DNA from: Streptococcus oralis | GTDB taxonomy: Bacteria > Bacillota > Bacilli > Lactobacillales > Streptococcaceae | NCBI RefSeq assembly: GCF_001578935.1 | Contig: NZ_KQ969521.1 | Span: 1,053,071 to 1,117,070 of the forward strand | DNA: 64,000 nt | Reading direction: 5' to 3' | Part shown: positions 1-64,000 of the stretch, one piece after another | Layout: each line of letters starts with the position of its first letter | How positions within the stretch are numbered: position 1 is the stretch's first letter | Program-made: the position numbers and the translations under genes | Notes under the pieces: generated by a model | What the model was told of the DNA's origin: nothing | Seen by the model: only the letters and a program-made list of their open reading frames with translations | The model's database searches: none

Positions 1-19
1 CAAGCTGGGCTTGGTTTTC

Positions 20-463
20 TTATCTATTTTTAGTATCAAGAATGATGGTGACTGGTCCGTCATTGACCAGCTCCACCTGCATATCCGCTCCAAAGATACC
101 TGTCTGAATAGGTACTTCCTGTGCTAGCTTTTGATTGAGAGCATCATAGAAATCTGTTGCCATATCCGGCTTAGCTACTCCTATAAAAGCTGGACGATTG
201 CCCTTCTTGGTATCCGCAAAGAGGGTAAACTGAGAAATAGAGAGAATTTCCCCCTCAATATCCTTGACAGATAGGTTCATTTTCCCTTCCACATCTGAAA
301 AAATTCGCATGTTAACAAGCTTTCTTACAGCATAGTCCAGATCTTCCTCTTGGTCCTCTGGGCCAACACCGACCAATAATAAGAGACCCTGATTAATTTT
401 TCCATGAACCTGACCTTCGATACTGACTTGGGCTTTTTTAACCCGTTGGATAATGATTTTCAT
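20..463 (-). CDS. dtd: D-aminoacyl-tRNA deacylase
   Basis: Hydrolyses the ester bond of D-amino acids (and of glycine on tRNA-Ala) mischarged onto tRNA, a cytosolic proofreading step. The 147-residue length is the usual one. The two signature segments are present: [17 protein letters not shown] from about residue 77, holding the SQFT active-site motif, and NDGPVT at about 134-139, the Gly-cisPro element that excludes L-amino acids. It lies 29 bp downstream of rel on the same strand, an adjacency common in Firmicutes, and is probably co-transcribed with it. Nothing is unusual in the sequence. Confidence 0.95.
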
Positions 464-492
464 AATAGCCTTTCTAGTAACTGAAGGGAGAA

Positions 493-2709
493 TTAGCCGT
501 TGGTCCGTTTGACAGAGTAGACCTCTGGCACACTCTTAATCTTATCCACGACTGTGGTCAGTGTAGAGAGGTTGGAAATACCAAAGGAGACATGGATATT
601 AGCAAATTTCATATCCTTAGTTGGCTGAGCATTAACAGTTGAGATATTCTTGGTCGTGTTTGAGAGAACTTGTAAAACATCGTTCAAAAGCCCTGTGCGG
701 TTGAGACCATAGATATCGATGTGAGCAGTGTATTCCTTGCTTGAGAATTGATCTTCCCATTCCACATCAAGGAGACGTTGCTCATAGTTTTCTTGGGCAC
801 GGAGATTCATACAGTCCACACGGTGAATAGCTACACCGCGTCCCTTAGTAATGTAGCCGACAATGTCGTCACCCGGAACTGGATTGCAACACTTAGCAAT
901 CCGCACTAAAAGACCTGAAGCACCTTCAATGACCACACCACCCTCATGCTTAACCTTGAGGGTTTCTTTGTTTTCGACTTTAACTTCGCCACCTTTGACA
1001 AGCTCTTCTGCTTCCGCCTTAGCCTTGGCACGTTCTTCCTCACGACGTTCCTTTTCGGTCAAACGGTTAAAGACGGTAATAGCGCCAATTTCTCCAAAAC
1101 CAATGGCTGCGTAGAGGGCTTCCTCTGTCTTGTAGCTGGTCTTTTGAAGGACCTCGTCCATGTGACGCTTGTCCATGAATTTATTGGCTACATAGCCGTT
1201 TTCTTGGAACTGGGCCATCAGCATCTCACGGCCCTTGTTAACGGATAATTCCTTGTCTTGATTTTTAAAGAACTGACGAATCTTGTTGCGTGCCTTGCTG
1301 GTCTTGACCATATTGAGCCAGTCACGACTCGGACCAAAGGAGTTGGGGTTGGTGATAATTTCAACCTGATCCCCTGTCTTGAGCTTGGTTGTCAGTGGAA
1401 CCATACGGCCATTGACCTTGGCACCAGTCGCTTTTTCACCGACTTTGGTATGAATTTCATAGGCAAAGTCAATCGGTCCTGAATCTTTTGGAAGGGAGCG
1501 AACCGCACCATCTGGAGTAAAGACGTAAATCTCCTCCGCCAGATAGTTCTCTTTAACAGAGTCCACAAATTCCTTGGCATCATCAGCCTGATCTTGGAGC
1601 TCCATCATCTCCTTGATCCAGTTCATCCCAATAGCAGATTCCTTACTGTTGACCTGCCCTTTAATGCCTTTCTTATAAGCCCAGTGAGCCGCAACCCCGT
1701 ACTCAGCCACTTCGTGCATTTCCTTGGTCCGAATCTGAAATTCAATCGGCCCTTTTGGCCCATAAACGGTTGTATGGATAGACTGGTAACCATTGGCCTT
1801 ACGATTGGCGATATAGTCTTTGAAGCGGCCTGGCATAGGTTTCCAAAGTTCATGTACATAACCCAGCATGGCGTAAACATCGCTCTGGGTATCTAAGATA
1901 CAGCGAATGGCAATCAGGTCATAAATTTCCTCAAAGCGTTTCTTCTTATCCTGCATCTTGCGATAGATCGAATAGATATGCTTAGGACGACCATAGATTT
2001 TCCCTTTGAGATTGCGTTCGGTAGCATACTCTTCCAACTTGGTTACGACTTCATCGACCAAAGCCTCACGTTCTCTGCGTTTTTCCTTCATCATGTGGGT
2101 GATTTTATAAAACTCAGTTGGATTGAGATAACGGAAAGATAGATCTTCCAACTCCCACTTGACACTGGAAATCCCTAGACGATGAGCAAGTGGTGCGTAA
2201 ATTTCCATGGTTTCTCTGGAGATCCGTTCTTGCTTGTCCTTTCGTAGGTGTTTGAGAGTCCGCATATTGTGCAAACGGTCCGATAATTTAACCAAGATAA
2301 CACGGATATCCTCAGACATGGCCATGAGCATCTTGCGGTGATTTTCAGCCAATTGTTCCTCAAGTGATTTGTACTCAACCTTACCAAGCTTGGTCACCCC
2401 ATCAACGATAATCCGAACATCATGACCAAATTCCCGCTCCAGATCATCCAGTGTCGCATCTGTGTCCTCAACAACGTCATGCAAAAAACCACAGGCAACG
2501 GTTACGGCATCCAGCTTGAGCTTAGCCAGAATGCCTGCTACCTGAATGGGGTGGATAATATAGGGCTCACCTGATTTCCGAAACTGCCCACTATGACAAT
2601 CAACTGCGTAAATCAATGCTTTTTGTACAAAAGCAACGTCTTCCTTTGTCAAATATTCTTTCGTTAAAGCGACTACCTGATCGCCCGTCAAATTCACTTC
2701 TTTCGGCAT
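493..2709 (-). CDS. rel: Bifunctional (p)ppGpp synthetase/hydrolase
   Basis: Makes and degrades the stringent-response alarmone (p)ppGpp. At 738 residues it is a full-length RSH protein. In order it has the HD hydrolase domain (HD at residues 77-78 within [10 protein letters not shown], so the Mn-dependent hydrolase looks active), the synthetase domain ([12 protein letters not shown] and [11 protein letters not shown]), a TGS domain ([16 protein letters not shown]), a zinc-finger/helical part with paired Cys ([10 protein letters not shown]) and a C-terminal ACT domain. The start [10 protein letters not shown] gives a complete N-terminus. It precedes dtd on the same strand and is divergent from the nucleotidase gene across a 292-bp spacer. 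Confidence 0.97.
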
Positions 2710-2943
2710 CTATACTCTCCAATTCTTCCTACCATTTTATCACTTTTTTAAGGATATGAAAACTAGAAAAGCTCTGCAGTTCTATAATTTACTCCATTCC
2801 TTACAAGGATCTCAAAAAGAACAATAAACTTTAAACTGTTTTATTATTTCTATTTACTTTTATAATTAATGAGTGGATTTTATAAACAAACTAGCTATTT
2901 CTTATCATTTTTAATAAATTTTATAAAAACATTCGTATCTAAC

Positions 2944-2972
2944 TTGATTGATTGGCTTCCATCCTGTATAAT
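2944..2972 (+). promoter_or_regulatory. Sigma-70-type promoter of the nucleotidase gene
   Basis: A TTGATT -35 box (2944-2949) and a perfect TATAAT -10 box (2967-2972) are separated by 17 bp. They sit 30 bp before the start codon at 3002, with an AGGAG ribosome-binding site at 2991-2995. The rest of the 2710-2943 spacer is AT-rich with no other signal I can support; the rel promoter must lie there on the minus strand. Confidence 0.7.
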
Positions 2973-3001
2973 AGAGTGAAACTATTTTTGAGGAGATTTT
3001 T

Positions 3002-5368
3002 ATGTCATCATTTCGTAAACAAGCAGTCCTTTTAGGTCTGACTGCAGCTGTATTTGCAGCTTCTACTGCACAAGCAGATGAAAAAGCTACAAATCTAGAT
3101 ACTAGCACAACACCTACACCAGTAGCAAACCAATCAGAAAAAACTGTTGCAGCTACTGGAAATGAGAAGGAAACGGCATCTGAAAAAACGGACGCTCCTG
3201 CTAAACAAGATGAAAATGCTACTCCAGTAGCAAGTACTGCAACACCCCCTTCTAACCTTGCAAAAGACAAAGCCCTTCAACCAACAGAAGGACAGGAAGT
3301 CGATGTCCGCATCCTTGCAACAACTGACCTTCACACCAATCTAGTTAACTATGATTATTACCAAGACAAACCTGCTGAGAACGTTGGACTAGCAAAGACA
3401 GCTGTTCTCATCGAGGAAGCTAAAAAAGAAAATAGCAATACACTTCTCGTAGATAATGGAGACACCATCCAAGGAACGCCACTTGGAACTTACAAGGCCA
3501 TCGTTAACCCGGTCAAAGAAGGAGAACAACACCCTATGTATGCAGCCCTTCAAAAGCTCGGTTTTGAAGCTGGTACACTAGGAAATCATGAGTTTAACTA
3601 TGGTTTAGACTACCTCAAACGTGTCATTGATACAGCTGGAATGCCAATTGTCAACGCCAATGTTGTAGATCCTAAAACGGGCGCTTATGTCTACGATCCC
3701 TATAAAATCATCAGCAAAACCTTTGTTGATAAAACTGGTCGCAAAACGACCGTCAAAATTGGGGTGACTGGAATTGTTCCCCCTCAAATTCTCAGCTGGG
3801 ATAAGGCCAACCTCGAAGGAAAAATTCAGGTCAATGACTCCGTAGAAGCTATCCAAAAGATAATCCCTGAAATGCGCAAAGCAGGTGCAGACATCACTCT
3901 TGTACTCTCTCACTCAGGTATCGGAGATGATAAGTACGAAAAAGGGGAAGAAAACGAAGGCTATCAAATTGCAAGCCTACCTGGTGTGGATGCAGTCGTA
4001 ACAGGGCATTCTCACGCTGAATTTCCAAGTGGAAATGGCACTGGCTTTTATGAAAAATATGCTGGTGTTGATGGCGTAAATGGTAAGATTAATGGTACTC
4101 CTGTAACCATGGCTGGAAAATATGGGGATCACCTCGGCATTATCGACCTCAACCTTATCTACAAAAATGGAAAATGGACTGTTGCCAACAGCAAAGGCTC
4201 TATTCGCAAGATTCACACTAAGTCCAAAGACGCTGATGAACGAATCAAGGAAATTGCCAAAACAGCCCACGAAGGAACCATCCAATACGTTCGCCAACAA
4301 GTCGGAACAACAACTGCACCAATCACAAGTTATTTTGCCCTTGTCAAGGATGATCCATCTGTTCAAATCGTCAATAACGCGCAAATCTGGTATGCTAAGA
4401 AAGAACTAGCAGGAACTCCTGAAGGAGATCTTCCTATTCTCTCGGCTGCGGCACCATTTAAGGCGGGAACCCGTGGAGATGCTACTGCCTATACAGATAT
4501 TCCAGCTGGCCCAATCGCCATCAAAAATGTAGCCGATCTCTACCTCTACGACAATGTCACGGCTATCCTAAAAGTCACTGGAGCTCAACTCAAAGAATGG
4601 TTGGAAATGTCTGCTGGTCAGTTCAACACGATTGATCCAACTAAAAAAGAAGCGCAACAGCTCATCAATCCAAGCTACCGTACTTATAATTTTGATGTGA
4701 TTGACGGTGTAACCTATGAGTACGACGTCACCCAACCAAATAAATACGATCGCGAAGGTAAGTTGATCCACCCAGATGCTAGTCGTGTCCGCAATCTAAA
4801 ATACCAAGGAAAAGATGTCCGTCCAGATCAGGAATTCATCGTGGTAACCAACAATTATCGCGCAAATGGTAAATTCCCTGGTGTTCGTGATGCTAGCCTC
4901 AATCGTCTCCTCGGACTTGAAAATCGCCAAGTTATCATCAACTATATCCTCGATGTAAAAAATATCAACCCAAGTGCAGATAAAAACTGGCACTTCACAA
5001 ACAGCATAAAAGGGTTGGATGTGCGTTTCTTGACAGCTGATAAAGCCAAAGACTTGGTCGGCACAGATGGTGACATTCAATATCTAGCAAGCTCTGACCA
5101 AGAAGGTTTTGGCGAATACCGCCTTCTCTATGTAGAGCCTAAGACTGAACCTGCAGAAACAAATCACCACGAGTTCCAAGATACGCAGGGACAAAATCAA
5201 GGCGATGCAATCACTCTTGCAAACGGTGGTCAAACTATTATTTTACCAAGCGCTCATAATCCAGTAGCTACTACCCTACCAAATACAGGTGAGAAAACGT
5301 CTATCCTAACCTTCCTAGGTGTCATTCTAGCAGGGCTTGGACTTTCTCTCAAGAAAAAGGAAGAATAA
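3002..5368 (+). CDS. Cell-wall-anchored 5'-nucleotidase / 2',3'-cyclic nucleotide phosphodiesterase
   Basis: A 788-residue surface enzyme that releases phosphate and nucleosides from extracellular nucleotides. It has an N-terminal signal peptide (hydrophobic core about residues 7-20, cleavage near AQA-DE), then a low-complexity Thr/Ala/Glu-rich linker to about residue 95. The calcineurin-like metallophosphatase domain shows DLHTN at 109-113, DNGDTIQG at 151-158, GNHEFNYG at 194-201 and GHSHAEF further on, the usual metal ligands. A 5'-nucleotidase C-terminal substrate domain follows. The C-terminus is a sortase signal: LPNTG at 759-763, a hydrophobic stretch and a KKKEE tail. Such enzymes in streptococci can produce immunomodulatory adenosine; that role is inferred here. 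The gene stands alone with its own promoter and terminator. Confidence 0.93.
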   Translation: MSSFRKQAVLLGLTAAVFAASTAQADEKATNLDTSTTPTPVANQSEKTVAATGNEKETASEKTDAPAKQDENATPVASTATPPSNLAKDKALQPTEGQEVDVRILATTDLHTNLVNYDYYQDKPAENVGLAKTAVLIEEAKKENSNTLLVDNGDTIQGTPLGTYKAIVNPVKEGEQHPMYAALQKLGFEAGTLGNHEFNYGLDYLKRVIDTAGMPIVNANVVDPKTGAYVYDPYKIISKTFVDKTGRKTTVKIGVTGIVPPQILSWDKANLEGKIQVNDSVEAIQKIIPEMRKAGADITLVLSHSGIGDDKYEKGEENEGYQIASLPGVDAVVTGHSHAEFPSGNGTGFYEKYAGVDGVNGKINGTPVTMAGKYGDHLGIIDLNLIYKNGKWTVANSKGSIRKIHTKSKDADERIKEIAKTAHEGTIQYVRQQVGTTTAPITSYFALVKDDPSVQIVNNAQIWYAKKELAGTPEGDLPILSAAAPFKAGTRGDATAYTDIPAGPIAIKNVADLYLYDNVTAILKVTGAQLKEWLEMSAGQFNTIDPTKKEAQQLINPSYRTYNFDVIDGVTYEYDVTQPNKYDREGKLIHPDASRVRNLKYQGKDVRPDQEFIVVTNNYRANGKFPGVRDASLNRLLGLENRQVIINYILDVKNINPSADKNWHFTNSIKGLDVRFLTADKAKDLVGTDGDIQYLASSDQEGFGEYRLLYVEPKTEPAETNHHEFQDTQGQNQGDAITLANGGQTIILPSAHNPVATTLPNTGEKTSILTFLGVILAGLGLSLKKKEE

Positions 5369-5375
5369 CACAATA

Positions 5376-5407
5376 GAAGCAAGGCGAGACTCGTCCTGCT
5401 TCTTTTT
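5376..5407 (+). terminator. Rho-independent terminator of the nucleotidase gene
   Basis: A GAAGC/GCTTC stem with an inner GGCGAG/CTCGTCC pairing is followed by TTTTT, starting 8 bp after the stop codon. Confidence 0.8.
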
Positions 5408-5417
5408 AACCACCAAA

Positions 5418-5445
5418 AACACTGCCAGATTTCTCTAGCAGTGTT
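5418..5445 (-). terminator. Rho-independent terminator of msmK
   Basis: AACACTGC and GCAGTGTT form an 8-bp stem. Read on the minus strand it is followed by a T-rich stretch, 16 bp beyond the msmK stop codon. It converges with the nucleotidase terminator. Confidence 0.85.
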
Positions 5446-5461
5446 TTGACATTTCATTTGC

Positions 5462-6592
5462 TTAATAGACTGTTTTTTCAGTTTCTACGTCGAAGAAGTG
5501 TGCTTTGTTCAAGTCAAATCCAAGTTCAACTGTTGCACCTGTTTGCAAGTAGTCACGAGCATCCACTTTTGCAACAAATTCGTCTTTACCAACTTGGCAG
5601 TAAAGGTGAGATTCTGAACCAAGCAATTCTGATACTGAGATAGTAGCTTTGACAACTGATTCTGGGAATGTTTCAAGGAAAGCAGGTTCTGCATTCACAT
5701 CTTCTGGACGGATACCGAAGATCAATTCTTTTCCTTCGTAGCCTTTGTCACGAAGAACTTTCAAAGCACCTTCTGGAACTTTCAAGCGGAAACCGTCAGA
5801 AACAATTTCGCTACCAACCAATTTCACATTGATGAAGTTCATAGCTGGGCTTCCGATGAATCCTGCTACAAATTTGTTAACTGGGTTTTTGTAAACTTCT
5901 TGAGGTGTACCGATTTGTTCAACACGTCCGATAGTACCGGTACCAGCAGGGTTCTTAGTTGCTGACATGATAACGATACGGTCCGCAAGTGTCATCGCTT
6001 CTGTTTGGTCGTGCGTTACGTAGATAGTTGTAGCTCCGATACGACGGTGGATTTTCGCAATTTCAGCACGCATTGATACACGAAGTTTGGCATCCAAGTT
6101 TGACAAAGGTTCGTCCATCAAGAATACTTTTGCATCACGGACGATGGCACGACCCATGGCAACACGTTGACGTTGACCACCTGAGAGGTCAGCAGGTTTA
6201 CGATCCAAGAATTCTTTCAAACCAAGGATTGCTGCCGCTTCTTGCACACGTTTGTCGATGTCTTCTTTGCTGTATTTACGCAATTTCAAACCGAAAGCCA
6301 TGTTGTCATACACAGTCATGTGTGGGTAAAGAGCGTAGTTTTGGAATACCATGGCGATGTCACGGTCTTTTGGAGCTACGTCGTTGACAACCACGCCATC
6401 GATAGATGCAGTACCTTCTGTAATGTCTTCAAGACCAGCAATCATACGAAGAGTTGTTGATTTACCACATCCTGAAGGACCTACGAAAACGATAAATTCT
6501 TTGTCTTTGATGTCCAAGTTGAAGTCTTCAACTGAGTAGTGTTCGCTGTTTGGATATTTTTTGTAAATGTTTTTAAGATTTAATTCTACCAT
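5462..6592 (-). CDS. msmK: Sugar ABC transporter ATP-binding protein MsmK
   Basis: The ATPase that energises several carbohydrate ABC importers, including raffinose/multiple-sugar and maltodextrin systems, in streptococci. At 376 residues it is of the MalK/MsmK/UgpC type. The Walker A motif GPSGCGKST is at 38-46, the Q-loop in VFQNYALYP, the signature LSGGQ at 136-140, Walker B VFLMDEP from 156, and a C-terminal OB-fold/TOBE regulatory domain follows. No permease or binding-protein gene is next to it, which fits its known role as a shared orphan ATPase. It is monocistronic, with a cre-like site in its promoter suggesting control by CcpA. Confidence 0.94.
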
Positions 6593-6625
6593 CGAGGTGA
6601 ACTCCTTTTGTCTTTTGATAGTTTT

Positions 6626-6660
6626 ATTATAAATGAAAACGCTTTACTTTTCTATGGCAA
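6626..6660 (-). promoter_or_regulatory. msmK promoter with an overlapping cre-like CcpA site
   Basis: On the minus strand a perfect TATAAT -10 box lies at 6626-6631. Immediately upstream, 6634-6647 reads TGAAAACGCTTTAC on the plus strand; one half matches the catabolite-responsive element well and the other is degenerate. No good -35 box is at the ideal spacing. A site inside the promoter would let CcpA block transcription in glucose. The site call is inference from consensus matching only. Confidence 0.45.
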
Positions 6661-6679
6661 AGTGACCAAAAAAATAAAA

Positions 6680-6706
6680 AAGTTCTGTGCAACTTGCACA
6701 AAACTT
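6680..6706 (-). terminator. Rho-independent terminator after the PucR-type regulator gene
   Basis: AAGTT-TGTGC pairs with GCACA-AACTT and is followed on the minus strand by a T-rich tail. The stem begins at the stop codon of the gene ending at 6706, closing the cysE-to-regulator gene row. Confidence 0.8.
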
Positions 6707-7575
6707 TAAAGAATATCTGGTAAAATCAACTGATAACACAAGGTGAGATCCGTTAACTCCTTCAACTGAAGTCCTGTCAATTCTTCCCATTTGTCAATCT
6801 TGTATTGGAGAGAGTTGCGGTGCAGATAGAGTTGCTGGGCTGTTTTAGTCAGAACAGCACTGTTTTCCCAAAGGGAGAGAATAATTTCCTGAATCTGATC
6901 CTGATCCAAGATCATCTGGTGCAGGCATTCCTTGATTACCTTCAGGTCCACTAGTCTTTCTCCCATACTCCACAGATAGAGTTGTGAAAAGGTGTGTACA
7001 CCTTGATGTCCCTGACGCCACCAAGTCTTAAACAAATCTCGCTCCGTTTTGATTAGGTCTGACAGGGCTTGAGGACCTGTCTGAGACCAAACCTGGCCTA
7101 ACATGATAGACAGACGAAGGCCAAAGTCATACTCAACCGCTTCAATCGTATCAGATAAGATTGAGCGAACAGAGGTATATTTATCTTGTTGAAGCACAAA
7201 TACATAATCCTGAGCACCGACCTGAAGTACCGTCTGACAGTTGGGAAAAAGAGTCCGCATCATGTCTAGCCAAGAGGATAGACTTTCCTGTTGGAAATAG
7301 GAAAGATGGCAATAAACCAGCTGAATTTTTTTAAATGCTTGCGGTGCCTGCCCCTTCCCCTCAATCAGATAGGGATACCAAGGATTGAGCGAACGAGCCT
7401 GCTCTTGCTGGGTCAAAAGGGCAACCAGCTGCTTTTCACGCTCGCTGAGCCCATCTTCCTCCAGTAAAATCCACTGCTGAGAAGCTAAAGGGAGAGTGAG
7501 ATAGCCTGGTTTCTCTACTGGCTGATCTGAAATCTGAGCTTCAGGAAACCAGTCTTGTAATTCCTTTGCAATCAT
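6706..7575 (-). CDS. PucR/CdaR-type helix-turn-helix transcriptional regulator
   Basis: A 289-residue protein whose C-terminal 60 residues match the PucR-family helix-turn-helix (NSAVLTKTAQQLYLHRNSLQYKIDKWEELTG). That domain is typical of CdaR-like regulators and of sugar-acid or purine regulators. The N-terminal part has no motif I recognise and probably senses a ligand or folds like the GGDEF-like middle domain of this class. It follows mrnC by 3 bp and is the last gene of the row, so it is likely co-transcribed with cysS and mrnC. The target genes cannot be told from the sequence. Confidence 0.8.
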   Translation of the reverse strand: MIAKELQDWFPEAQISDQPVEKPGYLTLPLASQQWILLEEDGLSEREKQLVALLTQQEQARSLNPWYPYLIEGKGQAPQAFKKIQLVYCHLSYFQQESLSSWLDMMRTLFPNCQTVLQVGAQDYVFVLQQDKYTSVRSILSDTIEAVEYDFGLRLSIMLGQVWSQTGPQALSDLIKTERDLFKTWWRQGHQGVHTFSQLYLWSMGERLVDLKVIKECLHQMILDQDQIQEIILSLWENSAVLTKTAQQLYLHRNSLQYKIDKWEELTGLQLKELTDLTLCYQLILPDIL

Positions 7576-7578
7576 ATT

Positions 7579-7965
7579 CTAGCCCTCCACTTTTTGGATG
7601 CACCAAGAAATTATGGTCTCTAGGCGCTCCACATTTTCAGTCAGATGGAGATAGCCCATCACCGCCTCAAAGCCAGTAGACATGCGGTAAGTCACCACAT
7701 CTGCATTTTTAGCCTTTGTATGACTATTGGTATTGCGACCTCGTTTGTAGATTTCTTCTTCTTTTTCCGTCAGGACTTGCTCTTCCAACATGAGGGCAAT
7801 CAAGTGAGCTTGAGCCTTGGCTGACACATACTTAGTTGCCTCTTGGTGGAGCTTGTTGGGTTTAGTCATGCCTTTGAGAATGAGATGGCGACGAATATAC
7901 ATGGAATAAACCGCATCTCCTTCAAAAGCCAGCGCAATCCCGTTAATGAGATTGACATCAATCAC
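7579..7965 (-). CDS. mrnC: Mini-ribonuclease III
   Basis: A compact RNase III-type endonuclease lacking the dsRNA-binding domain. In Bacillus the family matures 23S rRNA. At 128 residues it is the usual size. The catalytic segment LAFEGDAVYSMYIRRHL near the N-terminus carries the acidic metal-binding residues, and YKRGRNTNSHTKAKNADVVTYR is the conserved family block. It overlaps the end of cysS by 8 bp, the usual cysS-mrnC arrangement in Firmicutes, and is translationally coupled to it. Confidence 0.92.
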   Translation of the reverse strand: MIDVNLINGIALAFEGDAVYSMYIRRHLILKGMTKPNKLHQEATKYVSAKAQAHLIALMLEEQVLTEKEEEIYKRGRNTNSHTKAKNADVVTYRMSTGFEAVMGYLHLTENVERLETIISWCIQKVEG

Positions 7966-9301
7966 GAGTCCACCTCACTCCATCCTTGGTATCAAGGAGC
8001 TTAATTCCTTGAGCAGCCAATTGATCACGGATTTGGTCCGCTGTCGCAAAGTCACGATTAGCACGCGCTTCTTGGCGTTTTTGGATTAAGGATTCAATGT
8101 CTGCATCCAAAACTTCCTCAACAAAGACAATCCCAAAGACTTCCAACATCGCCGCAAGAGCTTGCTTAACACTTGCATCATAGTTGCCGGAGTTGATCCA
8201 CTTGGCCATTTCAAAGACGACTGTGATACCGTTGGCAGAGTTGAAATCCTCATCCATAGCAGCTACAAACTTGTCTTTAAAGGCTTGTAACTCTTGGGTA
8301 TCCACGTTTTCTGTAAATGGTTGTTCGTAAGTGTTCTTCAGATATTTGAGGTTAGTCTCGGCGTCTCGCACTGCTTTTTCAGTAAAGTTGATAGGCTTAC
8401 GGTAATGCTGAGTCGCAAAGAAGAAACGAAGCACTTGACCATCAATGGTTTTGAGGGCATCATGGACGGTGATAAAGTTGCCCAAGGACTTAGACATCTT
8501 GACATTGTCGATATTGACAAAGCCATTGTGCATCCAGTAGTTGGCAAAAGTCTTGCCTGTTTTGGCTTCTGACTGGGCAATTTCATTGGTATGATGCGGA
8601 AACTCCAGATCGGCTCCCCCACCGTGGATATCAATGGTATCTCCCAAAATCTCTGTCGACATGACTGAACATTCGATATGCCAACCCGGACGACCAGGTC
8701 CCCAAGGACTGTCCCAAGAAATCTCGCCTGGTTTTGCAGCTTTCCAAAGGGCAAAGTCTACAGGATTTTCCTTGCGAGCTGTTTCTTCATCAGTACGACC
8801 TGAAGCACCCAGCTCCAAATCTTCCAAGGTTTTATTAGCCAACTTAGCATAGTTGTGGGATTTTTCCACACGGAAGTAAACGTCCCCTTGACTCTCATAG
8901 GCAAAGCCTTTCTCAATCAAGTCTTCCACAAAACGGATGATGTCATCCATAAACTCCACCACTCGTGGATGGCGGGTCGCAGGTTTGACACCTAGAGCCG
9001 TTACATCCTCCCGAAAGGCTGCGATGTACTTATCCGCAACCTCCTGAGACGTGATGCCTTCTTCCTTGGCACGGTTAATGATCTTATCATCTACATCCGT
9101 AAAATTGGAAATATAGGCAACCTCGTAGCCACGGTACTCAAAGTAACGACGAATGGTATCAAAAGCCACCGTCGAACGGGCATTCCCCACGTGGATATAG
9201 TTGTAGACTGTCGGTCCACAGACATACATTTTAACCTTGCCGTCCTCGATTGGGACAAATTCTCGTAAATCACGAGACATGGTGTCGTAAATTTTAATCA
9301 T
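7958..9301 (-). CDS. cysS: Cysteinyl-tRNA synthetase
   Basis: Charges tRNA-Cys; a class I synthetase of 447 residues. The HIGH-type motif appears as YIHVGNARS near residue 40, the KMSKS loop as KMSKSLGNF, and zinc ligands in CGPTVYNY, the GWHIECS segment and the downstream HHTNE segment. I place the start at the ATG at 9301 (MIKIYDTMSRD): an AAGGGAG ribosome-binding site lies 8 bp upstream, whereas an in-frame GTG at 9310 sits inside that site. It is 17 bp downstream of the DHFR-like gene. Confidence 0.96.
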   Translation of the reverse strand: MIKIYDTMSRDLREFVPIEDGKVKMYVCGPTVYNYIHVGNARSTVAFDTIRRYFEYRGYEVAYISNFTDVDDKIINRAKEEGITSQEVADKYIAAFREDVTALGVKPATRHPRVVEFMDDIIRFVEDLIEKGFAYESQGDVYFRVEKSHNYAKLANKTLEDLELGASGRTDEETARKENPVDFALWKAAKPGEISWDSPWGPGRPGWHIECSVMSTEILGDTIDIHGGGADLEFPHHTNEIAQSEAKTGKTFANYWMHNGFVNIDNVKMSKSLGNFITVHDALKTIDGQVLRFFFATQHYRKPINFTEKAVRDAETNLKYLKNTYEQPFTENVDTQELQAFKDKFVAAMDEDFNSANGITVVFEMAKWINSGNYDASVKQALAAMLEVFGIVFVEEVLDADIESLIQKRQEARANRDFATADQIRDQLAAQGIKLLDTKDGVRWTRD

Positions 9302-9318
9302 GTGGTCCACTCCCTTCT

Positions 9319-9840
9319 CTATTTCTGAATTTTTCGGCTGAAAACCAGCTCTGCAAAAGGACCAAATTGTCTGAGGCTATCCAGTTGGTAAAAGCGCTGC
9401 CCTTCCTCTTGGGTAAAGAGGGGAACCCCCTTTCCTAGGATAAGGGGCGCTATCTGAATAATGAGGTGGTCGAAAAGATCCGCATCCAAGAGCGGTCCTA
9501 CCAAGGAATTACCACCAATCACAAAGACATTTTTGCCTTTGTCAATCTGGCGAACAAAGTCCACCACATCCCCAGCTACTGGCTGGTAATGGCTGACAGG
9601 CAGGTGCCTATCATGCGTAAAGACATAGTTTTCCGTAGCTTGATAAAAACTTTCTACATCTTGCAAATCTTGGATTTCCTCAAAGGTCCGCTTGCCCATG
9701 ATGGTGATATCCATTTGCCTGTAAAAGGCATCATATCCTGTATCCTCTACAGAACCAAGCTGATGCAACCAGTCTATCCTGTGCTGGCTGTCTGCCAAGT
9801 AGCCATCCATGGTAATACAGCCGTAAAAATATACTGCCAT
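9319..9840 (-). CDS. Dihydrofolate reductase-family protein (RibD C-terminal domain)
   Basis: A 173-residue NADPH-binding reductase-like protein. The N-terminus (YGCITMDGYLADSQHRIDWL) and the middle part (GKRTFEEIQ, then NVFVIGGNSLVGPLL) match the DHFR/RibD-C superfamily, with the GG loop that binds NADPH. It is not the housekeeping folA type. The substrate is unknown and a role in flavin or pterin metabolism is only possible. It sits between the nucleoside phosphorylase (8 bp upstream) and cysS in a tightly packed row. Confidence 0.8.
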   Translation of the reverse strand: MAVYFYGCITMDGYLADSQHRIDWLHQLGSVEDTGYDAFYRQMDITIMGKRTFEEIQDLQDVESFYQATENYVFTHDRHLPVSHYQPVAGDVVDFVRQIDKGKNVFVIGGNSLVGPLLDADLFDHLIIQIAPLILGKGVPLFTQEEGQRFYQLDSLRQFGPFAELVFSRKIQK

Positions 9841-9848
9841 TCTTGTAG

Positions 9849-10613
9849 TTACCTTTCTAGTTCCTTTGCTATTGTCAAAGCGATAGTGAAAAAAGTCATG
9901 GCATCAGCTGTCCGCTCTTCACGGCGGGCATCCCAGGTTCGGTTATGATGATCCACATAGTCAGCTGTGTAGAAGAACTGATAGACTTTTGCTTGTCGAA
10001 ATTGACTCCAAGCCATGATAGCTGAAGCTTCCATATCCACCACTTTGGCTCCAGCAGCCAAGCGACGCTTGACCTTATCAGGCGTTTCTCGATAAAAGGC
10101 ATCCGTCGTCCAAGCTTTGGTGCGGATATGCTCAATACCAGATTTATTCAAAGCTTCTTCCATGGTCAAGAGCAAAGTTTCGTCATAAGCTATCTCATCA
10201 CTTGCAGGAGCATAGTGGTAACTTGTACCTTCATCACGTATAGCTGAACTTGGTAGGATAATCTTATCCGCCTGAATAGACTGATCCAGAACGCCACAAG
10301 ATCCTAAAATGATAAAGTTTTTAAACCCTCTCGCTTTGAGCTCTTCTAAGAGTCCTACAGCCATCGGAGCCCCAATCCCAATCATGGCTACTGCAAGTTT
10401 ACGACCAGCTACTTTATAGATATACCATGGAAATTTACCATTTAGATTGGTGAGATAGCCAGCTTCATAAACACCTTCACACTGCTTGACTCCTTCAAGG
10501 ATTTCTCCATTAAAAGATAAAATAATCGTCTCACAGACTTCTCCACCACCACAAAGACTTGGATCAGTTGGTTCGATAACAGCAGGTACATTTTCGAATT
10601 CTTCCAAGAGCAT
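9849..10613 (-). CDS. Nucleoside phosphorylase (uridine/purine phosphorylase family)
   Basis: A 254-residue PNP/UDP-family phosphorylase that cleaves a nucleoside with phosphate to free base and ribose-1-phosphate. Visible signatures are MIGIGAPMAVGLLEEL with the following FIILGSCGVL (phosphate-binding region), RDEGTSYHYAP, and VVDMEASAIMAW, the family's Met-Glu ribose-binding block. The base preference (uridine or a purine) cannot be decided by eye. It is separated by 3 bp from the upstream acetyltransferase gene and by 8 bp from the next gene, so it belongs to the same transcription unit. Confidence 0.85.
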   Translation of the reverse strand: MLLEEFENVPAVIEPTDPSLCGGGEVCETIILSFNGEILEGVKQCEGVYEAGYLTNLNGKFPWYIYKVAGRKLAVAMIGIGAPMAVGLLEELKARGFKNFIILGSCGVLDQSIQADKIILPSSAIRDEGTSYHYAPASDEIAYDETLLLTMEEALNKSGIEHIRTKAWTTDAFYRETPDKVKRRLAAGAKVVDMEASAIMAWSQFRQAKVYQFFYTADYVDHHNRTWDARREERTADAMTFFTIALTIAKELER

Positions 10614-10616
10614 TTT

Positions 10617-11483
10617 CTACCCTTTCTCATTCAGATAAACCACCTGGGTCTGTTTGACAAAGCCAATTTTTTCATACAAGCGCTTGGCACCTACGTTGCT
10701 ATCTTCTACTGCAATCTGAAATTCCTTATCATTTTGCTCAATCAGTTGGTTGACAAGAGATTTTGCTAAGTAGCTTCCATAGCCTTTTCCACGTTCAGGT
10801 TCCGATATTGCTAAACCGTAGAAGTAATTCGTATTAGTCGATAAATCTACCGTGCAAGTCCCAATAACCTGACCGTTTTTTAATAAAATATATAGGCGAC
10901 TTTCTGGATCTTTTAGAGCTTCAGCAACATATCTATCTGCAACTTCTCTCGATTCATGTTCCTCTGAAAATGCCTGAAAATTTAACTGGCTAATTTGCTC
11001 CTGATATGAACTATCTGCTAACAAAACTTCAAGATTGGAAAGTTTTACTAACGGATAAGGTCTTCTATCCTTACCTAACCAGGTTTCTGTATCTTCATCC
11101 TCGACTAATCCCCAGTTGCTGACAAAATCAGGATGACGATCTAGAAAAATACGTTCTGTCTGAAAAGTAACTGAACGAATAGGGAAAGAAGCCGTTTCTT
11201 TCTCAAAACTCGTAAACAAAGCACGCGCAATTCCCTGACGGCGATGATTTGGATGAACCAGTATCGTCACTTCCACATCTTGGTCATCAGCATAGACAGT
11301 TAATAGACCAACAAGTTCGCCTTTTTCATAATAAAGGAAAAAGGCGGGCATGTTTGGGTCAAAATTAAGCATGTTAGAGAGATAAGGAGCACGATAAGTT
11401 CCATCATAGGCTTGGCAACAGTCAATTAGTTTTTTCGCTTCAAATAACTCTTCTTGGCTCAACTTATTTCTTGCTTGAATCAT
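10617..11483 (-). CDS. GNAT acetyltransferase with two GNAT modules
   Basis: A 288-residue protein with two acetyl-CoA-binding folds. In the first, TILVHPNHRRQGIARALFTSFEKE carries the R/Q-x-x-G-x-G/A pyrophosphate loop. In the second, AISEPERGKGYGSYLAKSLVNQL carries the same loop, followed by VEDSNVGAKRLYEKIGFVKQTQ, the typical end of a GNAT domain. The acceptor is unknown. It lies between cysE (11 bp upstream) and the nucleoside phosphorylase. Confidence 0.88.
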   Translation of the reverse strand: MIQARNKLSQEELFEAKKLIDCCQAYDGTYRAPYLSNMLNFDPNMPAFFLYYEKGELVGLLTVYADDQDVEVTILVHPNHRRQGIARALFTSFEKETASFPIRSVTFQTERIFLDRHPDFVSNWGLVEDEDTETWLGKDRRPYPLVKLSNLEVLLADSSYQEQISQLNFQAFSEEHESREVADRYVAEALKDPESRLYILLKNGQVIGTCTVDLSTNTNYFYGLAISEPERGKGYGSYLAKSLVNQLIEQNDKEFQIAVEDSNVGAKRLYEKIGFVKQTQVVYLNEKG

Positions 11484-11494
11484 ATAGGTATCCT

Positions 11495-12112
11495 CTACAA
11501 ACCAGACGATCTGTGGCTGGCTTCTCTAGCCTGCTCGAGTTTATTGACGTAGTACTCTCGTTTTTCTTCGACTTCGTGGATCGTTGGTTCATCCTTCTGT
11601 CCATGAACGCGAACAATCTTAGCTGGAATACCGACAACTGTCACATCACTAGGTACGTCTGCCACGACTACTGCAGCAGCACCGACTTTGGCATTTTCAC
11701 CGATTTCTACCGGTCCGATGACTTGGGCATGGGCTGATATGAGAGCTCCTTTACGCACAGTCGGATGGCGTTTGCCAACATCTTTCCCTGTCCCACCAAG
11801 TGTTACTCCATGATAGAGAAGAACGCCTTTTTCAACAATAGCCGTCTCTCCAATCACCAGACCTGAACCATGGTCGATAAAAACACCTGAGTCAATCTGG
11901 GCACCCGGATGAATCTCGATTTGGGTCCAAAAGCGCCAAAACTGACTGTGCATCCGAGCTAGGAGTTTGAAGCCGTGCTTCCAGAGAAAATGCGAGAGAC
12001 GGTGAGCCGCTAAGGCCTTAACACCTGGATAAGTCAGCAAAACTTCCAAACTGTTGCGTGCCGCTGGATCATTTTCTTTTACAATATCAATGGTTTCGCG
12101 CCACCATCCCAT
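11495..12112 (-). CDS. cysE: Serine O-acetyltransferase
   Basis: Acetylates L-serine with acetyl-CoA, the committed step of cysteine synthesis. At 205 residues it has the helical N-terminal domain (WWRETIDIVKENDPAARNSLE) and a left-handed beta helix of hexapeptide repeats (IHPGAQIDSGVFIDHGSGLVIG, then GVTLGGTGKDVGKRHPTV). The catalytic His/Asp are in the IHPGA and DHGSG region. It follows pnp by 15 bp and heads the cysE-to-regulator row; cysS in the same row uses the cysteine product. The C-terminus is the short Firmicute type. Confidence 0.94.
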   Translation of the reverse strand: MGWWRETIDIVKENDPAARNSLEVLLTYPGVKALAAHRLSHFLWKHGFKLLARMHSQFWRFWTQIEIHPGAQIDSGVFIDHGSGLVIGETAIVEKGVLLYHGVTLGGTGKDVGKRHPTVRKGALISAHAQVIGPVEIGENAKVGAAAVVVADVPSDVTVVGIPAKIVRVHGQKDEPTIHEVEEKREYYVNKLEQAREASHRSSGL

Positions 12113-12127
12113 ACATTTCTCCTTTTC

Positions 12128-14341
12128 TTATTCTGAATCTTTTGGTGTTTCTGTAACTTCTTTCTTAGGTTTGTGGTCCTTGTGATGACGTGGACGGTGA
12201 GGTCGCTCAGACTTTTCACCTTTTTCATCATGCTCAGGTTTTGGAGGACGAGGAAGAAGAGCTTTCATAGAGGCATCGATACGGCCTTTTTCATCAATCT
12301 TGACAACCTTAACATCGACTTCATCACCGATAGCTACCAAGTCCTCGACACGGTTGGTACGAGTCCAAGCCATTTCAGAAATGTGCACAAGTGCATCTGT
12401 CTTATCAAAAAGGTTGACAAAAGCACCAAATTTCTCGATACGAACCACCTTAGCGTGGTAAACTTCATCCACTTTAGCTTCACGAACCAAACCGGCAATG
12501 ATTTCTTTGGTACGGTTAATGGCGTCTTGGTCACTTGAGTAGATAGAGACGTTTCCTTCTTCGTCGATGTCAATCTTAACGCCCGTTTCAGCGATAATCT
12601 TATCGATGGTTTCACCACCCTTACCGATAACAATCTTGATCTTGTCCACATCAATCTTGATGGTGTCAATTTTCGGAGCAGTTGGAGCCAATTCTGGACG
12701 AACTTCTGGAATCGTTGCTTCAATCACATCAAGGATTTCAAAACGCGCTTTCTTGGCTTGAGCAAGAGCCTCAGTCAAGATTTCTGCAGTAATCCCTTGG
12801 ATCTTGATATCCATTTGAAGGGCTGTAATCCCGTCACGAGTTCCGGCAACCTTAAAGTCCATGTCTCCAAAGTGGTCTTCCAACCCTTGGATATCTGTCA
12901 ATACTGTATAGTTATTTCCATCTGAGATGAGACCCATGGCAATCCCTGCTACTGGCGCCTTGATTGGCACACCACCAGCCATAAGGGCAAGAGTTCCCGC
13001 ACAGATAGAGGCTTGAGATGAAGAACCGTTTGATTCCAAGACCTCTGCTACCAAGCGGATCGCATATGGGAATTCTTCCAAACTTGGCAAAACTTGAGCA
13101 AGAGCACGCTCACCAAGAGCACCGTGACCAATTTCACGACGACCTGGCGCACCATAACGACCTGTTTCCCCTACAGAGTATTGAGGGAAGTTATAGTGGT
13201 GCATAAAGCGTTTCTTGTACTCTGGGTCCAAACCATCGATGATTTGAGTTTCTCCCATCGGAGCCAAGGTCAAGACAGAAAGGGCTTGCGTTTGTCCACG
13301 AGTAAAGAGACCGGAACCGTGCACACGAGGAAGGAAGTCAACAACCGCATCCAAAGGACGGATTTCATCGACCTTACGACCGTCGGGACGAACCTTGTCT
13401 TCTGTGATCAAACGACGCACTTCTGCGTGTTCCATTTGTTCCAAGATTTCAGCTACATCACGCATGATACGGTCACATTCTTCGTGGTCTGCGTATTTTT
13501 CTTCGTAAACTGCAGTTACTTGGTCTTTAACCGCTTGAGTCGCAGCTTCACGCGCCAATTTCTCTTCGACTTGAACGGCTTTTTGAAGGTCGCTGTTATA
13601 GGCTGCGATAATTTCAGCCTGTAATTCAGCATCTACGTGAAGCAATTCGACTTCTGCTTTTTCCTTACCTACTACTGCAACGATTTCTTCTTGGAAAGCA
13701 ATCAATTCTTTAACGGCTTCATGCCCTTTTAGAAGGGCTTCCAACATGATTTCTTCTGACAATTCTTTGGCACCAGACTCAACCATGTTGATAGCATGCT
13801 TGGTACCAGCTACTGTCAATTCAAGAAGTGAACGTTCTGCTTGCTCTTGACTTGGGTTGATGATGATTTGGCCATCAACATAACCTACTTGTACCCCAGC
13901 GATTGGTCCGTCAAACGGAATATCTGATATAGAAAGCGCCAAGGATGAACCAAACATAGCTGCCATTGGTGCAGAGGCATTTTCATCATAAGAAAGCACT
14001 GTGTTGATGACTTGCACTTCATTACGGAAACCTTCCGCAAACATAGGACGGATGGGACGGTCAATCAAACGCGCTGTCAAGGTTGCGTCTGTCGAAGGAC
14101 GTCCTTCACGTTTCATAAAGCCACCAGGAAACTTCCCAGCCGCATACATTTTTTCTTCGTAGTTGACTTGAAGTGGGAAGAAATCCCCAGTTGACATTTT
14201 CTTAGACATAACGGCAGCAGTCAAGACAGTTGACTCACCGTAACGCACGACAACAGAGCCATTTGCTTGCTTAGCAACCTGACCAGTCTCTACGATTAAC
14301 TCACGACCCGCAAAAGTCGTTTGAAACACTTGTTTTGTCAT
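12128..14341 (-). CDS. pnp: Polynucleotide phosphorylase
   Basis: A 3'-to-5' phosphorolytic exoribonuclease of the RNA-degradation machinery. From the ATG at 14341 ([15 protein letters not shown]) it is 737 residues: two RNase PH-like domains ([30 protein letters not shown] in the first; [11 protein letters not shown] and [15 protein letters not shown] in the second), a KH domain ([13 protein letters not shown]), an S1 domain and a basic His/Lys-rich tail. The open frame continues 45 codons upstream, but that stretch overlaps an intergenic repeat and looks non-coding. An AAAGGGG ribosome-binding site just before 14341 decides the start. Confidence 0.96.
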
Positions 14342-14392
14342 TAAAATCCCCTTTGGATTGATTATATTATACGTCTTGCCTACAAAAATCAG

Positions 14393-14512
14393 GATACAAA
14401 GGGCGTAAAGAATCCCGTATGAAAATAGGAGATTGACGCAGTGTGCGATGCACACCAGGAAACCTATCTTTTTCACTAGGGATTTAGCCCGTGTTCAACT
14501 TTCAAGATACAA
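14393..14512 (+). repeat. Intergenic repeat family A, copy 1
   Basis: About 118 bp that aligns end to end with 56127-56241. Shared blocks in order are GATACAAAG, AAAATAGGA, a central hairpin, CTTTTTC, TTTAGC-CGTGTTCA and a TTTC-AGAT end. The hairpin here is GTGTGC-gat-GCACAC (14441-14455). The stem sequence differs from the other copy but the pairing is kept. The copy begins and ends with GATACAAA. It lies just upstream of pnp. I do not recognise the family; BOX, RUP and SPRITE should be compared. Confidence 0.6.
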
Positions 14513-14519
14513 ATCATTA

Positions 14520-14648
14520 GAAAGGTTTGATGCTAAAGCATCTAATCCTTTCACGCTAATCGCTATCAGACGATTAACTAAATGCTTTGCTAGCTCTCTC
14601 GTCAAATATTATCGATTTGACTCGTTCGTGTCGCTTCAACTAAATGCT
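14520..14648. other. Multi-hairpin stretch upstream of pnp
   Basis: Three inverted repeats follow one another. GAAAGG-ttt-GATGCT-aa-AGCATC-taat-CCTTTC spans 14520-14552. TAATCG/CGATTA spans 14557-14576. GTCAAAT/ATTTGAC (7 bp, perfect) spans 14601-14621. An 11-bp direct repeat AACTAAATGCT occurs at 14576 and 14638. If the pnp promoter lies further up (14650-14760), all of this is in the pnp 5' leader. The rest of 14649-14795 is AT-rich and shows nothing else I can support. Confidence 0.45.
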
Positions 14649-14799
14649 AAAAAGAACAAATTATGAAAAAATTTCTGTCATAAAATCGAGAATCGACAAA
14701 GCCTTTAAAACTTTTATACCCTCATCTTTGTATCAAGTACGTACAGAGTCTATTTTATCATATTTTTCTTAAAAAGTGCGGGCTTTTCTATTAAAAAGG

Positions 14800-14829
14800 A
14801 ACCATTCCCCTCACTTGAGAAGAATGGTT
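14800..14829 (-). terminator. Rho-independent terminator of metE-metF
   Basis: AACCATTC/GAATGGTT with an inner CTC/GAG pair is followed on the minus strand by CCTTTTTAAT, 9 bp past the metF stop codon. Confidence 0.8.
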
Positions 14830-14838
14830 TGCTTTTTA

Positions 14839-15711
14839 TTATCCTAAAGACTGATGGTTAAACAAGGCATGGGTTGCTTGGTGGATGTATTTTGCTGTTT
14901 CAGCATTGTTCATGGTATAGAGATGTACACCGGCGACATCCTGGGTTACCAAGTCCACGATTTGATCCACTGCATAGGCAAGTCCTGCTGCTCTGAGCGA
15001 CTCAGGGTCATGCTCATACTTGTCTAAGATGGCCTTGAATTTACGTGGAAGGTGGATATTCTCACAAGTCTTCAAGAGGCGGAGAGCCTGATTTCGATTC
15101 AGAATAGGCATAATCCCTGCATGAATAGGAACATCAATCCCAGCCAGGGTACACTTGTCTTGGAAATCATAGAAGCGCTCATTATCAAAGAAGAGTTGGG
15201 TAACTAAGCTAGAGCAGCCAGCATCCACTTTTTTCTTGAGATTTTGAATATCTGAGATTTGGTTTGGCGAGTCAGGATGCCCCTCTGGGTAACAAGCGCC
15301 AATAATATCAAAGTGAGGAGCTTGTTCCTTGATGAACTCAATCAAATCTGTTGCGTAGCGGAAATCCCTTTGTGGTTCCACATCAGGGATAATATCCCCA
15401 CGCAAGGCCAAGATTTTCTGTACCCCAACCTTATCCAAGTCTGCAATGGTTTCAGCAACCTTGTCCTTAGTCAAATAGATGGCTGGTAAGTGGGCAATGG
15501 TTGGAATCTCCAAGTCATTTTGGATAAAGTCAGCCAACCGAACCGTTGTTTCCTTGATATTAAATTTATTATTGCTGGCGGTCACACTGATAAAGTGCGG
15601 CGTCAGCTCCCGCATATCCTGCAAAGCTGAAATAATTTTATCATTACCCACAGCTGGGTTTGGAGGGAACACTTCAAATGAAAGTGACGGCGTTTGGCGT
15701 GACATAGTCAT
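14839..15711 (-). CDS. metF: 5,10-methylenetetrahydrofolate reductase
   Basis: An FAD-dependent enzyme that makes 5-methyl-tetrahydrofolate, the methyl donor used by MetE. At 290 residues it is full length. It opens with SFEVFPPN (the conserved Glu near the N-terminus), followed by TASNN, HLPAIYLTKDKVAET, ALRGDI, the GACYPEGHPDSPN block and TQLFFDNERFYDF, all family signatures. It is downstream of metE by 88 bp in the same direction, with no terminator between, so the two probably share the promoter and methionine control in front of metE. Confidence 0.96.
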   Translation of the reverse strand: MTMSRQTPSLSFEVFPPNPAVGNDKIISALQDMRELTPHFISVTASNNKFNIKETTVRLADFIQNDLEIPTIAHLPAIYLTKDKVAETIADLDKVGVQKILALRGDIIPDVEPQRDFRYATDLIEFIKEQAPHFDIIGACYPEGHPDSPNQISDIQNLKKKVDAGCSSLVTQLFFDNERFYDFQDKCTLAGIDVPIHAGIMPILNRNQALRLLKTCENIHLPRKFKAILDKYEHDPESLRAAGLAYAVDQIVDLVTQDVAGVHLYTMNNAETAKYIHQATHALFNHQSLG

Positions 15712-15799
15712 TATCCTTTTCTTTTTGATTTCATGATTGCTAAGCCGGCTTGGGCCAAGCAGTTCCTTGATCAGCCAGGGTCAAGAGAGAAATCTTATC

Positions 15800-18049
15800 T
15801 TATAATTTCTCACGCGCAGCTTTTGCTGCTTCGACAAGGCGAATCAAGCTTTCTTTTGTTTCTGGAATACCACGTGTTTTCAAACCACAGTCAGGGTTGA
15901 TCCAAACTTTCTTGCTTGGAACTTTGGCAAGAATAGCATCGATTGTGTGGTCAATTTCACCTTCATTTGGCACACGAGGTGAGTGGATATCGTAAACCCC
16001 AGGTCCCACTTCTGTTTGGAAGTTTTTCGCTTTGAGTTCGTCCAAGATTTCAAGGTTTGAACGGCTTGCTTCAAAGGAAATAACGTCCGCGTCCATGTTG
16101 TCGATAGCTGGGATGATATCTGTAAATTCTGAGTAACACATGTGAGTGTGGATTTGAGTATCTGGCGCAACTGTAGAGTGTACCAAGCGGAAGGCAGGAA
16201 TTGCCCAGTCAAGGTAGTCTTCGTACCAGTCGCTACGACGGAGTGGCAATTTCTCACGAAGAGCAGCCTCGTCGATTTGGATGATTTTCACACCAGCAGC
16301 TTCAAGATCAAGAACTTCATCCTTGATGGCAAGAGCGATTTGAAGAGTTGAGTCCTTGATAGAGATGTCTTCACGTGGGAATGACCAGTTAAGGATGGTA
16401 ACAGGTCCTGTCAACATACCCTTAACAGGTTTGTTTGTACGGCTTTGTGCGTAGCTAGACCATTTGACAGTGATTGGGTTGAGACGAGTGACATCACCCC
16501 AGATGATCGGTGGTTTCACCCCACGCATACCATATGATTGTACCCAACCATTTTTAGAGAAGAGGTAACCTGACAAGTTTTGACCGAAGTACTCAACCAT
16601 GTCGTTACGCTCGAACTCACCGTGTACAAGCACGTCAAATCCAACTTCTTCTTGCCATTTGATCCATTCGTCGATCGTTTCAGCAAGGAAAGCATCGTAT
16701 TCTTCTTGTGACAATTCACCCTTACGGTAAGCCAAACGTTTGGCACGGATTTCCTTAGTTTGAGGGAAGGAACCAATCGTTGTCGTTGGAAGGGCTGGAA
16801 GTTTGAAAGCTTCTTCTTGGATGGCTTCACGTTCAGCAAAGGCTGGCAAACGAGTGTAGTCAGCATCTGTCAAACCAGCGATGCGCGCACGAAGTTCTGC
16901 ATTTTCACCCACACGCTCAGTAGCAAAGAGTTCTTTGTTAGCAGCAAGTGCTTCTGCACCTTGACCATTGCGGATAGCATCCAAATCACGAAGTTCTTCC
17001 AATTTTTCAACTGCAAAGGCAAAGTGGTTCAGGATTGCTGGTTCAAATTCTTCGTTAGCAGTTGTAAATGGCACATGAAGAAGTGAGCATGAGCTTGTCA
17101 ATACGATGTTTTCAGCTGGGATTTGCTCAAGAACAGCCAAGCTCTTTTCGTAGTTGTTGCGCCAGATGTTTTTACCATTGACGATACCTGCATAAAGAGT
17201 CTTGTCAGCTGGGAAACCACCTTTAACGAGTTCAAGAGTTTTCTTACCTTCAACGAAGTCAAGACCGATGGCATCAACTGGCAAGTTCACAAGATCAACA
17301 TAAACGTCACGCACATCACCAAAGTAAGTTTGAATCAAGACCTCGAGACCTTTTTTGTCAGCCAAGAGTTTGTTGTAGATATTCAAGAAGAGAGATTTTT
17401 CTTCAGCTGTCAAATCTTTGACAAGAGCCGCTTCGTCGAGTTGGATGCGAGTCGCACCAAGTTCAGCCAATTTTGCAAAAACTTCTTGGTAAGCAGCTAC
17501 TAAGCTGTCTACGAAGTCTTCTGCTTTCACGCCCTCTTCAAAGTCTGATAATTGAAGGAAAGTGAATGGACCTACAAGAACAGGACGAGTGTTCAATCCA
17601 AGTTCTTTTGCTTCTTGGAACTCATCAAAAATCTTGTGACCAGCCAATTTAACTTGAGTGTCTTTTTCAAATTTAGGAACGATGTAGTGATAGTTGGTGT
17701 TGAACCATTTCTTCATCGGAAGGGCACGAACATCCCCTTTTTCTCCTTGGTAACCACGTCCCAAAGCAAAGTAACGCTCAAGCTCAGACAAGTCCAAGTT
17801 TTGAACAGATGCAGGGACCACGTTGAAAAGGAAGGCTGCATCTAGGAAGTTGTCATAGTGAGAAAAGTCATTTGATGGGATTTCAGTGATGCCTTTTTCT
17901 TTGACAATGTTCCAGTGTTTTGCGCGCAAGTCTTTAGCTGCTGCCAAAAGTTCTTCTTCTGAGATTTCTTTTCTAAAGTATTTTTCAGTTGTAAATTTTA
18001 ATTCGCGGAATTCGCCCAAACGAGGGAAACCGATGATCGTAGTTGACAT
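15800..18049 (-). CDS. metE: Cobalamin-independent methionine synthase
   Basis: Transfers a methyl group from 5-methyl-tetrahydropteroyltri-glutamate to homocysteine. It has 749 residues with the duplicated barrel architecture. The zinc/homocysteine site is seen in the C-terminal half as HTHMCYSEF (His and Cys), and the last zinc Cys is C721 in [10 protein letters not shown]. The conserved [13 protein letters not shown] opens the catalytic half. A strong GGAGGA ribosome-binding site precedes the ATG at 18049. It leads the metE-metF unit, with a MetR/MtaR-type palindrome about 80 bp upstream of the start. Confidence 0.97.
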
Positions 18050-18128
18050 GATGTGTCCTCCAAAATTTGTTGTTGAAACTATCTTAACAGAAAAGAGACT
18101 GTCTGTATAATTGTAAATAATTAGGCTT

Positions 18129-18151
18129 TGATATAGTTTGAAACTATATCA
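18129..18151. promoter_or_regulatory. MetR/MtaR-type operator upstream of metE
   Basis: A perfect 23-bp palindrome: 11-bp arms TGATATAGTTT and AAACTATATCA around a single central G. Its core agrees with the TATAGTTT-n-AAACTATA motif that I recall for the LysR-type methionine regulator of streptococci. It lies about 80 bp upstream of metE. Apart from this and the adjacent terminator, 18050-18401 shows no other element I can name. Confidence 0.7.
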
Positions 18152-18163
18152 CTCTTTGGGTAA

Positions 18164-18192
18164 CAAAAAAAGACTTGAGACCTGCGTCTCAA
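18164..18192 (-). terminator. Rho-independent terminator between higA and metE
   Basis: TTGAGAC/GTCTCAA (7-bp stem, CTGC loop) is followed on the minus strand by GTCTTTTTTTG. It insulates metE from the toxin-antitoxin genes upstream. An attenuator role for metE is less likely, because the operator lies between it and the gene. Confidence 0.75.
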
Positions 18193-18401
18193 ATCCTTTG
18201 TATTGCTAGTTTTATGGCTGTATTTTAGTTGAAATGCTCAAACGAGCCATTGACAATTCTTATAAGTGACTATGGCTTGCTATTAGAAAAGACTATAGGT
18301 TGATTTTCCTTTGGTATTTTTGATATTTCCCTGAAAAAGTGCGGACGGGAGGTAAAATTGTTCTGTGGATGATTTTAGCCAACCAAGTAATCTCATCTCT
18401 A

Positions 18402-18698
18402 TCAACTTTTTTCCTGTTCAAGTGGGACGACTGCTAGTGTCTTTCCTAAACTGGCTAAGACTTTCAAGACCGTATCCAACTGAGGACTAGTCTTTCCTGT
18501 TTCCATCCTAGCTATGACAGGCTGGCTTACTCCACTGAGTTCTTCTAGTTTTTTCTGACTGATACCTTGCTCATGTCTAGCCTCAATCAACTCACTCATA
18601 ATAGCCACTCGCATATCACTTTCAAGAATTTCTTCCTTGGTAAAGAGTTCTGTTCGGACATCCTTCCAATTACTTCCAATGGCACTATTCTTCATCAC
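18402..18698 (-). CDS. higA: XRE-family antitoxin (HigA-type)
   Basis: A 98-residue DNA-binding antitoxin. The helix-turn-helix spans about residues 38-72 ([29 protein letters not shown]), after an N-terminal segment with [22 protein letters not shown], which is typical of HigA partners of RelE/HigB toxins. It overlaps the 3' end of the toxin remnant by 14 bp, in the toxin-first order of higBA. It looks intact while its toxin is broken, so it may persist as an autonomous repressor or an anti-addiction remnant. Confidence 0.85.
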
Positions 18699-19040
18699 TT
18701 AACCCTCTTTCTTTTATGTCCTTCAGTCCACGCTTGGCTTTTTCAATTTCTCTCCTAGGAGTTTTCTGAGTCTTTTTGACAAAATGATGTAAGAGAACAA
18801 AACTCCCATCAAGCCAAGGCACAAATAATATCCTATCCCTCAGAGGTCTTAGTTCCCAAATCTCATCTTCCAAATGTTTGCACCAGCTCTAGTCCCATGC
18901 TGACTAAGCAACTCGATATAGTCATTTAGTTTATTGAGTTTGATGCGACTTGTCCTTACTCTTCTTTCTAGCCAATTCTCTCATATAATCTAAGACTGGC
19001 TCATTTCCATTTTTTCCTTATAGAAGTAAATCGTATGCAC
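18685..19040 (-). pseudogene. higB: Broken RelE/HigB-type toxin gene
   Basis: Read from a GTG at 19040 the protein begins V-H-T-I-Y-F-Y-K-E-K, then loses frame where one A is missing (near 19012). It resumes as NGNEPVLDYMRELARKKSKD, shifts again at an extra A near 18951, resumes as [25 protein letters not shown], and finally loses about 10 bp near 18876. After that the intact last 62 codons ([16 protein letters not shown]...) run to 18685. Reassembled, it is a normal-length HigB-like mRNA interferase. Three independent indels make it a pseudogene; I read each by hand from the sequence. It precedes higA with a 14-bp overlap. Confidence 0.8.
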
Positions 19041-19110
19041 CAAGTACCCTCTTTCTAACTCAATTATAACTCAAAAGTTATTAAAAGTAAATTCTAATAT
19101 TCATAAAAAG

Positions 19111-19140
19111 GAGACCTTAGAATCATTTTCTAAAGGTCTC
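19111..19140 (-). terminator. Rho-independent terminator after the two small repair-associated genes
   Basis: GAGACCTTAGAA and TTCTAAAGGTCTC pair over 12 bp with one bulged base. On the minus strand CCTTTTTATG follows. It is 58 bp beyond the stop codon at 19199. Confidence 0.8.
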
Positions 19141-19198
19141 ATCTTTATTATTCGAAAAATTTACGAGAAGAGTTATAATGTGGAGCTAAGCCTGACTC

Positions 19199-19564
19199 TT
19201 ACTCCAGCTCAATGCTTTTCTCTCGGAGATTAGCCAGACACTCCTCATAGTATTCTGCATCATGCTCACTATAGACGGGATTCCCCAACTTTTCCTCAGG
19301 CAAGTCTTCATAAGGAGGACAGGTTTTGCCACGGTAGTTCTTGTCCAGCCACTCTTGACTGACATTGTAGCCACGGTTAGCCATCTCCTCCATGATCAAG
19401 CGATGATAGGCATAGAGACGATAGGGCGAGTGGGTAAAGACATAGTTCACCGTCGCATGCTTTCTGCCCCAGCCATTGCCACGAAGGGCGCAACACTCTC
19501 GATGTTGCCCCAAGAGCTGAGGACGGGGAAGTTGTGAAATCAAAGCTTCATGCCAAAGTCTCAT
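19199..19564 (-). CDS. Pyrimidine-dimer DNA glycosylase-like protein (TIGR02328 type)
   Basis: A 121-residue protein that resembles the pyrimidine dimer glycosylase/excision family (PF03013-like; TIGR02328) from recall. It opens with MRLWHEALISQLPRPQLLGQHRE and has the block RGNGWGRKHATVNYVF and the middle part SPYRLYAYHRLIMEEM. A role in UV-damage repair is inferred from the family only. It overlaps the upstream DUF1722 gene by 17 bp, so the two are translationally coupled. Confidence 0.7.
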   Translation of the reverse strand: MRLWHEALISQLPRPQLLGQHRECCALRGNGWGRKHATVNYVFTHSPYRLYAYHRLIMEEMANRGYNVSQEWLDKNYRGKTCPPYEDLPEEKLGNPVYSEHDAEYYEECLANLREKSIELE

Positions 19565-19952
19565 GGGAGTCTCCTTTCAGTAAGGTAGAATGTTGCAAGT
19601 AGGTATTGGGATAGCAATCCAGCAACACTCGAGTCTTAGCAATCACATCTTCCTTAGAAGCTTGACCAAAGCGGTAGCGATCCAGCAAGAGCATATAGTC
19701 TCTGCGCTCAGCATCTGTCGCTTTCTTTTTGAAATAGCCCCAAATATGCTGAAAGGCATTGCAAACCTGACCTCTATGTTCTGGAATCCGGCAAGCACGA
19801 TCAATCATCTCTTGAACCCGACTCAGCTCCACCACTTCTTGCTTTAGATACTGGCGAATCTCATTGTAAATATTGCTAGAATGACTCAAAACGAGGTATT
19901 TGTTTCTAGCCCAGAGTTGCTGACACTGGGATTTTGGGTTAGTTTGTTCCAT
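19548..19952 (-). CDS. YbgA-like DUF1722 protein
   Basis: A 134-residue protein of the DUF1722/YbgA type: WARNKYLVLSHSSNIYNEI at the N-terminus, then HIWGYFKKKATDAERRDYMLLLDRYR and the C-terminal LLDCYPNTYLQHSTLL. The domain often occurs fused to or beside photolyase-related proteins, which agrees with its coupling to the glycosylase-like gene downstream. The molecular function is unknown. Its start is at 19952 behind an AAGGAGAAAG ribosome-binding site. Confidence 0.75.
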   Translation of the reverse strand: MEQTNPKSQCQQLWARNKYLVLSHSSNIYNEIRQYLKQEVVELSRVQEMIDRACRIPEHRGQVCNAFQHIWGYFKKKATDAERRDYMLLLDRYRFGQASKEDVIAKTRVLLDCYPNTYLQHSTLLKGDSHETLA

Positions 19953-20032
19953 CTTTCTCCTTGTTTTCTATCCGTTTCCGGGAAATATGGAAACAAAGTT
20001 ATTTCTATAAAATGAGCGAATCAATTACTCCA

Positions 20033-20125
20033 TCACCCTTTAAAGTTTTTCAAAAACTCTTTAAGTTCAGCATCGGCTTCTGGTGTGGTTCCTGATTTTT
20101 CTAATAAACCTTGTTCGACAACCCC
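20033..20125 (-). other. In-frame continuation of hsdR beyond its ochre stop
   Basis: Directly after the TAA the same frame reads G-V-V-E-Q-G-L-L-E-K, then a hydrophilic, Glu/Lys-rich stretch ending E-F-L-K-N-F-K-G and a TGA at 20033-20035. Thirty sense codons with a plausible helical composition suggest the ancestral C-terminus, cut off by one substitution (for example AAA or CAA to TAA). Confidence 0.5.
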
Positions 20126-23100
20126 TTAAATACCTGAATAAGTCTCTACTAACAACTGAATCTTACGTAAAACTTCTTGCTTTTTCCGTTCACGCGCTCC
20201 CTGTCGACGAGAAGTTGGTGGAATAATCGAATCTAAATCAGTCCCACTATTTTCAGCATAACCTCGTTGAATTGATTTGTCGATAAACAATTGATAATCA
20301 GCTACAAGTTTCTCAGCCTCGGCTAGGTCGTGAATCGCGATTTTCTTGCGCTCCTTGCCATATTCATAGAAAGCATTGATAATCCCATCATGGTCTTTCA
20401 ATTTTTGCAAATCGGTGTCATTGATAAATCCGATAACCAACTCTTCTTTGGCACGAATATCGATACTAGAACGAATTACACGACTAACTTCTGCTTTCAT
20501 TACTTCTTTAGACTCAGAATTCTTCGATTTTTCAACAATTAACGCCAAGATATAGTCTAGGTTAATCTCATCAGTTTTTAGTAACTCAATTTCAAATTCG
20601 ACATCTGAAAGGTCAACATCCAAATCCTTAGTCTTTTCATAGTTTTTAAGATTCAAAAATTCATCTCGAATTTCCACATAGGCACTTCTTAAATCTTGAA
20701 GATAACCTTCTGAAATAGGTTTGTCGATTTCTTGGAATTCATCATAATTTCGAAGAACATTATCAAGTTTCAACAACTCACCAAATAACTTAACAAACTC
20801 TTTTTTCTCATGATCTGTCTCAATTTCTTGCGGGTTCGGGAATCTTTCCAGAATTTCCTGACAAACCTCAGTATATCCTTTGACCTCGATACCCGTTACT
20901 TGATCGACGAAACCATCCATGTATTCACTAAAGCTTTTTTCTAAGATGATTTCAAGCTTATTGGTGTCCCCAAAAGTCTTAATTGCTTCTTGCGTAGCCT
21001 TTTCTAAATCACGGAAACAAACAATATTCCCAAAAGGTTTAACTTTGTTAAAAATCCGATTGGTTCTCGAGAATGCCTGAATCAAACCATGATAACGTAG
21101 ATTTTTATCGACAAAGAGTGTATTCATAGTCGGGGCATCAAATCCCGTCAAGAACATACCAACTACAATCAGCAAATCCACTTCTTTAGACTTAACTCGT
21201 TTAGAAAGGTCACGATAGTAATTTTGAAACTCTTTCCCATCAGTTGAGAAGTTAGTCTTGAACATGTGATTATAGTCATCAATCGCTTTTTCCAGAAACT
21301 CTTTAGAAGATTGTGGCATGGCTGTATCTTGCGGTTCGAGCTCTTCATCTTGAATTTCCCCATAAGCTGACTGTTCTTCATTTGGTGCGAAGCTAAAGAT
21401 GGTTGCAACTTTCAAGCGTTTAGCTTCTGGTAAAGTTGCTTGTTGTCGCTGGAGTTCGTCGTAGTATAGTTTAGCAGCTTCAATACTTTGTACAGCTAGC
21501 ATGGCATTAAATCCAAACAGTTGTTTTTGCTTATGAGTATAATGTTGATTTCGATGCGTTTTGTCATTATAAACTCTCAACAGATACTCTGTGATAGTTG
21601 CGATCCGTTCTGGATGCAAAAGGAGTTCCTTCTCCATCTTTTTGAGTTTCTTCTCATCAATCTCTTGGCCAACTGCTTTTTCAGCTTCTCTATATTTATT
21701 GATTTCAGGCTTGATATAGTTATAGTCAACCTTGAACTTCAATACTTTTTTATCTCGAATAGCATCTGTGATAACGTAGTTATGAAGTTGTTCTCCAAAA
21801 ACTTCCTGGGTCGTTTCTCCCGTTAAGCTATTTTCTGGGAAAATCGGTGTTCCTGTAAATCCATACAAGGCGTACTGTTTAAAGGCCTTCTTAATACGCT
21901 TTTGCGCCTTCCCAAACTGGGAGCGGTGACACTCGTCAAAAATCAAAACACATTTTTTATTGTAGATTTCATGATTTGGATTTGCTGTTATAAATTTATT
22001 TAACTTCTGAATAGTTGTGACAACAATTCGATCATCATTTTCTTCGATACTGCGTTGTAGTTCTTTTGTGTTATTGCTACCATTGACTGAATTTGGTTGG
22101 AATTTTTGATATTCCTTCATGGTTTGATAATCTAAGTCTTTTCTATCCACCACAAAAATTACTTTATCAATATAGTCCAACTCTGTTGCCAAGCGTGCAG
22201 TCTTAAAGCTGGTCAAGGTTTTCCCTGAACCCGTCGTATGCCAGATATAACCACAAGCATTGATGGTTCCAAAATTCTTCATTTCATTGGAAGAATGAAT
22301 CTTGCGCAAGATACTTTCAGTTGCTGCTATCTGATAAGGGCGCATGATGAGCAAGGTATTATCCACATCAAAAACACAATACTTGATCAAGACTTCCAAG
22401 AGGACACGCTTACTTAAGAAAGTAATAGTAAAATCTTCCAATTCGTGAATAGTCTTATTCTTACGGTCTGCCCACTCACAGGTAAACTCATAGTGATTTT
22501 TATTTTGAGCTGTCGTATTTGCAAAGTAGCGTGTATAAGTGCCATTCGAAATCACAAAAATCTGAACATACTTATACAAAGAATTTTCGCTGTTAAAGCT
22601 TTCCTTACTATAACGGTGAACCTGATTAAAGGCTTCTTGTAGACTAACTCCACGCTTCTTCAATTCAATCTGAACTAGCGGAAGACCATTTACCAAAATA
22701 GTGACATCATAACGGTTGGTATGACTCCCCACTTGCGTCACTTGGTTGATGACCTGCATGCTGTTGTTGTGAATATTTTTCTTGTCGAGGATGAAAATAT
22801 TTTTAATCCGTCCATCATCAAAGACAAAGTCATAGATATGATTTTCTTGGATTTTTCGTGTCTTTTCAACCAAACCTTCATTGGGACAGTCTAAATACTC
22901 GACTACAAAACGTTGCCATTCAGCATCCGTAAAGCTCACCTTATTAAGCTTTTCAATTTGAACCTTTGCATTCGCTAAAAGCTCTGAAGGAGTATGGATA
23001 TCCAATCGTTCATAATTGAGACCATTGACCAAATCCGTAAGCAATTGTCTTTCCAAATCTGCCTCAGACTGAAATTCTCTATCTGTGCGATACTCTGGTT

Positions 23101-23170
23101 GATACTCAGCCAAGAGAATCCCTTCATTTGTTTCCGCAATTACTTCATGTACTTTTGAATAATCAACCAT
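20126..23170 (-). CDS. hsdR: Type I restriction endonuclease subunit R
   Basis: The ATP-dependent translocase/nuclease subunit of the type I restriction complex, 1014 residues from the ATG at 23170 (MVDYSKVHEV). An ATG 6 bp earlier leaves too little room for the GAGA ribosome-binding site. The N-terminal nuclease domain shows VNGLPLVQIELKKRG (the E-x-K of the PD-ExK site). The SF2 helicase shows WHTTGSGKTLTSFK (motif I), IFDECHRSQFG (motif II), YGFTGTPIF (motif III) and QAFSRTNRIF (motif VI). It is EcoR124-like. The stop at 20126 is an ochre codon followed by 30 more in-frame sense codons, so the C-terminus may be truncated. It is the last gene of the hsd unit. Confidence 0.95.
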   Translation of the reverse strand: MVDYSKVHEVIAETNEGILLAEYQPEYRTDREFQSEADLERQLLTDLVNGLNYERLDIHTPSELLANAKVQIEKLNKVSFTDAEWQRFVVEYLDCPNEGLVEKTRKIQENHIYDFVFDDGRIKNIFILDKKNIHNNSMQVINQVTQVGSHTNRYDVTILVNGLPLVQIELKKRGVSLQEAFNQVHRYSKESFNSENSLYKYVQIFVISNGTYTRYFANTTAQNKNHYEFTCEWADRKNKTIHELEDFTITFLSKRVLLEVLIKYCVFDVDNTLLIMRPYQIAATESILRKIHSSNEMKNFGTINACGYIWHTTGSGKTLTSFKTARLATELDYIDKVIFVVDRKDLDYQTMKEYQKFQPNSVNGSNNTKELQRSIEENDDRIVVTTIQKLNKFITANPNHEIYNKKCVLIFDECHRSQFGKAQKRIKKAFKQYALYGFTGTPIFPENSLTGETTQEVFGEQLHNYVITDAIRDKKVLKFKVDYNYIKPEINKYREAEKAVGQEIDEKKLKKMEKELLLHPERIATITEYLLRVYNDKTHRNQHYTHKQKQLFGFNAMLAVQSIEAAKLYYDELQRQQATLPEAKRLKVATIFSFAPNEEQSAYGEIQDEELEPQDTAMPQSSKEFLEKAIDDYNHMFKTNFSTDGKEFQNYYRDLSKRVKSKEVDLLIVVGMFLTGFDAPTMNTLFVDKNLRYHGLIQAFSRTNRIFNKVKPFGNIVCFRDLEKATQEAIKTFGDTNKLEIILEKSFSEYMDGFVDQVTGIEVKGYTEVCQEILERFPNPQEIETDHEKKEFVKLFGELLKLDNVLRNYDEFQEIDKPISEGYLQDLRSAYVEIRDEFLNLKNYEKTKDLDVDLSDVEFEIELLKTDEINLDYILALIVEKSKNSESKEVMKAEVSRVIRSSIDIRAKEELVIGFINDTDLQKLKDHDGIINAFYEYGKERKKIAIHDLAEAEKLVADYQLFIDKSIQRGYAENSGTDLDSIIPPTSRRQGARERKKQEVLRKIQLLVETYSGI

Positions 23171-23201
23171 AATCATAATCTCTCGTTATTCTATGTATAT
23201 T

Positions 23202-24425
23202 CTAGTTTAAATGATTAATATCTTTGTTAAAATATAGTTTTTCAATAAACGTTTTATATATTTCTTTAAAATATACTTTATCATCCTCTGTCAACTCTGG
23301 AAATTCCTCGGAGGACTGCTTATCATGACTAAATAAATTTAAGTATCTATTATAAATAGCTGTATTTTCGTTAACAGGTAAAAGTCCTTTCCACTCTTTA
23401 TACCCTAAATAAGTAGAAGTTTTTTCAAAAACTGTCCTTAATAAATTGTAATGATATTTTTCCAATTGTTCTTGTTGGATTGCTTCATCAATAATGTCAA
23501 TTACCTTCAAATGATAGGCAAATGGAGAATCATTAGTCTCTTTTAGATAGTATGTTTCTCTACCATCATTTGATGATACTCTGTGCTCAAATACCAATCT
23601 TGTAAGTGAATCTCCTCTAAGTTCATTAAACAATACATTAAAAAATAAAGGATGGTGTGTTGTAATAATGAATTTTAAACCCGCTGATATAGATGCTTCT
23701 GATGTTTCTTTTTTAAAATTACTTTTCTTTATTAAACTAGCTAAATCAACAGCAATTTCAATGATTCTCCGATCATCTAATGAAGAAACAGGATCATCAA
23801 TAAAAATATATTTAAGTTCTGGAAAAGAATCTGGATCATCATTTTTACTTTCAATAACTTCATTTATAAAAGTATAGAAAAGACTCCATATAAAATTTGT
23901 TTCCTCTCCCTTAGAAATTTTTATATCGTTCTCTGTAATTCTAGTAGATGTTCCATTCTCATTTTTATCAGTATAAGTTTTTGAAAAAGAAACATTTGTA
24001 TAATCATTAAATCTTGGCTCAATTATCTGCTGGTGGTTTCTTTTAACATGACCTACTGGATAAATGCCTAGGTAATCTTGAAACAGATTAATTATATTTC
24101 TATCCAATCCTTGTTCCTCAATAATATACTTTACAAATTTTGAATCGGGATTAATGTTTAGACTTCTAACTTCATCTTGATCCAAATCATTATTCCAAGA
24201 AAAAAGATCTTCTGTAAAAGCATTGTAGTAAAAAATTTTCTTGTCCTTGATAGATATTTCTTGTTCTACCTTATCTCGATTATCATCTAAAATTTGCTTG
24301 ACTACCATGGAAAGTCTAGTTTTTCCACTTCCATTGAAAGCATATAGAAGAGAACTCTTAGATTTTCTTAAAATAAGATCATTTGCAACATCTTCCAGTG
24401 ATTTAAAACTTTTATAATCCGTCAT
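23202..24425 (-). CDS. prrC: PrrC-type anticodon nuclease
   Basis: A 407-residue homologue of Escherichia coli PrrC, the ribotoxin that cuts tRNA-Lys in the anticodon loop when phage inhibits the EcoprrI restriction enzyme. The ABC-like N-domain shows [12 protein letters not shown] (Walker A GSGKT at 32-36), the PrrC-specific [16 protein letters not shown], signature SKGEE at 171-175, Walker [14 protein letters not shown] from 206, and the H-loop TTHHPLF. The nuclease triad is R330, E334 (RTVFE) and H367 (LFSHD), matching R320/E324/H356. Start at ATG 24425 (MTDYKSF) overlaps hsdS' by 14 bp. It lies between specificity genes and hsdR, as in the prr cassette. The gene is noticeably AT-rich. Target tRNA is inferred. 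Confidence 0.9.
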
Positions 24426-25020
24426 AATTCTCTTTTTCCTTTTCATCAAAATCTAATATTCTGTCTCTCCAGTATTCATACTGTTTCTGTCTTAGTTCGA
24501 TTTCTTTTGGAAGACCTTCAGAAATAGAGTTGGTTAAGGTGTTGAAATTGTCAAGAATGGAGACAATTCTTTTTTGTTCAGTGAGAGGAGGCAGAACAAT
24601 TTTAAATTTTTCCATATCCTTCGAATTGATTCGGACAACTTTTGTCCCGGTCACTTTTCTTTCCTTTTGAGATTGAAACGAAATCGATCTTAGCCAATAA
24701 TTCAAGTACCGTGAATTTTGACTCGTACGAATGATATAACTATCTCCAGAAATTCCAATTTCTTCTTTTCCTTCCCAAACAATTGATTTCCCAACATCTT
24801 CAACATTTTCAGATGTTGTTGCCATTATCAAATCATTAGGATAGGCTTTTTTTAACTTTTCGAATACTATTTCACTAGTTTTAGAAAGAGTTTCAACAAC
24901 TATAAAATCGTATTTAGTGTAAATTTGTCCGTAGTGAATAACAGATTTCCCATTTTCTGTAAACTCCTTCTTCTGAAGTCCATTTCCTCTTACAAAATCA
25001 CAAATTACTCCCAACTTCAC
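24412..25020 (-). CDS. hsdS: Half-size type I specificity gene (hsdS')
   Basis: A 202-residue half specificity subunit with one target-recognition domain, starting at a GTG without a clear ribosome-binding site. The frame is open further upstream to 25089, adding [23 protein letters not shown], so it probably reads as an extension of the upstream hsdS and not as an independent gene. Its recognition domain is the same family as the first one of the upstream hsdS: both carry [37 protein letters not shown] and [20 protein letters not shown]. It ends with the conserved [17 protein letters not shown] helix. Nucleotide divergence shows the duplication is not recent. Expression alone is doubtful. 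Confidence 0.8.
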
Positions 25021-25079
25021 TCGAATTGGACCAAATACCCACTGTAAAAGCTTGATAATAGCGGAGTTGTCCCACTCCT

Positions 25080-25094
25080 CTACTCTACTCTACT
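25080..25094 (-). repeat. AGTAG pentanucleotide tract at the hsdS/hsdS' junction
   Basis: Three perfect AGTAG copies on the minus strand, followed by an imperfect AGGAG. Read in the hsdS frame they give AGT AGA GTA GAG TAG, so the hsdS stop codon is made by the repeat itself. Two copies would read through as S-R-V-E-E-W-D-N and join hsdS' in frame; three or more always stop. Confidence 0.9.
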
Positions 25095-26297
25095 CTCAGT
25101 GTACTCGCCTTCGGCGACGAATGTCAAGAGTTTTTCTCTAAAATATTCATACTGTTTTTGGCGTAGTTCAATCTCCTTGGGAAGTCCGATGTTTAAGTCG
25201 TTACAAACCGTATCAAAGTTGTCTAGAACTTGAACAATGCGAGATTGAATTTCGAGGGAAGGGACTGGAATTTTGAATTTTTCAGTATCATTACTAGAAA
25301 TTTGTGGCATCTGCATATTATTAGCGATGTTTTGAAAATGTTCTTTATTATGAACTAAGTAATGATAAATATATCTTAAGTTGATATTTTCATTGTCTGA
25401 ACTGTATGACCAAAATTCATTTTTAAAACTAAATGGTTCTGTGCAGTATTCAAAATCAATAATTCCACGAGATTTTACAACAATTGCCTCTTCTGTGTGA
25501 ATATCTTTATCGGGAATATCTCCATAGTTCACATCAGCGTAAGTCTTTCCTCCTGCAAAGATACGGATTGGCGCACCATCTTTGTGAAGTAATTTCATCT
25601 GACTAGCTGTAATTTTAGTTCCTTTTCCTTTTTTAAGACATTCGTTCAACTTCTTCCACTCAACCTGATAAACCTCATCATCAAATGATAACAGTTTATC
25701 TCTATAAAAAGAATATTGCTTTTTACGTGAGGTCAATTCTGAGGTCAATTCTGAGGTCAATTCTGTAACATAATTGGTAAATTTGTCAAGTATTTGCACG
25801 ATTTTTTCTTGAATTTCTAGAGGTGGGATTGGAATTAAAAATTTTTCCATATCTTTAGAATTAATTCTAATTACTTTAGTCCCTGTCACTTTTCTCTCTT
25901 TCTGCTTTTGAAATTGAAAAGTTCTAAAATAATAGTTGATATACCTTGAATTCTGATTAGTCGTTAAAACATAGGAATCTCCAGAGATGCCTATTTCCTC
26001 ATCTCCCTCCCATACAATGGATTTCCCTACATCCTCTATATTTTCTGACGTCGTCGCCATAATAATATCATTAGGCTTCGCTTTTCTTAACTTACAAAAT
26101 ACACTATCATCAGTAAAAGATACAGTGGTTTTTGTCGAAAATTTATATTTTGTATATATTTGACCATAATGTATTACAGGTTTTCCTTCATCAACAAAGT
26201 CTTTCTTTTGCAACCCGTTCCCTCTATGAAATTCAACCACTTCCCCCAACTCTTTCCATTCAACAGGACAGTTTTGTATTTCTTCTAGGATGTTCAT
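25080..26297 (-). CDS. hsdS: Type I restriction-modification specificity subunit S
   Basis: A 405-residue subunit that selects the DNA target for the HsdM/HsdR complex. It has two target-recognition domains: the first from about residue 12 to 150 ([21 protein letters not shown] to INSKDMEKF), the second from about 212 to 345 ([13 protein letters not shown] to SNDTEKF), each followed by a conserved helix ([10 protein letters not shown] and [10 protein letters not shown]). Between them is a spacer with three ELTS repeats (179-190). It ends ...[15 protein letters not shown], with the stop codon inside the AGTAG tract. The start overlaps the rhuM stop as TGATG, giving coupled translation. hsdS' lies downstream with a frame offset of one unit. 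Confidence 0.93.
25729..25764 (-). repeat. Three 12-bp repeats coding ELTS in the hsdS spacer
   Basis: Three perfect tandem copies of GAGGTCAATTCT (plus-strand reading), encoding Glu-Leu-Thr-Ser three times at residues 179-190 of HsdS. In EcoR124I and EcoR124II the equivalent spacer has two or three TAEL repeats, which changes the gap in the recognised sequence by one base pair. This tract has the same unit length and position. Confidence 0.9.
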
Positions 26298-27292
26298 CAG
26301 TTACCTCCTTCCTTGGCTAGATTTTCAATGCTTTTAATTTCTTTGAGGTAATCTTTTTCAACTTGACTAAGGGTCTTGGCTTGGTAACTCTTATATTCCT
26401 TATCTACCTTCTGCCTCATCTGTTCACGAGAGATAGAACCACTATTATCCAGCAAGTCTTCGCCAGTAGCCTGAAGAATACGATCTACGTGAACCACCCA
26501 GTCAGCCATGGTCATGACTTCTTCTCGCTCTGCCTGCCTTTCAGCAAAGTCTAGATATCCCGATACAAGCTGATTAAGCCCACGAAGCTCCTTCTCTGTC
26601 AGATAGTTCTTGGCAACTTTTGCTTCAGATAGAGTAGGGAGATCGCCCTTAAAAGTGGTCAAGCCCATAAACTCCTTTTCACTATCAACACGGTTATAAA
26701 TGAGTTCACTGGCAGTATTGTGGTGAATAGCATAATGCATTTTGTTTTGAACTGTCGCAAAGAATTTCTTTGCCTCTAGTGAATTTGCATTGTAGTCACT
26801 TGATGTCGCAAAAAGATCCAAAACCTGACGGTAAAAGACTTTTTCACTGGAGCGAATGTCTCGGATTCTTTCCAGGAGTTCTTTAAAGTAAGAGCCTCCA
26901 CCCAAGTTTTTCAAGCGCTCATCATCCATAGCAAAGCCTTTGATCAGATACTCTTTCAAGACTGTCGAAGCATAGTGTCTAAACTGGATTCCACGAGGAG
27001 AACGAACTCGATAACCAATCGCCAAAATCATATCGAGATTATAGTAGGCGACATTTCGCTGAACACTTCTATTACCCTCATTTTGAACTGTCAACTTATA
27101 GTTGACAGTTGCCTCTTCTGATAATTCACCATCTTCAAAGATAGCCTTGATATGTTTGCTAATATTTTGCTTGGAAGTCTGAAAAAGCTCAGCTAGTTCT
27201 TGTTGGGTCAGCCAGACTGTTCCATTATCCAAGTGGAGTTCAATAGAGGACTCCCCGTCATCAGTTCTATAGAGAATCACATCATTTGCCAT
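26297..27292 (-). CDS. RhuM-family protein embedded in the hsd operon
   Basis: A 331-residue protein of the RhuM family (named from a Salmonella pathogenicity-island gene). The N-terminal half has a predicted DNA-binding, helix-turn-helix-like segment: [26 protein letters not shown], then [33 protein letters not shown]. The C-terminal half is helical with [32 protein letters not shown] and [13 protein letters not shown]. It overlaps the end of hsdM by 11 bp and its stop overlaps the hsdS start, so it is co-translated with the modification genes. RhuM proteins often occur inside type I loci; the function is not established. A regulatory or toxin-like role is possible. Confidence 0.8.
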
Positions 27293-28853
27293 GGCTAAGC
27301 TCCTCTACAATCTTATCTATCTCTGCACGTAAGTAGTCAATCTTAGTAACAGTCTCAGCGATTTCTTTATTGAGCTCATCAATATCAATCTTCTCACGTG
27401 TATCTTCTTGTTCAACATAGGTAGAGACAGAAAGGTTATAGTCCTGCTCTGAACCAATCATTTGATTATCAACAAGAGCTGCTTTATAGTCTACACTTTG
27501 ATAATTAGTGAATAATTCAACGATATAATCGATATTACTATCTGTCAAGACATTATTATTGGTCTCTTTTTTGAATTCTTTACTCGCATCAATAAAGAGG
27601 GTTTTGTTTTCTAGTTTATTCTTCGCCAGAACTAAGATTGTAGTCGCAATAGAAGTGCCAAAGAAGAGATTGTCTGGAAGGGCAATAACCGCTTCAACAA
27701 AGTTGTTATCTACCAGATACTGACGAATGGTCTTTTCAGCACCTCCACGATAGAAAATGCCCGGGAAACAAACAATAGCTGCTCGACCTTTATTAGACAA
27801 GTGGTTGAGACTGTGCATGATAAAGGCAAAGTCAGCTTTTGACTTAGGAGCTAGTTTCCCTGCTGGAGCGAAACGGTCATCGTTTATCAGAGTTGGATCT
27901 CCATCTCCCACCCATTTGACAGAGTAAGGAGGGTTAGAAACAATAGCATCAAAAGGCTTTTCTTCCAAATGCTGAGGATTTAAAAGGGTATCTCCTCGCT
28001 TAATATCAAAGTTATTGTAGTTGATATTGTGCAAGAACATATTCATACGAGCCAAGTTATAGTTGGTCATGTTGATTTCTTGACCAAAGAATCCATCCTC
28101 TAGGATATGCTCTTCATATTGTTTTTTCATTTGAAGAAGGAGAGAGCCTGAACCACATGTTGGGTCATAGACTTTGTTAATCTTGTCCTTACCAACCATT
28201 ACCAAACGAGCTAGTAATTTAGAAACTGTCTGAGGAGTGAAAAATTCCCCACCACTTTTACCAGCATTGCTCGCATAGTTGGAAATCAAGAACTCATAGG
28301 CATCCCCAAAGGCATCAATGTCATTTTCCTCAAAGTTTCCAAAGTTAATACTATTGATACCATTTAGAATGTCAGAAAGGCGTTTATTTTTTTCTGGAAC
28401 AGTTCCACCAAGGATGTTGCTTCGGGTATCCAAGTTATCAAACAAACCTTTGATATCATCTTCTGATTTGAATCCAATCGCCGACTTCTCAATATCTTGG
28501 AAAATATTGGCTAAGTCTTCGTTTAGATTTTCATTTTGCGAGGCGTTCTTGACGACATTTTCAAATAATTGACTTGGAAGGATAAAGAACCCCTTATCCT
28601 CAACTGTCCCTGGTTTGAAATCTTGCTCAGCTTCTTGGTCACTTAAGTCAACATAACGGAATTCTAAATCACCAGCCTCATGCTCCGCACGGTCAAAATA
28701 GTCTGCCATGTGCTCTGAAATAAAACGATAGAACAGGATTCCTAGGATATATTGCTTAAAATCCCAACCGTCTACAGCTCCACGAACATCGTCTGCAATC
28801 GCCCAAATTTTACGATGCAGCTCCTTGCGTTCTGCATTTTCTTTACTTGCCAT
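27282..28853 (-). CDS. hsdM: Type I restriction-modification methyltransferase subunit M
   Basis: A 523-residue N6-adenine methyltransferase. The N-terminal HsdM domain ([34 protein letters not shown]) is followed by the SAM-binding motif [12 protein letters not shown] (motif I) and the catalytic NPPY motif in [11 protein letters not shown] (motif IV). [16 protein letters not shown] is the usual family block before motif I. The first gene of the hsd unit, it has an AAGGAAAG ribosome-binding site before 28853 and an upstream terminator separating it from abiH. Confidence 0.96.
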
Positions 28854-28910
28854 TTTTACTTTCCTTAATTAATGTATTATCTTTTCTATTTTATCATATT
28901 TCAAGAAAAA

Positions 28911-28936
28911 CCACTCGACCTGACTAGAGCGAGTGG
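28911..28936 (-). terminator. Rho-independent terminator after the AbiH-family gene
   Basis: CCACTCG/CGAGTGG stem; on the minus strand GGTTTTTCTTG follows, 24 bp past the stop codon at 28960. It separates abiH from the hsd operon. Confidence 0.75.
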
Positions 28937-28959
28937 GCTATAAACTATTCTTAACTTTA

Positions 28960-30099
28960 TTAAGGTAGTAGCTCTTTGTTCATACGGTCCTTATCATCAC
29001 TCTTTACAAATACGACATTCCGTTTACCTGTTAACTCTATCAGTTTTTCCTTCCCAAGGATGATTGCGAGATTCTTAATAATTGATCGTTTAGCTAATTC
29101 ATCGTAATAAGTAAAAATAAATCGATATGGATACCCACCAAGAGCTGCTAATTCAAAACATTTTTGAAATATCTCTTTATCCAAGGGGTCTACTGAGTGC
29201 CCATAAATAATGATATTTTTTGATAGTGATTTAGATACTCCCTCATTTGAATACTTGTCTTTTGGTTTGAAAAATTCTTCAAATTGATTTCCACTCTCTT
29301 TAACAACTCTTTGGTAATACTTCTGATAAGGAATCAAATCACTGTTGACATCATTTTCTTTATCCTCTATTCCAAAGACCATGGTATTGATCCTATTAAA
29401 CGTTCTATCTAAATCAATTCGCCCATGTATGAAATGAGTTCTTTCTTCAACAGTTCCAAATAAATAAGCTGACGTGTTAGTATAATTAAAATTTAAAACA
29501 TAAGAACTTAATAAATGAGGTACTGCATCCAAAGCCGTTGGTCTTACCTGAATATTTCGAACACTAAAATCAAGATAGTCCAAATAAGACAGATAGATTT
29601 CTAATAGTTCAATTAGTAAATCAAGTTGATCAAGAAATAACTCATCAAGTTTCTCTATTAGTAGCTCTTTTTGTTTATTATCAAACTCAATCTGACCAAA
29701 ATTCTCCGCAATCACTTTAACAACATAATATTTTGCAATATAATTTCTTCTATCTAATAAAACATTATCAAATTCATAAGTATCAAAATAGCCAATACTT
29801 TCAAATAACACATCACTGTTGTTTTTAAAATATATAATAGCATCTAAAAGTCTTGAAATAATGAGTTCAATATTCGACCAATTTATCCCTAGAGTTTCTT
29901 CGTTTTCATTAATAAATCTCAAATATAGATTATCTTTGTATTTCTCAATCCTTATATTTTTAACTTTTAGGAACTCCAGTAACTCCTCATTTGGATTAGA
30001 GAATAATTGTTTTTCAAAGTCAATAAAATCGGTATACTTTGTTTTTCGATCCATAGCAATATCAAAACCATTACCCAGAATTAGAATAGTATCTGCCAT
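28960..30099 (-). CDS. AbiH-family phage abortive-infection protein
   Basis: A 379-residue AbiH-family protein (bacteriophage abortive infection, PF14253-like). Signatures: ILGNGFDIAMDRKTKYTDF at the N-terminus (GNGFD at residues 9-13), VLNFNYTNT in the middle, HFIHGRID (H-x-H-G) and IIYGHSVDPLDKEIF near the C-terminus. These elements resemble the nucleotide-binding fold of SIR2-like defence proteins, but the biochemical activity of AbiH has not been settled as far as I know. The gene is AT-rich compared with its flanks, suggesting transfer. It sits between the helicase gene (51 bp upstream) and the hsd operon, with its own terminator. Confidence 0.85.
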   Translation of the reverse strand: MADTILILGNGFDIAMDRKTKYTDFIDFEKQLFSNPNEELLEFLKVKNIRIEKYKDNLYLRFINENEETLGINWSNIELIISRLLDAIIYFKNNSDVLFESIGYFDTYEFDNVLLDRRNYIAKYYVVKVIAENFGQIEFDNKQKELLIEKLDELFLDQLDLLIELLEIYLSYLDYLDFSVRNIQVRPTALDAVPHLLSSYVLNFNYTNTSAYLFGTVEERTHFIHGRIDLDRTFNRINTMVFGIEDKENDVNSDLIPYQKYYQRVVKESGNQFEEFFKPKDKYSNEGVSKSLSKNIIIYGHSVDPLDKEIFQKCFELAALGGYPYRFIFTYYDELAKRSIIKNLAIILGKEKLIELTGKRNVVFVKSDDKDRMNKELLP

Positions 30100-30150
30100 A
30101 TTTTCTCCCTTTGCTTTTTTATTTTCTAGAGGGGTAATATTTTACCTCCC

Positions 30151-32784
30151 CTACTCCAATCGGCTTTTAACTTTCTTCTTAGTCAAGGTACGGTCGTTTT
30201 GATTGGAGAGAGCTTTGATACGAGCTTCTAGAAGGGTTTTCCGTCCGGTCTCTGTTCGTGTGTAGACGAGATGATAACGTCCGATAGTCGGCGTCAGAAA
30301 GTCGAGGAATTTCTGTGCTTCTTCCTTGCGCTTGTCAAAAAGACTAGGCACGACATAGTAAGGTGACTGACCTTGTCGGATTTTCTCTGCCTTCAAGAGA
30401 TAGCGCTGGTTGTCCACTGGTGCAAAGAACTCTCCCACAGTCTGCGCAAACAGCTCCTTGTCCCTCATGCTTCCTCCCTTGAGATAGGCAAAGACCATGT
30501 AATTTTCCTTATTCTCCTCTACCTGAACACGGGATTGATCATCCGTTAGATGCCCCGAATCTAGCAGAGCCTTTCGGATCTGCTCACCCAGAGACTGCAA
30601 GCGTTTATAGGGACTCTTATAGCGGAGGTAGCGCCAAGATGCAAAGACCAAAAAGAGGAGACAGGCTGCTGTAAGCCACCAAACACCGATCAATCTCAAT
30701 CTAAATAGCAAGACCAACAAATCTACTGCCAACAAGAGCAATAACATGCGAACCCATTTTAATGCATCAAGCAAGAGAATGACTGGGATTTTCTGTTTTT
30801 GAGTTGCGACTTCTGTAACTATCTCGAACTGATCCGCTACGACAAGAGCATCTTGCCATTTTTGTCTCAAGCCTGCTCGATCCTTGGATAACATCTTAAT
30901 CCGTTCGTTATACTCTCTGATTTGCTTTTTCTTAAAAGGGGGCTTTGGAAAATCCAAACGATCCAAACCGGTCTCAATACTCTCCTGATTATAGGCCAGT
31001 CCAAGAAAATGCTCCATCCGTCGCGACAAGGTCTGCAGATCCTGATTGCTCTCTGGTCTAGGCTCCTCACCAGGAAGAGTGATAAGTGCTTGCGCTTGAA
31101 CGGCTACCAGATGCCAGATGTTGCTGGTCTTTTCTGGATGCCCCGGCCAGATACGAATGGCACGCCCGCGCATCTGGTTACTCAGCATAAAGCTCCCCAC
31201 AAAGCTTCCGAGGATTAGGGAATTAACACAAGGAGCATCCCAACCCTCTCCGAGGAGAGATTTGGTTCCGACTAGGACTTGAATCCGCCCTCGTTGAAAA
31301 AGCTCCGTCACCGCCCCTACAATACCCTTAGCCGTACTAGGGAATCCCACCAGCACATAATCCTCTTGGTCTAACTGACCAATAGATGAGAAACTAAGAG
31401 GAACCTGAGGCAAGAGTTCCTTCAACTCTGCTGCCACATCGGTAGGCAAAATAACGACACTACCTGACAAGACAGCCAAAGATACAGGGATCTCTTGCTC
31501 CTGAGCTTTTCGACGAATGCTTTCAAAATAAGGGAGAACCCCCAACTGAGAAATGGTTGCCTGATCATCTCCCAGATAGGCGGCAAAATCCTTGCGAATA
31601 TAGTCAGCTAGTATTAACTGTCTCAGTTCCTGACCTAGACTCTCATACTCTGCCCAGAAGATATCGGCAATGGCAGACAACTTCCCCAGAGATTGGGTTA
31701 AAAGCTGATCGGAAGCCTTGGACTTAACTAGATAAACCTGACGTTTTTCCACCAACCCACGCGCCTTCAAGTCAGCCTCTAACTTTTTCCTATATCCATC
31801 TGGTTCCTCATACCAATCTGGTGTCTGATAGAGTATACTCTGCAACAGCGTCTCCAGCCAGTAGGAGGTCAATGCTGGAAGCTTCTGGGTTCCCAGTAAA
31901 TTTTGTAAAGAGGGAGGAATCGTTAACCCCTGAGAATGCATATAAATCAACATAGCAGACAAGTACTTGGGGTCTTCTAGTAGAACATCGGATGAAATGT
32001 TTCCTTTGAGTACCTTAGACCCTGTTACAAATGTTTGAAAATCAGGATTGACTATAAGGTGATGAATATAGTCCCGCTTAGTCTCCTCAAACCGTTTGAG
32101 ACGTTCCGCCTCTTCAGCTGTTGGTGAACACATATAGACAAAATCCTGATGAGGGCAAAGAGTGTCTTCCTTGACTAGTTCAGGTACCGTGATTTCTTGA
32201 TCGATCTCCCCGCACATTCGGATATAGCGTTCCCAGAGTTCTGGCTCGCTGTCATATGGTGGTGTCGCTGTCAGGGAGATGACTTGCAGCGGTTCATACT
32301 GTTTGCGAAAGGCTTCCAGACTTTTCCACCATTCATTGCGCAGGTGGTGGCATTCGTCCAAGCAAAGAGTCGCAACTTTCTGAGCTCTTAGGCTTGCAAG
32401 CAAATCAAACCCCACAAAATCCTCTGCTTCTCCATCTTCTTGTGATTGCAATTGGTTCATGGCACTATGAAAAGCCTGATAGGTCACAATCGTTAATGCC
32501 TTCATCTCCTTTAAGTTTTGGGAAACGAGATCTGAAAGTCTCTGACCCTCCCCTAGAAAAGCAGTTTGAATCCTATCTACCCATTGTTCACGAATAGTGA
32601 CAGTTGGAACTAAGATGAGGGCTGGGTTGCCAAAACGAGCGATTAGCTCGATACCAATGGTTGTCTTTCCAGACCCTGGAGCTGCCACTAGATGAACATG
32701 ACCGTCTGCTTGATAGTCCTGAAAACGATCCAAGACCTGTTTTTGATATTGGCGCCAGCTTCCTTTAAAGTTTAAACCTAACAT
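30151..32784 (-). CDS. DEAD/DEAH-box helicase with membrane segments
   Basis: An 877-residue superfamily 2 helicase/restriction-like ATPase. Motif I is LVAAPGSGKTTIG near residue 35; motif II is CLDECHHLRNEWW; motif III is VISLTATPPYD; motif VI lies in LSNQMRGRAIRIWPG. LVGTKSLLGEGWDAP is the motif IV/V region. After the helicase, residues about 677-716 form two very hydrophobic helices (RMLLLLLAVDLLVLLF and a second one rich in Leu/Trp), so the protein may be membrane-tethered. A helical C-terminal region follows. It sits at the start of the defence island, just before abiH, and is divergent from the VTT gene. Its role is not known to me; a defence function is inferred from the neighbours. 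Confidence 0.75.
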   Translation of the reverse strand: MLGLNFKGSWRQYQKQVLDRFQDYQADGHVHLVAAPGSGKTTIGIELIARFGNPALILVPTVTIREQWVDRIQTAFLGEGQRLSDLVSQNLKEMKALTIVTYQAFHSAMNQLQSQEDGEAEDFVGFDLLASLRAQKVATLCLDECHHLRNEWWKSLEAFRKQYEPLQVISLTATPPYDSEPELWERYIRMCGEIDQEITVPELVKEDTLCPHQDFVYMCSPTAEEAERLKRFEETKRDYIHHLIVNPDFQTFVTGSKVLKGNISSDVLLEDPKYLSAMLIYMHSQGLTIPPSLQNLLGTQKLPALTSYWLETLLQSILYQTPDWYEEPDGYRKKLEADLKARGLVEKRQVYLVKSKASDQLLTQSLGKLSAIADIFWAEYESLGQELRQLILADYIRKDFAAYLGDDQATISQLGVLPYFESIRRKAQEQEIPVSLAVLSGSVVILPTDVAAELKELLPQVPLSFSSIGQLDQEDYVLVGFPSTAKGIVGAVTELFQRGRIQVLVGTKSLLGEGWDAPCVNSLILGSFVGSFMLSNQMRGRAIRIWPGHPEKTSNIWHLVAVQAQALITLPGEEPRPESNQDLQTLSRRMEHFLGLAYNQESIETGLDRLDFPKPPFKKKQIREYNERIKMLSKDRAGLRQKWQDALVVADQFEIVTEVATQKQKIPVILLLDALKWVRMLLLLLAVDLLVLLFRLRLIGVWWLTAACLLFLVFASWRYLRYKSPYKRLQSLGEQIRKALLDSGHLTDDQSRVQVEENKENYMVFAYLKGGSMRDKELFAQTVGEFFAPVDNQRYLLKAEKIRQGQSPYYVVPSLFDKRKEEAQKFLDFLTPTIGRYHLVYTRTETGRKTLLEARIKALSNQNDRTLTKKKVKSRLE

Positions 32785-32879
32785 GATACCCCTTATTCTA
32801 TACCATCATTTTCTTATTCTCATTTTACCACACTTATTTCACCAGTCAGATAATCCAGATAGTTTTTCTCCATGAAATA

Positions 32880-32888
32880 TGGTATAGT
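32880..32888 (+). promoter_or_regulatory. Extended -10 promoter of the VTT/DedA-like gene
   Basis: TGG-TATAGT (extended -10) lies 28 bp before the ATG at 32917, with a GAGGAG ribosome-binding site between. The -35 region is poor, as extended -10 promoters often are. Confidence 0.55.
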
Positions 32889-32916
32889 AGAATCATACTA
32901 TCTATGAGGAGTTTAC

Positions 32917-33534
32917 ATGTCACAGGATAAGCAAATGAAAGCTGTTTCTCCCCTTCTACAGCAAGTCATCAATATTTCATCTATCGTCGGGGGAGTCGGC
33001 ACCTTGATTTTCTGTATTTGGGCCTATCAGGCAGGAGTGTTACAGTCCAAGGAAACCCTATCGGCCTTTATCCAGCAAGCTGGGGTTTGGGGGCCACCAC
33101 TCTTTATCTTTTTACAGATCCTACAAACCGTCGTTCCGATCATTCCTGGAGCATTGACCTCGGTGGCTGGGGTCTTTATTTACGGCCACATCATCGGAAC
33201 TATCTATAACTATATCGGCATCGTGATTGGCTGTGCCATTATCTTTTACCTCGTCCGTCTCTATGGGGCTGCCTTTGTCCAGTCCGTCGTCAGCAAGCGC
33301 ACCTATGACAAGTACATCGGTTGGCTAGATAAGGGCAATCGTTTCGAGCGGTTCTTTATCTTTATGATGATCTGGCCAGTTAGCCCAGCTGACTTTCTCT
33401 GTATGCTGGCTGCCCTGACCAAGATGACCTTCAAACGCTATATGATTATCATTGTTTTGACCAAGCCCTTTACCCTAGTGGTTTATACTTATGGTTTGAC
33501 TTATATTATTGATTTCTTCTGGCAGATGTTTTGA
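32917..33534 (+). CDS. VTT-domain (TVP38/TMEM64, DedA-like) membrane protein
   Basis: A 205-residue inner-membrane protein with about five hydrophobic segments. The VTT hallmark block spans PIIPGALTSVAGVFIYGHIIGTIYNYIGIVIGCAIIFYL, then YDKYIGWLDKGNRFERFFIFMMIWPVSPADFLCMLAALTKM. Relatives act in lipid transport or scrambling; for this one only the membrane location is certain. It is monocistronic, divergent from the helicase gene and convergent with scrK, with a terminator right after its stop. Confidence 0.85.
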   Translation: MSQDKQMKAVSPLLQQVINISSIVGGVGTLIFCIWAYQAGVLQSKETLSAFIQQAGVWGPPLFIFLQILQTVVPIIPGALTSVAGVFIYGHIIGTIYNYIGIVIGCAIIFYLVRLYGAAFVQSVVSKRTYDKYIGWLDKGNRFERFFIFMMIWPVSPADFLCMLAALTKMTFKRYMIIIVLTKPFTLVVYTYGLTYIIDFFWQMF

Positions 33535-33540
33535 GAATAG

Positions 33541-33573
33541 AAAAATCCGTTTGGGAAATCAAACGGATTTTTA
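33541..33573 (+). terminator. Rho-independent terminator of the VTT gene
   Basis: AAAAATCCGTTTG and CAAACGGATTTTT form a 13-bp stem around GGAAAT, beginning 6 bp after the stop codon. It closely resembles the scrK terminator at 33822-33845. Confidence 0.9.
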
Positions 33574-33659
33574 GATCATAGATAGACTATAGCCTGATAC
33601 TAAATATACTTTGGTATGGAAATCATGCCTATTTTTTGATAGTGAATCGAGGACGTACC

Positions 33660-33786
33660 TAGCCTTTCCGCCGTGATAAAAACACCTGAAATTTAATGGT
33701 TTCAGGTGTTGGGAAACTTTGAGACATTAGGCTCAAAGTTTAGGTATGGAATTTCGAAGAAAGTCGCTACCGTCCGTCATCACTTA
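33660..33786 (-). repeat. Intergenic repeat family B, copy 1
   Basis: On the minus strand this aligns with the plus strand at 58302-58420: GTGATGACGGACGG at one end and CACGGCGGAAA at the other. It can fold into an outer stem (GTGAT/ATCAC) enclosing three hairpins: ACTTTC-ttc-GAAATT, AAACTTTGAG/CTCAAAGTTT, and the 11-bp stem AACACCTGAAA/TTTCAGGTGTT. The element fills most of the spacer between the VTT gene and scrK. The stretch 33574-33659 shows no structure I can name. Confidence 0.75.
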
Positions 33787-33821
33787 AGGAAAGGCTCAAA
33801 AACATTTTCGTCAAACAAAAC

Positions 33822-33845
33822 ATCCGTTTGGTTTCCCAAGCGGAT
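33822..33845 (-). terminator. Rho-independent terminator of scrK
   Basis: ATCCGTTTGG/CCAAGCGGAT with one G-T wobble, 12 bp past the scrK stop codon, followed on the minus strand by a T-rich stretch. Confidence 0.8.
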
Positions 33846-33857
33846 ATTTTCTTTGTT

Positions 33858-34745
33858 TTATTTTGCGACACTCTTAGCAAGGACAAAGTTCCCAAGTGTG
33901 GCAGAACCATTCCCTGCGACTGCTGGAGTCACGATATAGTCACGCACGTCTGGTACTGGTAGGTAGCCGTTGAGGAGAGCTGTGAATTTCTCACGCACAC
34001 GGTCCAGCATGTGTTGTTGGGCCATAACGCCACCACCAAAGACGATGACGTCTGGACGGAACGTCACGGTAGCATTGACCGCAGCCTGAGCGATATAGTA
34101 GGCTTGAACATCCCAGACAGAGCTGTTCAGTTCAATGTTTTCACCACGAATACCTGTACGAGCTTCCAGACTTGGACCAGCCGCAAAACCTTCCAAACAT
34201 CCCTTGTGGAAAGGACAAACACCGTTGAATTCTTTTTCAATATCCATTGGGTGTTTAGCCACATAGTAGTGACCCATCTCAGGGTGACCGCTACCGCCGA
34301 TAAACTCACCACGTTGAATGACACCTGCACCGATACCTGTACCGATTGTGTAGTAAACCAAGTTTTCGATACGGCCACCAGCATTGTTACGAGCAACGAC
34401 TTCACCGTAGGCAGAACTATTTACGTCTGTTGTGAAATAAATCGGCACGTTTAGGGCACGACGGAGACTACCTAGCAAGTCTACATTTGCCCAGTGAGGT
34501 TTTGGAGTCGTTGTGATAAAGCCATAGGTTTTTGAGTTTTTATCGATATCAATTGGACCGAAAGAACCGATGGCAAGACCTGCAAGATTGTCAAATTTTG
34601 AAAAGAACTCAATGGTTTTATCGATAGTCTCGATAGGAGTTGTTGTAGGAAACTGTGTCTTTTCTACAATGTTAAAATTTTCATCTCCGACAGCACAGAC
34701 AAACTTTGTACCGCCCGCTTCTAAGCTTCCATATAATTTTGTCAT
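33858..34745 (-). CDS. scrK: ROK-family fructokinase
   Basis: Phosphorylates the fructose released by sucrose-6-phosphate hydrolase. At 295 residues it is a ROK kinase: SLEAGGTKFVCAVGDE is the ATP loop near the N-terminus. GEFIGGSGHPEMGHYYVAKHP and CPFHKGCLEGFAAGPS carry the zinc-binding His/Cys cluster. DVIVFGGGVM lies near the end. It is downstream of scrA, but a terminator lies between and a separate extended -10 promoter precedes it, so it may be transcribed partly on its own. Its product links the scr genes to glycolysis. Confidence 0.93.
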   Translation of the reverse strand: MTKLYGSLEAGGTKFVCAVGDENFNIVEKTQFPTTTPIETIDKTIEFFSKFDNLAGLAIGSFGPIDIDKNSKTYGFITTTPKPHWANVDLLGSLRRALNVPIYFTTDVNSSAYGEVVARNNAGGRIENLVYYTIGTGIGAGVIQRGEFIGGSGHPEMGHYYVAKHPMDIEKEFNGVCPFHKGCLEGFAAGPSLEARTGIRGENIELNSSVWDVQAYYIAQAAVNATVTFRPDVIVFGGGVMAQQHMLDRVREKFTALLNGYLPVPDVRDYIVTPAVAGNGSATLGNFVLAKSVAK

Positions 34746-34772
34746 GATAAACCTCTTTTAATTATTTCTTTT

Positions 34773-34781
34773 ATTATAGCA
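34773..34781 (-). promoter_or_regulatory. Extended -10 promoter of scrK
   Basis: On the minus strand TGC-TATAAT lies about 28 bp before the scrK ATG at 34745, with an AAGAGG ribosome-binding site. The -35 region (TCATTT) is weak. Confidence 0.6.
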
Positions 34782-34845
34782 TAATTTCTAGATAGAAATG
34801 ACTCTAGATTTTAGATTTTCCTCTGTAAATCATATCATTCAAGCA

Positions 34846-34876
34846 AAAACGAACAAACATCACATTTGTTCGTTTT
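34846..34876 (-). terminator. Rho-independent terminator between scrA and scrK
   Basis: AAAACGAACAAA/TTTGTTCGTTTT, a perfect 12-bp stem, is followed on the minus strand by TTTTTG, 20 bp past the scrA stop codon. Confidence 0.85.
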
Positions 34877-34896
34877 CATTTCTAGTTCGTCAGAAA

Positions 34897-36789
34897 TTAA
34901 GCTTTGACTTCGATTGCTGCATCTCCCTTAGTAACTGTTCCAGATGCGGCCGGAGTTACGGAAGTATAATCAGCAGTGTTAGTTACGATGATCATAGTCG
35001 TATCATCAAGTCCTGCTGCTGCAATCTTACTTGAATCAAAGGTTCCAAGAACATCTCCAGCTTTAACCTTGTCGCCTTGAGCAACTTTTTGGTCAAATCC
35101 TTCACCGTTCATAGTGACTGTATCGATCCCCACGTGGATCAAGAGCTCAGCTCCGTTTGCAGTTTTCAAACCATAAGCATGTCCTGTCGCAAAAGCAATC
35201 GTTACTTCGGCATCAGCAGGAGCATACACCACACCTTGGCTTGGTTTTACAGCAATTCCTTGCCCCATAGCACCGCTAGAGAAAACTGGATCATTTACAT
35301 CGCTAAGGGCAACTACTTCCCCCTCAACTGGAGTTAAGATCGTTTCATCTTGACGAGCTACTGGAAGGTCGCCAGTTGTTTCTTCTTGAACCAAACGTTC
35401 TGTCGCTACTTCAGTTGCAACTTCTTTTTCATCCTCATAACCAAACATGTAAGTAAGAGCAAAACCAAGGACGAATGATACAGCTACCATAAGAAGGTAT
35501 TGAAGCAATTGACCATTACCAACATAAAGCATTGTACCAGGGATGATGGTGATACCATTACCAGTACCAGCAAGTCCAAGGATAGAAGCCAATCCACCAC
35601 CGATAGCACCAGCGATCAATGAAAGGAAGAATGGTTTACGGAAGCGCAAGTTAACCCCGAAGATAGCAGGCTCTGTAATACCGAGGAAGGCAGAAAGAGC
35701 AGCTGGGAAAGCAAGTGTTTTCAGTTTAGGATTTTTAGTTTTAACACCAACGGCAACAGTTGCAGCCCCTTGAGCTGTCATCGCTGCAGTGATGATAGCG
35801 TTAAATGGGTTCACATGGTCAGCAGCAAGCAATTGCACTTCAAGCAAGTTAAAGATATGGTGTACACCTGATACGACGATCAATTGGTGAACCCCACCGA
35901 TGACCAAACCACCTAGACCAAATGGCAAGCCAAGGATAGCTTTTGTTCCAAGAAGGATGTAATTTTCAACAACATGGAAGACTGGTCCGATGACAAAGAG
36001 TCCAAGGATAGACATGACCAAAAGTGTCACGAATGGTGTCACCAAAAGATCCAAGACATCTGGAACTACTTTGCGAAGAGCCTTCTCAAACTTAGCTCCG
36101 ACCACCCCGATGATGAAGGCTGGAAGAACAGAACCTTGCAAACCAACAACAGGAATGAAGCCAAAGAAGTTCATAGCTGTTACTTCACCACCTGATGCTA
36201 CTGCCCAAGCGTTTGGAAGTGAGCCAGAAACCAGCATCATACCGAGGACGATACCAACAGCTGGGTTACCACCAAATACGCGGAAGGTAGACCATACCAC
36301 CAAACCTGGCAAGATGATGAAGGCTGTATCTGTGAGGATTTGGCTGTAAATGGTAACATCTTCTGGAAGTGTCATTCCAAGAGCGTTCAAGAGACCACGA
36401 ACACCCATGAAGAGACCAGTCGCTACGATAACTGGAATGATTGGCACGAAGACGTCACCGAAAGTACGGATAGCACGTTGGAACCAGTTTCCTTGTTTAG
36501 CAGCTTCTGCTTTCATATCTTCTTTAGAAGATGTTGGCAAACCAAGTGCAACGACTTCGTCGTACATCTTATTTACTGTTCCAGTACCAAAGATGATTTG
36601 GTATTGACCTGAGTTAAAGAAAGCTCCTTGAACTTTATCCAAGTTCTCAATCACTTCCTTATTGATTTTCCCTTCATCTTTGACCATAACACGTAGACGA
36701 GTCGCGCAGTGGGCTACACTGTTGACATTTTCACGTCCACCCAAGGCTTCGATGACCTTTTTTGCAATATCCTGATTGTTCATTTGCAA
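34897..36789 (-). CDS. scrA: Sucrose-specific PTS enzyme IIBCA
   Basis: Imports sucrose and phosphorylates it to sucrose-6-phosphate. The 630-residue protein has domains in the order IIB (phosphorylated C28 in VAHCATRLRV), IIC (about ten membrane segments, roughly 105-460, with FGVNLRFRKPFF), and IIA (phosphorylated H552 in LLIHVGIDTVTMNGEGF). It is divergent from scrB across a 372-bp region with LacI-type operators. The upstream promoter has its -35 box inside one operator, so ScrR should repress it. Confidence 0.96.
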   Translation of the reverse strand: MQMNNQDIAKKVIEALGGRENVNSVAHCATRLRVMVKDEGKINKEVIENLDKVQGAFFNSGQYQIIFGTGTVNKMYDEVVALGLPTSSKEDMKAEAAKQGNWFQRAIRTFGDVFVPIIPVIVATGLFMGVRGLLNALGMTLPEDVTIYSQILTDTAFIILPGLVVWSTFRVFGGNPAVGIVLGMMLVSGSLPNAWAVASGGEVTAMNFFGFIPVVGLQGSVLPAFIIGVVGAKFEKALRKVVPDVLDLLVTPFVTLLVMSILGLFVIGPVFHVVENYILLGTKAILGLPFGLGGLVIGGVHQLIVVSGVHHIFNLLEVQLLAADHVNPFNAIITAAMTAQGAATVAVGVKTKNPKLKTLAFPAALSAFLGITEPAIFGVNLRFRKPFFLSLIAGAIGGGLASILGLAGTGNGITIIPGTMLYVGNGQLLQYLLMVAVSFVLGFALTYMFGYEDEKEVATEVATERLVQEETTGDLPVARQDETILTPVEGEVVALSDVNDPVFSSGAMGQGIAVKPSQGVVYAPADAEVTIAFATGHAYGLKTANGAELLIHVGIDTVTMNGEGFDQKVAQGDKVKAGDVLGTFDSSKIAAAGLDDTTMIIVTNTADYTSVTPAASGTVTKGDAAIEVKA

Positions 36790-36819
36790 AAATCTCCTTA
36801 TAAAATTTTTGTTATTGTT

Positions 36820-36833
36820 TGAAAGCGATTTTA
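36820..36833. promoter_or_regulatory. cre-like site in the scrA leader
   Basis: TGAAAGCGATTTTA: one half fits the CcpA catabolite-responsive element, the other is degenerate. It lies about 30 bp before the scrA start codon. This is a consensus match only. Confidence 0.35.
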
Positions 36834-36850
36834 TTCGCCCTACGACTATT

Positions 36851-36888
36851 ATTTTATCACGTTTCTAAAATATGTCAAGCGTTTTGCA
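36851..36888 (-). promoter_or_regulatory. scrA promoter with overlapping ScrR-type operator
   Basis: On the minus strand TTGACA (36873-36878) and TAAAAT (36851-36856) are 16 bp apart. The LacI-type half-palindrome TGTCAAGCGTTTTGCA (36873-36888) covers the -35 box, so bound ScrR would block RNA polymerase. The central CG and the flanking TGTCAA fit this regulator class. Confidence 0.65.
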
Positions 36889-37054
36889 GAAATTTTTATT
36901 CCCTTTCTTTTTTCTCTGATTATTTTTGCTCGTTTTTGAGGGATATTCTCTTTTTTCTCAAAAAAATATCTTTATATTTGAAGAACTAAGGCTTTTGTTT
37001 ACATTTTCTTTCATTTTTTCGTGAAAATTTGCCAGATTTCCTTTACTTAATTTA

Positions 37055-37070
37055 TAACGAACGTTTGACA
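37055..37070. promoter_or_regulatory. ScrR-type operator upstream of scrB, site 1
   Basis: TAACGAACGTTTGACA: the right half CGTTTGACA is the mirror of the TGTCAA-CG half in the scrA operator. It lies about 92 bp before the scrB ATG. Confidence 0.5.
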
Positions 37071-37110
37071 TATTTTTCTCTTTTTTGACATAAAAGACTT
37101 GCTTTTTTTC

Positions 37111-37126
37111 CCGAAAACGTTTACTA
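37111..37126. promoter_or_regulatory. ScrR-type operator upstream of scrB, site 2
   Basis: CCGAAAACGTTTACTA, a LacI-class CG-centred imperfect palindrome. It lies next to the likely -10 region (TATTAT/TATAGAAT, 37125-37138) of scrB. The remaining 36900-37050 is AT-rich without other signals I can support. Confidence 0.5.
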
Positions 37127-37161
37127 TTATTATAGAATAGAACTTATGGAGGAAAGATAAA

Positions 37162-38616
37162 ATGGAATGGACAACCGAGCGCCGTTATAGACGCTATGAA
37201 GACTGGTCTAATGATGAAATCAAGCAAATTAAGGAAAATATGGCACAATCTCCTTGGCATACTCGTTACCATGTCGAGCCTAAAATGGGGCTTCTCAATG
37301 ACCCGAATGGCTTTTCTTATTTTGATGGCAAATGGATTCTCTTTTACCAGAACTTCCCCTTTGGTGCAGCCCATGGGCTGAAGTCTTGGGTGCAGCTTGA
37401 AAGTGATGATTTAGTGCACTTTACAGAAACTGGAGTCAAAGTTTTGCCAGATACTCCATTAGATAGCCACGGTGCCTACTCTGGTTCTGCCATGCAGTTT
37501 GGCGATCAGTTGTTCCTATTTTATACTGGAAATGTCCGTGATGAAAATTGGATCCGTCACCCCTACCAAATTGGCGCCTTAATGGACAAGACTGGGAAGA
37601 TTGAAAAGATTGACAAAGTCTTGATTGACCAGCCCGCAGACGCTACTGACCACTTCCGCGATCCGCAAATTTTTAACTTTAAGGGACAATATTATGCTAT
37701 CGTCGGTGGACAGGACTTGGAGAAAAAAGGCTTCGTCCGTCTCTACAAGGCTGTGAACAATGATTACACAAACTGGCAAACAGTTGGCGACCTTGACTTT
37801 GCTAACGACCGTACTGCCTATATGATGGAATGTCCAAATCTGGTATTTGTAGGCGAGCACCCTGTCCTTCTCTACTGTCCACAAGGATTGGATAAAGCTG
37901 TTCTAGACTACGACAATATCTATCCAAATATGTACAAAATCGGAGCATCCTTTGATCCTGAGAATGCTAAAATGATAGATGTGTCTCCATTGCAAAATCT
38001 AGACTATGGTTTTGAAGCCTATGCAACTCAAGCCTTCAACGCTCCGGATGGGCGTGCACTAGCAGTAAGTTGGCTTGGACTGCCAGATGTTTCCTATCCA
38101 TCTGATCGTTTTGACCACCAAGGAACCTTCTCATTGGTCAAAGAACTCACTATCAAAGATGGCAAACTCTACCAATATCCTGTCTCAGCCGTCAAAGAAC
38201 TTCGTTCTTCTGAAGAGGTCTTCTCAAATCGTACTCAAACCAAAAACACCTATGAACTGGAGCTCAACTTGGAGGCCAATAGCCAAAGCGAAATTGTCTT
38301 GCTCGCTGACAAAGAAGGCAAGGGGCTTTCAATCAACTTTGACCTTGTAAATGGTCAAGTCACAGTGGATCGTAGTCTGGCTGGTGAACAGTACGCCCAA
38401 GAATTTGGGACAACTCGTTCTTGCCCTATCGATAACCAAACTACTACTGCCACTATCTTCATCGACAAGTCAGTCTTTGAAATTTTCATCAATAAAGGAG
38501 AAAAAGTATTTTCTGGTCGTGTCTTCCCACATGCGGACCAAAATGGTATCCTCATCAAGTCTGGAAACCCAACTGGAACTTACTATGAATTAGATTATGG
38601 TCGCAAAACTAACTGA
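37162..38616 (+). CDS. scrB: Sucrose-6-phosphate hydrolase
   Basis: Splits sucrose-6-phosphate into glucose-6-phosphate and fructose; a GH32 enzyme of 484 residues. The nucleophile D47 is in LNDPNGFSYFDG. The RDPQIF segment holds the transition-state Asp, and the acid/base Glu is in MMECPNLVF. A C-terminal beta-sandwich follows (FIDKSVFEIFINKGEKVFSGRVFP). A strong GGAGG ribosome-binding site precedes the ATG. It overlaps scrR by 20 bp and is divergent from scrA. Confidence 0.96.
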   Translation: MEWTTERRYRRYEDWSNDEIKQIKENMAQSPWHTRYHVEPKMGLLNDPNGFSYFDGKWILFYQNFPFGAAHGLKSWVQLESDDLVHFTETGVKVLPDTPLDSHGAYSGSAMQFGDQLFLFYTGNVRDENWIRHPYQIGALMDKTGKIEKIDKVLIDQPADATDHFRDPQIFNFKGQYYAIVGGQDLEKKGFVRLYKAVNNDYTNWQTVGDLDFANDRTAYMMECPNLVFVGEHPVLLYCPQGLDKAVLDYDNIYPNMYKIGASFDPENAKMIDVSPLQNLDYGFEAYATQAFNAPDGRALAVSWLGLPDVSYPSDRFDHQGTFSLVKELTIKDGKLYQYPVSAVKELRSSEEVFSNRTQTKNTYELELNLEANSQSEIVLLADKEGKGLSINFDLVNGQVTVDRSLAGEQYAQEFGTTRSCPIDNQTTTATIFIDKSVFEIFINKGEKVFSGRVFPHADQNGILIKSGNPTGTYYELDYGRKTN

Positions 38617-39562
38617 TGTCGCAAAACTTGCAGGCGTCAGCCCTACTACCGTCTCACGGGTCATCAATAAAAAGGGTTATCTATCTGAAAAAACTATTCA
38701 AAAGGTCAATGAAGCCATGCGAGAATTGGGCTACAAGCCCAACAATCTGGCTCGCAGTCTCCAAGGAAAGTCTGCCAAGTTGATTGGACTCATTTTCCCA
38801 AACATCAGTCATGTCTTTTATGCGGAGTTGATTGACAAGTTGGAACACCAACTCTTCAAGAATGGCTACAAGACCATCATCTGTAACAGCGAACATGACT
38901 CCGAAAAAGAACGGGAGTACATTGAAATGCTGGAGGCCAACCAGGTAGACGGTATCATTTCTGGGAGTCACAACTTGGGAATCGAAGACTACAATCGTGT
39001 GACAGCCCCAATCATTTCCTTTGACCGAAATCTATCACCTGACATCCCTGTCGTCTCCTCTGACAACTACGGTGGCGGGGTTCTCGCCGCCCAAACCTTA
39101 GTCAAGACAGGAGCACAGTCTATCATCATGATTACAGGAAATGACAACTCGAACTCACCGACTGGACTGCGCCACGCTGGCTTTGCCTCTATTCTCCCAA
39201 AAGCGCCCATTATCAATGTTTCGAGTGACTTCTCTCCCGTCAGAAAAGAAATGGAAATCAAGAATATCTTGACCAAACAAAAACCAGATGCGATTTTTGC
39301 TTCGGATGATTTGACAGCTATTCTGGTCATTAAAATTGCTCAAGAACTGGGAATTTCTGTTCCTGAGGAGCTCAAGGTCATCGGCTATGATGGTACCTAC
39401 TTTATCGAGAACTACTATCCTCACTTGACAACGATTAAGCAGCCTATGAAAGAGATTGCCCAACTCACTGTTGATCTCCTCTTACAGAAGATTGAAGGCA
39501 AGGAAGTCGCAACAACCGGTTACTTCTTACCGGTTACATTATTACCAGGGAAAAGTATTTAA
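38597..39562 (+). CDS. scrR: LacI-family sucrose operon repressor
   Basis: A 321-residue LacI/GalR repressor. The helix-turn-helix is at the N-terminus (KLTDVAKLAGVSPTTVSRVINKKGYLS), followed by the hinge helix (NNLARSLQGKSAKLIGLIFP) and the periplasmic-binding-like core with EEL-KVIGYDGT and a C-terminal TIKQPMKEIAQ block. It starts inside the end of scrB (20-bp overlap), so production is coupled to the enzyme it controls. The nearby CG-centred palindromes are its expected targets. Confidence 0.94.
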   Translation: MVAKLTDVAKLAGVSPTTVSRVINKKGYLSEKTIQKVNEAMRELGYKPNNLARSLQGKSAKLIGLIFPNISHVFYAELIDKLEHQLFKNGYKTIICNSEHDSEKEREYIEMLEANQVDGIISGSHNLGIEDYNRVTAPIISFDRNLSPDIPVVSSDNYGGGVLAAQTLVKTGAQSIIMITGNDNSNSPTGLRHAGFASILPKAPIINVSSDFSPVRKEMEIKNILTKQKPDAIFASDDLTAILVIKIAQELGISVPEELKVIGYDGTYFIENYYPHLTTIKQPMKEIAQLTVDLLLQKIEGKEVATTGYFLPVTLLPGKSI

Positions 39563-39570
39563 ACACAAGA

Positions 39571-39599
39571 AAACTCAGACCGATTCGTCTGAGTTTTTT
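39571..39599. terminator. Bidirectional terminator between scrR and mvaA
   Basis: AAACTCAGAC/GTCTGAGTTT, a perfect 10-bp stem with T-runs on both strands. It serves scrR on the plus strand and mvaA on the minus strand, whose stop codon is at 39598-39600. Confidence 0.9.
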
Positions 39600-40872
39600 A
39601 TGATCGTAAATTTTCCAGATAGCGCTGGGCTGTCTCTAAGTTAAAGGTTCTATCTGCTATGAGGCGCTCAACTAGGGGAGCAACTTCAGACTCACTAGCA
39701 CCAGCTAGGAGAGCTAGCGATTTGGCCTGTAGTTTCATGTGACCTTGCTGGATGCCCGTACTGACCAAGGCTTTCAGGGCCGCAAAGTTTTGGGCAAGAC
39801 CGATGGACACGATAATCTGAGCTAATTCCTTGGCTGAAGGATTTCCTAGTAGTTCATGACTGAGGGCTACACGAGGGTTGAGTCCGATAGAGCCACCCTT
39901 GGTCGCTACGGGCATAGGTAGTGTCATCTCACCGACCAATTCTTCTGTGTCCCTATCTAGACTCCATCGACTGAGACCTTGATAGTGTCCGTCCCGACTT
40001 GCAAAGGTATGGGCCCCAGCTTCGATGGCACGCCAGTCATTACCAGTGGCAATCAAAATCGCATCAATACCATTAAAAATCCCTTTATTGTGAGTCGCTG
40101 CTCGGTAGGGATCAGCCTGCGCAAACTGGCTAGCCAAGGCTATTTTCTCCGCAATTTCTCGTCCTTGATCCCTTTGAGGGCTCAAGTAGCGAAAGGCGAT
40201 ACGACAGCTTGAAGTCACCAGAGAATCGGTCGCGTAGTTGGACAAAATTCCCATAAGGCTCTGTCCCTGACTGAGTTCTTCTAAGACTGGCTTCAAGGCT
40301 TCCAGCATGGTATTGAGCATATTGGCTCCCATGGCTTCCTGGGTATCGACATGGAGATAGACAACGAGAAAGTCTGTTTCACCTTTGATCTGTTCTACAT
40401 GCAAATCACGCGCCCCACCACCACGTTTAACGATAGAAGGATAGGCTTGATTGGCAAGTTCCAAGAGTTCGGCTTTCTTGCTGGCAATCTTCTCTTGCGC
40501 TTGTTCAGGTTCAGCAACTTGATAAAGGGCTACCTGCCCAATCATCTGGCGCTCACGTACTTGAGCAGTAAAGCCACCTGCTCGCTTGATGATTTTGCTG
40601 GCATAGCTGGCCGCAGCAACCACTGAGGGTTCTTCTGTCACATAGGGAACTGTGTAGTCCTGGCCATTCACCACAAGCTCTGGAATGATAGAATAAGGCA
40701 GAGAAAAAGTTCCTACCACATTCTCACTCAGCTGGTCTGCAACTGCCAAGCTGACTTGTTCATCCTGCTCGAGACTCGTGTGCTTTTCAGGACTAAGGAG
40801 CGCCTGAGCTTTCAGCAACTCAAGGCGCTCATGGTATGATTTTTTAGAAAATCCATTCCAACTTAACTTCAT
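39598..40872 (-). CDS. mvaA: Hydroxymethylglutaryl-CoA reductase (class II)
   Basis: Reduces HMG-CoA to mevalonate for isoprenoid synthesis, as gram-positive cocci do. At 424 residues it is the bacterial class II type, without membrane anchor. Signatures are ENVVGTFSLPYSI (substrate loop with the catalytic Glu), DTQEAMGANMLNTMLEAL, ATHNKGIFNG and ATKGGSIGLNPRVALSHELLG. Its ATG overlaps the mvaS stop as TAATG, giving translational coupling. Confidence 0.95.
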   Translation of the reverse strand: MKLSWNGFSKKSYHERLELLKAQALLSPEKHTSLEQDEQVSLAVADQLSENVVGTFSLPYSIIPELVVNGQDYTVPYVTEEPSVVAAASYASKIIKRAGGFTAQVRERQMIGQVALYQVAEPEQAQEKIASKKAELLELANQAYPSIVKRGGGARDLHVEQIKGETDFLVVYLHVDTQEAMGANMLNTMLEALKPVLEELSQGQSLMGILSNYATDSLVTSSCRIAFRYLSPQRDQGREIAEKIALASQFAQADPYRAATHNKGIFNGIDAILIATGNDWRAIEAGAHTFASRDGHYQGLSRWSLDRDTEELVGEMTLPMPVATKGGSIGLNPRVALSHELLGNPSAKELAQIIVSIGLAQNFAALKALVSTGIQQGHMKLQAKSLALLAGASESEVAPLVERLIADRTFNLETAQRYLENLRS

Positions 40873-42044
40873 TATTTTTCAACCTTGCTATAACGGCGTT
40901 GGTGGTCGACAATTTCAACCAAGGCATAGTCTTGATGTTCATAACCTACAAATTGAGCTGAGCCAGACTCATCCAACTGCAAGTCTTCGAAGAAGACTTT
41001 TTCATAGTCTGCAACAGACAATGCTGTACGTTGTTTGAGTTTGCTCAAACGATTCTTATCAAGGTAAGTTTCATAACCTTCTACCAATTCACCACTAAAG
41101 AACTCTGAAACAGCTCCACTTCCGTAACTGTAGAGGGCAATTTTATCTCCAGCCTTCAAAGTCTCTGCATTTTCCAAAAGAGAAAGGAGACCAAGGAAAA
41201 GGGAACCTGTGTAGATATTCCCAATCATCTGACTGTAGAGAATGGACTTATCAAAGTTCTCTTGCAAACTATCCTGTTTTTCTTTAGACAAAGTTTTGTC
41301 CATCATCTTGCGCAAGCCTTTTAGGGCCAACTTAGGATAAGGCAAGTGGAAGCAGATAGCCGCAAAGTCATCCATAGTCCAATCATAGCGTTTCTTGTAT
41401 TCATCCCAAGTCGTTGTCAGGCAATCAAGATACTGTTGGGTCGAGTACATGCCGTTTACATAAGGAGTGCTTGAATAGTTCGGACGCCAGAAATCCATGA
41501 TGTCTCGCGTTTGGGCAACGTTATCATTGTTAAAGGCCATGATGCGCGGATTTTGAGTGATTAGCATCGCTACACTTCCAGCACCCTGAGTTGGTTCACC
41601 TGGAGTCCCCACACCATACTTGGCAATATCACTGGCAATGACCAAAGCCTTAGACTCTGGAGAATTTTCTACATGCAATTTAGCATAATGGAGGGCAGCT
41701 GTCGCTCCGTAACAAGCTTCTTTGATTTCAAAACTGCGGGCAAAAGGCTGAATACCTAATAGGCCATGAACAAAGACTGCCGCTGCCTTACTCTGGTCAA
41801 TCCCTGACTCGGTCGCCACGATGACCATGTCGATTTCTTCTTTTTCTTTGTCTGTTAAAATAGAGTTGCTTGCACTAGCTGCCAAGGTAACAATGTCTTC
41901 AGTCAGTGGCGCAATACTAATTTCATTTAACAAGAGTCCCTTGCTAAATTTTTCGGGATCAACTCCCCTTGCTTCTGCTAAGTCTTGTAATTTCAAGACA
42001 TATTGACTGGTCGCAAAACCAATCTTATCAATACCGATTGTCAT
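40872..42044 (-). CDS. mvaS: Hydroxymethylglutaryl-CoA synthase
   Basis: Condenses acetoacetyl-CoA with acetyl-CoA to HMG-CoA, the first step of the mevalonate pathway. It has 390 residues from the ATG at 42044 (MTIGIDKIGF), which has an AGAGGT ribosome-binding site; an in-frame ATG at 42086 would only add 14 unconserved residues. The catalytic Cys is in EACYGATAAL, the general acid Glu lies in VATESGIDQSKA, and the His is in ICFHLPYPKL. It is followed directly by mvaA. Confidence 0.95.
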   Translation of the reverse strand: MTIGIDKIGFATSQYVLKLQDLAEARGVDPEKFSKGLLLNEISIAPLTEDIVTLAASASNSILTDKEKEEIDMVIVATESGIDQSKAAAVFVHGLLGIQPFARSFEIKEACYGATAALHYAKLHVENSPESKALVIASDIAKYGVGTPGEPTQGAGSVAMLITQNPRIMAFNNDNVAQTRDIMDFWRPNYSSTPYVNGMYSTQQYLDCLTTTWDEYKKRYDWTMDDFAAICFHLPYPKLALKGLRKMMDKTLSKEKQDSLQENFDKSILYSQMIGNIYTGSLFLGLLSLLENAETLKAGDKIALYSYGSGAVSEFFSGELVEGYETYLDKNRLSKLKQRTALSVADYEKVFFEDLQLDESGSAQFVGYEHQDYALVEIVDHQRRYSKVEK

Positions 42045-42121
42045 ATTTACCTCTGTTTTTTCATTCATTGTAAAAAATCGTTTCATTCTATTTTATCATA
42101 AATAGGGACAAAAGAGAGAAA

Positions 42122-42150
42122 AAAGACTTGATTCACCAAATCAAGTCTTT
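42122..42150 (-). terminator. Rho-independent terminator of the threonine/serine exporter genes
   Basis: AAAGACTTGATT/AATCAAGTCTTT, a perfect 12-bp stem, with TTTTTTC on the minus strand, 12 bp past the stop codon at 42163. Confidence 0.9.
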
Positions 42151-42162
42151 GCTTTGACTGCA

Positions 42163-42618
42163 TTAGGAAGAGATTCCTCGCTGCTTTCGGATATAGTAAT
42201 AAAGCTTCAGAATCACTGTTCCACTTGCCATTCCGATAGAAATGACCAGAGCTAACATAACTACCAAAGTCGCGCTGGCAATAGCATGGCTGTAATCGCC
42301 TGTCACAAAGAAAGCTGTCGTTCGATAGGATAAATAACCCGGCACCAAGGGGGCAAGAATCGCTAAGACAAAGACCACCGCTGGTGTCTTATAGACAATA
42401 CTTAAAATCTGGCTGATGCAAGAGCCAACCACCGCTGCGATAAAGGTCGCGACAATAACATTGGTTGGTTCTTTGAGCACGAGATAGAGGAGCCAAACGC
42501 CCATTCCCAAAATACCACCAGGTAAGAGCATGGATCGTTGGACATTCAGTACGATTAGAAAGGTGATAATGGCGAGCAAACTCGCCACTGCTTGGAGCAA
42601 AATACTTGTTAGAGTCAT
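42163..42618 (-). CDS. Threonine/serine exporter, small ThrE-type subunit
   Basis: A 151-residue integral membrane protein with about five helices (LLQAVASLLAIITFLIVLNV at the N-terminus, FVLAILAPLVPGYLSYRTTAF, then a long last helix). It matches the C-terminal half of ThrE (ThrE_2/DUF3815 type). With the gene 1 bp upstream it forms a split exporter that is a single polypeptide in Corynebacterium. The transport substrate is inferred from the family. Confidence 0.82.
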   Translation of the reverse strand: MTLTSILLQAVASLLAIITFLIVLNVQRSMLLPGGILGMGVWLLYLVLKEPTNVIVATFIAAVVGSCISQILSIVYKTPAVVFVLAILAPLVPGYLSYRTTAFFVTGDYSHAIASATLVVMLALVISIGMASGTVILKLYYYIRKQRGISS

Positions 42619-42619
42619 C

Positions 42620-43378
42620 TTATGTCATCAAAACCAGGGCGACAGAGGTGCCTGCCCCTAAAGCGAGGGTAATGAGCAAGGATTCAAACATCTTGCTCAT
42701 ACCAGAGTTGATATGGTTAGTCATGATATCCCGTACCGCATTTGTCAGAGCAATCCCTGGAACAAAGGGCATGACGGCTCCTGCTATAATCAGGTCTGCT
42801 GTCGAAGGAAATCCAGTATAGCGGGCCCAGAACTGGGCAATCAATCCGAAAACAAAGGCACCCGCAAAGGCCGTTACAAAAGGAATGCGGACAAACTTCT
42901 CTACATAGAGAGAGAAGGTAAAACCAAATAAGGTCGCAATAGCTGCGCCAAAAGCGTCATAGACATTACCCCCAAACATAATCGAGAAGAAAGGGGCACT
43001 GAGGGTCGCTGCTACGGTCACTTGAAACTTGGTATAAGGAAGGGTTTGATTGCCGATTTCTTTCAGCTTTTTAAAGGCTGTCAAGAGATCAATCTGCCCT
43101 CCGACAAGCTCCCGTGATACTTGGTTGACATCACAGACTTTTTCAATGTTATAAGAGGATGAGGTCACCCGTTTCATCCGAGAAATATTGGTGTTTTCAA
43201 TAGAAAAGAAAATAGCTGCGGGCATGGCAAGAACATTGCAATCCATTATTCCCTGCGAATGGGCAATACGGATCATCGTATCCTCAACCCGATGAATCTC
43301 TGAGCCACTTTTCAGGAGAATGGTTCCTGCTAGCATAATCACATCAATGACGGCATTCAACTCTCTCGATTCGTCCAT
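42620..43378 (-). CDS. Threonine/serine exporter, large ThrE-type subunit
   Basis: A 252-residue protein with a soluble N-terminal part (LKSGSEIHRVEDTMIRIAHSQGI, the conserved ThrE/DUF1212 block). Five hydrophobic helices follow (FGFTFSLYVEKFV, GAVMPFVPGIALTNAVRDIM, and a last one ending ALVLMT). It is the N-terminal half of a ThrE exporter, paired with the adjacent small gene. Located between mvaS and stkP, with its own short upstream region. Confidence 0.83.
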   Translation of the reverse strand: MDESRELNAVIDVIMLAGTILLKSGSEIHRVEDTMIRIAHSQGIMDCNVLAMPAAIFFSIENTNISRMKRVTSSSYNIEKVCDVNQVSRELVGGQIDLLTAFKKLKEIGNQTLPYTKFQVTVAATLSAPFFSIMFGGNVYDAFGAAIATLFGFTFSLYVEKFVRIPFVTAFAGAFVFGLIAQFWARYTGFPSTADLIIAGAVMPFVPGIALTNAVRDIMTNHINSGMSKMFESLLITLALGAGTSVALVLMT

Positions 43379-43431
43379 TTTCTCCTCCTTTTTCTACTTC
43401 CTATATTTTATCACAAAATCTTGTGAAAAAA

Positions 43432-43461
43432 AATCTTTGTCATGAAATCATGACAAAGATT
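43432..43461 (-). terminator. Rho-independent terminator of stkP
   Basis: AATCTTTGTCATGA/TCATGACAAAGATT, a perfect 14-bp stem with a two-base loop, with a run of eight T on the minus strand, 3 bp past the stkP stop codon. It closes the gmk-to-stkP gene row. Confidence 0.92.
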
Positions 43462-43464
43462 CGT

Positions 43465-45366
43465 TTAATCTCGAGAACTTTCGTGAGTTCCTTCACTATT
43501 GGATGAACTGCTAGAAGGAGTGTTCCCTTGTTGATTTCCTTGTTGGTTCCCCTGGTTTGGAGTGGTTGTGGAACCCTGGTTCCCACGTTGGGCAGGATTA
43601 GAGGATGAAGTTGATGGTGGTGTTTTTGGTTTGTAGATGGAAAGTTTGATACGCGTACTTGCAAGATCAACCATTTCACCTGCTCTTGGCGTTTGACTTA
43701 CAACAGTTCCTTCTGCCGTTCCTTCAGGAGCAGTCGATACTTCTACAACCTCAATATTTGCTTCCTTCACACCGACAATCTGAGTCAAGTTATTCTTTGT
43801 AAACTCGAGACTTGAACCGATGTAGTTCGGCATGCTGACACTAGTTACCTTCTTAGCAACCGTCAAGGTAATCGTGTTTGCTTTCGAGAGATCATAAGTC
43901 GTACCCGAAGCAGGGGTCTGTCTAAGGATGGTTCCTGGTTCACTTTCACTAGATTCTTCCTCTTCCATCTTAATTAGATTTTCTGGAACCTTCTTTTCCT
44001 TGAGTTCAGCCACGACATCCGTATACTTGCGTCCGACATAATTGCTCAATTGGAAGGATTGCTTACCAGAAGAAACAATCAAATTGACCTTGGTTCCTTC
44101 TTTTCGGTCACTACCAGCTTCTGGATCCGTTCGAATAACACGTCCTTCTGCTACGGTATCGCTGGCCTCTGACTTTTCTTCACCGGCTTCAAACTTGGAT
44201 TTCTTCAGAGCTTCCTTAGCCTCTGCAACAGTTTGTCCAGCCACGTTAGGAATAGCAATCGTTGCTGGTGTTCTTGACAAAATCCAGACCAAAGAGGCTG
44301 CAACCAATAGAAGACTAGCCAAAAGAATCATATAGCGAGCCTTAAACTTCCGTTTCTTGGCTGGCTTTGGCGCTGGAGCTGGCTCTGTCACCGGTTGAGT
44401 TGGTTTCTTTGGCTGAGGGCGTTCTTCTTGCGCCGGAGCTTTAGGAATCGATGTCAATGTACTTTGTGGAACTTTAGGTAAAGTCTTAGTGTCTGCCTTA
44501 CTCGCATCGTCAAAGACCAGTTTCGGCTCATTCCGACGATTATAAGACAAGCTAGTTGACAAGTCCACATACATTTCCGAAACAGACTGATAACGATCTG
44601 ACAGCTTCTTAGCAGTTGCCTTAATGACAACATTTTCTAAAGCCTGAGGGACAGATGGGTTTTCAGCAATGACGGACGGAAGTGGCTTCTGGAAATGCTG
44701 GAGGGCAATGGTCACCGCACTATCCCCATCATAAGGGATATGTCCCGTCAGCATTTCATAGAAGATAATCCCCATTGCATAGATATCACTCTGGAAGGTC
44801 GCTTTAGAACCACGCGCTTGTTCAGGTGACAAATAATGAACGGAACCCAGCATTGAGTTTGTCTGAGTCAGACTAGTCTCCGCAAAGGCTACGGCAATCC
44901 CAAAGTCCGTGACCTTAGCTGTGCCGTCAGGTGTCAAGAGGATATTTTGAGGTTTCAAATCACGGTGAACAATTCCTCGAGTATGGGCTAAGCGCATCGC
45001 CAAGAGGATTTGCCCCATGATCCGAACTGCTTCTTCATTTGAAAGAGGATAGTGTTCTTTGATATAACGCTTAAGGTCAAGGCCTGCTACGTATTCCATA
45101 GCTAGGTACTGTTGACCATCTTCCTCACCAATATCTGTTATCCGAACGATATGAGGATGGTCCAGATCCGCCATGGCCCTCGCTTCACGCTGGAAACGTG
45201 CCACAGCTATAGGGTCCGTTTGGTAGTTGGTTCTAAGAACTTTAACTGCTACTTCTTCCCCATCGAGGATCAAATCCTTGGCCAAGTAAACATCTGCCAT
45301 GCCTCCTCGACCAATCTGCTTGACAATCCGATACCGCCCGGCAAAAATCTTGCCGATTTGGATCAT
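43465..45366 (-). CDS. stkP: PASTA-domain serine/threonine kinase StkP
   Basis: A membrane kinase that senses cell-wall precursors and coordinates septal growth. In its 633 residues the kinase domain is complete: GRGGMADVY (20-27), catalytic Lys K42, HRDLKPQN with D136, DFG 154-156. A juxtamembrane Pro/Lys-rich linker leads to one transmembrane helix around 345-362 ([19 protein letters not shown]), then four extracellular PASTA repeats, each with a G-x-T/D-hydrophobic pattern, and a low-complexity Asn/Gln/Ser/Gly tail. Its start overlaps the phpP stop by 4 bp (ATGA). Confidence 0.97.
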
Positions 45367-46103
45367 TCTGCTGCCTCCTCGTTCATGTAAACAAGGGCAA
45401 CCGTAATGTTGTCTAAACCTCCTGCATTGTTAGCGAAGCGAATGAGGGTTGCCGCCTTGTCTGCTAGGGAAATATCACTGGTTACGATATCATAAATCTC
45501 GCTTGCCGAAATCATATTGGTCAAACCATCACTATTGAGCAAGAGATAATCTCCTAACCCCAGTGTAATCATCCCAAAATCTGGCTGGATTTCATCTTTT
45601 TGTCCGATAGACTGGGTGATGATATTCTTTTGAGGGTGAGTTTCTGCTTCTTCTGGAGTCAATTGACCAGCCTTGAGCAATTCATTGACCAAAGAATGGT
45701 CACTTGTCAACTGGTGGTATTCTTCTCCACGAATCAAACCGATACGAGAATCTCCAATGTGAGCATAGATGGCTTGGTTGTCAATAAACGCAACAGCTTC
45801 TAGCGTTGTTCCCATGCCTCTGTAGGCTTCGTCCTGACCTAGTTGATGAATTTTTTGATTTTCAATCTCCAGATAATGGGCAAACCACTCACGAACTTCA
45901 TTGACTGAGTCAATTTGGGTATCCACCCAAGCCACACCGAGGTCTGTTACCGCCATTTCACTAGCGATATTTCCTGCACGGTGTCCTCCCATCCCGTCAG
46001 CCAAGATGATCATAGTGCGTCCTGCTCGGTTGACAAAGTGATTGACATAGTCCTGATTATTTGTCCGTTTCTGACCAACATCTGTTAATAATGCTATTTC
46101 CAT
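45363..46103 (-). CDS. phpP: PP2C-type protein phosphatase PhpP
   Basis: Dephosphorylates StkP and its targets. At 246 residues it has all PP2C metal-binding motifs: [62 protein letters not shown] and the C-terminal [11 protein letters not shown]. It overlaps stkP by 4 bp, the conserved phosphatase-kinase pair, and lies 15 bp downstream of rsmB. Confidence 0.96.
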
Positions 46104-46118
46104 TGTGTCAGTTCCTTC

Positions 46119-47435
46119 CTATTCGGATATCTTACGAAATTGGCTGATAAAAAATCCATCACTTCCATACAATTCAGGAGTAATCAGGATGCAGCCATCT
46201 TTCAGGATATCTTTACATTCGTGTTCTAGTTTAACCTGCTCGAACTCGGGATGACTTTCTAAAAACGCCTCAACGACTTGAAAGTTCTCCTCAGAGACAA
46301 TAGTACAGGTACTATAAGTTATTATACCACCTTTTCGTAGCGTTTGACAAACACTACCTAATATTTCCAGCTGAATTTCCTGTAAGGATGTGAAATCTGC
46401 TGTTTCTTTATTGTATTTGATGTCTGGTTTGCGACGTAAAAGTCCAATCCCAGAACAGGGGGCATCTACCAAAATCTTATCAAAAGAGTCCCGACCGAAA
46501 AACTCATGCACTTTTCTGGCGTCCAACTTTTGTGTTTGAACCCGATCTGCCACACCCAAACGCTCCGCATTTTCTTGGATCAAATCCAACTTATGATTAT
46601 ACAAGTCCAAAGCTGTCACCTTACCGGATGTGAGGTAAGAAGCCATATGGGCTGTTTTTCCACCCGGAGCGGCACAGGCATCCAGGACCTGTTCATCACC
46701 TTGTAGATCAAGAGTCGGAGCAACCAGTTGACTGGACTCGTCTTGGATGGTTATAGCCCCTTCTGCGAACAAATCATGTCCTGCAAAGTGGCCTTGCTCC
46801 TTGACCAGACCAGTGGCAGCCAAAGGGGAATCAGTCGCCTCTAACAAGGCTTTGATTTCCTCTTTTCGACTCAAGTTGGTCACCCGGATGCTAGCCTTGT
46901 TGCGTACCAAGAGACTTTCAAAGATGGCTTGTGCTCGCTCTTCACCGTATTCTTCCTTGAGTTTAGACACGAGCCAAACTGGGAGAGAATAGGCAATGGA
47001 ATCATGCTTATTTTTTCGCTTAATGCTGTCAATATCTGGCCAGCCTTCTCGTAAGATACGACGCAGGACGGCGTTGACCAATTTCTCACTGCCTTTTTTA
47101 CGGGCTTTGGCTAGTTCCACCGCTTCATTAACAACAGCGTGATTAGGAATCTTATCCAGATACCGAAGTTGGTAGGCGCTCAGAAGGAGCAGGATATAGA
47201 GCCAGTTATCTAGCTTATCCCGATCTTCGATAAAGTGGGATAGGTACCACTCCAGAGTGAGTTTTCGGGCTACCGTTCCGTAGATAATCTCTGTCACCAA
47301 CCCCTTGTCTGGGGCAGAGAGTTGACTCCCCTTAAGGTGTTTGTTTAAAGCAATATTCGAATATGCTTGGTTGACTAGAACATCCTCTAGCACTGCTAGA
47401 GCTAGACTTCTAGCCGTTTCTACTTTAGTCACCAA
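46119..47435 (-). CDS. rsmB: 16S rRNA (cytosine-967) methyltransferase
   Basis: Methylates C967 of 16S rRNA with SAM. The 438 residues comprise an N-terminal NusB-like RNA-binding domain (residues 1-130) and a SAM domain with [36 protein letters not shown] (first conserved Cys) and YSTCTIV (catalytic Cys). Its start overlaps fmt by 11 bp, as is usual in Firmicutes, and phpP follows. Confidence 0.95.
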
Positions 47436-48360
47436 ATCGTTCTCCTACAGTCAATGTCCGTCCCACTCCGTTGAGGAAGGAAGCGATATCCATCTTAGGT
47501 TTACCAGCTGGCTGCACTTGCTTGAGAGATAGAGCACCTTCTGCCGTAGCGACGATCAATTCCTTCTTTCCAATAGATAGAATCTCTCCTGGAGCTCCCT
47601 GAGCTTCTACTGGTAGAGCTTCATAAATCTTAAAGCGGTCGCCTTTAAGGAAAGTGTGGGCAACAGGCCATGGATTCATGCCGCGGATTTGGTTGAAGAG
47701 TTGGCGATTGGTTTTAGTCCAATCGAGTTTCTCTTCTTCTGGCTTAATATTTGGCGAGAAAGTGACCTGGCTTGGGTCCTGAGGCACAGGCTTAATCTCC
47801 CCAGCAATATAGGCAGGCAGGGTGTCCAAAAGCAAGTCACAACCAACAATGGCTAATTTCTCAAACAAGGTGCCGACATTGTCCTCATCTGTGATAGGAA
47901 TACTGCGACGAGAAATCATATCCCCTGCATCCATCTCCTTGACCATCTCCATAATGGTCACACCAGCTTCCTCATCCCCTTGAATCAGGGCATAATGAAT
48001 GGGGGCGCCACCACGGTGTTTAGGAAGAAGAGAGGCGTGAACGTTGACCGCAAAATCCATGCTATCAAGGAGTTTACTTGGAAGAAACTGCCCAAAAGCA
48101 GCAGTCACAATTCCATCCGCTCCTAGCTTCATAATAGCTTCCATCTCTGGACTTCCAGATAATTTTTCAGGTTGGTAGATAGGAAGGCCTGCTTCTTTGG
48201 CAGCCTGCTTGACTGGGGTTTCTTGGATGACTTTTTTACGGCCGACAGCGCGGTCTGGCTGGGTCACAACAGCTAGAATCTCATAACGATCATCTGATAA
48301 CAACCCCTTCAAAACTGTTGCTGAAAAGTCGGGTGTTCCCATAAAGATTAGTTTTGTCAT
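47425..48360 (-). CDS. fmt: Methionyl-tRNA formyltransferase
   Basis: Formylates initiator Met-tRNA with 10-formyl-tetrahydrofolate. The 311-residue protein shows [15 protein letters not shown], the catalytic block [25 protein letters not shown], and a C-terminal OB-fold tRNA-binding domain. It follows priA by 12 bp and overlaps rsmB. The row priA-fmt-rsmB-phpP-stkP is the standard Firmicute arrangement. Confidence 0.96.
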
Positions 48361-48372
48361 ATCTTCTCCTTC

Positions 48373-50769
48373 TTATAAAAATTGCTGCGGCTCATGGTCA
48401 ATGCTGAGACGGAGCTCACTATTTTCCCTTTCTTGAGTCAAGGCCAGAACCTGGTTGAGAGTCTGCCCCAGCTCATCTTCTAAACGGTATTTAATCAAAA
48501 TCTGGTAATGATAAAGGTTGTGGGTACGGGCGATGGGTTTTGGCGTTGGCCCAAGGATTTTACTAGTGTCCGATAAACCTGAGCGCAAAATCCCCATGAC
48601 TTCATAGGCACGTTTGACAACCTCTTCTTCTTTCTTGTGAGAGAGGGTAATCCCAATCGTAAAATAATAAGGCGGATAGCCGAGTTGGCGCCTGATGCCC
48701 ATTTCATAAGTGTAAAAGCCTTCGTAGTCTTGGTCTTTGGCAAAACGAATAGCATAATGCTCAGGATTATAAGACTGGATCAAGACCTGCCCAGCCTTTT
48801 CTGCACGACCTGCACGGCCTGCCACCTGAGTTAAGAGTTGGAAGGTTCTCTCAGAGGAACGGAAATCAGGCAAGTTTAGGGCCGTATCCGCATTGAGAAC
48901 TCCGACTAGGGTCACATTTGGAAAATCCAAGCCCTTCGCAATCATCTGAGTTCCCAACAAGATATCTGCTTCCCCTCGGCCAAACTGGTCAAGAATAGCT
49001 TGGTGACTGCCTTTCTTGCGAGTCGTATCCACATCCATCCGTAGAATGCGGGCCTGAGGAAAGAGCTCTGCTAGCTCATCGTAGGCTTTCTGAGTCCCCG
49101 TCCCGTAGTAGCGAATGCTGCTACTCTGACAGTTGGGACAGACATGAGGAATCCCCTTGGAAAAACCACAATAATGGCAGTTCATGGTCTTGGTATCCAT
49201 GTGGAGAGTCAGAGAAATGTCACAGTTGGGACAGCTATCTACCGTCCCACACTCCCGACACATAACAAAGCTAGAATAACCCCGACGGTTGAGCATGAGG
49301 ACTACCTGCTCTTTTTTATCCAAACGGTCTTGGATGGCCTCTAGCAAAGGAGGCGTAAAGTTTGATGTCTCATTCTGCCCGATATAGTCCCGAAAGTCAA
49401 TCACTTGAACCTCAGGAATAGTGGCTAAAGGATTGGCTCGTTGGGTCAGACGTAAGTGTTGATAGACGCCTTTTCCAGCCCGCGCACGGCTTTCTAAGCT
49501 CGGTGTTGCTGAACCAAGGACTAGGGCTGCTTGATTGTACTGGGCCCGTAGAATGGCGACCTCTCTAGCATGATAACGGGGATTGCTGTCTTGTTTGTAG
49601 CTAGCTTCATGCTCTTCGTCGATAATCATGACACCTAGATTTTTCAGAGGAGCAAAGATAGCTGATCGAGCGCCAACAACAACTTGGGCATCGCCGCGTT
49701 CAACCTTGCGCCATTCATCATACTTCTCACCATTGGACAGGCCTGAGTGAAGAATGGCTACTTTCTCACCAAATCGAGCAATGAAACGCTCCGTCATCTG
49801 TGGCGTCAGAGAAATCTCAGGAACCAGTAAAATAGCTGTCTTACCCTTGTCCAAGGCTCCTTGGATGATCTGTAAGTAAACCTCCGTTTTCCCACTTCCT
49901 GTAATCCCTTGAAGGAGGAATGGAGGCTGTTGACTGCCAATAGCACTGACAACGGCATCACGCGCCTGTCTTTGTTCTGGATTCAATTCCAAAGGTGTAC
50001 TTGCTTCAATGCCTTCAAAATAAGCGGCTGAGCGTTGCACTTCCTTTTGGACTATGGACACAGCACCTTGTTCCACAAAGAAGTTGACTTGCTCCCGCGA
50101 ATAATACTCTAACAAGCTAGCCAGAGGAGCACTCTCAGGATGAGACAGCAAATAGTCTCTCAGCTCTGCTTTTTTCTTAGCACGCGCAGAAATCTCGATC
50201 TTCTCTAGCTGAGTGGCATCAACTTCATACCAAGACTGGGTCTTGACCTTTTTTTGATCGACTGCCTGGTATTCTAAACGGAGCAGACCTTTCCTGGTCA
50301 AGCGCATCATCTCAGCTTGCTTAGCAAGGTCTAAAGAAGAAAAGGCTAGCGAATCTTCTGAACCAAACAAACGCTCTTTGTCTGCCTGACCCAGACCTTC
50401 CAGAGGATAGAGAATCTTATCATAGCTGGAGTTTAAAAATCCTGGAAGCATGGCTTTTAGAATGGAGATTTTATAAGAAAAGACGGACTTTCGTAATTCC
50501 TCAGCTAGCCAGAGTTGCTCTTGCGTGAGGACAGGAGAAAAGTCCAGCACCTCCGCAATCTCTTTCAAGTCCTGATCAGCCACCTCTTCATCCGACTGGG
50601 ACTCCAGGCCAAGAACAATTCCTTGTATCAAACGATTGCCTTTGCCAAAAGGAACATGGACCCGCATACCGACTTCCAGCATCTCTACAAATTCCTCTGG
50701 GACCTTATAACTATAGGGCTGGTCCGTCTGCATCAGGGGAACATCCACGATAATCTTTGCTATAACCAT
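48373..50769 (-). CDS. priA: Primosomal replication restart helicase PriA
   Basis: Reloads the replicative helicase at stalled forks. At 798 residues it has the N-terminal DNA-binding domain, helicase motif I (LLQGITGSGKTEVYL), motif II (VMIIDEEHEASYKQ), motif III (VLGSATPSLES), and the zinc-binding Cys array between the helicase lobes (CRECGTVDSCPNCDI and CHYCG, CPNC). It follows rpoZ by 64 bp and starts the priA-fmt run. Confidence 0.96.
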   Translation of the reverse strand: MVIAKIIVDVPLMQTDQPYSYKVPEEFVEMLEVGMRVHVPFGKGNRLIQGIVLGLESQSDEEVADQDLKEIAEVLDFSPVLTQEQLWLAEELRKSVFSYKISILKAMLPGFLNSSYDKILYPLEGLGQADKERLFGSEDSLAFSSLDLAKQAEMMRLTRKGLLRLEYQAVDQKKVKTQSWYEVDATQLEKIEISARAKKKAELRDYLLSHPESAPLASLLEYYSREQVNFFVEQGAVSIVQKEVQRSAAYFEGIEASTPLELNPEQRQARDAVVSAIGSQQPPFLLQGITGSGKTEVYLQIIQGALDKGKTAILLVPEISLTPQMTERFIARFGEKVAILHSGLSNGEKYDEWRKVERGDAQVVVGARSAIFAPLKNLGVMIIDEEHEASYKQDSNPRYHAREVAILRAQYNQAALVLGSATPSLESRARAGKGVYQHLRLTQRANPLATIPEVQVIDFRDYIGQNETSNFTPPLLEAIQDRLDKKEQVVLMLNRRGYSSFVMCRECGTVDSCPNCDISLTLHMDTKTMNCHYCGFSKGIPHVCPNCQSSSIRYYGTGTQKAYDELAELFPQARILRMDVDTTRKKGSHQAILDQFGRGEADILLGTQMIAKGLDFPNVTLVGVLNADTALNLPDFRSSERTFQLLTQVAGRAGRAEKAGQVLIQSYNPEHYAIRFAKDQDYEGFYTYEMGIRRQLGYPPYYFTIGITLSHKKEEEVVKRAYEVMGILRSGLSDTSKILGPTPKPIARTHNLYHYQILIKYRLEDELGQTLNQVLALTQERENSELRLSIDHEPQQFL

Positions 50770-50833
50770 CTTCTCACCTCCTTCTTGTCAGTACATTCTT
50801 GCAATAGAAAAAATAAGATTGAGTCCCCCAACC

Positions 50834-51148
50834 TTAAATTTTTCTACCATCTTCTTTTTCTTTAGCAATTTGCTCTTTGATTTTCTTTTCTTCTTCTTCT
50901 TTGCGACGTTTTTCTTCTTCAATACGGAGACGAACCGCTTCACGTTTTCCTTCTGGATCTGGGTGAATGGTTACATTTCCTGACTCGATTTCTTCCAAAG
51001 CGCGAAGAGTTGATTTTTCAGACTTAAACTCTTGAGTTGCTGGCGCACCTGCTTCTAGTTCGTGGGCACGTTTTGCTTCCAAGATTACGAGTGAATATTT
51101 TGATGGTACCTTGTCTAGCAAGGTATCGATAGAGGGTTTTAACATCAT
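50834..51148 (-). CDS. rpoZ: RNA polymerase omega subunit
   Basis: The small accessory subunit that helps assemble RNA polymerase. The 104-residue protein opens [20 protein letters not shown] with RAHELEAGA, the conserved omega core. Its second half is a Lys/Glu-rich low-complexity tail typical of streptococcal omega. It is 24 bp downstream of gmk, the conserved gmk-rpoZ pair. Confidence 0.93.
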
Positions 51149-51172
51149 TTGCTTGTACCTGTTTCCTATAGT

Positions 51173-51865
<693 letters not shown>

Positions 51866-51903
51866 TTATCCTTCTACAGTCTTTCTATCTAGTGTAACAA
51901 AAA

Positions 51904-51924
51904 AGCAGTAATTTTTCAACTGCT
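51904..51924 (-). terminator. Rho-independent terminator of rny
   Basis: AGCAGT/ACTGCT stem followed on the minus strand by TTTTTTG, 9 bp past the rny stop codon at 51934. Confidence 0.75.
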
Positions 51925-51933
51925 CTTTCTTAT

Positions 51934-53547
51934 TTATTTAGCATAATCTACTGCACGAAGTTCGCGGATCACGGTTACCTTGATATTTCCTGGGTAATCG
52001 AGATTGTTTTCAATTTTCTCACGAACTTTGTGAGCCAAGATTGTGACTTTGTCGTCTTTGATTTGTCCTGGATTAACCATGATACGGATTTCACGTCCTG
52101 CTTGAAGGGCAAAGCTATTTTGCACTCCTTCAAAGCCGTTGGCGATTTCTTCCAAGTCATGGAGACGCTTGATGTAGCTTTCAAGAGACTCGCTACGAGC
52201 ACCTGGACGCGCTGCACTCAAGGCATCTGCTGCAGCAACGATTACTGCAATGACGCTTTCAGCTTCCACATCTCCGTGGTGGCTAGCAATGGTATTCACC
52301 ACAACTGGGTGTTCCTTGTACTTACGAGCCAACTCCGTACCAATCTCAACATGGCTACCTTCAACCTCGCGGTCAATAGCTTTCCCGATGTCGTGAAGGA
52401 ATCCAGCACGACGGGCAAGAGCTGCATTTTCACCAAGTTCACTGGCGATGATACCAGATAACTTAGCAACCTCAATCGAATGACGCAAGACATTTTGTCC
52501 ATATGAAGTACGGAACTGTAAGCGTCCCATGATCTTCATCAAGTCTGGATGGAGGTTTGGCGCACCAATCTCGTAGGCAGCAGCCTCACCGTATTCACGG
52601 ATTTTATTGTCAATCTCTTGACGGTTTTTCTCCACCAACTCTTCGATACGAGCTGGGTGGATACGGCCATCCTTGAGCAACATTTCCATGGTCATACGAG
52701 CAATTTCACGACGAATCGGATCAAATCCTGACAAGGTTACCACTTCTGGTGTATCGTCGATAATCACATCAACCCCTGTCAAACTTTCAAAGGTACGAAT
52801 GTTTCGACCTTCACGACCGATAATGCGCCCCTTCATGGTATCATCTGGTAGGTGAACTGTTGAGTTTGTTGACTCTGCTACATAGTCACCAGCGATACGC
52901 TGCATAGCCTGAACCAAGATATCTTTCGCAATCTTGTCTGAACGTTCCTTCACCTCTTGCTCAGCCTCACGAATGCGACTAGCAATTTCCTTAGTCAAGT
53001 TTTCCTCTGTTTGAGCCAAGATAATATCTCGAGCCTCAGTCTGAGAAAGGGAACCAATACGTTCAAGTTCAGCTTCTTTTTGTCTTTCGACTTCCTCTAA
53101 TTGCTCTTCACGTGCATCAAGGTTTTTTGCTCTATCAGAAATACTTTGTTCTTTTTGTTCAAGTGTTTTTTCTTTGTTCGTCAAATTGTCGTCCTTACGG
53201 TCAAGGCTCGTAGCTCTCTCCGTCAAACGACTTTCAATTTGCTTGAGCTCCTGACGTTCTGACTTAAATTCAGCGTCCACTTCTTCACGGTATTTTCTGG
53301 CTTCCTCTTTGGCCTCCAATAGTGCTTCTTTTTTAAGAGACTTGCTTTCGCTCTTGGCTTCATTTAGTAATAAATCCGCTTCGCGCTCAGCTTGTCCTCG
53401 TAAATTAGTTGCTTCTTGTTCAGCATTTAAAAGCATCAACTCTGCAGCTTCTTGGGATGATTTCATCTTAGCTGAGATGCTGACATATCCAATGACTAAA
53501 CCAATGATGACGGCAAAAACAGCAATCGCAAGTGTCATGATTTCCAT
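51934..53547 (-). CDS. rny: Ribonuclease Y
   Basis: A membrane-anchored endoribonuclease that starts decay of many mRNAs. The 537-residue protein has one N-terminal transmembrane helix ([19 protein letters not shown]), a long Glu/Lys-rich coiled coil to about residue 205, a KH domain ([21 protein letters not shown]) and an HD domain with [21 protein letters not shown]. All features expected are present. It is monocistronic. Confidence 0.96.
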
Positions 53548-53730
53548 GTTTTTACCTCATTAAATTTGTTTATCGAATGACATACATTCCTTAATATTCT
53601 ATCATAAAAAATCGATTTTCACAAACCCAAATTGAAGAGTTTTGTGTTAATTTTAGAAGAAAGTTCTGAAATCGCAAAACAAACTTTCTAGATCTTTAAA
53701 ATAGTATTTTCATTAAATTATACAATAAAA

Positions 53731-53750
53731 AAGCCTACCTTTCAGTAGAC
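53731..53750 (-). terminator. Rho-independent terminator of tmcAL
   Basis: AGTCTAC-tgaaa-GGTAGGCT on the minus strand with a TTTTTT tail, starting right at the tmcAL stop codon. The spacer 53548-53730 otherwise holds only AT-rich sequence; the rny promoter must lie there. Confidence 0.75.
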
Positions 53751-54848
53751 TTAGTTTGTTTCTATTCTAATCGGAACCCTGCCGAAATTCTGCTCTGCGA
53801 TGCTTGGGTATCCTAGTTGGTAAATCTGGTCTGCCTTTTGAGTCATAGCATCCCAAGGTTCTTTGCCAATTCGACTGACTAGATGGACCTGCCCTTTCAG
53901 AGACTTGAGGTGTTGTCTGCCTTTCTCGGTAAAGCCAAGAACATGAATGGCTTCTGGCAAGTCGCTTTCTCTGGCCTGCACCAAAATATAGGTCAAGAGG
54001 CGTCTGACACGCGCCTTGGTATAACGCTTGGTGGCAACTGCCTCGACCAATTCGTCCACAGACTGGGCTGTTTTAATAGCTTCCTTGATGCGCACAGCCA
54101 TTTCTTGATTGACCTGATAGATGGTCGTCAGGTCTGGATTTGATAAGATTTGATAACGGAGCAAGGAAAAATAGTCATCCCAACTCACCTTACTGGCCTG
54201 CTCAAAGAGGACAGCAGAAGGCATAAAGCGTTCTAAGAAATCTTGGTCTGATTGGTGCTGACGGATGGCTGTTGCCGAGGCAAAGTCCACATCCTTGTCC
54301 ACAGAATGATAACCTGCCCCCTGACGCTGAATCGGATGCAGTTTGATGTTGCGTCCTGCAACCGCCTTTGCATAGGCCAGAGCAAGGACATGATTAGGCG
54401 TATTGCCTGAAAAATCTAGACCTGCAAATTCTTTCCACATGGCTTGGGTTTTCTGGGGATAGGAAAGGGAATCAGGCAGATTTTCCACAAATTTCTCCAT
54501 CTCAGTACCTTGCTCTGTGTATAAGTCAGATATCTTTTGATAATCCAGAACTTCCTCTGTCCCGAAAGCTAGAGTATCAATACCCAAGCGAGCCAAGATA
54601 TCCACAGCTCCTTGGCCAAAGAAATCTGCCGCCTGAACACTGACTAAAAAGGGCAATTCCACTACCAGATCCGCTCCATTTTCAAGCGCCATCTGAGCCC
54701 GTGTCCACTTGTCCACGATAGCAGGTTCTCCACGCTGCATGAAATTCCCAGACATGGCAACGATTTTCAGTCCCTCCGCCTGCTCAAGCAAGTATTTGTG
54801 CCCATTATGAAAAGGATTGAACTCCGCGATAATACCTGTGATGGTCAT
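53751..54848 (-). CDS. tmcAL: tRNA(Met) cytidine acetate ligase
   Basis: Uses acetate and ATP to acetylate the wobble cytidine of elongator tRNA-Met. The 365-residue protein has the nucleotidyltransferase HIGH-like motif in [18 protein letters not shown], then [20 protein letters not shown] and [10 protein letters not shown], the family blocks. It is the last gene of the cluster that begins with yqeG, 14 bp after a small gene of unknown function. Confidence 0.9.
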
Positions 54849-54862
54849 GATGTTCTCCTATT

Positions 54863-55261
54863 CTAATGACGAAATCTACGATACCGCTCAGGCAATCTTC
54901 CTCTCCAGTTAAGCCATTGTTTTTCTCCTACTGGAAGGATTTCTGCCAGTTGTTCATTACTATAATTTTTTTGTAACTCAGGATAAGCTATCAACATAGT
55001 TGGTCTATGGCATCCAGCAACTGTCATTGGCCATGTTCCATACATCAGCATATGTCGGATATCATCCTCCGATTTTATTTCATTTACTAACATATCAAAA
55101 AGTTTCTTAGACATATCGTAAACGACTAACTCTGAAAATACGGTTCCTTCTTCCTGAACATAGAAGTATTGCCCATCTTTCTCCCAAAGCGTTCCATTTT
55201 GACGAATACGATTAAACTGCGAAACTTCTTCCCAAGAATATTTTGATCGAACCATATCCAT
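54863..55261 (-). CDS. Hypothetical protein between methyltransferase and tmcAL
   Basis: A 132-residue protein I do not recognise. It has no signal peptide or membrane segment. It is rich in aromatic and charged residues, with HMLMYGTWPMTVAGCHRPTMLIAYPEL in the middle and a basic C-terminus (WRGRLPERYRRFRH). It is closely spaced, 3 bp after the methyltransferase gene and 14 bp before tmcAL, so it is co-transcribed with them. Codon usage and composition look more AT-rich than those of its neighbours, and it is not part of the cluster in the streptococci I recall, so it may be an insertion. Confidence 0.7.
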   Translation of the reverse strand: MDMVRSKYSWEEVSQFNRIRQNGTLWEKDGQYFYVQEEGTVFSELVVYDMSKKLFDMLVNEIKSEDDIRHMLMYGTWPMTVAGCHRPTMLIAYPELQKNYSNEQLAEILPVGEKQWLNWRGRLPERYRRFRH

Positions 55262-55264
55262 CTC

Positions 55265-56005
55265 CTACTTCTGCGCGACAAAAAACCAACGGGTGCTGGT
55301 TTCTGTCGGCTCCTTGTCCTCAAAGTCCGCATAGAGTTTGAAAGACTTGAAGCCAGCCTGTTCCAGCAAAATATCATAGGTCAAAACCTCATAAGTCCGC
55401 TCCTCATGCACTTCATCGTGGCGACTAAAGGAACCGTCAGCCTCCTTGACAAAGAAAGTCAACTCATGCACGATGGAGTGAGGAGCTTCGTCCTCATAGG
55501 TATCCCAAAGCATGGCAAAATCTTCCGCATTTTCATGGTAAGAATAGCCTGGAAAAACCTCATCCGTCTGGTAGGTCGAATGCACGTCAAAGATGAAAAC
55601 TCCGTCTTCATTGAGGGCATTATAGACTTCCTTAAAGACGTCTCCTACTTCCACCTCATCCTGCATGTAGCAGATAGAGTCCGAGTAACAAGTCACAAAA
55701 TCATATTTACCAGCCTTGGATAAATCCAGCATATTGCCTTCAATAAAATCAATCTTTTGCTTGGCTGAAGTCGCTCTCTTCTCAGCAATCTTCAGCATAT
55801 CCGCGCTCAAGTCAAGTCCTGTCACATCAAAGCCAGCCTGAGAAAAGCGGACAGACTGGATACCTGTCCCACAAGCCAGCTCCAAGAGTTTCTTTCTCTC
55901 CTTGGTCTTAGGCAAATGACGCAGAGAAAAATCCGTCCATTTATCGTATAAACTATCATCCATCACAGCATCGTAAACAGCCGCAAAGGTTTCATAAGTA
56001 GCCAT
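55265..56005 (-). CDS. Class I SAM-dependent methyltransferase
   Basis: A 246-residue methyltransferase of unknown substrate. Motif I is LLELACGTGIQSVRFSQAGFDVTGLDLSADML; the post-motif EGNMLDLSKAG and CYSDSICYM follow. I take the ATG at 56005 (MATYETFAAVYDAVMDD) because conservation in such proteins begins there. The frame is open a further 23 codons upstream, but these look unlike protein and no ribosome-binding site supports them. The gene is cut off from rsfS by a terminator and repeat A copy 2, so it needs its own promoter. Confidence 0.83.
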   Translation of the reverse strand: MATYETFAAVYDAVMDDSLYDKWTDFSLRHLPKTKERKKLLELACGTGIQSVRFSQAGFDVTGLDLSADMLKIAEKRATSAKQKIDFIEGNMLDLSKAGKYDFVTCYSDSICYMQDEVEVGDVFKEVYNALNEDGVFIFDVHSTYQTDEVFPGYSYHENAEDFAMLWDTYEDEAPHSIVHELTFFVKEADGSFSRHDEVHEERTYEVLTYDILLEQAGFKSFKLYADFEDKEPTETSTRWFFVAQK

Positions 56006-56126
56006 ATTCATGATACCAAGTCCGCCCGTAATCGGAATGAAAATTAGGAGCTTGACGATGGAGCCGAGCTCCAAGGAAAGCTATCTATTTTCCGACGATT
56101 ACAGGACGGGTTCAAATCCTTTCTAA

Positions 56127-56241
56127 GATACAAAGAGCATTAAAAACAAGGAGAAAATAGGAAACTTTCTGCTGTATCATCAGATACAAAGGAAGTTACT
56201 CTTTTTCTCGCAGTTTTTAGCTCGTGTTCAGTTTCGAGATG
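56127..56241 (+). repeat. Intergenic repeat family A, copy 2
   Basis: Aligns with 14393-14512 in the same orientation, and like it lies upstream of a minus-strand gene. It contains GATACAAAG, AAAATAGGA, a central hairpin TGTATC-atca-GATACA (56173-56188, extended by AACTTTC/GGAAGTT), CTTTTTC and TAGCTCGTGTTCAG-TTTCGAGAT. The stem sequence differs from copy 1 but pairing is kept. It fills most of the 56006-56326 spacer; the rest of that spacer is the rsfS terminator and AT-rich sequence. Confidence 0.6.
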
Positions 56242-56296
56242 AACAAAACACAACGCTCTCACCTTTCTATCCATTTTTTCTAACATAAGCAAATAA

Positions 56297-56320
56297 AACC
56301 CAGTTGACTGCAACTGAGTT
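56297..56320 (-). terminator. Rho-independent terminator of rsfS
   Basis: AACTCAGTTG/CAACTGGGTT on the minus strand (one mismatch) followed by TTATTTG, 6 bp past the rsfS stop codon. It ends the yqeG-to-rsfS operon before the methyltransferase gene. Confidence 0.7.
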
Positions 56321-56326
56321 CATCTA

Positions 56327-56680
<354 letters not shown>

Positions 56681-57274
56681 TTAGTCCTCTTTCAAATAGT
56701 GCACAAAGGCGTTATAGGTTTCAAGGGTTTGGGGATAGATGGGGAATTCCTGATGAGCTAGATGCTCCACGGTACGAGCTGTTTCGTAGGCCACTGCCTT
56801 ATTGAGTGACAGATTTGCAATCTCACGCGCCTGATCCACACCTGGGAAGGCACGATTGTGCTCGATATAATCTGCGACGTAGATGACCTTATCAAGATCA
56901 GTCATCTGACCAGCCCCGACTGTATGGATTTCAATGGCTCGCAGGATTTCTGGATCATGCAAATCCAAATCTTCCTGAATCTTGTAGATGCCAACCATGC
57001 CATGCCAGACATTATTACCCCAGTTTTTAAGTTCAGGGTCTAGTTGGTAACGGTCAATCAAGTCTAGAAATTCCTGTTCTGACAGCTTTTTAGCATAGTC
57101 ATGGAGGAGACCAGCTAAACCAGCTTTCTCAACATCTACTCCAAATCGCTGAGCCAGTTCTATGGCTGCACGCTCCACACCTAGACAATGGGTTAAACGT
57201 TTTTCAGGCAGAAGCTCTGCCATTCTTTCCAACAAAGCCTCTCGGGAAGAGTTGATATAGTCTTGGTATGCCAT
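56681..57274 (-). CDS. yqeK: HD-domain hydrolase YqeK (Ap4A hydrolase)
   Basis: A 197-residue HD phosphohydrolase; YqeK proteins symmetrically split diadenosine tetraphosphate. Metal-binding motifs: [14 protein letters not shown] (first His), [10 protein letters not shown] (HD), NVWHGMVG and EIHTVGA (further His), [15 protein letters not shown] (Asp). It abuts nadD with a 1-bp overlap and rsfS directly, in the usual nadD-yqeK-rsfS order. Confidence 0.93.
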
Positions 57275-57903
57275 CAGTAAAGCCCCTCCTTCTCGATGTA
57301 ATCTAGCACTGTCTGAGGTAGGAGAAAGTTAGGTTTCCGACCTTGGGCAATGAAGTCACGCACCATGCTGGACGAGATGTCCATGAGAGGCACATCCACC
57401 CAGATAACTGGATAGGAAGTCCCTGCCTTGTAGCGTGGGCGCTGAACTCCAACAAACTGAACCATGTCGACCAGCTCATCAATTCGGTACCATTTAGGCA
57501 GATAGTCCACCATATCAGCCCCGATAATAAAGTAATAATCTGTGTCAGGATGTTGCTCTGTCAAAATCTTCATGGTGTCGTAGGTGTAGGAAATGCCCTT
57601 GCGCTCCAGCTCAATAGTTTCAATGGCTAAGCCTTCAATCCCCTCAATCGCCAACTCAAGCATCTTGAGACGGTGGTGCTCGGGGATGGTTTCCTTTTTA
57701 TCCACATGAGGTGGTTGGTATTCGGGCATAAGCAGGACCTGGTCCAGTCCTAACTGTTGTCGTACTTGGTCCGCCACAACAAGATGGGCATTGTGAACAG
57801 GGTTAAAATTTCCCCCTAGAATCCCGACCTGTTTGCGTTTTTTCTCCTTGATTTTTGGCTCCAACTCTACCTTGGTAAAGGGAGTCAATAATTCGATTGC
57901 CAT
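57274..57903 (-). CDS. nadD: Nicotinate-nucleotide adenylyltransferase
   Basis: Transfers AMP from ATP to nicotinate mononucleotide in NAD synthesis. The 209-residue protein has [21 protein letters not shown] (the HxGH-type motif), MPEYQPPH and the C-terminal [21 protein letters not shown] (ISST-like motif). It lies between yhbY (51 bp upstream) and yqeK. Confidence 0.95.
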
Positions 57904-57954
57904 AGGCTCGTCTTCCTTTAATTCTCTGTAAAAACAGTTGTTTGGAGTAGGGTT

Positions 57955-58266
57955 TTAGATTTCTTTGACTTTCTTGGAAATCTTGCGATTTTCTTTCTTG
58001 CTGGATTGTTTAAACAAGATCAAGATGCGTCCGATTTTTTGGACCGTATCCACACCGATTTCTTCTTCCAAGATTTCAGCTACTTCGTGGATGTTTTCAT
58101 CTGTGTTTTGCAAGAGCGTAACTTTAATCAATTCGCGAGCGTCAAGAGCCTGACGGACGCTGGTTTTGATTTGGTCGTTGAGTCCATTTTTCCCGATTTG
58201 GATGATGGGTTTGAGTGTGTGTGCCTGGCTGTTGAGGAAGGCACGTTGTTTTGATGTTAATGACAT
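57955..58266 (-). CDS. yhbY: YhbY/CRM-domain RNA-binding protein
   Basis: A 103-residue CRM-domain protein associated with the 50S ribosomal precursor. The start MSLTSKQRAFLNSQAHTLKPIIQIGKNGL contains the GKNG loop typical of the domain, followed by ALDARELIKV. A basic C-terminal extension (about 15 Lys/Arg-rich residues) is present. It is separated from yqeH by 213 bp that contain repeat B copy 2. Confidence 0.92.
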   Translation of the reverse strand: MSLTSKQRAFLNSQAHTLKPIIQIGKNGLNDQIKTSVRQALDARELIKVTLLQNTDENIHEVAEILEEEIGVDTVQKIGRILILFKQSSKKENRKISKKVKEI

Positions 58267-58301
58267 AATTTCTTTAAAAGAGTTTCTTTTTATACTTTTC
58301 T

Positions 58302-58420
58302 GAAGTGGTGACGGACGTCAGCAAAGTCCTTCGGACTTTCATGACTAAAATTTGAGCCTAAGGTCTCAAATTTTCCGCAGTTGGTACAACTCCTTGTACC
58401 AACTGACACCACGGCGAAAA
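58302..58420 (+). repeat. Intergenic repeat family B, copy 2
   Basis: Aligns with the minus strand of 33660-33786. It has an outer stem GTGGTG (58305-58310)/CACCAC (58407-58412) around three hairpins: AAAGTCC-ttc-GGACTTT (58323-58339), AAAATTTGAG/CTCAAATTTT (about 58347-58374) and AGTTGGTACAA/TTGTACCAACT (58379-58404). It interrupts the yqeH-yhbY spacing, in opposite orientation to those genes. A separate imperfect hairpin, GTTAT-GGGC to GCCC-ATAAC, follows at about 58428-58464. Confidence 0.75.
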
Positions 58421-58479
58421 GTATTCGTTATGGGCTCGCAGGGCTCGCCCGAATTCAGATAACCCTTTCCTTTCTGTGT

Positions 58480-59586
58480 TTAAATAATGGCTTTTCGTGT
58501 GACGACGGCGACGCCTTCTGGTGCCCAGACGGCGACTTTGGCGGTGCCTGTTACGCGGATCCAGCCTAGCCCTGAGATGACTAGGTCGGTTTTGTCCTTG
58601 ATGGTAAAGACATGCTGGACTAGTTTTGGGAAATCTTCTTTTTCCTTGCTATTTGGTGGTGTCAGAAGGGTTCCAAGGTGTTTGTCATAAAAGGCACTAG
58701 CGCCTTCAAGCTTAGTACGATGGAGTTTGAGTTCATTGTCAAAGAAAGCTGTAAATCCTTGCTTTTCTCCTGATATGAAGTCAAAGCGTCCAAGACCACC
58801 TAAAAACAGGGTTTGCTCAGGGTTAAGCTGATAGGTTTTGGGCTTGATCTCCTTTTTAGGGCTGACATACTTGAGGTTTTTAGCTGTCAAGTAGTGGGCC
58901 ATCTGGTGACGGTGGATAATCCCCGGTGTATCGTAAATATAAGATCCGTCATCAAGCGGAATCTCAATCTTGTCCAAGGTTGTCCCTGGGAAACGCGAAG
59001 TCGTGATGACATTTTGGTCACCCGTGATTTCTTGGATAATGGCGTTGATAAGGGTTGACTTTCCAACGTTGGTTACCCCAACCACATAGACATCACGCCC
59101 CTTACGATAGTGCTCGATTTTGTCAATGACTTCCTTAATGGCATGCTTATTCTGAGCCGAAGTCAGAACGACGTCCACAGGACGAAGACCTTCTTCGTGG
59201 GCACGCTCCATGAGCCATTGGCTAATCTTGCCAGCCTTTACGGACTTAGGTAGAATATCTTTTTTATTTCCAACCAAGAGGACATCATTGCCCGATACAA
59301 AGCGTGGCAAGCCAGGGATGACAGAGCCGTTAAAGTCAAAGATATCAATGACATTGACCACCAAAGCATCGCTATCTCCCACCTCATGCAAGAGTTTGAG
59401 GAAATCATCATCTGTCAACTGGACATCAGTGATTTCATTGTAATGGCGGAGACGGAAACAGCGTTGGCAATAGACTTCTCCAGTCTCCAAACCTTTTTCA
59501 AGCGCTGATTGGGGAGTGAAACCAAGACCAGCCTTGTCTGTCGTCTGAATGGTTGCTCCACAACCAATACAGAGAATTTCTTCCAT
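58480..59586 (-). CDS. yqeH: Ribosome-biogenesis GTPase YqeH
   Basis: A circularly permuted GTPase needed for 30S assembly. The 368-residue protein begins with a zinc finger (C6, C9, C40, C43), then NKKDILPK (G4) before VGVTNVGKSTLINAII (G1) and DTPGIIHRH (G3), the permuted order. The C-terminal NOA-like domain follows. It lies 2 bp downstream of yqeG. Confidence 0.95.
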   Translation of the reverse strand: MEEILCIGCGATIQTTDKAGLGFTPQSALEKGLETGEVYCQRCFRLRHYNEITDVQLTDDDFLKLLHEVGDSDALVVNVIDIFDFNGSVIPGLPRFVSGNDVLLVGNKKDILPKSVKAGKISQWLMERAHEEGLRPVDVVLTSAQNKHAIKEVIDKIEHYRKGRDVYVVGVTNVGKSTLINAIIQEITGDQNVITTSRFPGTTLDKIEIPLDDGSYIYDTPGIIHRHQMAHYLTAKNLKYVSPKKEIKPKTYQLNPEQTLFLGGLGRFDFISGEKQGFTAFFDNELKLHRTKLEGASAFYDKHLGTLLTPPNSKEKEDFPKLVQHVFTIKDKTDLVISGLGWIRVTGTAKVAVWAPEGVAVVTRKAII

Positions 59587-59588
59587 AG

Positions 59589-60116
59589 TTAAATTCCTTT
59601 TTTATATGTAATCGGTCCGTACTTTTCCGTTATTTTTCGCATGACACGGCGCTCGCGAGCTCGATTAATCTGCGTTTTGATGGAGTCGTGTTGGACCAAG
59701 GGTTTGACTAAGATAGAGCGAATGCCTGCACGGTGGGCTGCTCGTATATCCGTCATAAGTTGGTCGCCGACCATGACCACTTCTTTTTTCTCATAGTGGA
59801 ATTCCTTCATGGCACGGTCAATCCCAAATGTGAAAGGCTTCAAGGCCCAATAAACGTAATCAATCCCAAATTTTTCAACTGCACGTTGAACTCGTTTTTT
59901 GGTGTTATTTGAGACCACGATAATGCGAATACCTGCATCGCGGAGGTCATGTAGCCATTGCTTCATCTCTGGCGTTCCATCAGGGTTATTCCAAGCAATG
60001 AGGGTATTGTCCAGATCGACCAGAACAGCCTTGATACCCTGCGCCTGCAGGCTTGTGACTGTCAGATCATAAACTGCTTCCACAGCAAAATCTGGCATGT
60101 AATTTTCAATCGCCAT
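59589..60116 (-). CDS. yqeG: YqeG HAD-superfamily phosphatase
   Basis: A 175-residue HAD subfamily IIIA phosphatase. Motif I is VLVDLDNTLIAW, motif II VVSNN, motif III the Lys in ALKPFTFG, and motif IV MVGDQLMTDIRAAHRAG. The substrate is unknown. It heads the yqeG-yqeH-yhbY-nadD-yqeK-rsfS cluster and is 17 bp downstream of the corA pseudogene. Confidence 0.93.
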   Translation of the reverse strand: MAIENYMPDFAVEAVYDLTVTSLQAQGIKAVLVDLDNTLIAWNNPDGTPEMKQWLHDLRDAGIRIIVVSNNTKKRVQRAVEKFGIDYVYWALKPFTFGIDRAMKEFHYEKKEVVMVGDQLMTDIRAAHRAGIRSILVKPLVQHDSIKTQINRARERRVMRKITEKYGPITYKKGI

Positions 60117-60133
60117 TCTGGCTCCTTTTCTTT

Positions 60134-61041
60134 TTAATTTCTAGCAATATTCTTTAAATATTGGGCTAAGACTACCCACAAAATAAGACTAGCTAGCAAA
60201 ATATAAATCCAAGCATTTGGTTCATCTACAAGCGGTAAGGGAACATTCATTCCGAAAAATCCTGTAATAACTGCAAGGATAGCTAGCAAGACTGAGATAA
60301 TTGTCAAAGTTGTCAAATTATCATTTAGATTATTATTTAGGATGTTGTTGTAAGAGGCTGAGAGTTGTTGCAAAACTTGAGAAATCAAGTCTGTCATCGA
60401 AACCAACTGATGCGCTTCAATCATGGCATCGTCAAACTGTTCTCTTTCTACCTCATTAAAGTTGCGATAAAGAGCATGCCCTTGGATGTGTTCCAAGAGG
60501 AGACGATTTTGTTTGGCAGCTGCTGTCAGGTAAACCATACCAGTTTCCAAGTCAGAGAGGGCAAAAAGATTTTTTTTAGTGTTTTTTGACGAAGAAGTGC
60601 ACTGATTTCATCCTTACCTTTATCCATCTCTTCAATCACTGGATAATAAGCATTACTAATAATCTCTAAACTGGCAAAAAGAAATTTGTAGATTGAAACA
60701 ACTTCATGGCTTTCAAGGTAGGTTGCCATACGTTTAATCACATAGCTATTCTTGTGATTGCTAATTGTGATCAGCCGTTGTTTTTCAACGATAAAGGTCA
60801 TCGGAATCGCTTCATAATATTCTTTATCTTTTTCTAAGTCAAGAACATTATAAATGAAGGTTACCGTTCCCGTTTCACGGTGATAGTCCATGTGGGCACG
60901 CTCATTTCTATCCAGAGCATACTCGATGGTTTCCTTGTCCAGTCCATAGACTTTAGAAAGGTCTTCCATATTTTTAATCTTGTCCACATCAAGGTCTATC
61001 CATGTACAATCGTGACCTAATTTTTTCTCTACAAATAGCAT
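60134..61041 (-). pseudogene. corA: CorA-type magnesium transporter split by a frameshift
   Basis: The 5' part (61041-60526, 171 codons) gives the cytoplasmic funnel (FVEKKLGHDCTWIDLDVDKI, MDYHRETGTVTFIYNVLDLE). The 3' part (from about 60580 to 60134) gives the stalk helix and two membrane segments with the CorA signature GMN in FFGMNVPLPLVDEPNAWIYILL. The break is in a minus-strand run of eight A (60570-60577): a ninth A restores L-R-Q-K-T-L-K-K-N-L-F-A-L-S-D-L-E-T-G and a protein of about 300 residues. It may be a true null, a phase-variable tract, or an assembly error. It precedes yqeG on the same strand. Confidence 0.85.
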
Positions 61042-61098
61042 ATCTGCTCCTTCACCAAACTCCTTCTATTGTATCACATTTCAGACAAAATGACAGGC

Positions 61099-61659
61099 CT
61101 AGTCTTTTCGGGAAAAATTACTGACAACTGTGATATTACGATTAGGAACAAAGTGAAGGGCTTGATCGTCACCTCGCAGTTGCGTTGTACGGATTCCTAC
61201 GCTAACGACCTTTCCAGAAACGGTAATCGGTCCATTTGTGAGAACTACTTCATCACCCACATCAAGCTGACGTTCAAAAAGGATGAAAAAGCCATTAATG
61301 ACATCGGATAGAAAGCCTTGCGCCCCCATACCAATGGCCACCCCAGCTATCCCCGCACCAGCAAGGAGACTCGAAACTGGCAAACCTAAAATAGACAGGA
61401 TACAGTAGAGCAAAAAGAAATAAAGAATGTAGTTAAAGACATTCTCCAGCAAACGAGAAATGGTTTTTTGTCTTCCTGCATCTCGATTGGAAAATTTAAG
61501 TGAGGGCTTGACAATCTTTCGTACAGTCGCATGAAGCATCTTTTTAGCTATATAAAATAGCAAAAACAAAATCAAAAGAGAAATCACTTTGGTCAATAGA
61601 TTCTCTAAAATAGTTGTTAAGTCAAGTCTATCAAAATAGCGTTGAAAAAAATCTTGCAT
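61099..61659 (-). CDS. Small-conductance mechanosensitive channel (MscS family)
   Basis: A 186-residue MscS-type channel that relieves hypo-osmotic pressure. Two transmembrane helices (ISLLILFLLFYIAKKML and YILYFFLLYCILSILGL) lead to the pore helix with the Gly/Ala pattern (SLLAGAGIAGVAIGMGAQGFLSDVINGFFILFE). A beta domain follows (DEVVLTNGPITVSGKVVSVGIRTTQLRGDD). It ends at NRNITVVSNFSRKD, lacking the C-terminal alpha/beta cage of E. coli MscS; no frameshift is visible, so this short form may be natural. Confidence 0.87.
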   Translation of the reverse strand: MQDFFQRYFDRLDLTTILENLLTKVISLLILFLLFYIAKKMLHATVRKIVKPSLKFSNRDAGRQKTISRLLENVFNYILYFFLLYCILSILGLPVSSLLAGAGIAGVAIGMGAQGFLSDVINGFFILFERQLDVGDEVVLTNGPITVSGKVVSVGIRTTQLRGDDQALHFVPNRNITVVSNFSRKD

Positions 61660-61748
61660 ATAAAACTCCTTTTTACTATTATACCATAAAACGCCTCTTC
61701 TTTTTCTTCATAATTATTCATCTATTATTCTTTTTTTCAAAAAAACAC

Positions 61749-61777
61749 TTGCCTATATAGCATATTTATCCTATAAT
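61749..61777 (+). promoter_or_regulatory. Sigma-70-type promoter of sstT
   Basis: TTGCCT (61749-61754) and a perfect TATAAT (61772-61777) with a 17-bp spacer, 30 bp before the sstT start codon; AAAGGAG is the ribosome-binding site. Confidence 0.75.
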
Positions 61778-61807
61778 TATAAACAATACACTTTAAAGGA
61801 GACATGT

Positions 61808-63022
61808 ATGAAACGAATCATTAGAGCCTGGACCAAGGCAAGCCTCATCAAACGGATCCTTATTGGAATGATTTTGGGAGCTACATTGGGGATGCTCTTT
61901 CCAAACCTTACAGGGATTAGTCTGCTGGGGGATCTCTTTGTAGGTGGACTTAAAGCGATTGCTCCTATTTTGGTTTTTGCCCTTGTTGCCAATGCCCTCT
62001 CCCAGCACAAAAAGGGGCAAAATACCAATATGAAAACTGTGATTTTCTTATACTTGCTCGGAACCTTCGCAGCAGCTCTCGTCGCTGTGGTCGCTAATTT
62101 TCTCTTTCCTATCCAAATCACCCTCAGCGACGCAAGTACAACTGCAACCGCCGCCCCTGACGGTATTGCTCAAGTTCTTGGGAATCTCTTACTCAACGTC
62201 GTTGACAACCCTGTCAATGCAGTCATTACCGCTAACTATATCGGAATTCTCTCTTGGGCTGTGGTCTTTGGACTTGCCATGAGAGAAGCTAGCAAAAATA
62301 GCAAGGAATTACTCAAAACCATGGCAGATGTCACCTCAAAGATTGTTGAGTGGATTATCAATCTGGCTCCTTTTGGTATTTTGGGCTTGGTTTTCAAGAC
62401 CATCTCTGACAAAGGAATTGCCAGTCTTGCCAACTATGGTGTCCTTCTGGGACTCTTGATCGCAACCATGGCCTTTGTCGCTCTCGTCATTAACCCGCTT
62501 ATCGCCTTTCTCTTTATGAGAAAAAATCCCTATCCCCTTGTTTTGAAATGTTTACGTATCAGCGGAGTAACTGCCTTTTTCACCCGTAGTTCTGCAGCCA
62601 ACATCCCTGTTAATATGAAATTATGTAAAGACTTAGGATTGAACCCTGATACCTATACTGTCTCTATCCCTCTAGGGGCTACTGTCAATATGGCTGGCGC
62701 AGCAGTTACTATTACAACCCTAACTCTTGCTGCCGTCAACACTCTAGGGATTTCAGTAGACTTTGGAACCGCTGTTGTCCTCAGTATAGTTGCTGCTATC
62801 TCTGCCTGTGGCGCTTCTGGTATTGCTGGAGGATCGCTCCTTCTAATCCCTGTTGCTTGTAGCCTCTTTGGGATTTCCAACGACTTGGCTATGCAAGTTG
62901 TCGGAGTTGGTTTTGTCATTGGTGTCATCCAAGACTCATGTGAAACAGCCCTCAACTCTTCAACAGATGTCCTCTTTACAGCGGTTGCCGAGTATGCAAC
63001 AAACCGAAAACTTCGCCCCTAG
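61808..63022 (+). CDS. sstT: Sodium:serine/threonine symporter SstT
   Basis: Sodium-driven uptake of serine and threonine; a 404-residue DAACS-family membrane transporter with eight or more helices. The family's re-entrant loop block is [15 protein letters not shown] (serine-rich hairpin), followed by [12 protein letters not shown] and the second hairpin [18 protein letters not shown], with [13 protein letters not shown] near the end carrying substrate-binding residues. It has its own promoter and is followed 49 bp later by an ArAE-type gene. Confidence 0.94.
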
Positions 63023-63071
63023 TCTCTGACTCCTCGTTAAACTCTTGATTCTATTAGTTTAGGAAATTTTC

Positions 63072-64000
63072 ATGTCCCTCACTCAACGCACGACAAAACT
63101 GATCTTAGCGACCTGTCTCGCTTGTTTTCTCGCTTATTTTTTAGATTTATCATCAGCAGTTTCAGCTGGAATCATCGCTCTCTTAAGCCTCTCCGACACG
63201 CGCAGAAGCACGCTGAAATTAGCACGTAACCGCCTCTTTTCCATGCTCCTAGCGCTCGCTATCGGTGTTATAGCCTTTCAGCTGACGGGCTTTCACATCT
63301 GGAGTCTGGGCCTCTACCTGGCTCTCTATGTCCCTCTTGCTTACAAAATGGGCTGGGAAATCGGCATCACCCCTAGCAGTGTCTTGGTCGGTCATCTCTT
63401 GGTACAGGAGTCTACTTCCCCAGATCTCTTGCTTAATGAAGTGCTCCTCTTTCTCATCGGGACAAGCTTTGCTCTGTTGGTCAACCTTTATATGCCCTCT
63501 CGTGAGAAAGCCATCCAAAGCTACCACCTTCAGGTCGAAGAAAAGTTAAAAGACATCTTGCTTCGCTTTAAATACTATCTGTCAAGAGGAGACGGACGCA
63601 ATCAAGCCCAACTCGTTGACCAATTAGACAAGCTCCTCGATGATGCCCTCAAACTAGTCTACCTGGATCACTCGGACCACCTCTTTCACCAGACGGACTA
63701 TCACATCCACTACTTTGAGATGAGACAGCGACAAAGTCGCATCCTGCGAAATATGGCCCAGCAGATCAATACCTGTCATCTGGCCGCAAGTGAGAGTTTG
63801 ATCTTGGCCCAGCTCTTTTCAAAGATTGCTGCCCAGCTAAGCCAGACCAATCCTGCTCATGACCTACTTGATGACATCGAACGCTATCTGCAAGTTTTCC
63901 GCAATCGGAGTCTCCCTAAAACACGTCAGGAGTTTGAAACCCGTGCCACCCTCCTGCAACTACTACGCGAAGCCGAAACCTTTATCCAGGTCAAGGTCGA
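63072..64000 (+). CDS. Aromatic acid exporter-family (ArAE/FUSC-like) membrane protein, partial
   Basis: An open frame from the ATG at 63072 runs off the window end (309 codons without a stop). The N-terminal part has about four membrane helices (LILATCLACFLAYFLDL, SAVSAGIIALLSLSDTRRSTL, NRLFSMLLALAIGVIAFQL, LLFLIGTSFALLVNLYM). A soluble, Glu/Gln-rich helical domain follows from about residue 145 (REKAIQSYHLQVEEKLKDILL onwards). This layout matches the ArAE_1 type (DUF939-like) of Firmicutes; the substrate is unknown. The 3' end is outside the window. Confidence 0.82.
   Translation, partial: MSLTQRTTKLILATCLACFLAYFLDLSSAVSAGIIALLSLSDTRRSTLKLARNRLFSMLLALAIGVIAFQLTGFHIWSLGLYLALYVPLAYKMGWEIGITPSSVLVGHLLVQESTSPDLLLNEVLLFLIGTSFALLVNLYMPSREKAIQSYHLQVEEKLKDILLRFKYYLSRGDGRNQAQLVDQLDKLLDDALKLVYLDHSDHLFHQTDYHIHYFEMRQRQSRILRNMAQQINTCHLAASESLILAQLFSKIAAQLSQTNPAHDLLDDIERYLQVFRNRSLPKTRQEFETRATLLQLLREAETFIQVKV

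Follow-up and report, generated by a model that had tools for sequence, protein, structure and literature searches.

A folded intergenic repeat of Streptococcus with IS1182-family ends and duplicated terminator hairpins, probably a miniature transposon

Streptococcal genomes carry short intergenic repeats that fold and are mostly non-coding, among them BOX, RUP and SPRITE; in the accessible text of PMC3049150, BOX is modular (boxA-boxB-boxC), RUP is about 107 bp long with 27.5% GC and inverted repeats of its own, and in SPRITE a U-rich tract follows a duplex of 18 bp, the ends are AAAA/TTTT and GC is about 28%. A streptococcal sRNA, SSRC8, was detected by Northern blot and circular RACE (PMC3675131); Table 4 of that paper gives only the 3' half for its relatives in other streptococci, and the accessible parts of the paper do not describe SSRC8 as a repeat or as mobile. 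We infer that this is the RNA held in Rfam as SSRC8_2 (RF02616). Among insertion sequences, IS1272 is reported to enter terminator hairpins with partial deletion of the hairpin and no duplication, and other IS1182 members target palindromes according to a review cited in the same source (PMC4923244, accessible text); members of the IS1202 family make a 27-bp target duplication (PMC10132070, accessible text).

The repeat analysed here occurs twice in a window of 64,000 nucleotides of Streptococcus oralis. It shares the general character of BOX, RUP and SPRITE but appears, by their descriptions, to differ from them in a multi-branched core, a GC content of 33-49% among its copies and other ends; RUP differs in length and GC, and the multi-helix core, GC content and ends place the repeat outside the description of SPRITE. 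With the group of IS1182, IS1272 and TnSha1 it has more in common, namely the ends of a streptococcal IS1182-type element and terminator hairpins as targets; unlike IS1272 as far as PMC4923244 describes it, the miniature element (MITE) has no transposase and has a duplicated hairpin. It resembles IS1202 in an unusually long target duplication but not in its ends, which in two streptococcal IS1202-type copies read by eye are TGTCAATCGAAAATGAAAATGTC. In the open literature searched, including the accessible parts of PMC2828477, PMC2267715 and PMC10969869, no earlier account of a link between such a MITE, IS1182 and SSRC8 was found.

Two copies in the window and their common fold

Copy A lies on the forward strand, where the entire element, flanked by two terminator copies, occupies positions 33541-33850. 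It comprises a left terminator hairpin (33541-33572, stem 33545-33568), identified as the left target duplication from orthologous empty sites with a single terminator (L112 and L117); a left end in the form of an eroded terminal inverted repeat (33573-33588, AGATCATAGATAGACT, family form AGAAYGTAGACAAACT); an AT-rich left arm (33589-33656); the structured core (33657-33800); a right end, likewise an eroded inverted repeat (33803-33817, with the form CATTGTCTTCAATCT in the ortholog L113); and a right terminator hairpin (33817-33850, stem 33822-33845), which is the right target duplication and appeared as a terminator-like site in a scan. Within the core, the outermost helix P1 (9 bp, 33661-33669/33788-33796, GCCTTTCC/GGAAAGGC) is followed inwards by P2 (33673-33677/33779-33783, GTGAT/ATCAC), P3 (33681-33691/33700-33710, AACACCTGAAA/TTTCAGGTGTT), P4 (33714-33723/33732-33741, AAACTTTGAG/CTCAAAGTTT) and P5 (33743-33771).

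The core of copy B is on the reverse strand at 58288-58428. Its outermost 9-bp stem (ATACTTTTC/GAAAAGTAT) is the counterpart of P1 in copy A, its hairpin arms lie at 58347-58356/58365-58374 and an 11-bp stem at 58379-58389/58394-58404, and a short inner helix reads CGG/CCG in copy B and is imperfect in copy A. An extra hairpin (GGGCGAGC...GCGAGCCC) stands 5' of the core at 58432-58450 on the same strand, and some of the complete copies (L427 and L435) have a GCGAGC hairpin resembling it between the left end and the core. Copy B is sense to an operon and lies between two of its genes, which from their proteins we take to be yqeH and yhbY. Elsewhere the window also holds two 300-nt direct repeats that are 71% alike and 1235 bp apart (24584-24883 and 25819-26118).

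A first-pass annotation had compared the stretches 33660-33786 and 58302-58420, had described a closed four-helix structure of about 120 bp whose stems survive through paired base changes, and had proposed a covariance model of further copies. Such a model, R1, was built from 34 diverse copies (alignment A2), and copies A and B, which are both among these 34 sequences, score 146.9 bits (E 2.6e-37) and 139.0 bits (E 3.9e-35) with it. All the stems named in the annotation were found in the sequence and the two copies are indeed homologous; the common core, however, is 144 nt long with six helices, the outermost covarying 9-bp stem, the inner helix, the outer ends and the terminators flanking copy A had been missed, and the pair belongs to a larger family, with nine copies above 100 bits (R1) in the same genome. 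None of 200 dinucleotide shuffles folded as well as either strand of either copy (copy A, z -6.1 and -6.8; copy B, z -8.8 and -8.6). The paired changes, which further copies might have failed to show, hold in A2 against both shuffled alignments and slid partners: standard pairs make up 93.4% of pair cells compared to 73.6% after shuffling, the covariation score is 0.520 compared to 0.165 (reached by 0 of 500 shuffles; slid partners at most 0.122), and 34 of the 46 pairs given by RNAalifold have changed on both sides (compensatory). Unpaired motifs of the core are conserved as well.

Spread of the family and its relation to SSRC8_2

At least one copy was present in 255 of 284 Streptococcus genomes (R1, E <= 1e-8), and R1 matches numbered 39, 17 and 17, some of them weak, in three other genomes. 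In a sample of the whole order, 28 of 198 genomes matched, 26 of them Streptococcus; two further matches were G396, with at least 16, and G426, with two weak ones. Copy numbers from these wide searches are lower bounds, the best 11 or 16 candidates having been scored per genome. By BLAST, relatives turned up in 75 of 118 Streptococcus genomes, with dozens of candidates in some. The matches listed by a pattern scan, from which 100 of 119 loci were carried into the next step, included S. parasanguinis, S. infantis, S. mitis, S. australis, S. equinus, S. ratti, S. sobrinus and others, and also Granulicatella elegans; in Granulicatella the sequences of P1 to P3 differ and, judged by eye, the pairing is retained.

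Several variants were seen along the way. Two or three copies can cluster within 8 kb, some of them in tandem (L244 and L221 of Granulicatella elegans, and L252 and L263), and in the copy at L221:5351 the P3 palindrome is greatly lengthened. A subfamily (L143, L146, L153) has ...GGACGTTAGGTGAA... near the 3' side, and a longer core form of 168 nt exists, with 168-nt matches also in L174 and L198.

A search of the window against Rfam gave nothing at its cut-offs. When short stretches were searched, RF02616, a streptococcal sRNA that is a full-length member of the repeat family, matched both window copies at 46 and 52.7 bits (E 4.7e-12 and 3.3e-14), below its cut-off of 72 bits, and a third copy of the same genome at E 5.5e-7; beyond RF02616 these stretches gave only chance-level matches (best E 0.42). 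The family was thus half catalogued already, in that Rfam has one member of it as an sRNA and both window copies fall under the gathering score. The core aligns with model positions 132-248 of 281 on the same strand, which identifies the two as homologous, and the SSRC8 relatives with only the 3' half in the available table of PMC3675131 are consistent with the core. RF02616 is filed as an sRNA; its cut-off was passed in 31 of 279 genomes, and 240 of the 279 match at E <= 0.001, compared to the 255 of 284 genomes in which R1 found the family. In G044, which we infer to be S. pyogenes, RF02616 scores 340.8 bits over positions 1-281, a match stretching from the terminator copy on one side to that on the other, and its full-length matches in general span terminator copy to terminator copy, as complete MITEs do. 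A consensus scan found no sigma-70-like promoter in the complete copies L426 and L428, and gave three sites in the window region compared to 1.4 expected. On the minus strand of L426 (1056-1205), opposite to SSRC8_2 and about 300 bases from it, lies a match to Rfam SSRC8_1 (RF02529).

Ends, duplicated terminators and a probable IS1182-family partner

The comparison of empty and filled sites covers the locus of copy A. In L112 and L117 the locus is empty, a single terminator being all that separates the genes (45 and 42 nt), and it is filled in the window (323 nt) and in L113 (320 nt), with a terminator on both sides. Copies in the many-copy genome G038 likewise have a terminator at either side, and their flanks share a left end AGAATGTAGACAAACT and a right end that reads, as reverse complement, AGATTGAAGACAAAGT. 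Ends were then counted, allowing at most four mismatches, in 299 copies with enough flank and in 299 shuffled copies, the shuffles preserving base composition only. The right end CTTTGTCTTCAATCTG was found in 94 copies and 0 shuffled ones, and the left end in 120 copies compared to 37 shuffled ones, so that the left-end motif is weak alone; both ends were found together in 67 copies and in 0 shuffled ones. In 40 of these 67 end-bearing copies the sequence that flanks the left end recurs beyond the right end, compared to 3 of 329 mismatched pairings, and in the other 27 the outside repeat fell below threshold. On their 3' side, 56 of the 67 have a convergent gene (gene calls around copies are plain longest-ORF calls), and over the family copies occur both sense and antisense to neighbouring genes. 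From terminator copy to terminator copy the element measures about 280-320 bp. The two terminator loops of copy A, and likewise those of L427, look as if one were the inverse of the other, for which simple duplication does not account. A 57-bp stretch with an IS-type end on both sides, lying between two different hairpins near position 2717 of L139 and also in L154, is possibly a minimal end-to-end element.

A right-end match without a core, in L140, led to an insertion sequence, of which it forms the left end. This IS, present in L140 and L438, has ends CAGATTGAAGACAAAG and GTTTGTCTACGTTCTG and a 25-bp duplicated hairpin; the left and right ends of L140 as read are CAGATTGAAGACAAAGTCC and GTTTGTCTACGTTCTG, and the right end of the IS1182-type element as reverse complement is CAGAACGTAGACAAAC. 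The right end of the MITE, CAGATTGAAGACAAAG, is the left end of the IS, and the left end of the MITE, AGAAYGTAGACAAAC, is the right end of the IS; the sequence common to both is confined to about 16-18 outer bp, and the IS of L140, read through, has no core. In the copy of G038 stops interrupt the transposase, and both of its open pieces have matches to NF033551, the IS1182 model of NCBIfam (E 2.7e-67 and 4.4e-40, each piece alone being under the whole-protein cut-off of 270 bits) as well as to Pfam DDE_Tnp_1_6 and DUF772. Relatives of the transposase were found in 78 of 279 genomes, many of them uninterrupted by stops where they match; the genome of the window has no IS1182-type transposase at E <= 1e-20. 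A flanking direct repeat was present at 18 of 30 IS loci, 17 of these repeats being 18-38 bp long; 11 loci were without one, and L444 is an artefact. L448, L450, L451 and L459 have unlike hairpins at their two ends, and L445-L447 share one site. The same target with duplication thus marks 18 of the 30 IS loci and the 40 end-bearing MITE copies given above. The choice of hairpins is already known for the IS1182 family; the present analysis adds the long hairpin duplication and the structured MITE.

An IS1202-type transposase was rejected as the partner, as its long duplications fit and its ends differ. It should be noted that G026, a genome rich in copies of the structured repeat, also has IS1202-type (ISNCY) transposase genes (L159, L164) that are free of stops where they match, again with differing ends.

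Altogether, these data make it very probable that the repeats are a miniature, non-autonomous transposon of the IS1182 kind with a structured core; some of the copies in operons may have been domesticated. The first-pass annotation had left the choice between a structured RNA and a mobile non-autonomous element; the IS1182-family ends, the terminator duplications and the empty sites support the mobile element. The MITE would insert at intrinsic terminators and the hairpin would then be present on both sides, so that both neighbouring genes would keep a terminator. Because both of its ends equal those of the IS1182-family IS, the transposase of that IS is the likely mobiliser, and to judge from these shared ends it is most likely a streptococcal IS1182-family transposase that moves the MITE in trans. 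With no IS1182-type transposase in its genome at E <= 1e-20 and with the eroded ends of copy A, the window need not contain anything that still moves.

Operon copies, strand symmetry and alternative explanations

Some copies hold the same place in many species. The dnaK locus was obtained in 67 of 68 genomes (one species each), and a copy lies just upstream of dnaK in 39 of the 67, two of these being weak 30-bit matches. Ortholog groups comprise 41 copies at dnaK, 25 at yhbY, 19 at purE and 9 at the locus of copy A; both ends were found in 0 of the 85 copies of the first three groups and in 1 of 9 in the last. At these operon sites (grpE-dnaK, yqeH-yhbY and purD-purE) the ends are absent and the fold is kept. 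Copies with and without hairpin P3 occur at the same place upstream of dnaK in related genomes, which suggests that the two forms have replaced one another by recombination. In L418 (G057) two oppositely oriented copies lie upstream of dnaK (408-551 and 636-775).

Whether a fold is kept as RNA or as DNA may be read from the balance of G-U and A-C changes in its stems. Over alignments A3 and A4 (identical rows removed, 86 to 82 and 118 to 112), the pair cells are 8169 Watson-Crick, 153 G-U, 66 A-C and 189 other, and without four loop-boundary columns G-U and A-C number 106 and 66. RNase P RNA of the same genus (29 distinct rows) has 340 G-U and 4 A-C of 2890 cells, the A-C count being lowered because the structure was inferred from its own rows. 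Splitting all copies by context hardly shifted the G-U:A-C ratio (s|s 42:22, s|a 23:13, a|a 22:18, the last two together 45:31). Ortholog pairs of at least 80% identity were then counted on a fixed structure, those under 80% being excluded. One-sided changes were 38 G-U and 14 A-C in 75 operon pairs (dnaK 20:5, yhbY 11:3, purE 7:6), and 16 G-U and 17 A-C in 59 non-operon pairs, which also had 23 two-sided Watson-Crick changes; the contrast is modest (Fisher p 0.04, with pairs that are not independent). An alternative count of 55:9 is biased towards G-U, because its RNAalifold structure was derived from the rows being counted, and the fixed-structure count is the one relied on here. Among pairs at least 93% identical, paired sites were two to four times less changed than unpaired sites in every class (0.013 compared to 0.047 in end-bearing pairs, 0.011 compared to 0.036 in other non-operon pairs).

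The fold is thus kept everywhere, and a preference like that of a sense RNA is seen at dnaK and yhbY only. Paired changes by themselves are no proof of selection on RNA, and to call them the mark of selection, as the first-pass annotation did, was too strong in view of the even balance in non-operon pairs; its structured-RNA reading finds support in the counts at dnaK and yhbY and in Rfam SSRC8_2 but not in those at purE. Because G-U equals A-C outside the operons, the fold of mobile copies seems to be kept strand-symmetrically. This symmetry may come from DNA hairpins, correction of palindromes, recombination between copies or RNA from both strands, the last since many non-operon copies are flanked by genes that converge on them. 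Two operon copies at least (dnaK and yhbY) look domesticated as RNA: judging from their base changes, which resemble selection on a sense RNA, they may be elements of the mRNA that would act on processing, stability or translation of the downstream gene. In mobile copies, our best guess is that the core is a passenger or a DNA-structured part.

It is possible, although we lean against it, that the paired changes in mobile copies come from mutation (template switching that corrects imperfect palindromes) or from recombination between copies and not from selection on the fold. The stems are almost purely Watson-Crick, far from the G-U-rich pairing of RNase P RNA, and the balanced one-sided changes with 23 two-sided ones in non-operon pairs would fit such a process. 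However, the long-range helices P1 and P2, whose arms are 100-120 nt apart, covary too, unpaired motifs are conserved as well, and the G-U excess over all copies is not zero even without the loop-boundary columns. All but one of the 23 two-sided changes (22) come from pairs that are 80-93% identical, and for these an exchange with another copy is an equally good explanation; many two-sided changes can thus be put down to recombination between copies.

A second alternative, which we regard as unlikely, makes the core a folded single-stranded DNA site for transposition or recombination, attC-like or another hairpin substrate. A fold kept strand-symmetrically in non-operon copies, the roughly threefold lower change at paired sites and a partner IS that itself enters palindromes would all fit. 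Yet the IS of L140 has no core, and its transposition therefore seems not to need one; no recombinase is tied to the core, and operon copies keep the fold though they are without ends.

That the repeats are instead a host family of sRNAs or cis-acting RNAs (SSRC8), spread vertically and by recombination and with only a secondary likeness to a transposon, is very unlikely. RF02616 is filed as an sRNA and matches most genomes at the lenient threshold, the accessible text of PMC3675131 reports Northern blot and circular RACE for SSRC8, and the copies at dnaK, yhbY and purE hold their place across species, with a G-U bias at the first two; but the terminator duplication, the empty sites and the IS-shared ends speak against this reading, copies lie both sense and antisense to their neighbours, and the two complete copies scanned gave no sigma-70-like promoter. 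Since copies differ in their orientation and in the genes next to them, a strictly cis-regulatory RNA was dropped as the explanation for the whole family. Insertion after terminators is also a habit of group IIC introns, and that reading was dropped because the ends are transposon repeats.

The miniature IS1182-type transposon can, tentatively, be given a fuller history. It may be a genus-wide transposon whose multi-helix fold is kept strand-symmetrically at the DNA level, through correction of palindromes and exchange among copies, while it is mobile, and which has been captured repeatedly upstream of core genes as an mRNA element, most clearly at dnaK and yhbY, selection then falling on the sense RNA; SSRC8 would be one insertion transcribed from terminator to terminator. 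Taken together, the analysis joins three subjects that were separate in the literature searched: the SSRC8 sRNA, a covarying repeat of about nine in ten Streptococcus species examined and the hairpin-targeting IS1182 transposases. It also cautions that covariation alone does not establish RNA function in mobile palindromic DNA, for which counts of G-U and A-C changes offer a measurable contrast, and the copy upstream of dnaK provides a ready test of control over a core stress gene.
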